Below, piece after piece: positions 1 to 64,000 of a stretch of 64,000 bases of DNA. Made by a program: the position numbers and the translations under genes. Origin of the DNA: Lepidurus packardi (taxonomy: Eukaryota > Arthropoda > Branchiopoda > Notostraca > Triopsidae); contig JAKZAN010000006.1 in the NCBI GenBank assembly GCA_023053545.1, positions 4,283,001-4,347,000 on the forward strand. The letters are read 5' to 3'. Each line of letters starts with the position of its first letter. The first letter of the stretch is position 1. The notes under the pieces were generated by a model. The model did not search any database. It saw nothing but the letters and a program-made list of their open reading frames with translations, and was not told the origin of the DNA.

Positions 1-2377
1 GTAACAGTCATAACAGCCGATTATTCATTTATGAAGCTATTATTTCATTATTCCGCCAAACCCATCAGTAATCTATCAAGAGGTTGCTCTTGATTAACGA
101 ATATTGTTTTGGGGGGAGGAAGGGGAGGAGGAAAAAGGGTGGGTGCTAAAGGACCTTGCGCGTGTAAATGAAGGAGAGGAAAAGGTATACCAGAGAGGAG
201 AAGGAAAGAGCTAATCAATCAGATAGGATGTTGTCATGACAACACGAGATTCGCTGCTGATTTTGAGGTCAATCTGATGAGCAAAATTATCGTCTTATTT
301 TCCCCCGTTAACTCCGGACTGGCAAGGCAAGGACATGTCAGTGGAAGGACACTGGGAGTTCTGGGTTATTTAAACATCCTTTCATACATGTCGTCTTGAT
401 TAAGAGCAAGCTCCGCGGAACTCATTCATTCATGACACGCCTACGTGTGGCGATCCGGCGAAGCGGTTCTGACGACCCTATCCTAAGTATGCCGCTCCAC
501 ATTCAAACGTCAACGTATATTAAAAAAAAATTCGAATAATTTTCGATTTTTTTAAAATAATTCTACCGAATTGTTTTAAAAAATAATTTGTCCATTTTCC
601 CATTTTTTCCGAATTTTCCGAACGATTTTCGAATGTTTCCGAATAGAATAAAAGCTTTTTACTAGTTCCAAAATTCCCATATAACTTTCCAGTTTTTTTT
701 TTCATAATGGTGTTCATTAGTATTCGAATTTTTTTTAATGCTTTCGTTTGGAAATTACGGCCAAGAACCGTTAGCTAAAAACACGACACGAAAATGAGAA
801 AACGATGGGTTTCACCACGAATAAGATAAAATATGGGTTTGTTATCAGTCTCACCTTGATCCGTACATGATTGTTGTCGGATAGAAGTATAATCACGGCG
901 TGGAAAGTATCCAAAAGTAGAACATCGCAGTAATCCACTTGTTGAAATAGGTGTAGGTGTCGTAGTTATACTCTTAAAAAAGTAGCACTACTACTGGTTT
1001 TGGAGTTATTTCTTTTTAAAAACGGATAATTTCAATTTCCTCAAGTCCCACAGTTGTTTTCTTTCACTAATTATCGTCATCAAGGATACGATAGAACGCC
1101 ACACATCATGGAACTATGAAAGGAAAATAGCCTTGTTATTTATCTGTGTTTGCACTTAAGTGATCCATCCGTTTGGCGTTGAAGGGCTTTTACTCTTTTA
1201 ATGCCAGGTACATAAATTCCAATGCTCACAAGCTTGAGGTTTTGTTACAAAACATACACTTGAAAGTGTTAAACTGGGGCTACTTTCCAACTTCGCGAGA
1301 TTCCAATTTCTAATTTCACGTTTGACAAATTTACTTGTTTGTTGACACTCACGAAAATAATCCTTCTGCGGCTAATTATGATTTACTCGCACACCAAAAG
1401 CCGGGTGAAGATAAAATGGAGTGGCTCCAGTTGTCAAAAAGGAAGTCTTTTTGGAGAAAATGGCACTTTCCTTTAAAAAACGTAAAAAAACAAACAAACT
1501 TTCCACGCTTGCGACCAACGCTGTCACTGTGTCCCTGTCGACAGTTCAGCGTGCACTGATCGCCACGCCAGACGGGGAGAGGAGTCTATGCACAAAATTG
1601 GAGGTGAAGACTTGTGGGTACAGTTCCAAGTGGATCGCCCCAACAAGGCACGGGCACGGGGAGTACGGATACCACCACGCCGCCTCGCATGGAGCACACG
1701 GCACAGCACAGTGCTTTCCGCTAGGGCGCTACGCTAGGCCATGCTTTGCCCTTGGCTACAGGCATTCTGGGCGGCCTGATGGCAGTTTTACCGGAGTTGA
1801 ACTCGGCAACGCCGGGCGAGTTAGCTGAAGCTTATCCCCCCTTTTAGCCCACCCTGCCTCCGCCCCTATCAGCCATATTACTCACACAACACAACATAGG
1901 CGCAAAGGAACCGGCGGTGTTGGGTCCGTCCGTGTCCCCCTTTTTTCGCCCATCTGTTTGGGTTTGGGGGAACAAGGGTAAAAAGCGCCCAGCGAGTCCG
2001 AAACTCCGGATCCAAACCCAAACTTTGGGAAGGTCGCGCACGGTTTCGGTACGGTGCCACTAAAGCACGTAATGCGGGCTAAACGCTTAACCCCACCCCG
2101 ACCAGGACACCGGTAGCAAGAAGAGAGAGGATTTGGGGGTTGGGAATGAGGACGCAGGGGGAGGGAACGCAAGCTTGAGAAAAGCGGAGGAGAAAAGGTT
2201 GCAATGCGGAGACGCGACGACGTCAACGCCGCAGCGCCCTTCCCACAGAATCAGAGATGAGACAAGAGCTCCCGGGACCCAGAAAAGCACGAGCAATAAA
2301 GGCAGGTAGGTTAAACGTCTAAGTGGACGCGAGTTGGCGCTCTTCAGACTCGCATGATTAAAAAGGGGGAGCTAACG

Positions 2378-2485
2378 TAAGGCACGGACAAGCCAACAAT
2401 GAAAACTAACAGTGAAATCCACTAAACTTAAATAAAAGGAAACATAAGGCACGGACAAGGCAACAATGAAAAACAACACTGAAAT
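2378..2485. repeat. Two-copy direct repeat, 67-bp period
   Basis: The 41-bp block starting TAAGGCACGGACAAG at 2378-2418 recurs at 2445-2485 with a few differences. Each copy contains a CAACAATGAAAA word followed by an AACANTGAAAT-like echo. Confidence 0.85.
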
Positions 2486-3469
2486 AAAATAAATCCATAA
2501 ATTATTAGCGAAATAAACCAAAGACTCCCCTCTTGTTTAAACGGAGAATGTCTTGTCTTTTCGCAGTTAAAGAAAAGGGCTTAGGGACAAGGCCGCCTCT
2601 GAAAGCGAGCCAAAAGTTGGGGGTTTTTTAAGGTTCTCCGAGCACAGGAGGCGCGCAATTGGACTTGATTTGAGCACTTTTAATGGGCTTCGTGCTGCGT
2701 TTGTTGTAATGCCGGTTGCAAAAGAACTGGTGCAGGGTTCTCAACGGGCGCAATGAAAGGTTTTGGCTCCGAGTTTTATTGACAGTAAAAAGGAATCTGA
2801 AGGTTCAAGCGGCATAATAAGCAACCCAAAACTTTTGCCGAGTGCCATAAGCTGAAATGTTAAAGAGGCGAAAAGAGTTTGAGGACACACACACAAGAAA
2901 GAGCCCCAGGAAATAAAAAAAACTTCTTAACTCTTTATACTAATGCTGTGTACAGTACAACCATTTTCCCGTTGCCTCGTCGCGGTCCAGCAGCACAGCT
3001 TGACGCCTCAACCAAAACCAAACGCTAAAGGTGGCTGGGTGAATTCCTGATTCGGGGCATCGGCCGGGGCTGCCTAATTTGTTGTAACGCCAGTACTCTT
3101 GTCTGGCATAGTCGTTTCTTGACTTAGTTACACATCACAAGTTTCCCTTGAAAAGCGAAAAGAGTGGAAAATCTTGGCCTTTTTGCTATAGTTTGCTTAC
3201 TGCAAGCTTATGCTTACCTATAAATACAAGCCCCAGTTAGCCTGAGCCAAAAGACTCCGAGTCATAAGCCACCAAAAGAAAACAACGTTATCTTTAAAAA
3301 ATGGAGTAGAAAATCTAGTTTACAGCGATACCATACACTCATACGTGCGCAAAATACTAATTGAGTTATTAACATAATAAGGTTAGGGAAATTTGAATTT
3401 GAACTTGGCGCGCGTTCTGTGACGCCAGCCGTCGAACAAAAACTGCGCCAGCAAAGTCAGGCATGGGCG

Positions 3470-3513
3470 ATTGGCCAAACCATTACGTCACGGGAACATG
3501 CCATTGGCCATTG
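3470..3513. promoter_or_regulatory. CCAAT-box pair flanking a CRE-like site
   Basis: ATTGGCCAA at 3470, TTACGTCACGG at 3483 and CCATTGGCCATTG at 3501 lie within 45 bp. ATTGG is the reverse complement of CCAAT, bound by NF-Y, and TACGTCA resembles a CREB/ATF half-site. Such spacing is promoter-like, but no gene follows on either strand within several kilobases, so function is unproven. Confidence 0.3.
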
Positions 3514-4899
3514 TTTATAGTGTGTTCCTGTTGAACAAATAGAGTAATTCTCAGAGAAACCTATTCTATAAGAATCCAACAATATCTCACAATGCGATTT
3601 TGGTGCATTGCCCTTTAGGCCTTTAACAAGTCAACAAGGAAGTCTGAAGACTGGGGTGAGGTGCGATGGATAATAGATCGCATGGACCCATATTGAACAA
3701 GGACATAACTTTGCCAAAGACTCTTTGGCTTCTCTTCATCTCCGCAATCCCTCAATCGAAACATACTCGAGGAAAGGAAGGACGAGAGAACCTTCCATAA
3801 CCTTCTAGAACCAAAGTATTTGGTTGTTGTATAGCTTTACAGGACATTAGAATTTGAAGTTTCACCTTAGTGCAAGCTTTGTCCAGTTTACCCACTTCTT
3901 TCATATAAGCGCCCATTTCCTACTAACTAAAAAGCCTCCTGTTGTGGTGTCGAGAGAGAGGGACTTGCTTCGGTTCTAAACCTAAAGGCGTTGACAAAAG
4001 AAAAAGAGAGCCTAGGTTCCTCTTCCCTCGTTCCATGTTGAGTAAAAGCGTAACATTACAATTCGCCCCTCTTCTCTCTACCTTCCTCGTTTTTTTCCGT
4101 TTTTTTTTTGTTATTTCTCGCCTAGTTGCAGCAGGAAATCTGTAAGCTTTTCATAGTGCTTCTCGACTTTCAATTCATCTGAATCTGGGCTCTCTTCCCC
4201 GCCTTCAACACCCCCCACCCTGAACGCCGTTCCCCCTCTCGATTTGTTGTAATTTCTCACATCCTTCTCGTGGAGGTCCCTGTTACTGATTACTTTTCAT
4301 TACTCTCCAGTAAGAAGGGGGGGACCTTATCACTAGCCAACGCACCATCTTACGTCCTCGACTTTGTCTCGCCTTGTCTTTTTTTCTGTCCTCTATCTCA
4401 CTCTCCCACAGAAGAAAAACGGCGCGTTTTTCTGTTTTTCTGGGTAGAGTTACCACTACCTTTGGCTGTTTGGCGAGCGAGAGCAAGAGAGAGAGAGAGG
4501 GTTTTCTTTCGGCGAGACTGTCGAGACATGGCGATGGCACGCTCCCCAATCGTAAGACGTTGGGGGGGGGGGGGAGGTGGTACTCTATGCGCTGATGTAG
4601 CCCACGGCTTTTTTGTGCCCACCCAAAACAACCACATCAGTGCAACCGCGCTATACACCTCCTTCTTAAACGGCAAGAGAGAGACCTTGAGGTTGCCATA
4701 AGGGCGTTGGGCGAACGCCTGGTGGTGGGTGGGTGAATTTTTCAGAGAAAAAACTGACGTGCGTCGAGAAAAAAATCCCGAGAACTTGAGGCACAGCTCC
4801 CCGAACGTTTTACAAGGGCGCCGGCGTTGGGCAGATCTTTTCGTCTCCCTTTGATACCGTCTATGCTAAAAACCCTGGGAAACACCGAAGTCACCAAAG

Positions 4900-5003
4900 A
4901 TAAAAAAAAAATAAAAAAAAAATAAAAAAAATCAAAAAATCAAAATCAAAAAGCAAATAAAAAAAATCAAAAAAAAAAAAAAAGCAAAAAGCAAAAAATC
5001 AAA
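4900..5003. repeat. A-rich simple repeat (TAAAAAAA / CAAAAAAT)
   Basis: About 100 bp of runs of A interrupted by single T, G or C, including AAAAATCAAAAAATCAAAATC and repeated AAAAAGCAAA. Low-complexity sequence, probably slippage-derived. Confidence 0.9.
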
Positions 5004-5077
5004 GCATCGCGAACCGAACCGAGAACCGCGAACACTACGGTTGCAGTGGGCTGCCTGTTAGTTTCCGAGGTAAAATA

Positions 5078-5150
5078 TAAACAAAACTGGATCTTCGTTC
5101 CAGTTTTGTTTACCTTGAAACAAAACTGGATCTTCGCTCCAGTTTTGTTT
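5078..5150. repeat. Tandem pair of near-identical perfect hairpins
   Basis: Hairpin 1 pairs TAAACAAAACTGGA (5078-5091) with TCCAGTTTTGTTTA (5099-5112) around the 7-nt loop TCTTCGT. Hairpin 2 pairs AAACAAAACTGGA (5118-5130) with TCCAGTTTTGTTT (5138-5150) around TCTTCGC. The arms match perfectly and the two units differ mainly in the last loop base. They might be remnants of a foldback element or a structured RNA, and no coding role is visible. Confidence 0.85.
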
Positions 5151-8100
5151 ACCTTTTACGTCTTACCTTTTACGTTAGAGGCGCTCGTGAATAAAAGTCA
5201 CTCGAAGCGTGATAATAAAGCCTCAAAGTAACTACAAGACACCCAAAAAACAAGACACTCGAAAAGTGAACTCGTACCCTTTGAAACCAATGAACTCAAA
5301 CCAAAGTAAAAACCAAAGTAAAGTAGAAAGGGATAGGGATTGTGTTTTTATCAAGTGCTATTTTTGGATACTTTGCTCTTTCTTTCGAAGACGCTCTTGT
5401 ATGTAATTATATAGTTTTGGGGTGGGGGCAAAAATAAACGAAAAGGTCTCGTGATTTGTGTCTTTTTTTACGCAAGACATTAGCTCTGCCTGGGCTCTGT
5501 CTGTCTCTTTTGACTAATGCGAAAATATTAGCATTTGTTAATAAAACCTTCTGAACTAGAAGTAAAACTAAACTAAACAAAGAAGGTCTAAATAACGGCG
5601 TAGAAAACCGAGTCGGGGATATATGTTTTCGGTGTGGGGCCATGGGTGATCGAGATTGAGGAGGTGGGGTAAGCCTGGGACAAGCATGGGGTGGTAGCTG
5701 AGGGGCCTTCAGACGCATGAGAAAGAGGGTTCTGTGGGACGACGCCGGGTTCTCGGGACTGTCGGGAGCCAGGGCCAAGAAACGTTCGGTCAGAGCGGCG
5801 AGCGAGCAGAGAGAAAAGGCAAAAATCACCCTACGCTTTGAATATCTATACCCCACGCATATTTAGACCAGGTTTTCCGTGGCTCTGGGAATGGGCAAAG
5901 TAAAGTTATAAGAAGGGAGAAGAACTAAGAACTAAAGAGGAAAAAGCATATATGAAAAGGGGGTGGGGAAGTGTATAGAAAGAGGTGGCTGACGGGATTG
6001 ACGACGTCGACCCTCATTTCCCATGCTCTCTCTCGTCTGTTCTCCCAAGTTCTGGCATGGCAGGGATGCATGGGGAGTTCCTTTCTCATATTGTGTAGCC
6101 AGCCCCGACCCTTTACTTCCACATACTTCGTCTCTCCTTTTTCACTGTTGTCCACGAATAATATACACCCACAGTATCATATCTTTCCCGGCCTCCCTTT
6201 CCCCCAGTTCCATGGCCGCAGAATATTTCCATCTCTCGCCTTTTTTCCTTCCCAAAACTGTACTGTATACTCCACGTCTTGCTCTCATAACGCCCCAATC
6301 TTTTTCTGATACCTCCCTCCCTGCTGCTCTCTTTTTATTTTATTTTTTAATCGCTGGGGGTATACTTCACAAATGGATACGTAAGGAGGTAAGGATGACT
6401 ACGTGTGCCGAATCTGAAGCATGTGAAAGGGAACGAACGCCCCACTGACAACCAAGTGAACTAGCTCATAAGCTAGTAAATATAGCCCCGATTAATAACA
6501 AAGCAGTCTTCACTAAAGAGTTCTCGCGTGGGGTTTATTTTCTGCTAATATAAAAGAAGGTCCAGGTCTCTGTTGACTAACATGCCCTCAGTCTGCCCTC
6601 CTTTTAACTTTTCATAATTTTCCCAATTTTCCTCAGCACAAGCAAGCACAAATTTCCTTCTTCTGGACAACACTCTTGCTTGGGTGGGAAAAGGTATGTT
6701 GAAGGATCTTTGTTACCATCTCCCCGATGGTACTGTAAACGTAGATAGTAATAGAAAAAAAGACAAGGGTTTATGGGGAGTTTTTTGTTATTTCTGCGGT
6801 GGCGTTAAGGGTCTCCTTTTCAGCCTTCTTTAAAAGCAGCCACTTTGAGCTATTAAACATTCCTTAACTCGAACTATTGAATAAAGGGGGCAAGACAGGA
6901 TATGTCATTAATTACCTTGACGCTTTGCGTCTCCGGTTTAGCTTTTTGGCGCTTTAGCGCTAGGGCGCTTGGACGATTTGACGCTTTGGAGGTGGCTGAG
7001 GCTGCCCGACTCGGTGCGGTAGCTGCAAGCCGAACGAACAAAAAGAACTCCGGCATGCCTAACAACATGTCCCCCGTAAATCATATCGCGCGCGCGAGCT
7101 GGAAGTCAAGCAGTTGACAAGGCTAGTTACGGGTCCACACTCACAATCATTACCGTCTTTCTAATAAATTTCGGCGAGTTGCCCCGTAAAGCGTGTGCTG
7201 AAACGCAGGAACTAAAGCATGTCCACCTTTTCTTCCACTTAAAGGGGACTTAAGACCTCTCCCCCATCTATCTATACCTTTTACCGAGCAATTAGGCTGA
7301 CTTGATCTTGGTCTTCGCTTCCAATTTGACAGGCATAAGTCTGCCATGTTAACGAGGAAATGAAATTTGGAAGCCGTTCAGTATGCACGGTTCCGGTTCA
7401 CTCCAGACACTTAACCAATAGAAGGCCTACCGTGATTTCTCTCTCTCTTACTCTCTGGGTTCTTTCTATCTTTCCCTTCCTTAATTCTCCACAGGAAGGG
7501 AAACGCTCTCGAAGGTTCTCTCTGTCTAGCTTCCTTTTGACTGGCAAGGTTAAGTTACTTAATCCCATCATGTTTATGAGCCGTGGAATGCCGTTGAATG
7601 AAAACAAGCTTGTTATGTTCCCAGAGCCGCAAGAAGCCCTGTCAACCCCTCGAAGACTCTGTGCACTCTGTATACCAATAAGGGGGATAACGTTTCTCCC
7701 CTTATGTCTAAAAGTACTGTATTCCCTGCCCTGTATTGGGGTAGGTGCGTACCGTACCGCACCGTGCTCTACCATACTCTAGCGCCGACCCAAAACACGT
7801 ATATGGTATGGTGTATGAGGACTCGGATCGTTTATGGCTTATGCTGACCAAGAAAGCTCTCTTTCTCTTTCCCCCTCTGTTTAGCAGACGAGTAAGTGGG
7901 CAAAGTAAACCCTCCTTGTACCCTTAATCTGAAGGTCACCCAACACACAACTTCTTCCCAAGAAACGCTGCCAACTATCATACGCTTAGGAATCTTTCTA
8001 AACTCGACTCCTCTCTTCTACATTACACTTACTTTGCGAAGAATAAAATGTTACAACAAAGAATAAAGTACCGGGGAGGCCATACTGAAAGTTCGAAATT

Positions 8101-8164
8101 TTCTATTTTTTTCCGGGCCATTTTCGAGGGTGGGTGGTAGTACCTACAAAGTTAGTTCTCATTT
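5151..8164. other. Gene-free region
   Basis: No supported gene. It holds pyrimidine-rich patches (6010-6330), a short run of repeated GACGCTTT/GGCGCTTTAGCGC words near 6918-6985, and long chance frames overlapping on opposite strands (5407-5856, 7360-7782). I recognise no domain and see no exon-like block. Confidence 0.45.
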
Positions 8165-8423
8165 AGGACGTGGAAGAGGAGATACATCAACAATGAAATT
8201 GATGAGGTTCCATACACCAACAATGAAATTCATAGCAGAGTTTGTGTTGCGGGAAGCCCTGTCTGTATTACTATAAGGACAAGTGACATTACTGTATTAC
8301 TCTTCCAGGACGTGGAAAAGGAGGTTCAATACATCGACAGTGAAATTCATGCGGTCCCGTACACCAACAATGAATTTCGTAGCAGTTTGTGTTATGGGAA
8401 GACTTGTCTGTATGAGTACAGTG
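8165..8423. repeat. Two-copy tandem repeat, 142-bp period
   Basis: Copy 1 (8165-8306) and copy 2 (8307-8423) both run AGGACGTGGAA, a CATCRACARTGAAATTSATG block, TACACCAACAATGAA, then AGCAG...TTTGTGTT and GTCTGTAT. The phrase CCCGTACACCAAC also occurs inside the repeat cluster near 27500, suggesting a shared family. Confidence 0.85.
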
Positions 8424-9360
8424 CAATTTGGCACGCAACATAATGATTAGTTAGCAACGCATTGCAAATAAACCACGCCCATATCCGTACCCAAGTACCC
8501 CAGAGTGAAAGATGCCAGTTAGCGTCAGTAATGCATACCAGGGTTTTGGTCTGTTTTGGCTTTAGCCTGGAATGAGCAAGTAGTTTTGTTTTCCCTTTCT
8601 CGGCGATTGCTTAATCTTAGAAGTAAAGATCTAGTGACGTCAGGTAAAGCTCACTGAAAAGAGAAAGGAAACTACGTTCGTGTTGGAGCATTCCAAGCCG
8701 CCAAGGCACATGCACAGGGGCAATACACAAAAAGCAGAGGGTATTGACTGACCCACACGAGTGCTAACCTATTTCTTGGCTCAAGTGATGCTCCCTTCCT
8801 TTTTTTCTTAAAAGGTGATTAGGTAGTAAACCAATACCTTAACCTAGATAATCCGACGATGACGGTCGGTATTGCCCTAAAGCCCTCGGAAGGATGCTAT
8901 TGAATCTTTCTACAACGAACTCAGCTCAGCTCATCTTTCGAGTATTACGTAGATTTCTGGAAGTGTAAAAAGTAACAACAAAGAAAGAAAGACGAGGAAA
9001 CTACAATAATAAAACTTGGAGATTTTATAGTTTCTTTTGGTTCGGGCCGTTTTCGACTGGCTTCCATCAGTTTCTTCTCTCTTCGGGAAAGCCCATTTCG
9101 AGTCGAAGACGTGCTCACAAAACCGGAAAGCTCTTTGGCACGGTGAGGTCAATAAATCCCAGCCTGAAAGTTTTCCAAAGGTCTTTCAACGGCTAATCAT
9201 CCAACCAACGACTGGGTGTCACATTGATGAAGCTTTCGGCATACGAAGTGACAGTCACCCGAAGATAGTGCCCACCCTTGCACGAATCGGCCCTCTACAG
9301 GTTCAACCATCATGGTACGCAGCTCCAGGTTCAAAGAGGAAGTGAGGGTTGACGTCCAGC
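8424..9360. other. Gene-free region
   Basis: Unique-looking sequence with no recognisable gene. Includes a TGACGTCA word at about 8635 and AT-rich DNA near 8940-9030. Confidence 0.4.
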
Positions 9361-9669
9361 ACTGTACTTACAGTACTGTACAGTACTGTTGGGACTTACT
9401 GCTTACTGTACAATACTGTACTTACTTACTGCTTACTGTACAATACTGTACTTACTTACTGCTTACTGTACAATACTGTACTTACTTACTGCTTACTGTA
9501 CAATACTGTACTTACTTACTGTACACTATTATACAATACTGTACTTACTTACTGTACAATATTGTACAATACTGTACTTACTTTCTTACTGTACAATACT
9601 ATACAATACTGTACTGTACTTACTTACTGTGCAATACTGTACGGACTTACAGTACTGTACAGTATTTGA
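9361..9669. repeat. TACTGTAC-rich minisatellite, about 31-bp unit
   Basis: Four almost identical 31-bp units built from ACTGCTTACTGTACAATA and CTGTACTTACTT are followed by degenerate ones. Both ends carry a CAGTACTGTACAGTA core, and the left copy contains the perfect palindrome AGTACTGTACAGTACT. All three plus-strand frames stay open simply because the unit lacks stops in register, so the apparent Tyr/Leu/Cys-rich proteins here are artefacts. Confidence 0.95.
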
Positions 9670-10970
9670 CCACTGTAGAGGACAATTGGAGAGATTTTGG
9701 AGCAATTTGGCTTTCCAAGCGAGGAGGGCAAGATGATCGTCGAGCGTCTAGGAACAGCAAATACAAATCTGTTTTCTGCTGCTGAAGTCAGAAACAAAAT
9801 AAGGGCTTAACAGCATAAAAGATCCTTACGCAGCTTCCAAAATAACTCAACGACGTGCCATGCGTGCTTCAACTAAGTAGGTTGTGATGGAACCTATTTT
9901 TTGCTTCGTGTTATTGGGCTTTTGGGGGTTCTGGCTGTGCAAGGAAGAAAGAAGAAACATTTTTCGGGCCGCTTTTGGTATTCTACTTGCATGGTGTGCT
10001 CATCTGCGGGGGGAGAGCGGAGGAAACGAAAGGAAGAAAGAAATCTCGGGCAGTGGACTGCAATAACGTCTACTCTCTCAATGTCAAGACAGTCAGGCGT
10101 CTGTTTTTCAGCTTCTGCTGCTTTTTAGGTGTTGAAACTTGCTCTCTTTTGGGAGAAGTCACGCGGACTTTTGTCTTATCCCCGCCAGCAAAGAAGGCCA
10201 TTTCTAAAGGTGCCAATTCAAGAACATTAACGTATATATCGAAGAACTGCCCGAGCTTCTGGGGTTCTTCGGACTTTCCGGTATACTGGACTTGGGACTT
10301 GGGGCAGAAAACCTAAAAGAGTTACAAGAGGAAAATAAAAAGTGCCTGAAATCTACCCCAGACAAAACAAAAAAGAGAATAATGTAAAGAAAAAAACAAC
10401 GACTCACAAGACGTCGTACTTATAGCGAGTTAAAATAGAGTGCAACAGAAAAAAAAGAGCGAATTAATGCCTCCCTTTTTTGCCTCTCCAAACCAATTCC
10501 TCCTTCCTGCCCATGGTCACCGTCTTTTATGTCCTTTACACGGCCATGGTTCCAAAAGGCTCTCCTCGAAGCTCGAGCGAACGAAAAGAAGAAAAGACGA
10601 AAAGTCCAATGCCTGACGGGGCAAAAACCTGGCTTTTCTCAACTCTTTTGGTCTCCTTCCTCTTTTTTCCGTTGAAAACACATATTTACTCCACTCTTTA
10701 TCATATAAATAATACCCCACTTAACACTGCCTGTCCCCCCACCACCCTCTTCACTGTATACCAACTCTTGGCTCTTGAAAACCTGGAACCAAATTCCAGC
10801 AGCTCATCCAAGGCAAACCGCAGACTCACTAGAGCATTACACACCATAGTTGTTACTGTACTGCCTTTCTGGTATGCTATATCTGCCGGTGTCAATGTCT
10901 TTTGTCGTTCTCATCCATTTAGTACGAGTACTAAAGCTACGTCTCTTTACTAAAGCTACTTCTCTCAGTA
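9670..10970. other. Gene-free region
   Basis: No recognisable gene. Open frames up to about 157 codons (10480-10953) overlap frames on the other strand and show no domain. Confidence 0.4.
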
Positions 10971-11832
10971 TTACATATTTTAACAATGAATTCTCATAAC
11001 GAATTGTAAGAAAGTCTTCCAAGAATGAATTCGAAGAATGAAATTTCAACAAAAATTACGTTCCTGTATGGTAAAGGGGACAAATTTCATTGTTAGTTTT
11101 TCCTTTTAAGTGCCTTTTTATTGGCATGCACAGTTCCAGGTAAAAGTAGCAGACAATTTTTGGAGGGTATTCGAAAATTTCAGTGATCTCGAGAGGATTT
11201 TGACTGAGATTTCAAATTTCCACGCTAATACCATTACCGTGCTAAAAGCATGGAAGCGCGGTTTGGCGGACCCCTAGTTTCTACTAATGTAGTGTTAATT
11301 GTCTCAAATTGTACAAATTTCACTAATAAATTTTGACAAAGAACTGAAAAAAAATTCCAAGAATGAATTTTAATAAGGAAGTTCAAGAAACTGTTCCAAG
11401 AATGAATACTAAGAATGACATTTCAACAGTGAAAATTACGTTTTTGTATGGTACAGGGTCAACTTTCATTGCAGTTAATTTGCCTTTTGAATGCCTTTTA
11501 TTGGTATGGACAGTACGTTTTAATAATGAATTCTAAAAAGGAACTGTAACAAAGTATTTTAAGAATGAAGTCCAAGAATGAAATTTCAAGGGAAAATTAG
11601 GTTTTTGCATGGTAAAGGGCCAACTTTGGTTGTTAGTTTACGCTTTAAATGACTTTTTATTGGCATGCACAGTACCAGGTAAGAGTAGCAGACATTTTGG
11701 GGGGTAGTGGGAAACTGTTCAGTGAATTTGATGTGATTTTGACTGAGATTTGAGACATCCAGGCTAATACCATTATCGTGCCAGAAGCGTGGAAGCGGGT
11801 TTGCCGGATCCCTAGTTTCCACTAATGTAGAC
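10971..11832. repeat. Three-copy tandem repeat, full unit about 320 bp
   Basis: Full copies at about 10971-11293 and 11511-11832 flank a truncated copy at about 11294-11510 that lacks the 3' half. Shared landmarks in order: TTTTAAYAATGAATTC, AAGAATGAAATTTCAA, TTACGTTYYTGTATGGTA, CTTTTTATTGGCATGCACAG, GTAGCAGACA, GATTTTGACTGAGATTT, GCTAATACCATTA, and CCCTAGTTTCYACTAATGTAG. No open frame is conserved between copies, so this is a noncoding duplication. Confidence 0.88.
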
Positions 11833-14800
11833 ACGTGGGGGGTTCCTGTTGTGGACTCTGGCGCCCCTTTGTGTCGGAACAACAGGATCAAGGCATCGAT
11901 CGACGATGCCCTCGACCACCATCACCCCCCAAAACTCCCACATATAGCTTCCCACGACGGCCATTTCTCTCCTGATGCTGTCCCATTGCTGCCTTTGATG
12001 GGGAGAAACAGGGCGAAAAGGGGGGAAGCTGAAAACCTTCTGATACAATATAGACGCAATTCCCAGTCGCAGTCAGCATCCTCCATCCTCTCCTCCCTGA
12101 CGCGCAGTCGGTTGCACGCGTCCATTTCGACTATAGATAGCTTTTTCTCCCCCTTTTGGGCCAAAAATCTCATCCACCCCCTCACCTCCCCCACTCTCTT
12201 ATTCCTATTATCGTCAAACATGATTTTTCTCCTTGTTCCTGTTTTTTCCTCTTTTTTTATATCTATTTATTAGTATTTATTATTGCCATTTCCACCTTTG
12301 TCCATACCATTCCTTAGGCAATATCTCGCGCCGAGCTTAGAATCATGTTGCTTTTGTTGTGAACTTATGAAGCTCGCTTGAACCACACCGCCCCCTTTTC
12401 TTTCGCATTGCTACTGACTGGCCATCAGCTGTTAACAGACCGCATCCACGCCATGACTTGTGGCGTCCACCTTCTCAATAAGAACGAGCCATAAATTCTG
12501 CCAGAGCTAACGATACTTTGTCCCAAGAACTGTCACTCAACCAAAAGAAAGAGAAAACAATAAAAAAAAAGTCTTTGGGATGCCATGGACTCTTGTCAAA
12601 CATTTCTCGTCGACACAGAGCTATTCTCTCCTCGACTCTTTTTGTTCTGCCGTACTCTTCACTGACGTCCTTCGAAAGCTGGCCCTGGTAGCAAACAGCA
12701 AGACCAAATAAGTAAGCTTAGTCAAGGTAGTACAACAGTAATAGACCGTCTGCAGAGGAGTGGGCGAGCTTTTCTTAGCTTTCGCTGCCTCTTTGGTGCG
12801 TAGTAAAATGTCTGTTGGCTTTCCAAATTCGTCGCTCCATCTCTCTCCATATGCTTGTGGTGGTGTGGTGTGTGTGTGTGTTAGGACGCAGAAGCCACAC
12901 GCTAAAAAGCCCGCAGCGGAAGTAGCGAAACTTCGTTAGGTCCCTTGCATAGCTCAGTGGATGGACGCCTGGTCGCCTGGTGCAGTACGGGCTCCATGGT
13001 TCTCAAAAGGCTTATGTGCCATCCAGATATACTTTGCATATGCTTCTGCTTGGAATTTCTTCTTGGCTTTGGCTGGGGGGGGGGGAGTTGGAAACGGGTT
13101 GAAAAGTTGGAAACAAGCAGCAGGGGGTCCTGCGCGAAGCCATTTTATATATCTCCGGAAGAATGCGAAAGGGGCTAAAAATATGGGGCCGGCGGAGCAG
13201 CTCAACTTGGCGCGAGATGTTCGCTGCCAGTGCCTACAATAATACGCTTTAACTCCTCTGAATGTTCTTAAATCTGCTCAATATTGAGTTGACTTACCGT
13301 CCATTCCTCTCTTGGATCTGTATACTATGGGAAATAAAAAATAATAATAAAAGAAATAGAAAAGAAGCGGCGATAGGACTTGGTTGTACTGTACCTCAAT
13401 GCGGCGTCGCTCAGGCTTCAGATTGACCCATTCTGTCGGCCAAATGGGGCCACACGCGATGCCGCGTCGTTCGCCCGTCCCCGAACGACCGAACGAGGGA
13501 GTACGGATAGGGACGAAGCCAGAAGGATTTACGCACATGCTATGTAGTATATAGGGACCCAAAAGACAAGAGTCAGAGAGCGAGGGAAAGGAATTTTTGG
13601 TAAATGGGAACCAGAAAGAGAGACAAACAGACAGATAGACGGAGAATGAGAGGCAAGTGCAGCGTAAAGTTCTATTTAGCATGGCATCGGGACGTCGTGA
13701 GGTGGAGAAGAAGGGAACGCCCCCGCCAATGAGGTATTTCAGAACGACGCCTGGAAACCTTGGATTTTTCTTTTTTACTTTATTTTTTTTTATGAAACTT
13801 CTGTTGCTTTCGCGAAAGACTGTACTGGCAGCAAGGCACCACGTGACCAGAGCCATAGTATTTACTCCTGGATTCCAGATGCCATCAAAGTTAGGTTAAA
13901 AAAACAAAACAAAAAATGGGCGGTTCCGAAACCCCTTTCCCGCTTTAGCGCCAGTTGCGCCTTCTCCGCTCTTTTCGTGCTCAAGCTCCTCTCGTTATTA
14001 GTACGGTTATTACCCTCTTCAACGCCCGTCTCTTGCGCCTTTTCAAGCTTGGGATACCCGGCAGACACCAAACTGAAAACTTGGCTAATGATGCCATAAT
14101 CATGCCAGCCACTTCTGGAAATAGATACCAGTGTAGCTCGCAGCCATGCTAATTCAATCGACACACAACAAGGCCTACGCAAAAAAAGACAATAAAAAGG
14201 AAAGAAGAGCCCCCAGTCTTAAGAAACTAGTTCTTCTTATAACGCATCGACAGTTTATCATAAGGTATATGCACACAAGATCCAAGAATTCAGAGTTCTC
14301 GTGGAAGAGATGCTTTTCTCAAACTTTTTGGGTTTTCAAAAAGTCGTGGGATGCGGCACGTGGCAAAGTGCTCTCTCTCTCTCTTTCTCATCCTTTTAAA
14401 GACTGCCATGTGTGTAACATTCCAAAGGAGGTTGGGTTTGGGGCTTTTACCAGTTGGTATAATACTGACTAGGGTTAGAAGTATGTATAAACTCGTTCTG
14501 CCACTTGGTTCTTTCCGGTTTACGGTTAAGATTCCCACAAAAACCACAAAGAAGCAAAGAACAAAGTCATATCACGATGCAACCCAATTTAACAGCTTTC
14601 TGTCCTTAGATTGGACTTTCATGAAGGTTAATAAATACAACCAGAGTCTTGTTCGATTCGATGGCGGCAGAAGATGTCTAATTCGATGGCGGCAGAAGAC
14701 ATACAAAGATGGTTTGACAAGTTGGGCAAATTGCTCTTCAAAACAGAAAAAAAAATCTAGTTTCTAGCGGTGTATTTCTTTCCATCACACGCCAGTTATT

Positions 14801-17115
14801 AATGAAAGCCATTACAAAAAGAAAATCCGAGGCACTGTTTACAATTTGACGCAGGGAAGTAAACAGTTACCATGGTTAACACGCACCATAAGCCACGCCA
14901 CGCCACGGCTCTGACGTAACTACCCAAAGCTTTCGCATGCTAACAACTGGTGAATGACTATTCACCCCAATTTTAAGGAAAGTTCAGTGTTCTTAGAGTA
15001 TATGTAGGCTACAAGCTTCCATCCCAAGCCCAAGACGTGGCTATTGGCCCTTTCAACAATGAATGTGAAAGAATAAAGTTCATAATCGCTCGCCAAAACC
15101 ATACGTTGGCAACAGTGAAATTTAATACGGTACTATGAGAAAAAGAGGAAGAAGATGATCCGGGCAGAAAACTTGGAAGGTTTCTGCTCATAACATAACG
15201 TTTCCTGCGCTGAACAGTCTGATCTAGTCATAAACAGGAGACGTTTCACAACACGGTCAGGAACCCAAAGCGAATAAGAGTGGCAGAAAGAGAGAGAGAG
15301 ATACAGCACAGAGGAAGTCTAGAGCTTGTAAAAGGACGGGGGAAATTGATAAACTAAACTAAAGCTTCTGGGAAATAAGGGAGGACAATTTACAGCTATA
15401 CTAGTTTGCTGCGCTGCCTTGCCCATAGCGTGCGAACATGAATATCTAGTAGGAACCTAACAACTCTGGGAAAAAATACTACATAAGTCCAACCACGAAC
15501 CATGACACTGAATTAAATGGCAGAAACCATGTAACGGGCTTAATAATTTAGTTCGACACGTTAGATAAACCATCATCCCTTACGTTAAATGTGCCAAATC
15601 TGCTAAACAGGTTTAATTTCTAACCAGATTTCTGTTAATCAATGCCAAGCACAAAAGTAGTGCTTTTGCATTTCTTTTCTTTTCTTTGAAACTCTTTAAT
15701 ATCTTCCTGTGTTATTGGACAACTTATGATTGTACTAATGTGAGACAGGCAACAGGTTAATAAATTATTAAAAAAAACAAAAGTAGTGCTTCCATGAGCA
15801 GAATTAGCAAGATTCTACAAAAACTGTCACGAATTCCAAGCATTGACAGGAATTAAGTAAACTTCCCAGAATTAACCCAATTAATCGGTAAGAAGGAGCT
15901 CAACGTCGACAAAACAGGTTTTAACAGAGAAACACACAATGAAAAGAGTCCAAAAAGAAAAAAGAATCCGCTTTTATTATGTATAAAAGATAGAGGCGTC
16001 TTTTATAGTCTAAGCTCCACAGTTTGCTCGTGAACTGCCATACAAAGCCAACAATGCAAGCTGCGACGCCAGCACTCCAAGGGCTTGACAATGGATTACA
16101 ATTATAAGCATGGAGCGTCCTTGGGTCTCCTCTTTTTCCTTATTTTCGCAATCGCATGTGTTCCAATCGGATTAATTATCGGTTCCTCCTCTTCATAAGT
16201 ATTCCGGAAAGGTAGGCGGGTAATGGGGTAGGAGCTAGAAAAGAGGGTACTGTATTAGTACAGTACTGTCCTACGGGATTATAAGATAGGAATTTAGGAG
16301 TGGAACGTAAAACCTGCACCCTTTTTCATCAAAACCGTTTAGCAGAACGACCTAAAAGCTAAAAGCATGCTAAACGTCAAGGGCAGATAGCAACAGCATA
16401 CTTTTATTTGCTAAACAAGTTGAGCGGGGGTTTTAACTAGTTTCGGGGCTTAACTTTTAACCAAGTCCCAGGTCTGATGACTTAACAGGTGACAATGGAG
16501 CCAAAAAAAAAAAAACGGGAAAAGAGAGCGTCAAGAACGAGATCGAGATGAATCAGAGCGAGATGAAGAAGGAGACGAAGACGCACAAAGAGAGAGGCTT
16601 GACTTGTTGTATGGTGTTGTAATTCGCAAGTTGCAACAGGTCAAGAACGTGAGCAGTTTGGGAGTTCGCCTAGGTCGCTCACGTTTCGATCTACATGCAA
16701 TTAGTTTTGAGAAAGCGAGAGAAGAAACAATAGCGTTTCACCGACAAGCTCCAAAACGAGTCTTTGAGTAACGACGTGTGCAGCGAAAGGATGTTATCAC
16801 TTTCACATTAAACCTTTTTTTTTATTTTTTTTATTTTTTTGGTGAGAAGAGGGGGGTCTTGACTAACGTGGTCTGGCTTCATCTGCGCCTTCGGGTGGCA
16901 AAGCGAAGAGGACCTGTTTCCTCGCACCCCAGACGCATAACTTCTAGTTTCTTTTTTTTATTCCTTTATTTATATATTAGAATGATTATTCAACAACTCG
17001 GCAATCCCTCTTTCCTTTCGTTTGAAACGAAAACAAGCTTATCAACTTCCCAAGTGCGGAAATCCGACACAGAAAACCCACATTTAAGGGATTTGAGTTT
17101 GGATGGCTCTTCCTG
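11833..17115. other. Gene-free region
   Basis: No supported gene. Contains a GT tract (about 12860-12882), a tRNA-like Pol III A/B-box pair at 12950-13008, a 192-codon minus-strand frame (13278-13856) of low complexity with no domain, CT/GA tracts at about 14372 and 15288, and a 25-bp-period duplication of ATTCGATGGCGGCAGAAGA at 14656 and 14681. Confidence 0.45.
12950..13008 (+). other. tRNA-like internal Pol III promoter (possible SINE remnant)
   Basis: TAGCTCAGTGG at 12950-12960 matches the tRNA A-box consensus, and GGTTCTCAAAA at 12998-13008 resembles a B box with two mismatches, 37 bp downstream. The surrounding bases do not fold into a convincing tRNA cloverleaf, so a tRNA-derived SINE relic or chance are the options. 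Confidence 0.2.
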
Positions 17116-17136
17116 CCCCCCCCCCCCCCCCCCCCC
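17116..17136. repeat. Poly-C tract, about 21 bp
   Basis: An uninterrupted run of C in unique sequence, unusual in an otherwise A/T-homopolymer-rich region. The exact length may be affected by sequencing error. Confidence 0.85.
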
Positions 17137-18670
17137 TTATTGCCTGGAAGCGTTTTTAATCCGATGCATACTCTTCCAATAAGAAATCAAGGCGAGTTCA
17201 TTGACATGAGACACGGCCAACCCCCCAAAAAACAACAAGATACTTCCATCTAACCAGGAAAAAAAAAGTGACAAACAAGCACATAGTCAAGAGCCTTGAA
17301 TACTCTGCATAATGGGTTAAAAATAAAAAGAGAGAAGAAGGACAAGACGCCTGTAGCTTTTCTACAGCGAAAAGACGGACTTGTCCCAAGTCCCCAGCCA
17401 TGCGTGTTGTATTGTAACACTTGTGCCCAGCTGTGGAACGCCAAAGTTTGTAACACGGGAAAGTCTCCTGGACCGACCGACCGACTTTTTTTTGGTTGTA
17501 ATTTTTGTAATTTTTTTTTTTTTTTTTAAGTTCCTGCCAATATACTTGAATTCGCAATAGTGGCGACAAAAAGCCCCGATGGGCTTCAAAGCGCTAGGAA
17601 TCCGGGTTTAAAGCGTTCCAGATTGTACAAACCAACACACCGGGGCTCTCGTTGTGACGTATTAGGTGTTGTGAGTACTTGTGAGCGTTCACGATGGGAG
17701 CAGTAGTTATTTATCTCTTACTTTCTTGGTCATGTTTCTTTTTGTTCTTCTTGTCTGAAAACAGTCCCAGCCAGAAGCCATTGCATACTCCAAAGCTGGC
17801 AAATTACCGGCATTGTCGGGGACAAAAGAGGGGGACGTCTTGACTAGTCTATCAAGTCTAGTTCGTTTGACACGTGCGTTGATGAATAAAGAAGAAAAAA
17901 GAAAAAAAGAAGGTCGTGTGATGCATACACCTGCACAAATGCGGGCATTGGCGCCGTTTTAGACAAATAGGCAAAGTCTGGTTCTAAAAGTGCCGAGTTG
18001 GCAATCCACGAGTAACTTACACCTGCACGTCTGTGTGTCAACAACAATTGAGGTGGAGATGAGAAATAAAATGAGGCCAGTTCAATTCCCACCAGGAGAA
18101 TTTTCATTGTAGTCCACCCTGCTTCAATATAGAATGGAACAACGTAGTCCAAGGGGACACCATAAACGAACGTTTCCCTTGGCGCTGGGCGCGCTTTATG
18201 GGACACTGTATACAACGTAGGCCCGCCTAACCCGCGCTTTTCAAAAATGACGCGTTGGTTTCACGGTTTGTTGTATCATATTTCCAACTCAGTGGTACAA
18301 AAAACTGAGACAATGGTGTAGGTCCAAGACAGTCGCATTCATTGATATTTCAACTTCTACTTCTGGGGCCGTTTTCATTCCTGGGAAGCCAAACTCCGAG
18401 TGCAATGGAATAGAATTCAATTATTAATGGGAAAAATACGATGACTCGATAGCAGTACATGCTGTACCTGTTTTGGATCCATATTAGGGCTAGCTAGAAA
18501 TCGCCAGCACGTGTAAAGGTAGTTTCTTATGGTTTTCCTAACAACAAAATGGAACGAATCAGGTCGATTTAGCGTAAAAAGAAAGCCTTTCTTCACTGTA
18601 CAAAAAGGGAACCCATTTTGCTTGGGGCACCATGGCATCTTTTATGATATGGTGCCGTAAAGTGCCATAA
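17137..18670. other. Gene-free region
   Basis: No recognisable gene. Includes a poly-T tract near 17511-17528 and short frames without domains. Confidence 0.4.
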
Positions 18671-18706
18671 GGGGCAAAGCGGGCAAAGCCGGCAAAGCGG
18701 GCAAAG
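18671..18706. repeat. GGGCAAAGC tandem repeat, four 9-bp units
   Basis: Four adjacent units of (G)GGCAAAGC with minor changes, preceded by GTGCCATAAGG. The short minus-strand frame reads as a Leu-Cys-Pro repeat and is an artefact of the 9-bp period. Confidence 0.85.
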
Positions 18707-18759
18707 TGAACGAGAATTGGGAAGTGAAGCCATGTATGCATGACAAAAAAAATCTAATA

Positions 18760-19270
18760 CATTGCAAAAAAATGACCGCAATTAAACGATTAAATATTTA
18801 AATAAATAGATGAATAATAAACATAAAATAGAAATGGATCATAAGTAATAGTTGCAGCTAATAATAAATATTTTTGTACCCAACCCTTTTTATGAAGAAA
18901 TAAACGACGCTAACAGGCTTAAGCCTACAAGCCGTATATAAAAAAGCTAATAATAATAAACATAAGAACGTAACCAAATTTCACACTGAAATGTTAAAGT
19001 ATATTTTTTTGTTGCTCATGAAATATTTGTAATGGAAAGTTTAATTTACGAACAGAAACCTAATTTGATACTGGATTTTTTTGTCTTCAGTTTAATTCAA
19101 TAAGGCATCAGTTTAATTCAATAAGCATTGCAAAAACAGATTTGTGGATTGCAATTATTATTGAGATAATTTAGTAACGCAATTTGGGAAATTATAGATA
19201 AAGTAATATAAGCGGCGTTAGAATCCAGAAAGATTGTGGCAAGAATTTAATTTTTTTAAATTTTTTTAAG
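18760..19270. other. AT-rich block
   Basis: About 500 bp with markedly higher A+T than the flanks, including repeated AATAATAAA/TAAATAAATA words and a duplicated CAGTTTAATTCAATAAG (about 19089-19125). No gene. A matrix-attachment-like or repeat-derived segment is possible. Confidence 0.45.
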
Positions 19271-22200
19271 AATATGATCTTTCTTTCGTTCTAGCTTCTT
19301 ACATAGTTTCAGAAGCCATGTGAGGGCCACGGGTTCTGCTACACCGTTAGGATACCTCTATTGTATCTACCTCTAACGTATACACGACTTGAGTCGGTAA
19401 GGTGCTCAACAAATTTCCTGTTATATTCGACAAGAAATCCGGTTAATGGCCCAATAACAAATCCCTATGCATATGAATACTTTCAGTAACACGTTTAGAC
19501 GCGAAGGCCTGTTGCCAACTTATTTCTTTTGTCCATTACTTGCAGACATTGGTCTGTAAAAAGCTTAACAATGAATTGGGAGGGAGGAGGTACGTCGTTC
19601 CAATACATCTTAGCTGCAGTGAAAGCAATAGTTTCTCAGCATGCGATCATTCGACCTACATTACTTAGTGGGAGGAAGTGGGGTAGAGCCTAATTATGTA
19701 AATTGGTTTAGAAATACGTATGTGTGTCTTGAACGTCTCCCAAAGTTTCCCTGCACCTACAGACCAGTCAACACACCCCAATGCGAGCTATCCAAGTCTC
19801 TAGAATAACAAGGTCAAGTTCCCAAGGAAGCAAGGTTCGACAAAACCCACGGTTAAGCACAATTGTAATTGGATCATACAGTATTTTGTGTATCTCGAGA
19901 TCCTATGCTTGATCACTGGCATGGAAATAGGGAAAGAGCCTTTTTGGTCCTTTTTTTTTTCTTCAATTTTATTAGTCCAAGAGTTCCTTTTTAGCCTTTT
20001 GTTCCATGAATAGTTGAGGTCATTGTTGCACCGGTTTTGTTGGGGAGCTTTATATTCTACGGGCTCTTTCTTTGGTTGTCTTGTGTTGTGTTGCGTCTTG
20101 CGTTGCGTCCTTCTTGTCAAAGCTTTTCGTGTAAGGGGCAATGCCATCCTCGGTCTGTCAATCCAAAAAGCAACGGTGCTAGTACGATGCCCCTTTGACC
20201 TTTTTGGTGGCGGTTACTACCGCGAAGAATCAGGGGAAAAAAGGTAACTCGTCTTTTTTTTCTCACGTTGATTGTTGCCCTAACTAGCTTTACGAATTGC
20301 ACCAGAAAAAAAGTCCCTACTCTTCTTCGTTTCAGTAAAGAAAAAAATAGTGGAAAGTATCCCGAAAACGTGCAGGAATATATGTATCTGTAACCCCAGT
20401 TCATAACTTATCCAGGCTGATGACTTCGTGTATTGCGCGAGGTACTGGTACTCTCTACGGTTGTGGGTTGTGCGCTCAATCATAACTTGGCCGGAGTTTT
20501 GTTCTCTTTTTACGGTACAAACTCAGCTAACATGGTAAGGGAACAAAAAAGTGGGGCTTGAAATGGTCTGTCAACGGCCTAGTGGGATCCTACATTATAC
20601 CTCGTACACATTGGCGGAAGTCACGACACCCAGAGCACAGCAGAGTCAGCGTCACGACGCCACCAGGGGCGAAATCCAACACCCAAAGCATAGTTTACCA
20701 TCGAGAACGCGCTCCACAACGTTTCAACTAGTGTAATGTTCGAATTATCCCACGACTGCAGTAAATAATACCATCTTGCTCCTCTTCTCTCCTTTAATCT
20801 TCATATCCTTCTTCATAATCTTCATACCCATCCTTTTTCACTCAATTTTCATTGTTGGACTTTCATGGTTGGACTAAGGTCGCTAGCACTAGAAGATGCC
20901 CTCGCAAAAAGAGGGGGGGTATTGTAGCTGGAAGCTTCTGGAAGTGTAGAACCCTATAGGGAATTTACATTGTTGCGCTATAGTATACTGCATGGGTTTC
21001 GCGTTCCCATCCACAATTCACTGTTGTGACGTACGACTTGCGGTTCCTCTGTACGTTCAGCTGGGTTTTCCTCCTCTGGCGTCCAATTTTTACCTAAAGA
21101 GTACTAAACTCGAAGTAAGATGATGCCCTTGCAAAAAGATCGCCGGTGATAAAGATGCCGGGTATCAAGAAGCAAAAGAAATAAAAAGAAATGAAATGGA
21201 AAGACCAAGAGTTGCAGGGTAGATGACCAGACAAAAGTAAAAAAGGGGAATTACCCAATACACTGGTTGCTCTGGCTCATTTTATTACATTTCACGCTCA
21301 GGTATGTACAGCGGTTTAGTAACGAGAGCTTACAACCTTTTTTTCACGGCCCAAAACCTTGTAAAACTTTTGAAGAAGCACCTCCATGAGACGGGAGGTA
21401 CCAACAAGGCGAAGAAATTCCACAGGTAGAGAGAGAAGGAGAAGAGAGAGAGTTGGGAACCATGTGTATAGAACCGTTACATCTCTACTCTGTGGTATTC
21501 CGGCCATAGAGACATAGAGGCATAGATTGCAGACGAAGGGGCCAGAAAGCACGACCAAACACCTTAAAAAGAGACTAACCAACATGTTTATAACTTTTAT
21601 AACCTTAGATTCTCTCCATCTTAGGTATGAAGAAGGCCGAAAGGCCGAACGTGAACACGAAAACACAAGCATCTCCCCAAAGTTACCCAGGTGATGAACC
21701 AGCAGTTTGCTCAGATGGTATATCATAGCGTGTGAAAAGCAAAGGCGAAAAAAAAAATAAAAAAAAAATCCAGGAGCTAATAGTCCAGTACCCTCTCTTG
21801 AGCCCCTATCTCTATTGTAATAAAAAGCGGCTCTTGTTCTTTTTAACATCTTTTATTGTATTTTTTCTTTCGTAATGTCTTGTAGTACTTACATCTTATA
21901 TGCAAAACTCGCGTGACTTAAACTGTATATGAAGCCTAGTAACGCACAGTAATGGATTTTGTATGTGGAGCATAGTAATTACTAAAAGCATAGTAATAAG
22001 GGCGAAATTCCTACACTTTAGCAGCAAAAATGGTTCCCAATGTATTAGGGAACGTGGAAAGATGCTTTACATAAAAAATGTCATTGCTGTTGGCAATAAG
22101 GTCGCTTTTTGTATGTTCAGATGGGTGACAATAGACCTTAGTAATATGGAATTGCAGTAGGGGCGAAATTTCTATGCCTTAGCAGGGAGAAATGATTCTT

Positions 22201-25200
22201 AATGCACGAGTTATGCAGGAGTTATTCTTAAGGCACATGTTTGTTACTTAAAGCTTGGATTTTGGTACCTGGATACCTGGCTTGTTATGTAGTTTGTCTT
22301 TTTCCTTTAAGGACACGGGTAAGTTCTAACTTGCCTCACATTTAAGGAAAATAAAGGTTCTCAGTTAACGAAAACGTGGTAGGAATGACCCTGCTTTACA
22401 CGCGTTTTCCCATGTCCTCAATCTTGCTTTCAACGCTGGGGTCTTTTTTTTGTTCTTCCATTTTGTTTCATTTATTTCTTGCCCTATTATAGTCTCCTTG
22501 TTAACAATCCGTTGGCGCTCTTACCTGGCTATCGGTATATATGCAAGAAGGTCACCATCACATCACATCACGTGCAGAACAATTGGCGTCAAGTTGCATA
22601 GGAACGACCTCCAAAAATCGCCGCCAAAGTAACACGCAGTCAGCGCGTTGGGAATTCCCCCACCCCTCCCTTCTTTTACCCCTTCATTTTTGCGAGAAAC
22701 TCAAGTGCCATTTTTTTTACCCAATTTTTACACCAAAAAGACTTAGGAAAACGCTTGGTAATCTGCCACAGCAAATAAAATCAAAAACTTCTTTCCTGGT
22801 ATCTTTTTCACTTTTCTTCGGGAGCGGGAAAACGGAAAACGTAAACACGAGGGAGGGTACTCCGTTACTTCCTCTCCAATTCGCCCGGCAGTCGTGCTAT
22901 TATAGAAGGCCATCGTCCTTTTCTCTTATCCCGAGACAAAACAACAGGAGAAAAGAGTATACTATTATAGTGCAATGGACATGGGTTTATGACAAACGTC
23001 GACTTAGCTGGAGACAATAACAAAAATAAATAAAAGGAACCAAAACCTCTCCACTCAGCGCCAAAGTCATGTGACGTACTGCAACAGTGAAATAATAAGC
23101 GCCAAATACAAAACGTTCGCAGGCCGACGACGCCCTTCCTCATCCCTCTAGCGTGCATAAAGACTTTCTTTCCCCACACAAAATAAATACAATAAAAAAT
23201 CCCAATTTTCGCCTCAGGGACCACACCCACTACCAATTCTTCCAGTAATATGACAAGGCATACCTCCAGGTGAAATGAGCCACCACAAACGACGAAAAAC
23301 CGAAGCAAAAAAGGTCTTTTTTTTTGTAGTTTTAGCACTACTTAATTAACAAACAATACCCTATCCGCTGTTCCAGATCAGCAAGACAAGACTAGAAAGA
23401 CCTGGACTTTCTCCTTCCCACCCACAAAGAAGGAAACAAAGAAAGAAATTGAAAGAGAAACGAAGATTAAGGCAAATAAGAATGTTTTCAGTGTGGTCTA
23501 CGACCTAGAAAACGCCGTCACAAGCGGCTCAAGCTCAATGAAGATGAAGATAGCCGGTTAAGCCTCATTTTCAGGGAAGTTGAGCACAGTTAAAGTAGAA
23601 AGTGGTGACATGCAAATGAGTCAATGTGTCATGTGGAGGTGCTGGAAAACTTTTAGGCTAGCACCCAAGACAAACGGGTAACAAGGACATCAGCATTTTT
23701 ATTATTTTTTGTTTGGTTAAATTTATTTCTTATGGCTGGAAGGAGTTCATTTTTATTAATTTACATCGCAGTATTGAAAAAAAAAGGGAGGTCGAAGTTG
23801 TTGCTTTTGTTTGAATGAACAAGGAGGACGTCCTCATCACGGTATTTGAAATGAGCCAAAGAAGCAGTCGTCCAAGTCTCCAAAACTCCCAGCTTTCTTA
23901 TTCTTTCTTTTTATCTGCAGACTTTTTCTAATTGTCTAGTTTGTGTCCTCGACGATTTCCTATCAGGTCCCGTTGTCGTTGTCGGTGGCACCAGCACCGG
24001 CGAAGGACTCGATTCGCCCAAATAAGAGAAGAGAAGCGAAAGGGTCGCCGGGTAATAAAAGCTTAACATATTTAGCAAGACACAAATTTTCGGAGATTTT
24101 TGACAAAAGGTTTTAGAAGCATGGGAGTAGGTTCGAGTAAGAATAAGAGAGATTAATGCTTGACTGCTATTCCGTATCATATCAGCGACCCGAATGTACG
24201 GCACGACCAACAGGAAGTTTATCCGCCCATTAACCGGTACCTTTGCATGTCTACTTGTCATGACGCGAGTTTTTCTTTAGGACTTAATCAAAAACTCTTG
24301 GGGGAAAGATAAAGTGAAGGAAACTTAGCAAGAAAAAGCTTTTTGGCCAAGAAAGACAAGCAAATACGATCCAAGGGCGACGAAGCCCAGGGTCGTTCCC
24401 GAGTTTGGCTTGAGATGTACTCGAGTACAGTACAGTACAGAGCTGACCTCATTGGCAATGATTAAAACTCTTTTTGTGGTATTTTTTTTTGACAAATGCT
24501 TATCCCGTGTTCAAGTCATTTTTCTCCTCTCCAAGCGCCCTGTTTCCGTTCAATTGGTCAATGCTTTTTGGAAGAAGGGAGGGGTAGGGACGGAAATTAT
24601 TACTTCATTTTTGCTCTGGCAGGAAAGAATCGTTGGATCCATTTGGTGGCCCTAACACTAGTATATACTATACACACTAAGACTATAACCAACAAGAGAC
24701 CCTGGTGTGGAAAGTGCTGCGCGAACTTCAATGAGAAGCAACTTGTGTTGATGACACGTGAGCGAGAGGACGACACGGCCGGTAATTGAACCGCGAAACG
24801 TGCAAGGTTTACCCAAGCGCCAAACTTCATTGTTCAGGAAATAGACTCAACTCGAATGTAATAAAACTACAGCTAAATAGAATAGAAGCGCCTCCTCCAG
24901 TGCACAAGATTTCACCTCGACCTGAAAAGCGGTAGAAGGAGGTAAAAACAACAGATAGAAAGGAGGGATCGGTTTTTGAAACCATAATGGCCAGTCACCT
25001 AGCGCACACGGGTCGCAACCGTGCCGCGCCGCGCGCAATGTCGCCGCGACTCCCTGCTCCCTGTCAAGAGGGCCTTGAACAACAGGAAATTGCTTTATCC
25101 CTTTTCCATCTCCCGATTCCAAATGAGCAACATGGAATGGCATGGCACCAGAACCCAAACCCAAACCCAGGGACTGTAGCATACGTAGTATGTATATTAT

Positions 25201-26934
25201 ATCGCTACATATCCATGAGAATGCATGAAAAAGGTCTAGAATGAGCCAGGCTTCCAGACGGTTTCGAACGTTTTTCCCGAAACTTGTTCTTGCTGATGCG
25301 CTTGGTCCTTCTGGAAGGACTTTGACAATTATTTACAGTTTGGAAGTTCACCTCAGCTCACCTCGCCTCACCGGATGTCCCTATAGGAAGTTGAATACGA
25401 AAGATAAACTTATTTCGTCGTCTTCGGTGTCAATGAAAACCGGTACTCTAATCTGATCTCGTTACGGAACTATGTGTGCTTTAACTTGGTGTTAAAACGA
25501 AGCCAAGGGAAGGGAGGGAAGTAGACGAAGGAGGGAAGGTGGTGGGTTGGTAGAGCTCAAAATTTTGCAATAAAATCGCTCCAAGTTGCACGTGGAACAT
25601 CTTCTTTTTCTTGGCGTTGAGGAAATCGGAGCGGACTAACTGTTGCGTTACACGGGGACCCAAATGCAGCCACACAAGAGCACCCATGCATAGCAAGTAT
25701 TCGATGGCAACAACCAGGTTTGGTGGGTTGATCATCAGGGACGAGGTCACACAGCAGCCACCGAAAACCAAACTCTTTTTTCTTATTCTTCTTTTTAAAA
25801 AAGAAAAACCCAAACTAGAAAATCACTGTTTTCACAAAGAATGACAACACTTCCACCTCTTTTTTTTTACCATGGAAACTTCCGGCTTAGGCAAATACAC
25901 AGAAATAGAGAGAGTTAAAACCAAGGGAATTTCGGTAAAAGTTGAAGGGCTGGGTCTCCTTTTCTCTCACGGTTCTTGCGTTTACCGATTTCCTTCTTTC
26001 CCTTCCAGCTTCCAGAGAGTTTCCTAGCTTGTAGACTGCGACGTACGCGAAAACAGGGACAAAATTGATGTTTTTTCAGCTTTCACCTGTAACCAGTGTC
26101 CTCAAAAAACAATGAGCGATATCTATCACCAAATACTGCAAAATACATTAAAAATAATAATGAAAAAATAATAAAAAAATAAAAAATAAATTTGTAAATT
26201 TTAAAAATGTACATCTTCATGTTCAATTCTTCGTCTTCATCTTCAATTTTAAAAATGTACATCTTCATGTACTACAGAAGAGGTGAAGATATAGATAGAA
26301 ATAAATAAAAAAAAATGGAAAAAAATAAGTGAAAAAATTCAAAGAAAGGAAGGAAAACATTGTAATTTCGTGCTGCAGTTGAGGTCCTTTTTTTCTTTTT
26401 ATTGGGTAATATCAAATTACGAGGACAAGGCTACGATGCGGAAACGATAACGTCCTGTCTTGGTTGCCCCCGATCCGTGTTGCATTACAGTGATAGGTCA
26501 ACCTCGGAAAAAGCTAAACCCACGTCCTTTCTGATTTCGAAATATATTCACATAATGCACACATATCCCAAATTTCCAAGGTAGAAGCCTTTCCAACCTC
26601 TTTCTAATGCCTATGCACGTTTTTGACCGAAAAACGCGACGATTTTCTCTTGAAAGCAGGAAACCAGAAATCCAAACCGAGGAAATTGAAACTCGTGAGT
26701 TTTTTGTACTTTTTTTTTTTTTAGGAAAAGAGAAACCAAAATAAAACAAGCTAACCGTTACGGATCTGGTTCTCAAGGAGAAGTCTCATCCCCGAAACAT
26801 GTACGGTACTCTTACACCTAGAAAAGATCACGAGCATTGGACAGTAGTACTGCATGGCAACTATTGAGCGCTTGGACACTTTTCGTCAGACTCGAATGTG
26901 GCAAGGCCTATCTTTCATCACCCAACTCTTATAG
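19271..26934. other. Gene-free region
   Basis: No supported gene over 7.6 kb. The longest frame (21316-21849, minus, 177 codons) is Leu/Phe/Ser-rich without a domain. I see scattered homopolymers, AGTACAGTACAGTACAG near 24424, and a duplicated ATTTTAAAAATGTACATCTTCATG at 26198 and 26247. Nothing resembles conserved exons. Confidence 0.45.
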
Positions 26935-27560
26935 GGAGGTAACGCAAATAGCTGGAAACTGACAGCTGACCGTTGTGTAACTCAAACCATTAATAATGAA
27001 ATTTATTTCAAAATTTTCTGAGGCGCCGTTCAGGAGTTATGGCCCCACAAACTTTGGGTCATGACGTCACAGACGAGTTGTGGCGTGGCTTACAGTGCTC
27101 GTTACCATGCTTACTCTTCTCCTTCCATGCTTAAAACAGTACACAGAGCTCCCATTCCGCATAGATGCAGAACCAGGTGACGTCAGAAGACCAAGTGATC
27201 TTATTTGTGAAAACTCAAACGGTTAACAATGAATTTTGTTTCGAAATTTCCTGAGTAGCCGTTCAAGAGTTACTGTCCCAAACCTTTCGTGGAAATAGCT
27301 ACGCAAGTAACAGCTGACAACTGTGAAAATCCAAACCGTTAACAATGAATTTTGTATCGAATTTTTTTGAGGAGCCGCTCAGGGGTTAGGGTCCCACAAA
27401 CCTTGGATCATGACGTCACAGACGTGTTGTGGCGTGGCTTACGGTGCTCGTTACCGTGCTTACTCTTTCCTTCCATGCTTAAAACAGTAAACAGGTCCCG
27501 TACACCAACCATAGGATACAGTACCCTGTGTGACGTCAGAAAGCCAAGTGATCCTACTTT
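26935..27560. repeat. Three-unit tandem repeat with CRE palindromes
   Basis: Units start at about 26935, 27217 and 27290, and the second is internally deleted. Shared order: ACAGCTGAC, CCRTTAAYAATGAAWTTT, TTTYTGAGG.GCCGYTCAGG, TCATGACGTCACAGACG, TTGTGGCGTGGCTTAC, GTGCTCGTTACC, CTTCCATGCTTAAAACAGTA, TGACGTCAGAA. The palindrome TGACGTCA occurs four times (27062, 27178, 27411, 27531), two per full unit. No conserved reading frame. Confidence 0.85.
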
Positions 27561-28910
27561 GTGAAATTTATACTGTTAATAGCTTAATTACTGCTTCGCG
27601 CATGATTCCAAGACAAATATCACTAGAAACTAAAATTCCTACACTATTTGCTCAAGGCAAAGTTAGTTTTTCGGTAGCTTGTACCGTTTTATGATCAAGT
27701 TCAGCTCGAGAATCCAGAGAATGCGGAATCTTCCACGCACATTTTCCACGTCTTACCAGCAAACTAGGGTCTCGAAAGCTGTACGTACCTCAGGATCAAC
27801 GAACTTTACTCCGGAACCTGATGAATATCGGTTTCTTTCCTCCCAAGTCCAAGCACCTCTCATCACACGACTTTAAACCGCCGAAAAAAGATAATAATCC
27901 ATCCTGTTTTTTTTTTTTAATTCTTCTTATCTTTCGTGTTCGACGAGCAAAAGGCAGACAACATGGCCAGGATGGTATAAGCAGCCTAGAGAGCAAGCTA
28001 GAGAGATACAGACAATGCGATAACCTTTTTTTCTTACGCAACGAAAAGAGATCGCGCAGGAGGCTGGAAAAACCGGCAGCATCCGGCAACGGAATAAACA
28101 GACCATTAAGAACCCAAGGTAGTTACAATCAGAGACCCAAGTCACGCAGGTAATGAGCATATTAGTGTCAACTATCTCTTACAGCCTAGAAGTTATGACC
28201 CTGGTCCCGAAACTTCCTTCCTGTGTCCTAAACACTCTTTACATGCTGGTATGTGGATGTACTGCTCCGCCGCCGATTGTGTACCCTACAGAAGGGTTCA
28301 AGCTAACGAAATTATCTTAAATCTTCAACAGGATTCAAGATAAACCCTGTGCTTGCCATGAGCCAATGTAATATAGCCACATGCACAAGACGGTTAACAA
28401 GAGTAAGGATCAAAGGTTAAAAAAAGTCAATCCCTTGGAAACTGCCAACTAAAAATATATTTATTTATGTACCCTGAGCTTCACTTTCTTTCCAGAGAGG
28501 GCAAAAAGGTGCCAAGGCTATCGTGGAAAATAGTTAAGAAAAAAGGGTCCCAGATGACACGTACTAAGTTTCTGTCTCAGATATTGAAAGAAAGTAATGC
28601 CCTGGCTATCCTCTGCCATCCTATATATCCTCCACATAACAGCAAAAAGGTCGAGTTTTCCCTCGCGCTTTCTACCAAAATCGGAAAAGGAGGGGGATGG
28701 GGGTCTCTGAATCGAGCAAAAGAAAGGGACATGCTAAAGAAGACATAGCTTGAAGGTTATATACCCTTTTTTTGACCCCATAACCAGCTCCTTGTTTCAT
28801 TCCCAGCATCTCTGGAGACTATCGCGACAAGTGACGAATGTGCCGAGCGAACAGCTCTATATAACAACGGTTCTCGGGCCTGGCGCTGGTACAAGTTTCG
28901 GGGTACCATC
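27561..28910. other. Gene-free region
   Basis: No recognisable gene. Short frames at 27679-28153 overlap on both strands without domains. Confidence 0.4.
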
Positions 28911-29040
28911 TATCGCCTGCCCCCAAAGCGTCCCAACAATGAAAAAAGGCCTTCCAACTCGAGGAAAACGCTCTATCGCCTTCCCTCCAAAGCGTCTAAA
29001 CAATGAAAAGAAGGGTTATAGACCTTTTTTCATTGTTGGG
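28911..29040. repeat. Tandem duplication with a long perfect inverted repeat
   Basis: ATCGCCTKCCC.CCAAAGCGTC followed by AACAATGAAAA occurs twice about 62 bp apart. In addition CCCAACAATGAAAAAAGG (28932-28949) has its perfect 18-bp reverse complement at 29023-29040, enclosing 73 bp. A transcript could form a long hairpin. Confidence 0.85.
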
Positions 29041-30522
29041 TATAGGCATACCTAGTGCCCTTCCAACTCAAGGAAAATGCTGAAGGTTTGGCAGAAGTTA
29101 ATACCTACCTACCTACCCCAGCCCACACTCCCTTTCCGCCGCAGTATGGCATAGCATAGACACACGTACAGTACGTAAACCCTTGATTCTCGGAGCTCGC
29201 TATGTTGTATCCAACCAATGAAAGACCCGGCGGGGCGGGTTGTCTGATCAATAACATCTCCACGGTGCAAAAACGAACTCAGATAGACTTAAAAGGGAAA
29301 CCCTCTTGGTCTCTCCCGCGGGCTAACTGGTGGTGGTGGTAGTAGTCATAGTAGTAGTACCCGGAGTGAGGGGACCAAAAAAAGAAATGACAAAAGAAAT
29401 GGAAAAAATAAGAGAAGAGCAAAGGTAAAAGGGTTTTACGCCTAAAGGGCAGGAGTTGGCGAGCTTGAACATTTTCGATCGGGTAAGATGCTGCAATTCC
29501 TCGACGCCTCCGAGAAAATAATTGGAGCAAGCGCTGTGGCGAATAAAAGCGTGGGAGAGACAAGAAGGAAAAGAAAATAGAACTCAAAAAAATAAAAAAA
29601 AAAGTTTGGATTTTTTTCAAATAAAGAAAGCCAGGAGGAGGACCGTAGCCCAATGTGGTAAGGTTGAGGAGTAGAAAATGCCTTCGATCAGCAGCAGGCG
29701 CTGGGCTAGGAGGCCAAATGAGAGAGTTGAAGAAGAAAAAGAAGAAGAAATCGACCCAGTGCCAGGGAGGATGGGTGGCAGATTGCTTTACTTTCAAAAA
29801 AGAGAAAAAGCGAGCGCACGATGCGCAAAGGAGTAGGTCGTGGGGGACAGAACCGAACTCTATCGCCGGCGGCTGTATTCCGCGCGTGGGTACTCGCCAG
29901 GTCCTAAAGGCTTCGGTGGGTGCTTAACAGAAATGACATCGTTGCGTTTGCCATTTAACCCCTCTTGGTCTTTATACAAATGTCAAGTTTCCTGGCTGGA
30001 AGTCCCTACTTTGGCAGGCATTTCATTGTCGTGGTCGTTGGCCCACAGGCGGCGCCACCGACATCACAACACATACAAGTGTCAAATGCTTCAAACAAAC
30101 AAAAACAATGATCCCTTTGTTACTAGCCGAAAAGGTTACCTATGAAAGCTCGCGAATTCCTTACACAACCAGGGTAAAAAATGAATACAAAAATAATACA
30201 AATACAAATAGAGGTGAAAAGAGGGAAACGGGACTACTTGATATGTAGCGAGTCATAAACGCTTTGTTGGAGTAGAGTGGGAATGAGCTTCCATGTAATT
30301 AAGGCTTAACATGGGAGCAAGGAGCGTAAATAAGAAGCCAAGAAAAAAATGGCATCAACGTATAAGCGGGAGAAAAAATAAAAAGGTCGTGATACGCAGT
30401 TATTCCCGGAAAGATCTTATGGGAAAAAGACATGAACGGTAAAAAAAAAAAAAATCAAAAGGGGTTCTATATCCCATCAGGAAGCTTTCATGTGAATTAT
30501 AAGGAGGGGAACACTGCCTCGC

Positions 30523-30525
<3 letters not shown>
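29041..30525. other. Gene-free region
   Basis: No supported gene. The 172-codon minus-strand frame at 29279-29797 is Phe/Ser/Tyr-rich low complexity derived from A-rich plus-strand sequence. Short GTACAGTACGTA and TACC repeats occur near 29100-29180. Confidence 0.4.

Positions 30526-30556
<31 letters not shown>
30526..30556. repeat. Poly-T tract, about 31 bp
   Basis: Uninterrupted run of T. It could be the tail of a minus-strand retroposed sequence, but I see no matching source gene next to it. Confidence 0.9.
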
Positions 30557-30561
<5 letters not shown>

Positions 30562-33500
30562 CCGCCGATTTCTCTCCTTACGATCTTTAATAAACGTCTT
30601 TTTGCAGCTTGCTTTGCAGAGATGCTCCTTTCTTCCTTTTTACTCTGTTTGCCTTGGCGCCCTTTTTGCTCAAGTTTTAGACAAAACAACCCTCGAACGT
30701 AAAGCGAAAGAAATGTACTGCTCTACCACTACCGTCCCCCCTCCCCTTACCCCCCTTCGGCTGGCAGCCCAACTTCCCAGCCGAAGAAAGAAATACTAGG
30801 GAAAAGGGAGCAGAAATGGGCAGAAAAGGGCAGAAAAGAAAAAGAAAAAAGGATGGTACGTACAGTACGGGTACGTGCAGCAGCATCCCCAGACCGCGGA
30901 AAGAACGAGAGAGAGAGAAAGAGACAGAGAGAGAGCTTGGAGGTTGCTCAAGAGCGCGGAGTGCACGACATCCAATTCCGCACCCATCAGGCTATCCCAA
31001 ACGCGGTTTCCCTCTCTTCTCTCTCTCTCTTTCTCGCGTAAACAACGTCTGATTTATCGGACCCCATGTTACCTCGCTTAGTGTTTCTCTTATTTCCCCT
31101 CCAAGTTACAATTTATGGACACTAAGGTCGGCATGTGTGTAAAAACCCGATTCTTTGTATACTTTTCGACACATATATCGCCCAGATCGTAAACTCTTAT
31201 CCAAAAGATAGTCTAATCCCCCATTTTCTTTTGTTTTTTTTTTACTTACTGCCTGAAAAGTTTTAACACCCGTATTGTACCTAATAACTCCAGAGTTATT
31301 AAGTCCTCGGAAATTAAGACACTCCTACACTGAGCTTAATGTCTTTGTTTGGGAAAGACCAGAGACCCAAGTCCCAAAGAAAGGAAAACAAATAGTAATA
31401 AAAAAAGGACAACAACACACGCAACCCTACTCGGAGTCAGTCGGTAGTCGCATTCCATTACTATCAAAGGCTCAGGCGCCCCTACCGTAGGGATTCTAGA
31501 CAAATATACTTTCACTACTTTCATTTTATTTGTTGATGATCTGACGAACTCTAAGGTTAACAAAGGAACTCAAATATTTCATGATCAGTGCTTTAGACAT
31601 TAAGAACAGTTTATAGTGTTCAAGCATAGGAACTTCGCCCTTATTGCAGTTTAAATGTCACTAAGGTCCATTTTCAGATCTTATTGCATAGGAAATTCAC
31701 CTTTGGTGAAGTTTGACCCCAAATCTAACCGCAGTTGGTCGCATGACTATTTTCTGTTGTATGATATTTTAATATACAAATATGAGTTTGGATAAATAGA
31801 TACCAAGGTTCCGCACACATTCCTTCTTAACCAAGCTTTTATATTATTGCATTTATATTTACTTTTATATTATTTTACATTCCTTTTATTTTCTTATATA
31901 TTTTATTGTCACTACCTTTTTATGCGCTGTTTTCAATAACTTATTTTTTTTGGTTTCAAGGACTTGGAAAAAATAAATAACAAAGTTTCTGTTCGTCAAA
32001 GATTTGATGACGATCTCGTCCCTATTATCCCAAATTCTTTGTATCATGTTACGTCTCTCTTGGCCGTGGGCGCTTGCTCCCAATCTTCTCTTTTACCGGT
32101 TGCAGATTGTATTCTCCTTCCTGCCCCCTCGACTCCCTCATCTGCTCCTCAAACCTGAATTTATCCATACGGAAGAGCATGAAAACGTAAAAAGGGGGGG
32201 AAGCAAGTGAGGTAAAGGCCCTCATGTGGCAGCACGACGCCCTCGCGCGAGGAACTCGTTCCCTCAATCGATATCAGATGCAGGGACAAGAACGGGAAGT
32301 CGAGAGATTGAGGAAGGGTGAAAATTATACAATCAAGACGCCCCTGACTCGCGTGGGGGGCGAAAATAGCAGCAGTCGTCGATCCTCCGCCCTCGGAGTT
32401 CCGGTTTCGCCCGCGCGCGGACGCAGAACACATTAGGACGTTTGGCGGAGCAACGAAGACTACTGACTGGGATTCCACCCTTCCACCCACCTACTCAAAA
32501 AAAGCAGAAACAGGGGGAGATATACTACACCCCAAGTATTAACAATCACATCCAGAAAATAAAAAAAATAAAAACAAAAAACCGAAGGACTTGCATCATC
32601 AACGTCCCCTGGTGCCATAATTAGAAACTGACCAGAAAGGACGCAAAAGTGCGACAAAAGCGATCTTCTTTGAAGGAGAAAGCCAAGGCTATCCTTGACT
32701 CTTTTTTTTTTTTTTTTTTTTTTACATTTTAGTTTTTTTATGTGGATAACCTGCGCCTGTTATAATGCATGGACTCCCGTCTTTCCAAACGAGCCATGCG
32801 ACTTGTGTGCAAGGGGTTCTATCGATTGGCATCGGTTTGGGGGTGGCTGAAACCTGTCGCTGACTGATTCTCTGGAAATCTCAATATTGGGTCACGTCCC
32901 TGTCCGCAGGGCGCTATCGCCCATTATTAACCGCCGAGTGCCGGAGAGCTCAGTGGGCGGGGCTCCGCCCAGGAAAGAGAGGGAGCGCGCGGCGCAGAAT
33001 GTTCTACAGTGCCGCCAAAAAGCGAGAAGGGGGGGAAAAACTGTTGACGAGCCTAATACGCTGGCACGCAACGACTATGACTTCGACAAAGCACTACTTT
33101 TCTCGGACATGCTTTTTTCCCCCCTCAAGAAAGTTTTGTCGATTAACTTATAGCCTACTGGTTGATAATACACCACACAGACACACACACCATCGACTGT
33201 TTGGCTCCAACAAATAATAATACCAAAAATAATAATAAAAAAAAAAAGCAAAGTCCTTTGTGTCCTCTTCCTTTTTGGCGGGTTTAGTTTCTTTTTCTCC
33301 GTCGCGTCTATAGATCCTCCCCTTGTACTAAGGAGGAGTTTCCGCCGTTAGGATCCCCCGTTCCATTTCGGCGGCGTTGCTTCTTCAAGAGCTGTCATGC
33401 CTTTATAGCGTTCGCTCTCGTTACTTGCCTCCTTGGTATCTATGGCAACGCTAACAACAGCAGGCAGCGGCGGAGTTTTGCAGGAGGTGGAAAAGCTAGA

Positions 33501-36413
33501 CAAGAAACTACTCCAACCAAGTTTGATGGGATCCAACTCCGCGGGAATACATATACATAAAATAAAGCAGCAGCCGAGCCACCGGGAGACATGGGAGGCA
33601 TGCAACGGAAGACCGTAGGAGAGAAAAAAAGAAAAAAAGGGAACGTGCGGATACCTTCGGTTTGGTTTACGAGCTTTAAAAATAAAGGAAATAGACCCGA
33701 CTGAAGAGTAAAAGAAAGGAGGAAACGACAGAACCGCAAACTGAATAGATCCTGATCAGTTTGAACAATCCCACGCCCTCGCGTACTCGCGTCTCTTTAT
33801 CGACTTGATTCATAAGACCTGATTATATGCTTCTCCCTAACGGTACCCAACCTGTGAGCTTGCCTGTGACTACCCCAACCGAATTCAGACGCACTCCCTC
33901 TCCGGTTTTACTTTCCCTAAAGCTGTCGACTCCTAACCTAGGCTTTAGCTAGCATAACAAGGTACTGACATTCTCAAATTAAGACATAGTGGAAGAAAAA
34001 GAAGGTAGCAATACCCATACCTGTCTACTAAAGAATGTGTTTTTGCGCTGTACCACTTCCTCAACTGGTATGGTTCTCTTTTCCCGATGAAATTCCAAAA
34101 GAATGTCGGAAAAGGAAAACAGTACCCATTCGCGATTAAGCAATATTTGCAAAGTATGTCCGTTCATACAAAGAAAAAGAAAATTCCTTTCATACAAAGA
34201 AAAAGGTATAGGCTATATAGAAGAGACTTCCCGTGAACTAAGGTGGGTGGCAATAGCTTTGGCACAGTAAATTCCAGCAATGAATGTCCGTAAAGTTTGG
34301 TGGCAATAGCTTTGGCACAGTAGGGATTTGTGTGGTATTAGCTAAGTGAGTTAAGGAGGTACTAAGGAACGTTTTGTAGCTCAACAATGAAATCGTTATG
34401 CAAGTTCGCAGATCGTAATACTAAACTGAACGGAAAGTAAGCTGTGCTTGATATAGTCATTAATGCGTAGTAAACTAGTGTATAATGCGTAGTCAAGCTC
34501 GGGATTAAGGCGTCGTATTATGGCTTAGGATTCGTTTAACGGAGAATCGCGATGTAATTTACCGAGAGGACAACCTGGGGAGCATGTCAATATGGAGGGC
34601 AAATAACGCCACATGCTTAAACTCGTTCTACCACAGTAGCTTCACATTATTTGGTTGCCGTTATGTGTGTAACACGGAACATAACGAAGAACCGCAATAC
34701 GCACGTCATAAGAATGAATTGTTAACGGGAGCGCGGAACGTAAGCAGTAACGCAACAATGAAAATTCCCTTCCAGAAACTTCCTATTCTATAACCCTCCA
34801 ACGGCGCCATGTTGGAAAGAAAACGCTAGCCTTTTGTAGAAGCTTTTTAGTCATATTTCAAGAGTCTTCTAAAGGGATATAAAAGGGTCCTCTGGTGCCT
34901 GCTTATACACCACATTTAATGTCATTTATCCTTCTCGAGCACTGGTACAATGTGTGTGCCCAAGCTATATCGATCCGGGCAGATTATTAGTAGCATTGGT
35001 CATGATTACCGCCTTCCGTGTGCACTAGAGGTATTCCTTTACTTTTTGGCTGGCGAAAAGGCAAAGTGCGTGTCAGTATGGAAGTAGCGTAAGGAAAAAC
35101 CATCCTCTTCCCTTTTCTCGTCCATAATATCAGAGCTAGAGCGTTTAACCACCGCTCATATACGTTTGAAAAGGATGTTCATCAGTTCAAGAGAGCTGCA
35201 GAAGCAGGTGGTAGGGGGGTATGTTGTGCGAGGGAGGAGAGATAGATAGAATGGTAGATATATCTAACTTTATTCCCTGGCTCCAAAATGGAGCAGCAGG
35301 TCACGTGAGGGATTTAGAGCATACAGCCCAACGGGAAAACGGAAAAGAAAGAGATATAGAAGAGAGAGAGAAGTGTAATATATGACAAGGATGCGAAAGA
35401 GACCTGACTAAAGCGATGAAAGTTGACGGTGGGGAGAAAACCGATGCCGGGCATGTGCAATATGGATTGCGTGGAGTTGCTAGGCAAATACCAGGTCGCA
35501 GCTTGCAGCAGAACGGAACCCCCAGGCGAGACTGGCGGCAGAAGAGTGAACTAATGTAACCGCCCAGAGTAATTGCGGCAAGTATACTCCCAAACTCTTA
35601 TACTTCTTTCCTCAGCCCTTGCCCCCCTCTTGGCAACTTTTTCCTTGATAACGGCGACGCAGGCGTTGCTACGGCCCAAAAACCAAGGCCGGTACCGTGA
35701 CCACCCACTTACCCCCCGCACGTACCTAAAGCAACCAATCAATGTTTACTTTTTTTTACCCCCTTTTGTTACCTAATCATCAAATCAGGGAGGAGTAGAG
35801 GATGACAGTCACTCTGAAACATTATACTAACGCTATTAAGGATAACGAAAGGAACCACGATCTCAATTCACCCCCAAGCAACAGGATCAACCACTGACTC
35901 GATTACTGATTAGTATTACTGCCGACATTCGATTAAAGAAACTCGACAAGAAAACAAAAACAAAGGATCAAGGCCATTCGTTTCGTAGGACTTTTATCGA
36001 ACTGATTCTTTGCCACGATCGACAATTCACACGAAAAAAGACCAAATATTACCCCCAAGGAAGCCATCCTGAATTGCACAGAAAAACTCCGTACGATTTG
36101 CGAAGTCGTTTGGTTTCGACAGATTTCTTTTAACGCGTTACAGTAAAGAACGTAAACAAATGTCTGGCTCCAAATTCCGTTCCAGCACTTCAATAGAAAA
36201 ACCATCCTATCATAGGAAAGTTCCCCTTTGCAGGACAGATCTAGTGCTCGTAACTAATCATTAGTAAGTCGATAGATGGGTTAAACTCCAGGTTTACTAT
36301 TGGGGACGGAAATAAAACGTTTCATGACCAAATGATTAGTGAATATTAGGAAAATAGTGAATTTGTACCGCATAAAAAAATCAATCTGGCGAAACCAAAC
36401 GTGTTTAACTCAA
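30557..36413. other. Gene-free region up to the Erlin gene
   Basis: No supported gene. Contains GA-rich tracts at 30905-30935 and CT-rich tracts at 31011-31035, an AT-rich segment at 31760-31960, a poly-T tract at 32702-32723, the 24-bp duplication at 34245, and unique sequence. The final few hundred bases include the Erlin 3' untranslated region. Confidence 0.45.
34245..34322. repeat. Duplicated 24-bp word, 54-bp period
   Basis: GGTGGCAATAGC followed by TTTGGCACAGTA occurs at about 34246-34269 and again at 34299-34322. The spacer contains CAGCAATGAATG, a variant of the recurrent AACAATGAA word. Confidence 0.8.
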
Positions 36414-37152
36414 CTATAGTTGAGTGCCAACTATGTCTTGATGAGGTAAAACACTTAAAGGCACACTAGGATTATTTTCTGGTTGGCGGTCACTCTGGAT
36501 GACCATGGTGGGAAGCTGAGTGCCAAAATAGACTTTGGTATTAGCCATGACAGCTTCGTATCGTTTGAGCTCCAGATATTGTGTGGTTAATAATAATTTG
36601 TTGGCTTCCGCTTGGTGCTGGACAGTGTAATAATCTGCATCGGCTTGGTTCTTTTTCCGGGACAAATGCATGTCATCTGAACGCATGTCATCGCAAAAAA
36701 AGAAGAAAAAAAAAGAAAAAAAAGTTAGAAATTGGTAGGAGCTATATATTGTATGGAAAAGAAGGAGAGAGGTCAAACCTTCAATTAGGGACACAAGTTT
36801 CTGGGATTCTTTTTCCAGGACTTTCTGCTCAAAGTGAATCCGAGCCACATGTGCTTCTTTTTCGGCCTCAATAACGGCGCGCTTGCGCTCTGTCTCGGCG
36901 TCTTTTTCAACGACACGTTGATGCTGGATGGCAATCAGCAATTTCGTCTTTTCCGCTTCCCTAATGAGTTACTCGTCAACATCTCCTTATTTCTTGCCTT
37001 TTCGGGGTTGTTCTTTCACTTTCTTTCACTAGAAAGCTGGATAGAACAGCAACTTGTACCATGACAAGAACAAAAATCCCTATGCATCAAGTCTCGTCTT
37101 TTCCATCAAGCTCCTCACCCCATTACATTACTGCACAAACCACCCCCCTCTC

Positions 37153-37199
<47 letters not shown>

Positions 37200-40100
37200 C
37201 AGAAAAAGAGGCCTGAATCCTGGCGCCAATAAGACACGTGGGAGGAAGCTCGATAGACTTCTTTTTTTTTTATTTTATTTTTTACACAAGGATTTCCTGT
37301 AGAAAGTCTCTTATGCATGCAGGAACAGCGTTCTAAGTGTGGTATTTTAACCAGAGCTCGGCGAGTTGAAATACCACACAGAAACTGACAAGCCAGAGTC
37401 TTGATCATGCAGACGCAGATGATTTGCTTTGGGAATGGAAGCTTGCCAACCGAGATCCATCTGAGATTGAAACCATGCCTTTTGTGGCGTTTAAATGCCC
37501 ATCCGCCTGTCAAAAACCAAGATCTGGTTGTTGTCTTTACGTCACTAATAACTTTCCTTGTGATGAACTTACGGTTCAACGTTCTATGAGAGGAAACATA
37601 AAAAATTAACGCAGGAAACCGACTTGCTCAGTCCAAGCCGGACTTGTAGCTTTACTCCGGCTTGCCTCTAACTTGCTCCGCAATAAAAATTTTTGCCAGT
37701 TTGGCTTTAAGTTGCTCAATAATGAAAATTTTTGCCGGTTTGGCTACAAGTTGCTCAATAATGAAAATTTTGCTGGTTTGGATCCAAGTTGCTCAATAAT
37801 GAAAAATTATAAACCGAATGGAAGCAAGCGGGACCCGGTCAGGTTTCTTACAGTTGTTCCGGGATGAGAAATGGCTAATTTGAAATTTTTTGTTTGTTGT
37901 TGTATGTTTTGGACGATGAAAGTAAATATGAGCAAGTGACGTTGAAATTGTCTACATCATTAATAGCAGGTAAATCTGACATTAGTACATTTTGTAGAGG
38001 AATTCGTTCACAATGCATTCATGCTTCTTTATTTTTCATTGTTGAGTTAACTGCGGAGCTTTCTAAAGCTATACTGCGGAGCTTTATAGAGCGGACTGGT
38101 ACTTACATTATTTCGTAGTTTTTTCTGATCGATTCCGGAATCTTGGGTTTGGTGACACGGACCGAGTGAACATACAGGCCAGGAGCCATTTCGTTGAGGT
38201 CGACTTGAAGGGCTTTTTTCAAATTTTCATCGATTTGGTCAAAGAGGTCAATATAAACCTATAGCTTTTGACTGTGAGTAGGTTGAAAGACGGGACAGAT
38301 AGTACGAGAAACGGAAGAGCCAAATTCTTACTTCCTGAAGTGAATGGGCGCTGCAGAACTGGTTGAGCTCGTGATGGATCTTGTTGAAGATGAGGGTTTT
38401 ATCATAGTCGGCGGTGTAATTCCTTACAATATCGTACACTACATGGAAAACAAAGGGCGATCTGATTATACATATTGTCTGATGATTCCTTGGGTCCAGA
38501 GGCTAAAATAAGTATCTGTTTCCCAAAGCTTTCCACTTGACAAGTTATTCTCGCCAATTCTCAAATTGCTACTCTTTTAACACTAAACTATTATATACAA
38601 TACAACAAAACCAAAACATTTACATCTGTATCTCATCAGCTTAGATCAATTTCGGTTTCCAAGCCACTATTTGAAAAGCATTTGAAACCGAATTAAACAA
38701 AAATGAAACAGCAGTTTGCAAAACACGTATTTGGTATTTCAATCCGGGAATGGGAATTCCCAGCTTAGATGTTATCGTAGTTTCTATGTGATAATGATGA
38801 GAGGGAATTATTTATAATGAGCATCATTAGGGTGAAAAAGGGCACAATGTATGCCAATCGTTCGGATTATACTTGCAATTTGGAAACCAAACGACCACTT
38901 TATGATATATTACGACTGGGTTTTATCGCCAAGTGCGAACGTTCAGAAATCTGTATGCTTTTGTATGAACAAGCTTAAACTGGAGCTTAATACAGACAAT
39001 AAACATATGCATGCGCATGCTATAAACATGAAAAAGATGTCCTTAAGTGAAAAAAAAAGTTGTCGAGTCATGAGTCACGTGACTGTCTGAACTCTACGCG
39101 AAATTTTCTTGGAAGCTGAAGAAATCCAAATGTCAAAGGATTTTAACGGCGAATTGGCTAAAAGAATACGTTGGAGGTAACTCTCAGCCTGGATTTGCAA
39201 GAGGCAATATGAATTTTTAACTGGAAAGCTAAAAACGTTTGGAACTTTGTAAGATCAACACATGGCTTGATGATGCGCTTGGAAATACTCGGCTAATCTT
39301 ATCACTTCATCGAAATTTCATGGAATTCCAGAGCTAAACTCGTTGCTTGAAACCATGAAAAGCTCAAGTCAGCAAAGTCAAAGAGGTTTATAGCTTATTA
39401 CGGGATGCTGCGACCCAAATCTTCTCGTGTTACCTTGTGACGAGATTACACTACATGATTCCTACCACGTTGCTGTACTACAACGCGAAATGACTAGTCC
39501 TGCTTAGAACACTACAGGCAAGGGGAAAAGGCTTTTGGTGGGTTTTTTCTTACTACAATGACCTCGTTTTTGTCGCCCTCAAAATCTTGAGGGCTTAAAA
39601 TCTGTAAGACCTTGTAAGAATTTGGTTTAGCTTTGTTGTAAGTCTTGACGAAAATATGCAAGCTTTACACAGTGAATATAGAACGTCACTATAAGGTAAC
39701 CTAGCCGCTAGTCAATGCGTTATTCAGCATAATCCAATGTTTTTTTGCCCTGTCTGGGTCAGCATATTAGTTTTTCCACCTGTCTTATCAGAAGCAGCAC
39801 GAATATACCGAACATCAAATATATCTTAGGAGCTGTGGACGATGATTTCGAAAATCAAGTCACTCAATGGCCGTTCAACTTGAATACACAAGTCTCGAAA
39901 AGATTCTAGCTGAATTTCAATACTCAGAAGATTTTTTTTCTCTGGAGCTTAATAAAAATTAGAAATAAATAGAGTAAATATCGGCATCCGAGCAAAATCT
40001 TCTATAATTTCCGCTCTTTAGAGGAAAACGGATATTATAATGCGTTCTTAGAAGTTCAGAAGCGATGAGCCGATGAGAATAAGAAGCGGTTCAAAGATGC

Positions 40101-40898
40101 ATCTCTCGCAGAACACCAAATGCCTAGTACGGCAGCAAATCAATACTCTAACACGCAAAAACGCTGCACGGATTTCCAGCTCGTTCAGATTCATACCTGT
40201 TCCATGTACTCGTCACTCACCCTTTTTCCTTCACATCCAATTTCCGGTGTTATTATGTAATATGCCTGAATACAAGCTATTTTTGAGAGAGATATCTGCA
40301 CTCTTTGATTTCAAATGATGATATAATTCATTTTAAACGACGATTTGATGGCAGAAGAGGCTTTTAGTTTGTAAATTAAATAATGAAAATAATCCTAAAG
40401 GATAATAAGATTGTGAGAAGATGGTTTTATACAGACGCCGGTTACTTTAGAAAGAATTTGGAGCTCAACTTACCGCTTGAAGGACTCAGAATGTTGACTA
40501 CTTCTACTCGGTCAAAGTAAATCATAACACCTCCACTGGTGCCGCATGGTATATTTTTGACTTCATCTGACTGTAGTGTGACCTGAGAATCTACATAAGA
40601 TGCTGTGCAAATGGGCTAGCTAACTCTTTGAACTAGAACATACTTGCACTGATTTGCAGGTAGTAAGGAGTGGAAACATCATGTGATAACCTGGTGAACT
40701 GGTAGTTTTGAGCAACGCACCTCCCTAAGTAAGAATCGTTCAGTAAAACCCATGTTTCTCGCGTGTTTAAGCATGATTATAATAGATTACCCGGTAGTAA
40801 ACTCCCACATGTCCTTCTTCTATTCTGTGCAAGGAAAAGTTTAGCATCAAAGCAATAGCAGCGACTGCACCAGCCAAAAACCCTGTAGGAGGATTCAT
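36414..40898 (-). CDS. ERLIN: Erlin-1/2 family SPFH protein of the ER membrane
   Basis: Seven exons read on the minus strand: 40898-40791, 40724-40644, 40582-40474, 38438-38332, 38258-38107, 36960-36779 and 36676-36414. They join at GT-AG sites to 333 codons plus stop, close to the 339-346 aa of human erlins. The ATG at 40898 opens [20 protein letters not shown], a short N-terminal signal anchor (about residues 5-21). The SPFH/prohibitin domain follows, with recognisable erlin blocks [65 protein letters not shown] and [18 protein letters not shown] charged coiled-coil region ([30 protein letters not shown]) and the erlin C-terminus ([12 protein letters not shown]) complete it. In the family, erlins form large ER lipid-raft-like rings that recruit RNF170 and send activated IP3 receptors to ER-associated degradation, and they restrain SREBP. 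The two long introns (2.0 and 1.1 kb) contrast with compact neighbours, and the 1.1-kb one contains a 39-bp repeat. Confidence 0.96.
37154..37196. repeat. Poly-A tract, about 43 bp, inside an Erlin intron
   Basis: The longest homopolymer in the window, on the plus strand (poly-T in the Erlin transcript). No duplicated gene lies beside it, so a retroposon tail cannot be shown. Confidence 0.9.
37670..37810. repeat. 39-bp tandem repeat, 3.6 copies, in an Erlin intron
   Basis: Units start at 37670, 37709, 37748 and 37786 (last partial) and read AAGTTGCTCAATAATGAAAA then TTTTTGCCGGTTTGGCTAC. 39 is a multiple of three, so the plus strand looks like a repeated peptide (KLLNNENF). It lies in the Erlin intron on the opposite strand and is a chance frame. 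Confidence 0.9.
38439..40473 (-). other. Erlin intron 3 (2.0 kb)
   Basis: AT-rich intron between codons for the SPFH segment ending in NILSPSS and [10 protein letters not shown] find no nested gene on either strand and no clear mobile element. Confidence 0.7.
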
Positions 40899-40986
40899 TC
40901 TATTTCTAGGAGGATACTATGTAATAACTAAAATACGACGAAGACAATTTTTAAAACACTCCACTGTTCTGGAACTTCACAAAAAG

Positions 40987-41290
40987 CGCTCCGTTCCGCT
41001 CTTTTGGATGGAACGGGAACGGAGCAATTTTTTCGAGAGATTTACCGTTCCGATATCGCGCCATCTAGTGGCCAGGGATCTAGAGTGTGGGCTTTCTAAT
41101 GGCCACACTTGGAAACTTTTCTACTCTGTTCTACCCGAAGTGCTTTGATAAACTTTCTTAAATTGTTTTCCATAAAATTATCGGATCCTTGAGCGGAGCG
41201 GATCGTTGAACGAAACAGATCTGTAAGGAGAACGAAACACCGGAGCTAGTTTTTTTTGAAGATTTTGCAGGATTGGAACGGAACTGAGCG
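40987..41290. mobile_element. Putative small inverted-repeat (MITE-like) element
   Basis: The left end CGCTCCGTTCCGCTC (40987-41001) and the reverse complement of the right end (CGCTCAGTTCCGTTCC, 41290-41275) match at about 13 of 15 positions. A further perfect 10-bp inverted pair (GCTCCGTTCC/GGAACGGAGC) lies at 40988-40997 and 41016-41025. The element is about 304 bp and noncoding. I cannot see a clear target-site duplication, so transposon status is uncertain. Confidence 0.3.
41058..41071 (-). promoter_or_regulatory. CTCF-core-like motif
   Basis: On the minus strand the sequence reads CCACTAGATGGCGC, a full match to the published CTCF core CCASYAGRKGGCRC. It lies between two genes, where insulator sites often sit. 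Weaker related words occur at 41361-41374 (AAAAGGTGGCGC) and 53346-53359 (CAAAGATGGCGC). Binding is inferred only from the motif. Confidence 0.4.
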
Positions 41291-41784
41291 ACAGAAATTG
41301 ACGAATGAACGATAATGCTGTTTACACATAAAATTATTTGGTTTTTATTGTACTTTGGCTGCAAAAGGTGGCGCTAGGGTCGCATGACGCACTTAATTTC
41401 CAGAAAATGGATACTATCAGCTTCAATTACTAGCAAATTCTAGTGACCAAATGTACAGTCCGAGGCAGTAAATTAAACCTTCGTGTTAGATACCACATGA
41501 ACACTATTACACACTTAAGTAACAAAATTTGCATAAGATAAGGTTGCCGGTACTTAGCAGCAAACGATAGATGACAAACGGATAGTAAAAATAACAAAAA
41601 TAACAATGAAAGACTCCACATAAATCAAATCAAATTAAAAATACTAGCACTGCTACCAAGCTCATTTTGTCACCAAACTGCAGTCTTGTTCTTTTTTTAA
41701 AATCAGTTATGCATACTTATGAGCTACGGGGCCAAATTGAAACACGGAATTATTAGACAAAAAGGACTAGGGTCAAGAATTGTC

Positions 41785-44700
41785 TCAAAAAACGGATTCA
41801 GCTGAGCGCGATAAATGGATGGGATGGGATGGACTACGTGCCAAACGCTTCTTGGGCAACCTTTCCAACGTTTTTAGCAGTTTAATAAACTCGGGTCTAT
41901 CATCCGGCTTGTAAGACCAACAAGTCATCAAAATATCCTGCGAAAATACAAATAACAATTCACTGTTATTTCACACTTTCGCCAATTCACAGTCCATTCA
42001 ACGTTTTACCTTAACATCTCTAGACGCTTGCAAGTTTGCCAACGCTTGCTTCATTCCTCTGCCAACTTGCCAAATGATAGCTTCAGGTGGATGCTCCTTG
42101 AAGGGCCATTCGCCACAAAGTAACTCGTACCACACAGTTCTATTCAAAACAAACAAAAACAATTACAACACTTTTGAACCGTAAGATTCTTTTGTACCCA
42201 AAAGCATAAGCGTCTGAAGCAGCACTAAATGGCAAATCATTGGCTTCGGATCTTTCTCCTTCGGCTCGCAAACTCCGTATCACTTCTGGTGCTAAATAGC
42301 ACAGCCAACCTGGCGGGATATTCAATGCTCCATTTTTTCTTTAAAAAAATAAACCAAAAAAACATTAAAAACAAACTAAAGATGTTACTTTATCGCAACT
42401 TGTGTTTTAGCTAGTGTTACCTGTTACTACTGCAAAGTTTTGACACACTAAAAAGCCCAAAATCGGTAATCACCACTTTGCCATTCTCCAAAAAGACGTT
42501 TTTGGACTTTAGGTCCTTGTGCACAATGCCTCGTGCGTGCAAGTAACCCATTCCCTGCCACAGTACAGAAAGTTCATAAGCTCTTACTTGGAAAAACAAC
42601 CTGTTATTTAAGAAGTTTTACTTGAGAAATCTGCTGGGCGACAATAATGATCTTGTTCATGCTAAACTTGTCTTTTCGCAAATGAAGATGCGTGTACAGA
42701 CTCATCCCTTTGCACATGGACGTAACCAATGCCAAAGAAGGCAATTTCATACACGCTCCCATAAACAAAACCAAATTCTCGTGTCGGGTTTTCCGGAAAG
42801 TTGCAACCTAACCTCCAGAAAAAAACTTGTTTAAATACCGCACAAAGTCTTAATCTTTTATCTTCAGATCTTTCATACCTCAGCTTTGAAGGATTCAAAC
42901 GTTTTTTCATCATCCAACTGTCCCATCGATAAAACGCGAACTGCAACATCGCCATGCCATCTCCCTCTGAACACGGTACCAAAACGTCCTTTACCAATAG
43001 GTTCGTCAATGTTCATCTCTTCATATGGAATGTCCCACTCTCTCAACGAGAGCTATAAAAAAAATAAAAAATAAAATAAAAATCATTCATTCATTCTTTT
43101 CTTGGGGGAATCCTCAAAGTAATTCTAGTTGTACTCACGCTATTTTGTCTAGGCCAGAGTCGCTCTGATCCCGCTTCGCCATCCGAGATCTGACTGTCCT
43201 GGGAATCGACTCTGTAGGTCCGTTCTGAGTCCATACTCGCGCTATTAGAGCTTGAAGTACCCGACAGACCTGAGACGGATACAGTCTTTTCCGAGTCATG
43301 GGATTTCTGGCTGATTGTACGGTCTTCCGCCGAGTTTGCAGCAGCTACTCCAGCCAAAGACGTGACTGAAGGAGTAACTTTGACGTTGGGATTGCCCAGG
43401 AAAGCATGGCTGGAATCTACCAAAGCTTTCAATAAGAAGAAGATTCTCGCAGTAAAAGTGTTAATCATCTACTTGTGGAGACGGTGCCTGAGCCCAAAGT
43501 ACTTAAAGAAGTGGTCAGAAAACTAGTTGAAGAAGAACCGGAATGGATTGGCAACGAGTCCAGCGTATGCGCGCGATCATCGTGTACTTCTGTTTACGCG
43601 AATGCAACAATTTAACTCAAATTTATAAAAAATAAAGAAAAATATCAAAATCTGAACCTGGAAAATGGAATTGTTGAGTTCTAGTTGCCGAAACAGGCGT
43701 ATGAACTGCCGGTATTAGCGCCGGACTTGACGGCGTGGAACTACTACAACTTGACGTGGTAGACCCAGAATCCGGACCCTAAAAAAAGAAAAGTTACATC
43801 ACCGTCAAACATTTAGGGACAATCTAAGAAAAACAAACCGTGAAAGGAGGCATGTGAGAAGCGTTTTGCAATTTGCCTCTATCGCGGCCCATTCTGGCCG
43901 GGGATGCCCCGCCCTGGCGCTGCATTATGGGAGTGGACGGTGGTCCTATAAAAAAAAAAATGGTTAATGATACTAAAATTTCCAAATACAATCAAAAGTA
44001 CCATCCGTGATGTATTGGCGGAACACTTGAATGTACTCCAAAGGTAATCCACAGGACGGTGGTACTTTCTGCTCGCAGTCTCTGTGACACTTGTACTTGC
44101 ATTCCTTGCATTTCAAACCTACACAAAAAGGCGATACTTTCTTTCCTTAAAAAAAAAAAAAAACTTTTTTTTCTTTCTTTTTTTTTACCAATGAACATGG
44201 GTTTGGTGCAGAGATCGCAAGTAGTCAGCATTTTGAACGTTTTGGTGAACCTGTGGCTGATCGCATGGCCCATACTGGCTTGCAACGTAGGCGTACGAGG
44301 CGATTTGGGAACTTGCAAAGTAGCTTAAAAAATAATAATTAATAGATTGATAGTTTTCGATTATGATTAGGTTAAGTTTTACTTTTAAAGGATCCTTCAT
44401 CTTCGGAATTGCAGCTGCCAGTAACGTTCGGGATTCCTACTGGCGGGGAACGTATGGGACTAGCGATGAGGGGCGAAGCCAAGCCTGGATTAGCAGTCCA
44501 TTCCGCTGCATTGCTGGCAGTAAGCACGCCCGAACTGGCACTGATGTTGGTTTCGGCTTGGCGGGCAGCGTGGTCGATTTGGCGGGACGCTCGTCTCCCA
44601 GGTGTCAGCGTTTCCATACTACGACCCAGCCAATAGGGGTGAGCCTTGCGTCGCATGCGAAAATGGCTGGACAGGGTGCGGGGACGCAACCCCAAGTGGA

Positions 44701-45052
44701 AGGCACAAAGAGACAGAGAAAGAGAGAGAAGCAACAGAGAAAGGTTGTGCAAAAAGGAACGATGCGGAAGGACGAGAAAAAGCGCCAAGTGAATGAAATT
44801 GCACGCATTTTCGAGCGGAACCGAGCCCATCCCATCCCCATGTGCCAAAAAAAGTTGCGTTACAAATAGCAAGCGAGGAATATATGTTTTGGGTCAAGCA
44901 ATGTGGTTACAGTGCATCATTTTTTTATGAAAATTTGGTAAGTATAAAAAAAGAAAGTGCGAAGAAAACAAAATCAATAACAAAACAAACATTAATAACA
45001 AATCAAGCAAATGGTTCCGGAGCAATCACATTCAAAAAGGCAGACATTAAAA

Positions 45053-45086
<34 letters not shown>

Positions 45087-46247
45087 CAGACAAGGGGGGG
45101 AAAAGTTGAGACTTACCCAGTAGGGGGGGCTTCCGGCAGCTCGATCCGATTGGCCAGCTGGGATTCATGGGAAGTAGATTTCGTTAGAGGAAAGTCGTTT
45201 AGAACTGTATTGGATAACGCCGTCTGATGTTTCTTGCGAGGAGGCGGAGTGGTGGGAAATTTGATCTTTTCTCCTGTGAAATATCCAAAGTGAGAGATGA
45301 AATCGTTTCCAGGCTTTTTTTTTTTTTTTTTAACCTTTGCTCTTCAAAATGGGTGGCGTAGGAGGGGGTGTGTACCGTCTGTCGGCTGACACGTTCATGT
45401 TGGCGTTACCGACACCGGTGGAAGGTGAAAATGTGGGTTCTGAATGTTTGTGTGGCAGTGATGCATCTTCGGAGGTCGTAGATCCTTCTGGATTAGTGTC
45501 TAAAGATACGGGCTCTTCAGTTTGAGGCGTTTCTGGGTTGTGATTATGATCCCAAGAGTCCCAATACAGGGTCATGTCCGGCGTCGTTCGACCACTGCTG
45601 CGGTTTTCCGCTTGGATCAAGGCTTCGGTGTACCTTCGCAAGTTGAACAAGGCTCGGCCTAAGCGGAGGCTTTCTTCGTCGCTGGCTTGGGCGTCTTGAA
45701 GAATTCGGCGGATTTCGTGCTCCGAACAGTCTTGTAATCCTTCCAGGGATGTTAAACGTCGACATATAACCTATGGAAAAAACGCCAACCCAATAAGGAA
45801 GTGCTTTGCTTAGCGTTCGTTATAATCATAGGAAAAGGGTAATCGGATGTTACCTCCATAGATTTGCTCGTTAATCCAACAACCTGCAGCCACTGCCTTA
45901 AAGAAGGCAAATGTTGTACTTCAGCGGGCATTTCCGGTAACAATAACTTGCTCTTGACCACGAACTGTCTGCTAAAGAGCTTAATAAGCTTGCCCTAATA
46001 GTAATAGAACCCCAGAGCACAGATTATGAATTAAGAAACCGATGAAACTATACGTTTTTACCTCCATTGTGCGGATTTCCTGCTGAATCAGCTCTGCACT
46101 TGTGGCGCATTGCGTTCGCAAGCCCTCGAGATGATGAGCGTGGATATCAATCACAGCGTGAATGTCTAGCATTGTTTGAATTATATTGGCAGGACCATCC
46201 AGGCTTGGCCTGGATGTTAGTTCTCTTCTATTACTGTCTCTCTCCAT
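41785..46247 (-). CDS. KSR: Kinase suppressor of Ras (KSR), Raf-MEK-ERK scaffold pseudokinase
   Basis: Seventeen exons on the minus strand give 1001 codons: 46247-46062, 45994-45854, 45770-45335, 45273-45117, 44666-44383, 44323-44189, 44118-44002, 43945-43839, 43778-43658, 43589-43473, 43425-43139, 43052-42879, 42807-42622, 42554-42421, 42338-42198, 42139-42010 and 41937-41785. The N-terminal CA1 helices cover residues 1 to about 160. Pro/Ser-rich sequence precedes a C1 zinc-finger-like domain (H425, C437, C440, C450, C453, C457, H458, C461, C469). The kinase-like domain starts near 697 with GKGRFG at 716-721. The beta-3 VAVRV carries Arg735 where active kinases have the ATP-binding Lys, as known for [11 protein letters not shown] is at 828-835 and DFG at 847-849. 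The C-terminal LERLPKK...RSAESVF resembles the end of mammalian KSR. Role by family: it scaffolds RAF, MEK and ERK downstream of Ras at the membrane and allosterically activates RAF. The small acceptors of exons 5 and 10 are inferred from frame and are the least certain. Confidence 0.95.
45055..45084. repeat. Poly-A tract, about 30 bp, in a KSR intron
   Basis: Plus-strand A run corresponding to poly-T in the KSR pre-mRNA, within the intron between exons 4 and 5. It lies near the exon 4 donor (45116), not the acceptor, so it is not the polypyrimidine tract. Confidence 0.9.
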
Positions 46248-46587
46248 TGTAACGTGAGAACAGTTAAAATTGCGGCTAACTATAATAGAAGCACAAACTT
46301 TCTAGATAAATAGTCATACCGCTCATCGAAATTGAAAGGGAAACTACGTTTTTCGCACTAGAATTATGTTTTTCACTGACAGGTTTTATGACTCTCCCAG
46401 ACAGCCGAGATCCGATAAACAATCCAAACAACGAATAGCACCGAGTCTCAAGATCGCATCGTTCCTATCAAAAACGGTCGCTGTTCGCTGTTCAAGTGTT
46501 AGAAGCCGTAGCGAACTTTTGCTGCTGGCCCTACCTCCTTGCGTTCACAAAAGGCGGGAAAGAGCTGATTAAATTTGTAATAATAAA
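46248..46587. promoter_or_regulatory. Shared head-to-head intergenic region of KSR and RFC5
   Basis: Only 340 bp separate the KSR start codon (minus) from the RFC5 start codon (plus), so both core promoters and 5' untranslated regions must lie here unless upstream noncoding exons exist. I see no TATA box. The region includes short CG-containing words such as ATCGCATCG, GGTCGCTGTTCGC and TAGCGAAC. A bidirectional TATA-less promoter is the likely reading, which is common for housekeeping genes in compact genomes. No transcript start can be placed from sequence alone. Confidence 0.55.
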
Positions 46588-47974
46588 ATGACCGAGCCCA
46601 GAATTAACTTACCATGGTAAGCTTTGCATCCTATCCTCAATATACTAACTAAAATGTAATATTCTAGGGTTGAAAAGTACAGACCAACTCAATTAGATGA
46701 TTTGATATCGCATGAAGACATCATTAAAACAAGTAAATAACTTGAAAGGAATGTTTTAATGAATATAAAAACTTTCACGTCTGTTTCCGCGTGCAGTTAG
46801 GAAATTCATAGAAGATGGTAGACTACCTCACCTTTTGTTTTATGGACCGCCTGGAACAGGGAAAACTAGTACAATTCTGGCATGCGCCAAAGAGCTTTAT
46901 GGCCCCAGGGAATTTAATTCAATGGTAAAACGCACCCAAATCAAAAACTTTCTAACCCCAATGATGATTTGAAGGTCCTGGAGTTGAATGCGTCGGACGA
47001 CAGAGGTATTAACATAGTACGAGGTCGCGTCTTGAACTTTGCTAGCACAAGAACAATATTCAAGTCTGGATTCAAGCTGATTATTTTGGATGAAGCTGAC
47101 GCTATGACTCAGGACGCGCAGAATGCTCTTAGAAGAAGTATGTAACTCATCTTGTAAACTCGCCGAATTCTCTTTTCATTAAGAAGCATATTTATCGTTG
47201 CAGTTATTGAAAAGTATACCGAGAACGTTCGTTTCTGCCTCATTTGCAACTACATGGGCAAAATTATCCCAGCTTTGCAGTCGCGTTGCACGCGTTTTCG
47301 ATTCGGACCTTTAGGTCCGGATCAAATTCTTCCGCGACTGACTTATGTGGTCGAACAAGAGAAGTAAGTGCATATGGTGCTTAAACTTAAAAAGGTTACA
47401 AAATTTGCCCTTTTAGATTGAGCGTAACAGAAGATGGAATCCAAGCTATCTTGAATCTATCCCAAGGTGATATGCGTCGCGTTCTCAATATCCTACAAAG
47501 TACATCGATGGCGTTTGACGTCGTTAACGAAGACAATGTTTACACCTGCGTGGGCCAACCACTGAAATCTGATATTGCCAATATCGTGCAGTGGATGCTG
47601 AACGAAGATTTCACAACTGCCTATAACAGTAACAAAGAAAATCTGTCTTTAGACTTTATTCATCAAGTTTCTTCTCATTTTCCTAGAAATTCGGAGTCTC
47701 CAAACCATTAAAGGCGTTGCCTTACAAGATATTGTAACCGATGTACACCACTTCATCCATCGAAGTAACCCAAACCTTGTTTTACAACAAAGAATCTTAA
47801 AATTCTTCACGTGCAGTTGATTTCCCGCCCCATATCCGGATCGACCTCCTGGATAAGATGGCAGAGCTCGAACACCGACTTTCCTTGGGAACAACGGAGA
47901 AGATTCAGCTGGGTTCATTAGTATCTGCCTTCCAAATCGCAAGAGCTGTGGCAGCTGAAGAACTGAACAAATAA
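46588..47974 (+). CDS. RFC5: Replication factor C subunit 5 (clamp loader small subunit)
   Basis: Eight exons (46588-46616, 46668-46732, 46797-46924, 46975-47137, 47204-47363, 47417-47628, 47687-47764, 47817-47974) join at GT-AG introns of 50-72 bp into 330 codons plus TAA. Human RFC5 is 340 aa. The protein opens [16 protein letters not shown]. Walker A GPPGTGKT is at residues 48-55, the RFC signature [10 protein letters not shown] at 76-85 and Walker B LDEAD at 112-116. The SRC arginine-finger segment lies in [14 protein letters not shown], followed by sensor 2 [12 protein letters not shown]. The C-terminal collar includes [15 protein letters not shown] and ends [40 protein letters not shown] and the collar sequence place it with RFC5 rather than RFC2 or RFC4. 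Its role by family is as one of five AAA+ subunits that open and load PCNA at primer-template junctions in the nucleus. AATAATAAA about 50 bp after the stop may serve polyadenylation. Confidence 0.96.
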
Positions 47975-48786
47975 ACGTTTTCATTCAAACTTCGTTTCTT
48001 ATGCGTTATCCCGCATTCCATTGTAAAAGCGAAAATAATAAAAAAAAGTGTTTCATATAAGCCTGCGTTTGGCCTACTAAAACTTGCTCTTCCAAAGTCA
48101 CACACTTACATTTACAATTTCGGGAGAACTCGACTAAGAAGACTTAAGAAAAAACGCACACTACGGAAAAGAGCCATAAAAGTAAGACTTGGGGTCCGGT
48201 ACACAAAAGAAGTTGCATTTTGCCCACCTTTTCGTTCCCCCTTTCATCAATAAGGCAACGAAACAACCAACGACGGCAGGCCGCAGAGGGTTACGGGCAT
48301 CGATTGACAAAAGTAGCACCGTCGCATGCATTGGCTAGTCAGTTCGTCCCCAACATTGGGCCTGTTACACGCGATTTGGAAGACGAACCCAAAAGAGCCA
48401 ACGTGGGAGAGTGTGGTTTTCATAACGTTCCCTTCCACCCCAAAAAAGTTTAATATCTTGTTATTAGCGAATGCACCAGTACTTGCAAAAGTTAATTGTC
48501 GAGTTCTGTACGTAACACGAGATCCGCGGTTCATGCTTTCCACTTAGGTACGAACCTCTTAAGTGAGCAAGACGTTCTTTCATGCTTCATTAATGACGAT
48601 CCTTCTGCACACGTACATTAGCTCTGTTCGCTTTCGACGATGCGAATTAATTGTTGGCTTTCGAATTAATAGTTCTTAACGACGATGGGATTGGTACGTG
48701 CAGCCAGTAATGAAGTGCTGCGATGCGGTCTATTGGGTTAGATATTGATATTGAGACTAGCAAAAAGCGTTCCTGGCTAAGTTAAA
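47975..48786. other. Intergenic: RFC5 3' end and region upstream of the K2P-like gene
   Basis: This 812-bp stretch holds the RFC5 3' untranslated region, with an AATAATAAA-type signal near 48030, and the presumed promoter and 5' untranslated region of the K2P-like gene. Short open frames around 48220-48550 have no recognisable domain. A noncoding 5' exon here is possible but I cannot place one. Confidence 0.4.
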
Positions 48787-51700
48787 ATGCTGTACGACGT
48801 GTACATAACCCAAGTAGAAGAACCCAGGCCCGATCCCGCTGCTAAGACTGACCGTCACGCAAACTGTCATAAACATGTGGACGATATGCCACCCAAAGTG
48901 CTACCACATCCAAGAACTACCCGAGTTGCCGCCAATATCCGGAAACCGACCCCAACGGTAGCTCAACGCATCAATCGACAACTGTACGCAATCCCGTCGC
49001 TGATCCAACCCTTGACGGAAACTTTCCTAAGAGGCGATCATCGGAAGCTTTTCCAGGGTAAACCCGTTGCTATTGCCGGACCGTCGCGCGAAAGTTATGT
49101 GCATTTGCGACCGATAACTCGCCTAGATTTCAGCAACGAACTCCAAGTGCCTTCTTCAATACTCAAAAACAAGACGGTACGTTTTACGGCCGATTACTCC
49201 GAGCAGGAGGAACAAGACAATTACGCGGGCTATGTCAACGTAGATTCGGACGTAGAAAGACAAAAGATTCCCAAAAGAAAGTGCAGAACGCGATCCAGAG
49301 CTTGCAATACCCACAATCCTCCTTTAGTGTCGAGAAGTACCCAAGTTAATCCTTTGTATTGCAAATTGAGACTGCCTTTCATTCCTCGGCTATCATTGAC
49401 AACAACAGGCGTTGTGGAAACCGAAAACTCACGCTGCCATCGCTTTCTGCAAGGCGTGATACGCTTTACGCTGTCGATAACGGGATTGTTGTTCCTGATT
49501 ACCCTCTGGGTGTTCCTATCGGCTGCTATGTTCTGGCAACTGGAACATACCGCCGACCTGAAGCTGCAAGTGTCGATGGCTAACCGGAGAAACGAGCTGG
49601 TGGTGGGCTTGGCCACAGAACTACGACAAGTAGTGCCCTATGATATGGTATGGCGGAAGAAAATTGACGAATATATGCTAAAATATGAGACTTTTATGAC
49701 CAACGCTTCCCTAGTGGGCTACTACGGAAAGGATTACGTGGAGCAGCGATGGAATTATGGCAACAGCGTACTATTATGTATGTCTCTCCTCTCGTCCATA
49801 GGTAAATATTAGAAAGACATGCACACGAACCTGCCTAGCAACGGACGCATTCCATTTTATCCTGATTTTGTACTGATTTTCCCCATTTTATACTGATTTA
49901 TGAAGTTTAAGTAGTAAAATAAATATTAAAGGAATAGAGAAAACACGTCAGCTATAAAATAATTTCCTGGAAGCAAAGTGAACCCAAAAGTATAACCCCC
50001 CAATATAACTAAAAGCCCCAGGATATAAACATGAATACTTTTGGAAGTACCTTCCTGCTTTTGAGGTGAGCAGTGCTGCCTCTATGCGTGACAGCGGGGA
50101 TTCTATATCTACCCCACCTAGGAGAAATATACACTCTGTCAAAAGCCTAAAAATTACGAGACTTGGGGGCAACAGAATTGGACGGATACATGTAAAACTG
50201 ACAGAAAATATGGGTAAGGTACACCGAGGAACTAGGAAAGGCTGTAAAGACTTAAAAAGAAAGCTTATCAAAGATTCATACGCACAAGAAATGATCGGTG
50301 TAATAAAAAGCGACAGTCCCTCAACATGCATGGACACGCAATTCGGGTATTGCATTCCAGGAAGATTTGAAAAGGAAACGCAACATTGGTGCCCCGCTGA
50401 GATACCGAGTGTGTTAATGTTGTAACTAATGATTGAAGCCAAGTAACACGCAACGATATCTCTCCTAATGACCTCCTGCAACAATTGCAAACTACCAAAT
50501 GATGGACATCTTCGAGAGATCTTTCTGTTAAGTGCAAATGAGCTTCACTCCCACTATTGTATTCCGTTCCTATAAAAGCTGGCTATAATAAAAGCCCAGC
50601 AACGAAAGAGATGTACAAGTAACTTCCTAAGCTGAGATAAAAATGTAAGCGTGAGCACATATTATAGGGGTCGTAGGTCGTACCTTGCCGTACCGTTAAC
50701 GGCTCCAGAGTTGTACAGGCTAGGGAGGGAGGGAGCGTAAAGTTAGGAACTGAATTGAGGTGCCGACTATAATGAGCTTGATAATCTAGCACACTCGCGT
50801 TTAAAAGCCAACTACAAAGTCATGTTAACATCTCTTTTAGCCCCAGGTTTACAATGCAGAGACTATCTCAACCCAACAAAACACGGAATTACTCCAACAA
50901 AACCTACACTTTATTCTTCCAATAATCATCTCAAATACATCTTACCTTGCTCTGAAATACACTCAGTTGCACTTGTACATTAAAGTACATTGTATTTGTA
51001 TATTAAAGTACACTGTAGTTGTACATTAGAGCATATTGAAGTTACTTATTGAAGTAAATTGCAGTTGTAGATTGAAGTACATGAAGTTGCTTTAAAGCAA
51101 AACAAATAGATAATGTTTACGTGATTTATTTATTATATTTCCAGAAGCTTTTCTATAGAAATTCTACTGCACGAAAAACTGCATATAAATTCTACATAAC
51201 ATGAATAAACCTGTCCTTTTTTCTAGAGGAAAAGTAAGTAAGCACAGTAAAAGTTTTTGCTTCATTGAAATACCATACGTATCAATCCCAAGAATCTGAC
51301 AATCCCTTCACGCAGGCATAGTACATTTCCCTGTCCATCGTCGGGTTCCGTGACAAACTCTGCTTTCCTCGAATCCTCTTTCGCTGAAACATCCCAAGTT
51401 GGCGCAAAAAGCCCGTAATGTTTACAAAGTACTTCATTTATACTTCAGTCAAACTTAGAACTTCAGTTATACTTCAGTCAAACTTAGAACTTCAGTTATA
51501 CTTCAGTCAAACTTAGAACATGACTCATGATGCGTACTTCACATTATAAGTTAGCAGTAGTTTCGCGGTAAAGGTGTAAAATAGACATAAAACCGGGTAC
51601 AACAACGGTGAAAGTACCTTCGTGTTGCGTGTAGTTTCTCTTTTTCTAATGCAAGTAAACAATCATTCATCACGGAGTCGACATGGTTAAAATCCTGGTC

Positions 51701-52897
51701 GTGAACCATCAAGCACACCTCAAACAAAGTTTTTGGCTTTCACTAGATTCCCTAAAGCAAAAAAAAGAAAATCGGAAAAGAACATGCCAAAGTAACGCAG
51801 GGGTTCCCCAAGATTCACGATAGCGTTTTAGACCCAAAGTTTGGTGACAAAATCGAAACACGCAACTTGACCTAAGCAATTTTCCATTGAAAAAACTACT
51901 CTGAAGAAGTTTGTGAAGAAAACGAGTTACAGAAATGTAATAATGACGGCAGTTCCGACTTCTTTATTCTTTCCCCTCAGGTTTTGGAAGTCGCGTGCCG
52001 AGGACGGCTTGGGGCCGTATGTTTGCAATCCCTTGCGTTCTTATCGGCGCTCCTTTGCTGTGGTTGGAAATTATCTGCGTAGGAGCTCATTTAGCCGATG
52101 TTTGGGTACACTTTATTGCTTATTGTCGTCGAACGTTGGCTCGACGCATTCCGGACGTTTTTACGGCCGACGAAACGGACTTGCCTCCTTTGACTGACGA
52201 GGACGAACTGAATACCATGTCGGTCATAAGACCGAGTTCCCACATCGGTCAAGTACAACCAGTACACACTTATGCGAACGGCGCGGACCATAACCCTGCC
52301 ACAAGACCGAATTCAGCCGCCAAAAGGGTCTTTGTCAGGCCTACCGGGGCAACTCGAGTGTTGGACGTAAACCATTCTTCCCGGACTGACCTATGCCTGA
52401 ACGGCGAAGTCGAAAGACCTAAAGCCAACGGAAATAGTACAGCACCTAAAGATCTACCTATTTGGACTTCTCATAGTTCAAGACACTATCCCTTGTCGCC
52501 TCCGTTAACTTGGGAGCAACGCAAAAGACAGTGGTTGGAGTACTATGCGACGCAAGAAGCGTCACGATGGTCCTCGTTGTTGCTACTTTGTATTTACCCC
52601 TTGCTGGGTACGTTGTTGTTTGGATTGTGGGCAGGCTGGGATCCGGCTACCTCATTAGCCTGGCCTGTGCTCTCGCTATTGACGATCAACCCTGCTGACG
52701 TCACTGCTATCAATAACACGCCCCAAACATCCACCACCTTCCAGGTTTTTTATGAGCTCTACGTGCTGGGCGGGCTTTTAATCGGTGCCATGGCTTCGGT
52801 TCTGTGGAAAGATGCGGTTTTGGACAAAGTTTTGAGCATTGGTGAACTTCTGGGAATGATGCGTTATAAATATAGCCAGACTTCGTTACCCAAATGA
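48787..52897 (+). CDS. Two-pore-domain (K2P) potassium-channel-like protein with a degenerate second pore
   Basis: Two exons, 48787-49801 and 51981-52897, join at ATAG|GTAAAT and CCCCTCAG|GTTTTG into 643 codons plus TGA. Layout: cytosolic N-terminus of about 225 residues rich in Arg/Pro; TM1 about 226-249 (LSITGLLFLITLWVFLSAAM); extracellular cap; pore helix with filter SSIGFG at 336-341; TM2 about 352-380; an unusually long M2-M3 loop of about 150 residues; TM3 about 535-554; a second pore helix, and TM4 about 592-612; then a short tail. The order TM1-P1-TM2-TM3-P2-TM4 and the context WNYGNSVLL...GFGSRVPRTAWGRMF...LIGAPLLW are K2P hallmarks. K2P proteins are leak K+ channels of the plasma membrane. 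Here the second filter reads TINPAD (573-578) instead of TIGFGD, so ordinary K+ conduction is doubtful. The first Met at 48787 is used. A downstream Met at residue 34 is an alternative start. The gene is tail-to-tail with DDX55. Confidence 0.85.
50967..51084. repeat. Degenerate tandem repeat, about 23-bp unit, five copies
   Basis: Units resemble TTGTACATTAAAGTACATTG and drift (TTGTATATTAAAGTACACTG, TTGTACATTAGAGCATATTG, and so on). The array lies in the K2P-like gene intron. AT-rich and noncoding. Confidence 0.8.
51431..51517. repeat. 29-bp tandem repeat, three copies
   Basis: Units at 51431, 51460 and 51489 start ACTTCAGTTATACTTCAGTC and end AAACTTAGA. The only difference is one base (ACTTCATTT) in the first copy. 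The near-perfect identity indicates a recent duplication. It lies in the K2P-like gene intron. Confidence 0.93.
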
Positions 52898-53161
52898 GAT
52901 TAAAACAACCCTGAAATCCTGTTAACCCTAAAATTGTCAAAATTTGGCAACTTAGAGTTGTAATGTACATATGTAAAACGTACGCCATGAAGTTTTTTTT
53001 TTTAAGAATTGTTACCAAAGACTGTAAACTGTAGAGAAATTGTGTTCTTTCGCACGTGTCTCTACTTAGCACGTCATATATATCTCTAACTGAAGCTTTG
53101 CTCAAGGTTTCCACATTGTTTTTGTTGTATTTGTATACAAACGGATTTGTACTTACATGAA

Positions 53162-53167
53162 AATAAA
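53162..53167 (+). terminator. AATAAA polyadenylation signal for the K2P-like gene
   Basis: A canonical AATAAA sits 265 bp after the K2P-like stop codon. Cleavage about 15-30 bp later would place the transcript end at or beyond 53197, the last coding base of the convergent DDX55 gene, so the two 3' ends probably overlap. Confidence 0.6.
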
Positions 53168-53196
53168 GTTACAGAAGTAGCATCATTACGTAATAA

Positions 53197-56032
53197 TTAT
53201 TCCTTCTTAGTTACGTCTTCTTTCACGTCGTCAGCTTCGAACTGTTGTTCAAACTGTTCTTCGGTAATCTACAAAAAATAGTTCTATTTAATATACAATT
53301 TTAAATTCTCTTTAAGGCCAGTGTACTGCAAGTAGTTGACAAATTTTGCCAAAGATGGCGCTAGTGTCATACCGTTTCTCATTGCAATATCATAGATTTT
53401 AAACAAGAAATTAAAAGAAACAAAAAAAGATAATTTAAGAGTTATTTTTCTAAACATATCTTAATAACATAATCTATTTTACCTGCTGATAAATGATTTA
53501 GTGATTAATGATTTAAAACGTTAATAACTCGAACACCATGGAAAAATCAGTGAAACAGACATAAAAAATGAGAATAAGCAGGTAAAATAGATTTGTACAT
53601 GCCATGCATTACTGTCACAACATAATTTCACTATATTGAGTGAGAATTTTCGAATCAAAATATGCCATAAGGGGTTCCAGTATACCGTGGCTTTAATACA
53701 AAACTGCTTATTCATACGTACTTTTCCTTTCTTCAATTTCTTCATAAGTGCTACGTCCTTAGCTAAATCATCCCACTCTTCCGGGTCAACCACTCGCTTC
53801 CGTTTCTCAGCTTTGACCAATTTCTTCTCTTTTTTCTTTCGCTTCTTCTCGTTAGAATTGGACCACGATTCCGTTTGTTTGGCTACCATCCTTTTCTTGG
53901 CACCGGGCCAACTTCCCGTTTTCTGGTATTCCTCCAGTTTTTGTTGGCGGACTTTTTCTCGCGTTTTATCCTTATAAGAGATCTTGTTCAAATCCACCTC
54001 AACAGAACAAAACCCTTCGAGAGTTCGACCTTTAATTTCAGGCATTTTAGGCAGTTTCAATAAACCAAAACCGGTGGCTAACTTCCCAAAATCCAAATCT
54101 TAAAAAAAAAAGGTTTTTTTTTTTTTTTTTTTTTTTAATGGAATCTATTCAGAACCTTACCCTTCACTCGAAGTATGACATTACACTCGTGCTTGCTGTA
54201 AGAGCGAATGTAGGAGACGAAAGCGCGTGTGGCCTTATCGGCAATGGCTCTGTCTTCTAATTGAAACTGCCTCATTTGAGCTAATAAAGCAGGACTGGAT
54301 TCAAGCGCGTCCATTTCTTCAAGTCTTACCTAAAATAGCATTAAAAAAAGATTATTATTTGAAATTTTTATGGATTATTTGTGAGTTTTTTTTTGGGATT
54401 ATTTTTGGGATTTTTCAGGAAATTTACTTTTTGGTTAATGGCAATAAACCGGACGTAATCTTCTTCATTAGGCAGGAGTAAGACAAGCGCAGCTCCATGT
54501 CTCCCAATACGAGCTGTGCGGCCGCAACGATGGACAAAAGCAGCCGCCGATGACGGAGGGTCAAACTGAATAACCCAGTCTACGTCAGGAAAGTCAATTC
54601 CACGTGCCATGACGTCAGTGCAAACCAAGACACCTATTTTACACCATACCGTGACTTGTCGCTTTTACTCTTCCATCCAGAATGCCTTACCAGTTTGTTG
54701 GTTGCGAAAGCTCTCGAATATTTTTGTTCGCGCTTGCTTCATTTTCCCATGAATGCAGAGAACTGGCAGAGAAGTTATTAACCTGTGTGGGGATTTAGAA
54801 AGAATAACACAAAAATTAAATTTATGAAAAGTTACTTCCCGACGACACGACACGTACCGTTTCAGCACCAACGAAAAGTATTCGACGGCTGCGCAAGTTG
54901 ACATGAAAATCATAAACTTGCCAACCGGCTGTGATTTAAGGAACGAAACGAGCGTGGAAAACTTCTCATCGGCTTCTACAATCTTGTAATAATTATCGAG
55001 GTTGGCAGGAATGCGAGACTCGTCAAATACACCCTGGAAGTGTCCATTTTGAGCTTATTTTTACAATTTAAAATGATAAGAAATACTTTTTCTTTGACAG
55101 ATACCACGACAGGGTTCCGTAATCCTGCTCGAGCGAGATTTTCTAGCTCGTGAGTTTGAGTGGCAGAAAACAAACCAGTTCTTCGCTGCTTAGGTAAAAC
55201 ACTAAGAATGCTATTCACGCTAGCTTCAAATCCAAGGTCGAGCAATCGATCAGCTTCATCCAGAATGAGAACTTCCTAAACCAATCCGAAAATATCTGTA
55301 TAAATTCTTTGCAACAAACGTTTAAGGCATTTCGTATGTTTCGAAATTAAACAAGGGTCCTCCCTTCCCCCGCAAAAAATGAAAAAGCGCTATTGTACAG
55401 GAAGATTTAAGATAAATACCAGTGCTTTCAATCCAGTTACTAGTTTGATAGCGTCTTGTTGTCTCGTTAGTAAGTCTTCTAAACGACCAGGCGTAGCTAT
55501 GATGATGTGTCCTCCATGCTCTTCAAATAAATGAATATCTTCTGCTACTTTAGTACGACCTCCGATATAAGACAACGTCGTAAACTGAGGTAAATTCTTG
55601 AGAAAACTAGCCAAGACTTCGCTAATTTGACCGGCTAACTCTCTTGTGGGAGAGATTATTAAGGCGCCGATATCATGTGTTCTCAAGGGTTCGGGGCGAC
55701 TCTAATAAAAAAAAAGAAAAAGATAGTCTTTAGGATCATCGGGAATTTTTATAAGAATTTTCTTGCATGAACCTGTAGAATTTCGAGGATGGGAATAAGG
55801 AAGGCTAAGGTTTTACCACTTCCCGTTACAGCTTCAGCGGCAATATCCTTCTTTTTCAATAGAAGAGGAATACAGGCAGCCTAGCAATAGTATATGTTTA
55901 GAAAGTGTCGGTAACAAATGTTTAAGATTCTAGTACCTGGACGGGCGTTGTTTTATGAAAACCAAGTAGTTCAAGGGTTTGTAAAACAGGCTTGCTTAGC
56001 TTAACATCGAGTTTATCCCACTCATTTTCCAT
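53197..56032 (-). CDS. DDX55: DEAD-box RNA helicase DDX55 (Spb4 family)
   Basis: Ten exons on the minus strand (56032-55937, 55880-55773, 55701-55420, 55275-55087, 55033-54858, 54782-54691, 54633-54428, 54329-54161, 54098-53722, 53268-53197) give 588 codons plus TAA. Human DDX55 is 600 aa. Helicase motifs in order: Q motif [10 protein letters not shown] (to residue 32), motif I AVTGSGKT (49-56), PTRELA (86-91), [13 protein letters not shown] (168-171), SAT (199-201), [14 protein letters not shown], and HRCGRTAR (349-356). [40 protein letters not shown] and the downstream [24 protein letters not shown] are diagnostic of DDX55/Spb4. The Lys-rich tail ([18 protein letters not shown]) suits nucleolar localisation. 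Role by family: ATP-dependent remodelling of pre-60S rRNA in the nucleolus. The last exon is only 72 bp. All motifs look intact. Confidence 0.96.
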
Positions 56033-57050
56033 TTGCTGGCCTATGCAGCTAAAAGGAAACTAATTCAGTAATAATTTGAACAACAGCACGTGGTTTATGT
56101 GATCTTTCCTATCATGGGATAATGCACAAGGAAAACAAAGCAGTTGTCGGACTATAGATCGTTCGAAATTCTCCGAAGGGACGCAAGCGCTTCAAGCGGA
56201 GACTTCATGTATTAGATTACTTTGTAAGTTTCAATTTAGAATTCATCTGGCTTACTGGCTAATATCGGACACCAGTTGAATATTCAAGCAACACCTAGAT
56301 CAAAGAATCATCACCTGAACTGGAGGTGGTAAAGGCTAAGAAATTTGCTATTACAGGACAAAGCAAATGGGAGAAATTTAAAAACCAAAAGGACAAGAAC
56401 GAAATAAACGAGATGTATAGGGTCTGTTCTTAAAAAAACAAAACAACATATTTTAAGACGATCAGAAATGTTCTGCTCCTTTTCAGTAAATCGGAAGCAG
56501 TCGTTATTCATGACAAGCCAAAAGGCAGGTCATGTTTCCAAATCCGTTCCCTTAATTTCGGTTGACTTGGACTTACTATTTCAAGCACTGCTTGTATACG
56601 CAAATTGACATCTAATCGTTTATTTAGACCTACAAAGTTAGATCCCTTGACATTCCTTGTATGTATGAAGATATATGACTGCAGCAGGTATCACCTCCTT
56701 TCTTGAATCTCCCAACTCTTTCAAAACTGTGTCTCTTCGTTGCTAAGTTCGTGAAGATTCATTCATTTTATACCTTTCTGGGACACTTATTTTTCGTTTC
56801 TACAACGTTCCTGATGCCGTAACTTGCTTGAAAGTGAGTCCCATTCCTTTATTCTTTCCCACAGTTTAACAGGGCCAACAAACTTTTTTGCCTCAACTGA
56901 TATACTTACTACAGCAACGTGGCTCAAACGAAAGATACGAACTATACCAGTCTTCCACATAACCATTATAAAGACTGGGATAAAAAAGTAAGTTAAAACT
57001 CCTGTACAACTTTTTAAACATTTTCTTACGAGGCGAGTGGCCTCGAATGG
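56033..57050. other. Intergenic region between divergent DDX55 and the peroxidase-like gene
   Basis: About 1.0 kb upstream of both genes. The DDX55 promoter must lie next to 56033, but I see no TATA box there. The remainder is AT-rich and I recognise no exon, RNA gene or repeat in it. Confidence 0.5.
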
Positions 57051-57058
57051 TATAAAAG
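57051..57058 (+). promoter_or_regulatory. TATA box of the peroxidase-like gene
   Basis: TATAAAAG within GGTATAAAAGGG lies 174 bp before the predicted start codon. A transcript start about 30 bp downstream (near 57080-57085) would give a 5' untranslated region of about 140 bp. That leader contains an immediate duplication of AGAGAGCTAAC near 57120-57142. A strong TATA box fits a regulated, tissue-restricted gene, unlike the TATA-less neighbours. Confidence 0.65.
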
Positions 57059-57224
57059 GGACTGAATTCTGTGCCAAACGTTCAGGATCCATCGTGCAGG
57101 ATGTTTCAGTAGGTTCACAGAGAGAGCTAACAGAGAGCTAACTTCCTGTCTGTTGACAGGATAACTTGGTGAAACCTCGAGTTTTTGCGTACAAGCAAGT
57201 TTCCTAACCGAAGCGCAGGACAAA

Positions 57225-60026
57225 ATGCGGTTCTCGCTATTCCTTGTTGCTGTAATATGGCAGTCCGCCTTGCTTATTTCCGGTAAACATGTATTTTAAG
57301 TTTTAAAATTTTACCTGAAACAATTTAATTTTTAAAATAATTTATTTCAAAATTTTACTCTCCTTCATAATGCTGGGTTTGTCCTCTCTTGAATTACTTC
57401 CAGTTCGGGGGAATGCTTATTACTTCAACATGAACCAAACCATACTCCGTGCCCTTGATGTTGCCCTTGACCGAGTGGACAAGCAGGTCGCCTTCGAAGT
57501 CTCCGTGCTAGACAACGGAGAACAAGCACCTCCACGTTCTGAAGCCTTTGGCGCAGCTCTTATTTGGTCTACTACTGCCGAGGCTCGCATAGAAGGAAGA
57601 AAATCCATGGTTATGGGGGAGTTTACGCAGGCTCTTCTTGATTTGTGAGTATAGGACTAACCTACAAGTCAAACAAGCTTCTATAAATCCCGTTTTTATT
57701 TCATAAGGACCTTCCTTACCATCCGCGAAGTTGACAAGGTTGATCCCATGCAATCTGAGAGCTTACGTCCCTATTGCCACATCACGCCCACCTGTAGTAG
57801 AACCATGCGTTTCGAAAACATCGACGGCTCTTGTAACAACATCCAGAATCCAACTTGGGGACAGTCGAACAACGCTCAGATTCGACTTTTGGAACCTGCC
57901 TATGCTGACGGTAATTTGTCAACGCTTGAAAGTTACCCATGTCTAATCATTATGTCCTTTACCACAGGATTGCACGCCCCTCGGATTTCAGTGAGCGGCA
58001 AACTTCTTCCTAGTCCTCGTTTAATCAGCGCGAAAGTGGTTCTGAGCCAAGACAGGCCGCGTCCGGATTATACCATGTGGATCATGCAGTGGGGCCAATG
58101 GACTGGGCATGATATGTCTCACGTACCAGTTCGAGCTCTAAGTACAACCCGTACTCAGTACGTAGTTACATAGTTTAATATGTTTTGTTTATTAAGGTGA
58201 TTTCATTGCCGTCCCTTGTTGCACGGAGGATGGCAAGTTTATCAACCCTAGCAATCTTCATCCACAGTGTTTGCCCATACCCATACCTACAGATGACCGT
58301 ATCTACGCTACGTTCGGGAGAACTTGCATGCCATTCATTCGGTCCATGACAGGTCTGCTTCCTGGTTGCAAGTTAGGACCTGCGGAACAAGTAACAAGTC
58401 TTTCCAAAGATGGCCTCTCGGTATAGAGCTTTAACTAATCACGAGTTCTTTCCTATAGCTCAACCAAGTCACGCCCTTGATCGATGGGTCTCAGATCTAC
58501 GGCAGCACTTTGGTCCGCTCGTTAGGACAACGCAGCTTCACGAGAGGGATGCTTAAGACTATTACGGTTGAAAACCGCAATTTCCCACCGATAAATATGG
58601 AATCTAGCGCCTGTTTCACGGACGTTTGCTTTGAAGCGGGTAAATTCTTGATCTCCTTCCATTTTCCCTAATTATCGGCTGTATTCTTAACAGGTGATCT
58701 TCGTGTTAACTACCATCCTCAATTGACTGCGACCCATGTGATCTGGCTCCGTGAACACAACCGCATCGCTCAAATACTTGGTCAAATTAACCCCTTCTGG
58801 GACGATGACCGAGTCTTCCTTGAAACTCGCCGCATCGTGATCGCCGAATTGCAGCATATCACCCTGAATCACTGGATGCCCAACATCATAGGTAACATTA
58901 TTACATGTCCATTTTAAGTTTCTTTAATTCTAGACTGTTAAACTTTCTTTACCTTCTCAGGCTGGGATATCCTGGATCAGTTTGGCATTGCTTGCAGAAC
59001 GGAAGATAACTACTGCAACACTTACGATCCCAACGCGAACCCTTCCATCAGCAACGAATTCGGCGCAGCTACTGTTCAATTCGTCGATAACTTCGTCCAA
59101 GGCCTAATCGAGTATACTTTCTTACTTTGTAACACCCTTAAGTTTTATTTTCACATTTTCTCCATAGATACTATAATGACCAGTACCAATTGTACAACGT
59201 CACGAACCTGAGCAACATGTACAACGATCCCACCCTTTTGCTCCAAAGGACCAAGGACTTCGATGCGATCATCCGTGGGTTGCAGACCCAGGCTATTCAG
59301 AACTATGACAGTTTTGCCACCGCTGAGGTGATCCAATATTAAATATACTGGTCATTTTCTATTCTTTTTCTAATTATCTAACCGATATTTCATGTCTGAA
59401 CCTTTTCTTAGATTACCAGCAAACTGTTCCGAGTTGGCAATCCTGTCGGCTTGGACCAAATTTCCTTGACTTTACAACGTGGAAGAGACCATGGACTGCG
59501 CCCATACAACGACTACCGTGAGCTTTGCCAGGTCGGACGTGCTAAAACCTTTGAGAATCTATTACCCGAAATGCCAGCTACTGTATGTATAGTTTAAACC
59601 ATGAGGATTTAAGCAATGTTCTGTATATTAATAAGCTTTTTTTTCGATTCATAGACAGTAGAATCCTTGAAGCGTATTTATGAAACAGTCGACGACATCG
59701 ATCTTTTCATTGGTGGATTTGTGGAACGTCCACTCCCGGGTACATTGCTGGGACCTACTTTCTCCTGCATTCTTGGCGACCAGTTTATTCGTACCGTCAA
59801 AGGCGACCGTTTCTTCTACTGGCTTGGGAACCAACCTCATGCCTTCACTCAACCACAGCTTCGACAGATTCGCGCGATTTCCCTCGCCCGTGTCCTCTGT
59901 GACAACAACGATGGTAGCATCGCTTTCATCCAGCCCGACGTCTTCAAAATAGCTGTTGGTGCCAATGCTCGAGTGCCTTGTTCTTCGATCCGCGGCATGG
60001 ATTTGTCTGCCTGGGCTGAGGCTTAG
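57225..60026 (+). CDS. Secreted animal haem-peroxidase-family protein, predicted catalytically defective
   Basis: Eleven exons (57225-57282, 57404-57644, 57708-57910, 57968-58150, 58197-58390, 58459-58639, 58694-58891, 58961-59111, 59168-59327, 59412-59582, 59655-60026) give 703 codons plus TAG. A signal peptide (MRFSLFLVAVIWQSALLIS) precedes an An-peroxidase domain: MQWGQWTGHDMSH (207-219) with distal His215, LNQVTPLIDGSQIYGS, LRVNY (356-360) with catalytic Arg357, WLREHNRIA, LQRGRDHGLRPYN and a Cys-rich C-terminus. Active family members such as myeloperoxidase and peroxinectin oxidise substrates with H2O2. Three key positions are changed: Gly214 for the haem-linking Asp, Tyr360 for the haem-linking Glu, and Asp462 (EFGAATVQFVDNF) for the proximal His that ligates haem iron. 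KGD at 629-631 overlaps the family motif GDRFW, so it is weak evidence of integrin binding. The exon 4 donor (CCC|GTACTC) is set by frame and is the least certain junction. Confidence 0.9.
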
Positions 60027-60600
60027 TTAATAGAAACTATTACTATGTACCTTGTTTTGTGCAGTACATAAACCTCGTTACTATACAACCTGGAATGTGT
60101 CAACTTTCAACGAGATCATACTTGCTAGCCTTTGAACATACCAGGATTATTCCATTCAGGTCATAAACCTGAAACTTCAAAACAGAACAGAACAGAACTT
60201 CAAAACTTGAAACTAATTTCGAAATGTTGCATGACTTTCACTTTCTTTACTTAAATAGTGATGCAAATTACTTTATATCCCTTTACTTAGGCAGGAATAC
60301 GCTAATTCAATTTGGTGTTTCAATTCAGCTAAGCTAACGTTTCTTTCGCCATCTTGGAATCCAGACGCATTCCATTTGCTTGCTCTTAGTTCAGCGGGTC
60401 CTGAAAACGTTCGTTGCCTGCGTGATCCTGCAACGGCAACAATGAAATATCACGTTGCGTTTTACTTGCAGAAGATGGCGTCGATTATTATTATTATTAT
60501 TATTATTATTATGTATTGTATGCAAGTTATTTTGTTTTTTAAAATACGCCTTTATTGTTATTACCTAATGCGCCATTTTTAGTTGCTTTCAATGACAGCT
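60027..60600. other. 3' flank of the peroxidase-like gene
   Basis: Presumed 3' untranslated region and intergenic DNA. It contains short direct repeats (AAACTTCAAAACAGAACAGAAC near 60171-60215) and the ATT microsatellite listed separately. I see no canonical AATAAA close to the stop codon. Confidence 0.4.
60485..60512. repeat. (ATT)n microsatellite
   Basis: About nine uninterrupted ATT units, likely polymorphic in length. Confidence 0.9.
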
Positions 60601-60955
60601 TTAACTCTTGGTAACATCAGGCTGTAAGCCCACCCGAACCGTTTCTCCATTTCCATTGCCAATACGGCCTAATATGCAAGATAGAATTGTCAGAAGGGCA
60701 CGTGCCTCGTTAACCTCACTATGTTTTACGACTTCCGCTTGACTTTTATGGAAGCCAAACCCATCTGTCGAAAAGGTATAGCTTGTTCTGTATCGCGCTT
60801 TTCTACCGTAACAGACCTTGGAGGCTCTCAACGATGCACCTGGATATTGGTAAAAGGATCGACAGGTAGCATCTCCATTAGCCCTCATTACCCCCACTAA
60901 CTGATCAGGCTCATCACGTCCTAAAATATATAGAGAAGCTATCCGCCCATAAACC
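60601..60955 (-). other. Candidate unrecognised coding exon (unsupported by homology)
   Basis: An open frame of about 115 codons ends in TAA at 60601. It reads GRDEPDQLVGVMRANGDATC, SFYQYPGASLRASKVCYGRK, then a segment ending GETVRVGLQPDVTKS. Possible splice acceptors are TTTTAG at about 60925 and ATTAG at about 60957. Residue composition is balanced, unlike the low-complexity frames elsewhere. A possible upstream signal-peptide exon, MQIWLVCSAALCCPILLP followed by GTAAGT, lies near 62678-62735 on the same strand. Its phase does not fit this exon directly, so at least one more exon would be needed. I do not recognise a family. Confidence 0.22.
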
Positions 60956-62900
60956 TAATGTTAGGTATGCGTAAACCAAATGTTCACATCTGACAACTCA
61001 ATATTTCAAGAGCCTCAACCACTAAAAAAAAGGAATAATTTCGAACTAAAAGTTTATTTTACATAAATTCACTTTTGAGAAATTTTGCGGAAAAATTTAA
61101 GAATTCTAGTTCTAATAAAGCTTTTTAATTGTACCCACCTTATATATTTTAAGTATATCTATTATTTTCACAGTTTATTAGTTTGAAGAATAAATTAATC
61201 CAACTTCTGCAATTAATTATTATTAATCCAAAGTTGATTCGTAGACAAATAAACTTATATAATTAAGGAATGAATGCGCCTGATATATGGTGATAATTAG
61301 TATATCAATCATCAGATATTCTTAGCCAAAATAGTCTAAAATAGTCTCAATACTTCCGAGAAACGAGTACCATTCCTTTCCCACTTACGGTAGTAAGGAA
61401 TATTAGGTTGTATTAAGCAAATTGGGAGTGCCTTCCCATGACATGCTTAGCGTTTGAAACCTCTCGCCAAAAGACGTATAGTATCACCCAACAACCGTGT
61501 ACTAGGGGGTTTATGTTCACAAAGGCTGAATCACCCCGAGCGTCGTTCTCCCTGAGATCGTCGCGTGTCTCACTCCCACCATGCATTAGCTTACCCAAAC
61601 AGAGGCGCAATGCTACAAATTGACTTGGCTTTTGAGCACGTGCATGGGCTGTTTAACTCTTCCGTGCTTTAGTCCATCACAACTAATTGGATTTCGATGT
61701 TTCCGTTTGGCGGATTATAAAAATTACCAGTACATATAATTCCACAAGTACTGTGAGAAAGTAAACAAAAGCGGCACTAGCTGGAAGAACAAAAAAACGC
61801 CTCTAGCGGCATCACAAGTTTTTTTGCTCATGTGCAGTACACAAAAGCTTGCTTGAAGATTGCAATACCTGTCAATCATCAATGAAGGATTTTTCCCAGA
61901 TCATGAGCTCTTAAAGTACACAGAATGGAGCCGTATATAAAAGGCACTCCCTTCTTCCAGGTCGTGAATCTTCACCCGACCAGGTTAAGCCGCGATCAAA
62001 AGGAGCCGGCTATTGTAGCGTATCGTTTTCTTATATCTCAATCTAAGCAGAGGTATATTCCGAAACGATACGTCTGAAAAGCTATCCTGTGCAGTACCTG
62101 AGTCTTTTTTCTTAGTAAAAAGTTTTTCCTCTTGGCATTTGTAAAAAATATATAGATATTTATATATATAGATATAAAAAAATAAAAAAACATTAGCAGC
62201 TTTTTCTGACCGGTGCATTATATAGATTAACATCAAGGGTGCTGTGAGAAAGATGATAGTTGATAAGGGATAAAACCAAATACATCTACTGGCTTTCCTT
62301 TTTATTTTTTTATCTAAAACATCCAGAGCAAATAATCCCTTCAAACGGTCTCTGAGGAATTTCAGAAACCTGAAGATCTATCCCAGCTTTTTTCCCACTA
62401 AAGAATGCGAAACGGACTGTACTGTACACATCCTGTCCCCCAAGTTTTCATTGTTAACGCTCTTGAACAATAAGCCTTGTTTGGTTCTGCTTGTAATCCG
62501 TCCTTTTACATCACAAACTTTGCATGCTTTGCATGTTCGATAGAGGATTAGCAAGTACCATACACTCATTTTATTCTCTGTTGCAACAGCTATCGGATGC
62601 TGCACCATAAAGCTTAACGATTCATATCTGTGCCGGATTCGTAGTAAAAAGCAGGGGCGAGTTTCGCTTTCATCGAAAGTCCTAAAACTTACGGTAGCAG
62701 TATAGGACAACAAAGCGCGGCTGAACATACAAGCCAGATCTGCATATCAAGAAGTTGTTTTAGAATTTAAGCTATCTATATACTTCCCAAACCCAACCCT
62801 GTTTGCTCACCCTGTCGCACCCTTTTAGGATCAACAAGAGCCTCCACCTGCCGTTTCCCTTATCCATCCATAAAAAATAAAACCAATAATAAAATAAAAT
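60956..62900. other. AT-rich intergenic region between the peroxidase-like and bHLH genes
   Basis: No supported gene. A TATA-like TATATAAAAG at 61934-61943 on the plus strand is followed by no convincing open frame. The rest is AT-rich DNA with a short ATATAT tract near 62150-62180 and one AACAATGAAA-type word on the minus strand near 62445. Confidence 0.45.
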
Positions 62901-62981
62901 CAACAGTGTTTAGTTCTCGGTTCAAAATGGTTTCTTTATTACAAGATTGTTTTTTTTTTATAAATATATACAGCAATTTTT

Positions 62982-63998
62982 TTAAAAGCATTGGAAACTT
63001 TGGGAGATTTCTATGCCTTGGTAAGATTCTTCGGAGAATCCATCCGAAGAGCTGCACGTCAAGTATGAAGGCGGTCGTTCTCCGAAGGAAGATTGTTGCG
63101 AGTACCAGTTTTGCAAATGATGATGTTGCTGAGGAGATTGCTGCGAATCCCACGCTTGACCGCACTGCGATTGGTAAGACGAAGGAGAAGCGTGGACAGC
63201 TGCAGGGGACAGATCAGTTTTGTACAGCGATGAATAGTTTTGATCGGCATTGGGGAAATAACGGTTATCACGTAGAGTGTTGGGGAACATTGCAGTCAAA
63301 CTACGCAAGGAAGAGGCTAGCGTCGCTTCGCAATCAGAGTAAGAAGAGGAGCTGCTGTTCAAGGCGGAGGAGAAGTGACCGTCCAAGGCAGGTGATTGAC
63401 GTAGTGGGTTAGGTACCAGTGACGCCGACTCGGGATTAGTCGATGTAATGCTACTCTTATGGTCGCCGATGCTTACGGTGACGTTCCCCACATTGACGTT
63501 GACGGATCCATTCTTGCTACCGTCTTCGACCACGTCCAGGGCCTGGGACATGGCCCAAATGTAGTTGTGAGCAAATCGCAAGGTTTCGATTTTGGTCAAC
63601 TTCGTTTCCTCCGGGAAGGTGGGGAGAATGGTACGCAATTTGTCCAAGGCATCGTTCAGCATATGCATGCGATTCCGTTCTCTGTCGTTGGCCTTTGCTC
63701 GGCGGTTTTTCTTCAAACTGACCACCTGGGTCGGACTGCGGACCCGCGCCCGGGACTTACTGTAGCGTTTTTTGCGTTCGCCACTTCGGCTGGTACCACT
63801 TTCGCGGTTCTGTTGAACTCGCTGGACGTTTGCGATCAACTCTTGCAGTTCCACGTCGGCTCGGGCGTCGTCCGCTGACATCGGCTCGGACACTTCTGAC
63901 TTTAGGGCCATTTCTGTGGACTGGGACACTCGATTGTTTGACAAGAACCGTTGACTGGAAGTAGCAACTTTGGCGGACAATCCCTTTTTGGTCTGCAC
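62982..63998 (-). CDS. Neurogenin/Tap-type proneural bHLH transcription factor (5' end beyond the window)
   Basis: One uninterrupted frame of 338 codons ends at the stop at 62982 and remains open to the right edge, so the first residue shown (a GTG codon at 63998) is not the start. An in-frame ATG at 63911 ([11 protein letters not shown]) or one beyond 64000 may initiate. The bHLH domain lies at residues 98-153: basic region [20 protein letters not shown] with the E-box-contacting NDRERNR, helix 1 [11 protein letters not shown], loop [12 protein letters not shown] and helix 2 [37 protein letters not shown] is typical of neurogenins and Drosophila tap/biparous rather than achaete-scute or atonal. 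The C-terminal half is Ser/Gln/Tyr-rich and may be an activation domain. Role by family: a nuclear E-protein heterodimer that promotes neuronal fate. An intronless coding region is usual for neurogenins. Confidence 0.92.
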
Positions 63999-64000
63999 CA

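Follow-up and report, generated by a model that had tools for sequence, protein, structure and literature searches.

The requirements for activity in the peroxidase-cyclooxygenase group have been set out by Zamocky and colleagues, who describe functional members as carrying GQxxDHD, RxxE, and a proximal His bonded to Asn, and families 1-3 as carrying a calcium motif in addition (PMC4420034). Myeloperoxidase and lactoperoxidase are described in the same work as having an axial His and a covalently attached haem, and the peroxidase domain of DUOX as mutated and inactive (PMC4420034). Haem-less peroxidase domains are already known. According to the structural report on human DUOX1, its peroxidase domain is missing the haem ligand and shows no haem density, two cation sites are kept, and assembly with DUOXA1 fails when either cation site is mutated (PMC7794343). 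A second example is LsPxtl-1 of the salmon louse, whose first domain is said to be without the typical haem-binding features; Prosite and InterPro are reported to give opposite answers as to which domain binds haem, and two-domain relatives are noted in Daphnia (PMC10579435). These haem-less domains found in the literature, in DUOX and in LsPxtl-1, are parts of larger proteins. Among the literature matches listed, taken at the level of titles and the beginnings of abstracts, there was no stand-alone secreted animal peroxidase homologue without the axial His.

Here we describe a gene, termed W, on the forward strand of a 64,000-nucleotide stretch of the Lepidurus packardi genome (C5:4283001-4347000, referred to as the window; the assembly contains 344 contigs and 108.6 Mb). 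W is, in our judgement, probably a secreted single-domain peroxidase homologue that no longer ligates haem or catalyses the peroxidase reaction and has been kept as a folded extracellular binding protein. Its features are collected in Table 1. The coding sequence is 2112 nt long with zero internal stops, and the ten introns are 46-121 nt in length and all of the GT-AG type, which agrees with the intact frame over 11 exons claimed in a preliminary description of this DNA. The TATA box named there is present as a TATAAA string, which we list as a candidate. When a spliced aligner was given the W protein itself, it returned the same ten introns, although this check is circular. When guided by the paralog K, it placed nine introns over W residues 27-702 and made exon 4 three residues (TTR) shorter; the end of exon 4 is therefore fixed only to within nine bases, in frame, and the haem residues lie elsewhere. 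W is likely secreted, with a hydrophobic N-terminal stretch as its probable signal peptide (the highest 15-residue hydropathy is 2.2, starting at residue 6). Head to head with W, exon-like open frames are found on the minus strand at 53521-56059, and these carry motifs that we take to be those of a DEAD-box helicase.

Table 1 Features of the W gene, in positions of the window.
Feature	Position	Strand	Basis
Gene W, 11 exons, 703 aa	57225-60026	+	Exon joins; Pfam PF03098, 591.6 bits
TATAAA, candidate TATA box, 174 bases 5' of ATG	57051-57056	+	String search
Exon 1, hydrophobic leader (likely signal peptide)	57225-57282	+	Hydropathy
Exon 2	57404-57644	+	
Exon 3	57708-57910	+	
Exon 4, distal motif GQWTGHD: Gly214 at ester-Asp position; His215, Asp216 kept; end uncertain by nine bases	57968-58150	+	
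Gly214 codon GGG	58105-58107	+	
Exon 5	58197-58390	+	
Exon 6, VTPLIDGS: calcium-loop residues Thr298, Asp302, Ser304	58459-58639	+	
Exon 7, GDLRVNY: Arg357 kept, Tyr360 at ester-Glu position	58694-58891	+	
Tyr360 codon TAC	58711-58713	+	
Exon 8, proximal block NEFGAATVQFVDNF: Gln459, Val461, Asp462; also Cys431, Cys438	58961-59111	+	
Asp462 codon GAT, axial His position	59086-59088	+	
Exon 9	59168-59327	+	
Exon 10, SLTLQRGRDHGL: Thr543 at position of Asn bonding axial His	59412-59582	+	
Exon 11, C-terminal part, KGD 629-631, stop at 60024-60026	59655-60026	+	

At an E value of 0.001, W matched one Pfam family alone, An_peroxidase, over profile positions 2-530 of 530. Its best PDB matches are myeloperoxidase (E 3.3e-67) and lactoperoxidase (E 6.3e-67), which have the family and the domain limits in common with W. 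All three signatures of functional members are broken. The distal G-Q-x-x-D-H-D reads GQWTGHD, in which the His is kept and Asp is replaced by Gly214; R-x-x-E reads RVNY, in which the Arg is kept and the ester Glu is replaced by Tyr360; and in place of the proximal His-Asn pair there are Asp462 and Thr543. The calcium-binding motif of families 1-3 appears to be preserved in W (D216, T298, D302, and S304), and judged by their spacing the same four residues may correspond to cation site 2 as described for DUOX1 (D109, T170, D174, and S176, PMC7794343). The 703 aa of W, with their single Pfam domain and the stop codon at their end, hold neither an NADPH oxidase part of the DUOX type nor a second peroxidase domain, and tblastn found no second copy in the window.

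The residues of W were compared with those of its paralogs, denoted by letters. A PF03098 search of the same genome gave at least 109 exon-wise matches (81 of 92 candidates scored). Twenty stretches were fetched and 23 pieces modelled, and 21 loci, W included, were remodelled against the first-pass proteins; where the first-pass model of K, B, or H was longer, it was taken instead. The remodelling did not include R, which matched only distantly and in part, and S2, U1, and U2 stand outside the alignment, which contains 20 domains including W. S, represented by its first part alone, was omitted from the tree (19 rows). Fourteen domains (A, D-K, and M-Q) are haem-complete, with the distal Asp-His, Arg, axial His, and Asn; this set excludes W, B, C, Lg, T, and S, the last of which is incomplete. 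The virus and prokaryote contig collections yielded no orthologue, with no pattern match in viral_contigs and nine pattern stretches in genome_contigs, none of which proved to be a relative by tblastn.

In pairwise local alignments, Asp462 lies opposite His in 16 of the 18 paralog domains and opposite Thr in C; B is unaligned at this point and has Leu at the position in the multiple alignment. The same 16 domains have Asn opposite Thr543, where B has Leu and C has Val. This family-invariant Asn, two residues ahead of the Gln in LQRGRDHGL, is N421 in myeloperoxidase numbering. Nearby, Gln459 faces Arg in 17 of 18 domains and Val461 faces Gly in 16 and Val in C (B unaligned in both cases). At the positions of the ester links, Gly214 stands where all 14 haem-complete domains have Asp and where B, C, Lg, and T have other residues, and Tyr360 faces Glu or Gln in 17 domains and Asp in B. 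Residues retained in W include Gln211, His215, Asp216, Thr298, Asp302, Ser304, Arg357, Asp538, and Arg546. Fourteen of its 16 cysteines are common to J and K, and Cys431 and Cys438, just 5' of the proximal helix, are found in no other aligned paralog. Of the three PDB alignments listed, both of those with myeloperoxidase pair D462 with the block's His, a single gap lying close by, and the one with lactoperoxidase has a different register around D462. The preliminary description had named Asp462 for the proximal His, the loss of the nearby Arg and Gly and of both ester-link residues, and the retention of His215, Arg357, the cysteine framework, and LQRGRDHGL, and each of these points is borne out by the paralog alignments, as is the first by the alignment to myeloperoxidase that it had proposed as a check. 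It missed the replacement of Asn, the partner of the axial His, by Thr543. Its proposal of a preserved fold with lost peroxidase chemistry is well supported by the residue pattern.

Other paralogs also depart from the standard pocket. N, O, P, and Q (L020, L021, and L022) are otherwise haem-complete and have Gln in place of the ester Glu (RVNQ, RANQ), which may leave them with a single ester link to haem. Lg and T (L018 and L026) are divergent domains that have lost the distal His and kept the proximal His and Asn; we call them DUOX-like from this divergence alone, not from an oxidase part.

The losses in W are unevenly distributed. Eighty columns are invariant in the 14 haem-complete paralogs and W has lost 12 of these, namely 5 of 9 in the haem set versus 7 of 71 elsewhere (Fisher p 0.003); this set of ten positions, nine of them invariant columns, was drawn from myeloperoxidase residues and picked after the replacements had been seen, so this p value and the next two are descriptive and not tests. 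Without Gly461 the counts become 4 of 8 versus 8 of 72 (p 0.015), and with columns allowing one deviant they are 5 of 9 versus 14 of 115 (p 0.004). In a leave-one-out comparison, none of the 14 haem-complete paralogs has lost a haem-set column that is invariant in the other 13, and their losses overall range from 0 to 14 of 80-94 columns, highest in E (14/94). B and C have each lost 6 of 9 haem-set columns, with 12 of 71 (B) and 6 of 71 (C) lost elsewhere, and Lg and T have each lost 2 of 9, with 21 of 71 (Lg) and 23 of 71 (T) lost elsewhere. The losses are concentrated in the haem set for B and C as for W, but not for Lg and T.

In the maximum-likelihood tree, J and K are the closest relatives of W, which is sister to the two (95/97), and all three fall within a group with I, M, O, N, P, and Q (98/96). 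The identity between W and K is 43.8% over 680 aligned positions. J and K themselves (L016 and L017, C3:768-780 kb) form a duplicate pair, separated by about 8 kb, with 94% identical proteins, and we take them to be arthropod peroxidases of the peroxinectin/chorion-peroxidase type. B and C, both of which have lost the axial His and the Asn, are sisters (100/99) away from W. A single shared loss in a clade of W, B, and C was rejected, as the constraint costs 44.4 log units (AU p 0.003); the test is subject to the same attraction between long branches as the model, and the group was chosen with the alignment already in view. When introns of equal phase lying within 3 columns of each other are counted, W has 7 or 8 positions in common with every one of I, J, K, M, N, O, P, and Q, 1 with C, and 0 with B. 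The introns that it shares with each of these eight paralogs mark W as a DNA-level duplicate and not a retrocopy. Taken together, the rejected clade and the few introns shared with B and C make two or more separate losses of the axial His probable in this genome.

B and C stand in tandem pairs on the same strand, B followed by A (L009, C4:10699000-10707500) and C followed by D (L010, C4:13388000-13396000), and the frame continues for about 40 or more codons beyond the end of B and of C. These pairs look like double peroxidases with a first domain lacking the axial His and Asn and a second, haem-complete domain. A further locus, U, consists of scattered peroxidase fragments (L027-L028, C1:3101500-3117500) with the best score against K and is probably a decayed copy.

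We next consider whether W is a duplicate heading to loss under relaxed selection and without function, which is the best of the alternatives and still unlikely. Its branch is fast, with a length of 1.12 versus about 0.43 for J and K, and unique changes in W outnumber those in K by 89:45 with N as outgroup and by 80:49 and 112:59 with the other two outgroups. The longer branch and the greater number of unique changes also fit relaxed constraint, and W has lost 12 of 80 family-invariant columns, against 0 to 14 of 80-94 in the haem-complete paralogs. Against this reading, in a codon model of 9 sequences and 562 codons, an omega of 1 on the W branch was rejected (2 delta lnL 38.8, p 5e-10). A free omega for this branch was no better than a common one (p 0.16); the W branch length ran to its bound through saturation, which makes the omega value for W itself unusable, and the branch, drawn from paralogs of one genome only, covers time before and after the loss of the haem pocket. 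In a neutral simulation, stop-free copies numbered 1 of 1000 at 0.1 substitutions per site and 251 of 1000 at 0.02, so that a very recent death of W would still be compatible with its open frame. The 703 open codons with ten GT-AG introns, together with the codon model, argue against a dead gene, as do the concentration of losses in the haem pocket and the origin of W as a DNA-level duplicate. W is constrained over its branch, faster than its sisters, and intact.

It is slightly less probable, and again unlikely, that W binds haem non-covalently through another ligand (His215, His361, or Tyr360) and acts as a carrier, a sink, or a weak peroxidase. The distal His215 and Arg357 are kept, Tyr360 and His361 both lie in the distal segment, and C and O have His361 as well. 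For human DUOX1 and 2, weak haem binding without the covalent-link residues is described, and the catalytic Arg of C. elegans HPX-2, which is likewise without these residues, is reported to be needed for full pathogen resistance (PMC6368334). However, W has lost the axial His and the Asn that partners it, as well as the Arg and Gly of positions 459 and 461, and the DUOX1 peroxidase domain as reported has no haem density (PMC7794343). A new catalytic activity on the old scaffold is quite improbable: a carboxylate, a Tyr, and two extra cysteines are newly placed around the old pocket, but there is no further enzyme domain, with a single Pfam family matched at E 0.001. Finally, it is most improbable that a form with His is concealed by an artefact of assembly, allele, or splicing, since six replacements across exons 4, 7, 8, and 10 agree in direction, the near-identical matches among the 63 genome-search candidates scored, of 94, are only the window's own exons, and an alternative exon 8 carrying a His, a possibility raised in the preliminary description, is unlikely to fit inside W because exon 8 is 151 nt long and the largest intron 121 nt.

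The reading of W as a haem-free binding protein is therefore the one we prefer. Since the axial His and several pocket residues are replaced, W most likely works without haem, the absence of which we infer from sequence. The three failed signatures, the retained calcium residues, and the precedent of DUOX1 together point to a folded, haem-free, calcium-stabilised secreted protein. Calcium and disulphides would hold the fold together in place of haem, and Cys431 and Cys438 may form one extra disulphide pair just before the old proximal helix. The distal His215 and the catalytic Arg357 count against this reading, as they would not be needed in a wholly haem-free protein. W would act by binding, either as a ligand for adhesion or in the matrix, in the manner of peroxinectins, or as a catalytically inactive companion of the haem-complete paralogs. 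These two uses, adhesion and partnership, are the most plausible ones, although any partner role and any ligand can only be guessed. Peroxinectins (family 3) are defined by cell adhesion together with peroxidase activity and by a KGD integrin motif. A KGD at W residues 629-631 lies within the GDRF segment of the family and is weak evidence, too weak to prove adhesion, as Gly-Asp occurs in this segment in 11 of 19 domains, W included. A wider proposal is possible but rather doubtful: that haem-free extracellular pseudo-peroxidases arose here at least twice through the same His-Asn loss, once as the stand-alone secreted W and once as the first domain of double peroxidases (B and C), and that W is a calcium-stabilised, non-catalytic partner or ligand regulating its haem-bearing relatives. 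If this pair of residues was indeed lost repeatedly, a non-catalytic use of the fold itself would be suggested.

Compared with the known systems, W differs from myeloperoxidase and lactoperoxidase, which have a covalent haem and an axial His. The peroxinectin/chorion-type J and K are like W in intron positions and cysteine framework, but their haem set is full. DUOX1, as described, is similar to W in having a peroxidase fold without the haem ligand and with its cation sites kept, but it is part of a large membrane NADPH oxidase, whereas W is one domain; the DUOX-like Lg and T are the reverse of W, with the distal His lost and the proximal one kept. The first domain of LsPxtl-1, from its published description, and the domains B and C have lost haem-binding features as W has, and the B-A and C-D pairs resemble the two-domain LsPxtl-1. 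In each of these cases, however, the altered domain precedes a second, haem-complete domain, whereas W stands alone. What seems to be new is thus a stand-alone secreted member of the family that has lost both the axial His and the Asn, apparently independently of the losses in B and C. Such a form, found together with haem-complete sisters in one genome, would allow the structural roles of the peroxidase fold to be separated from its catalytic ones.
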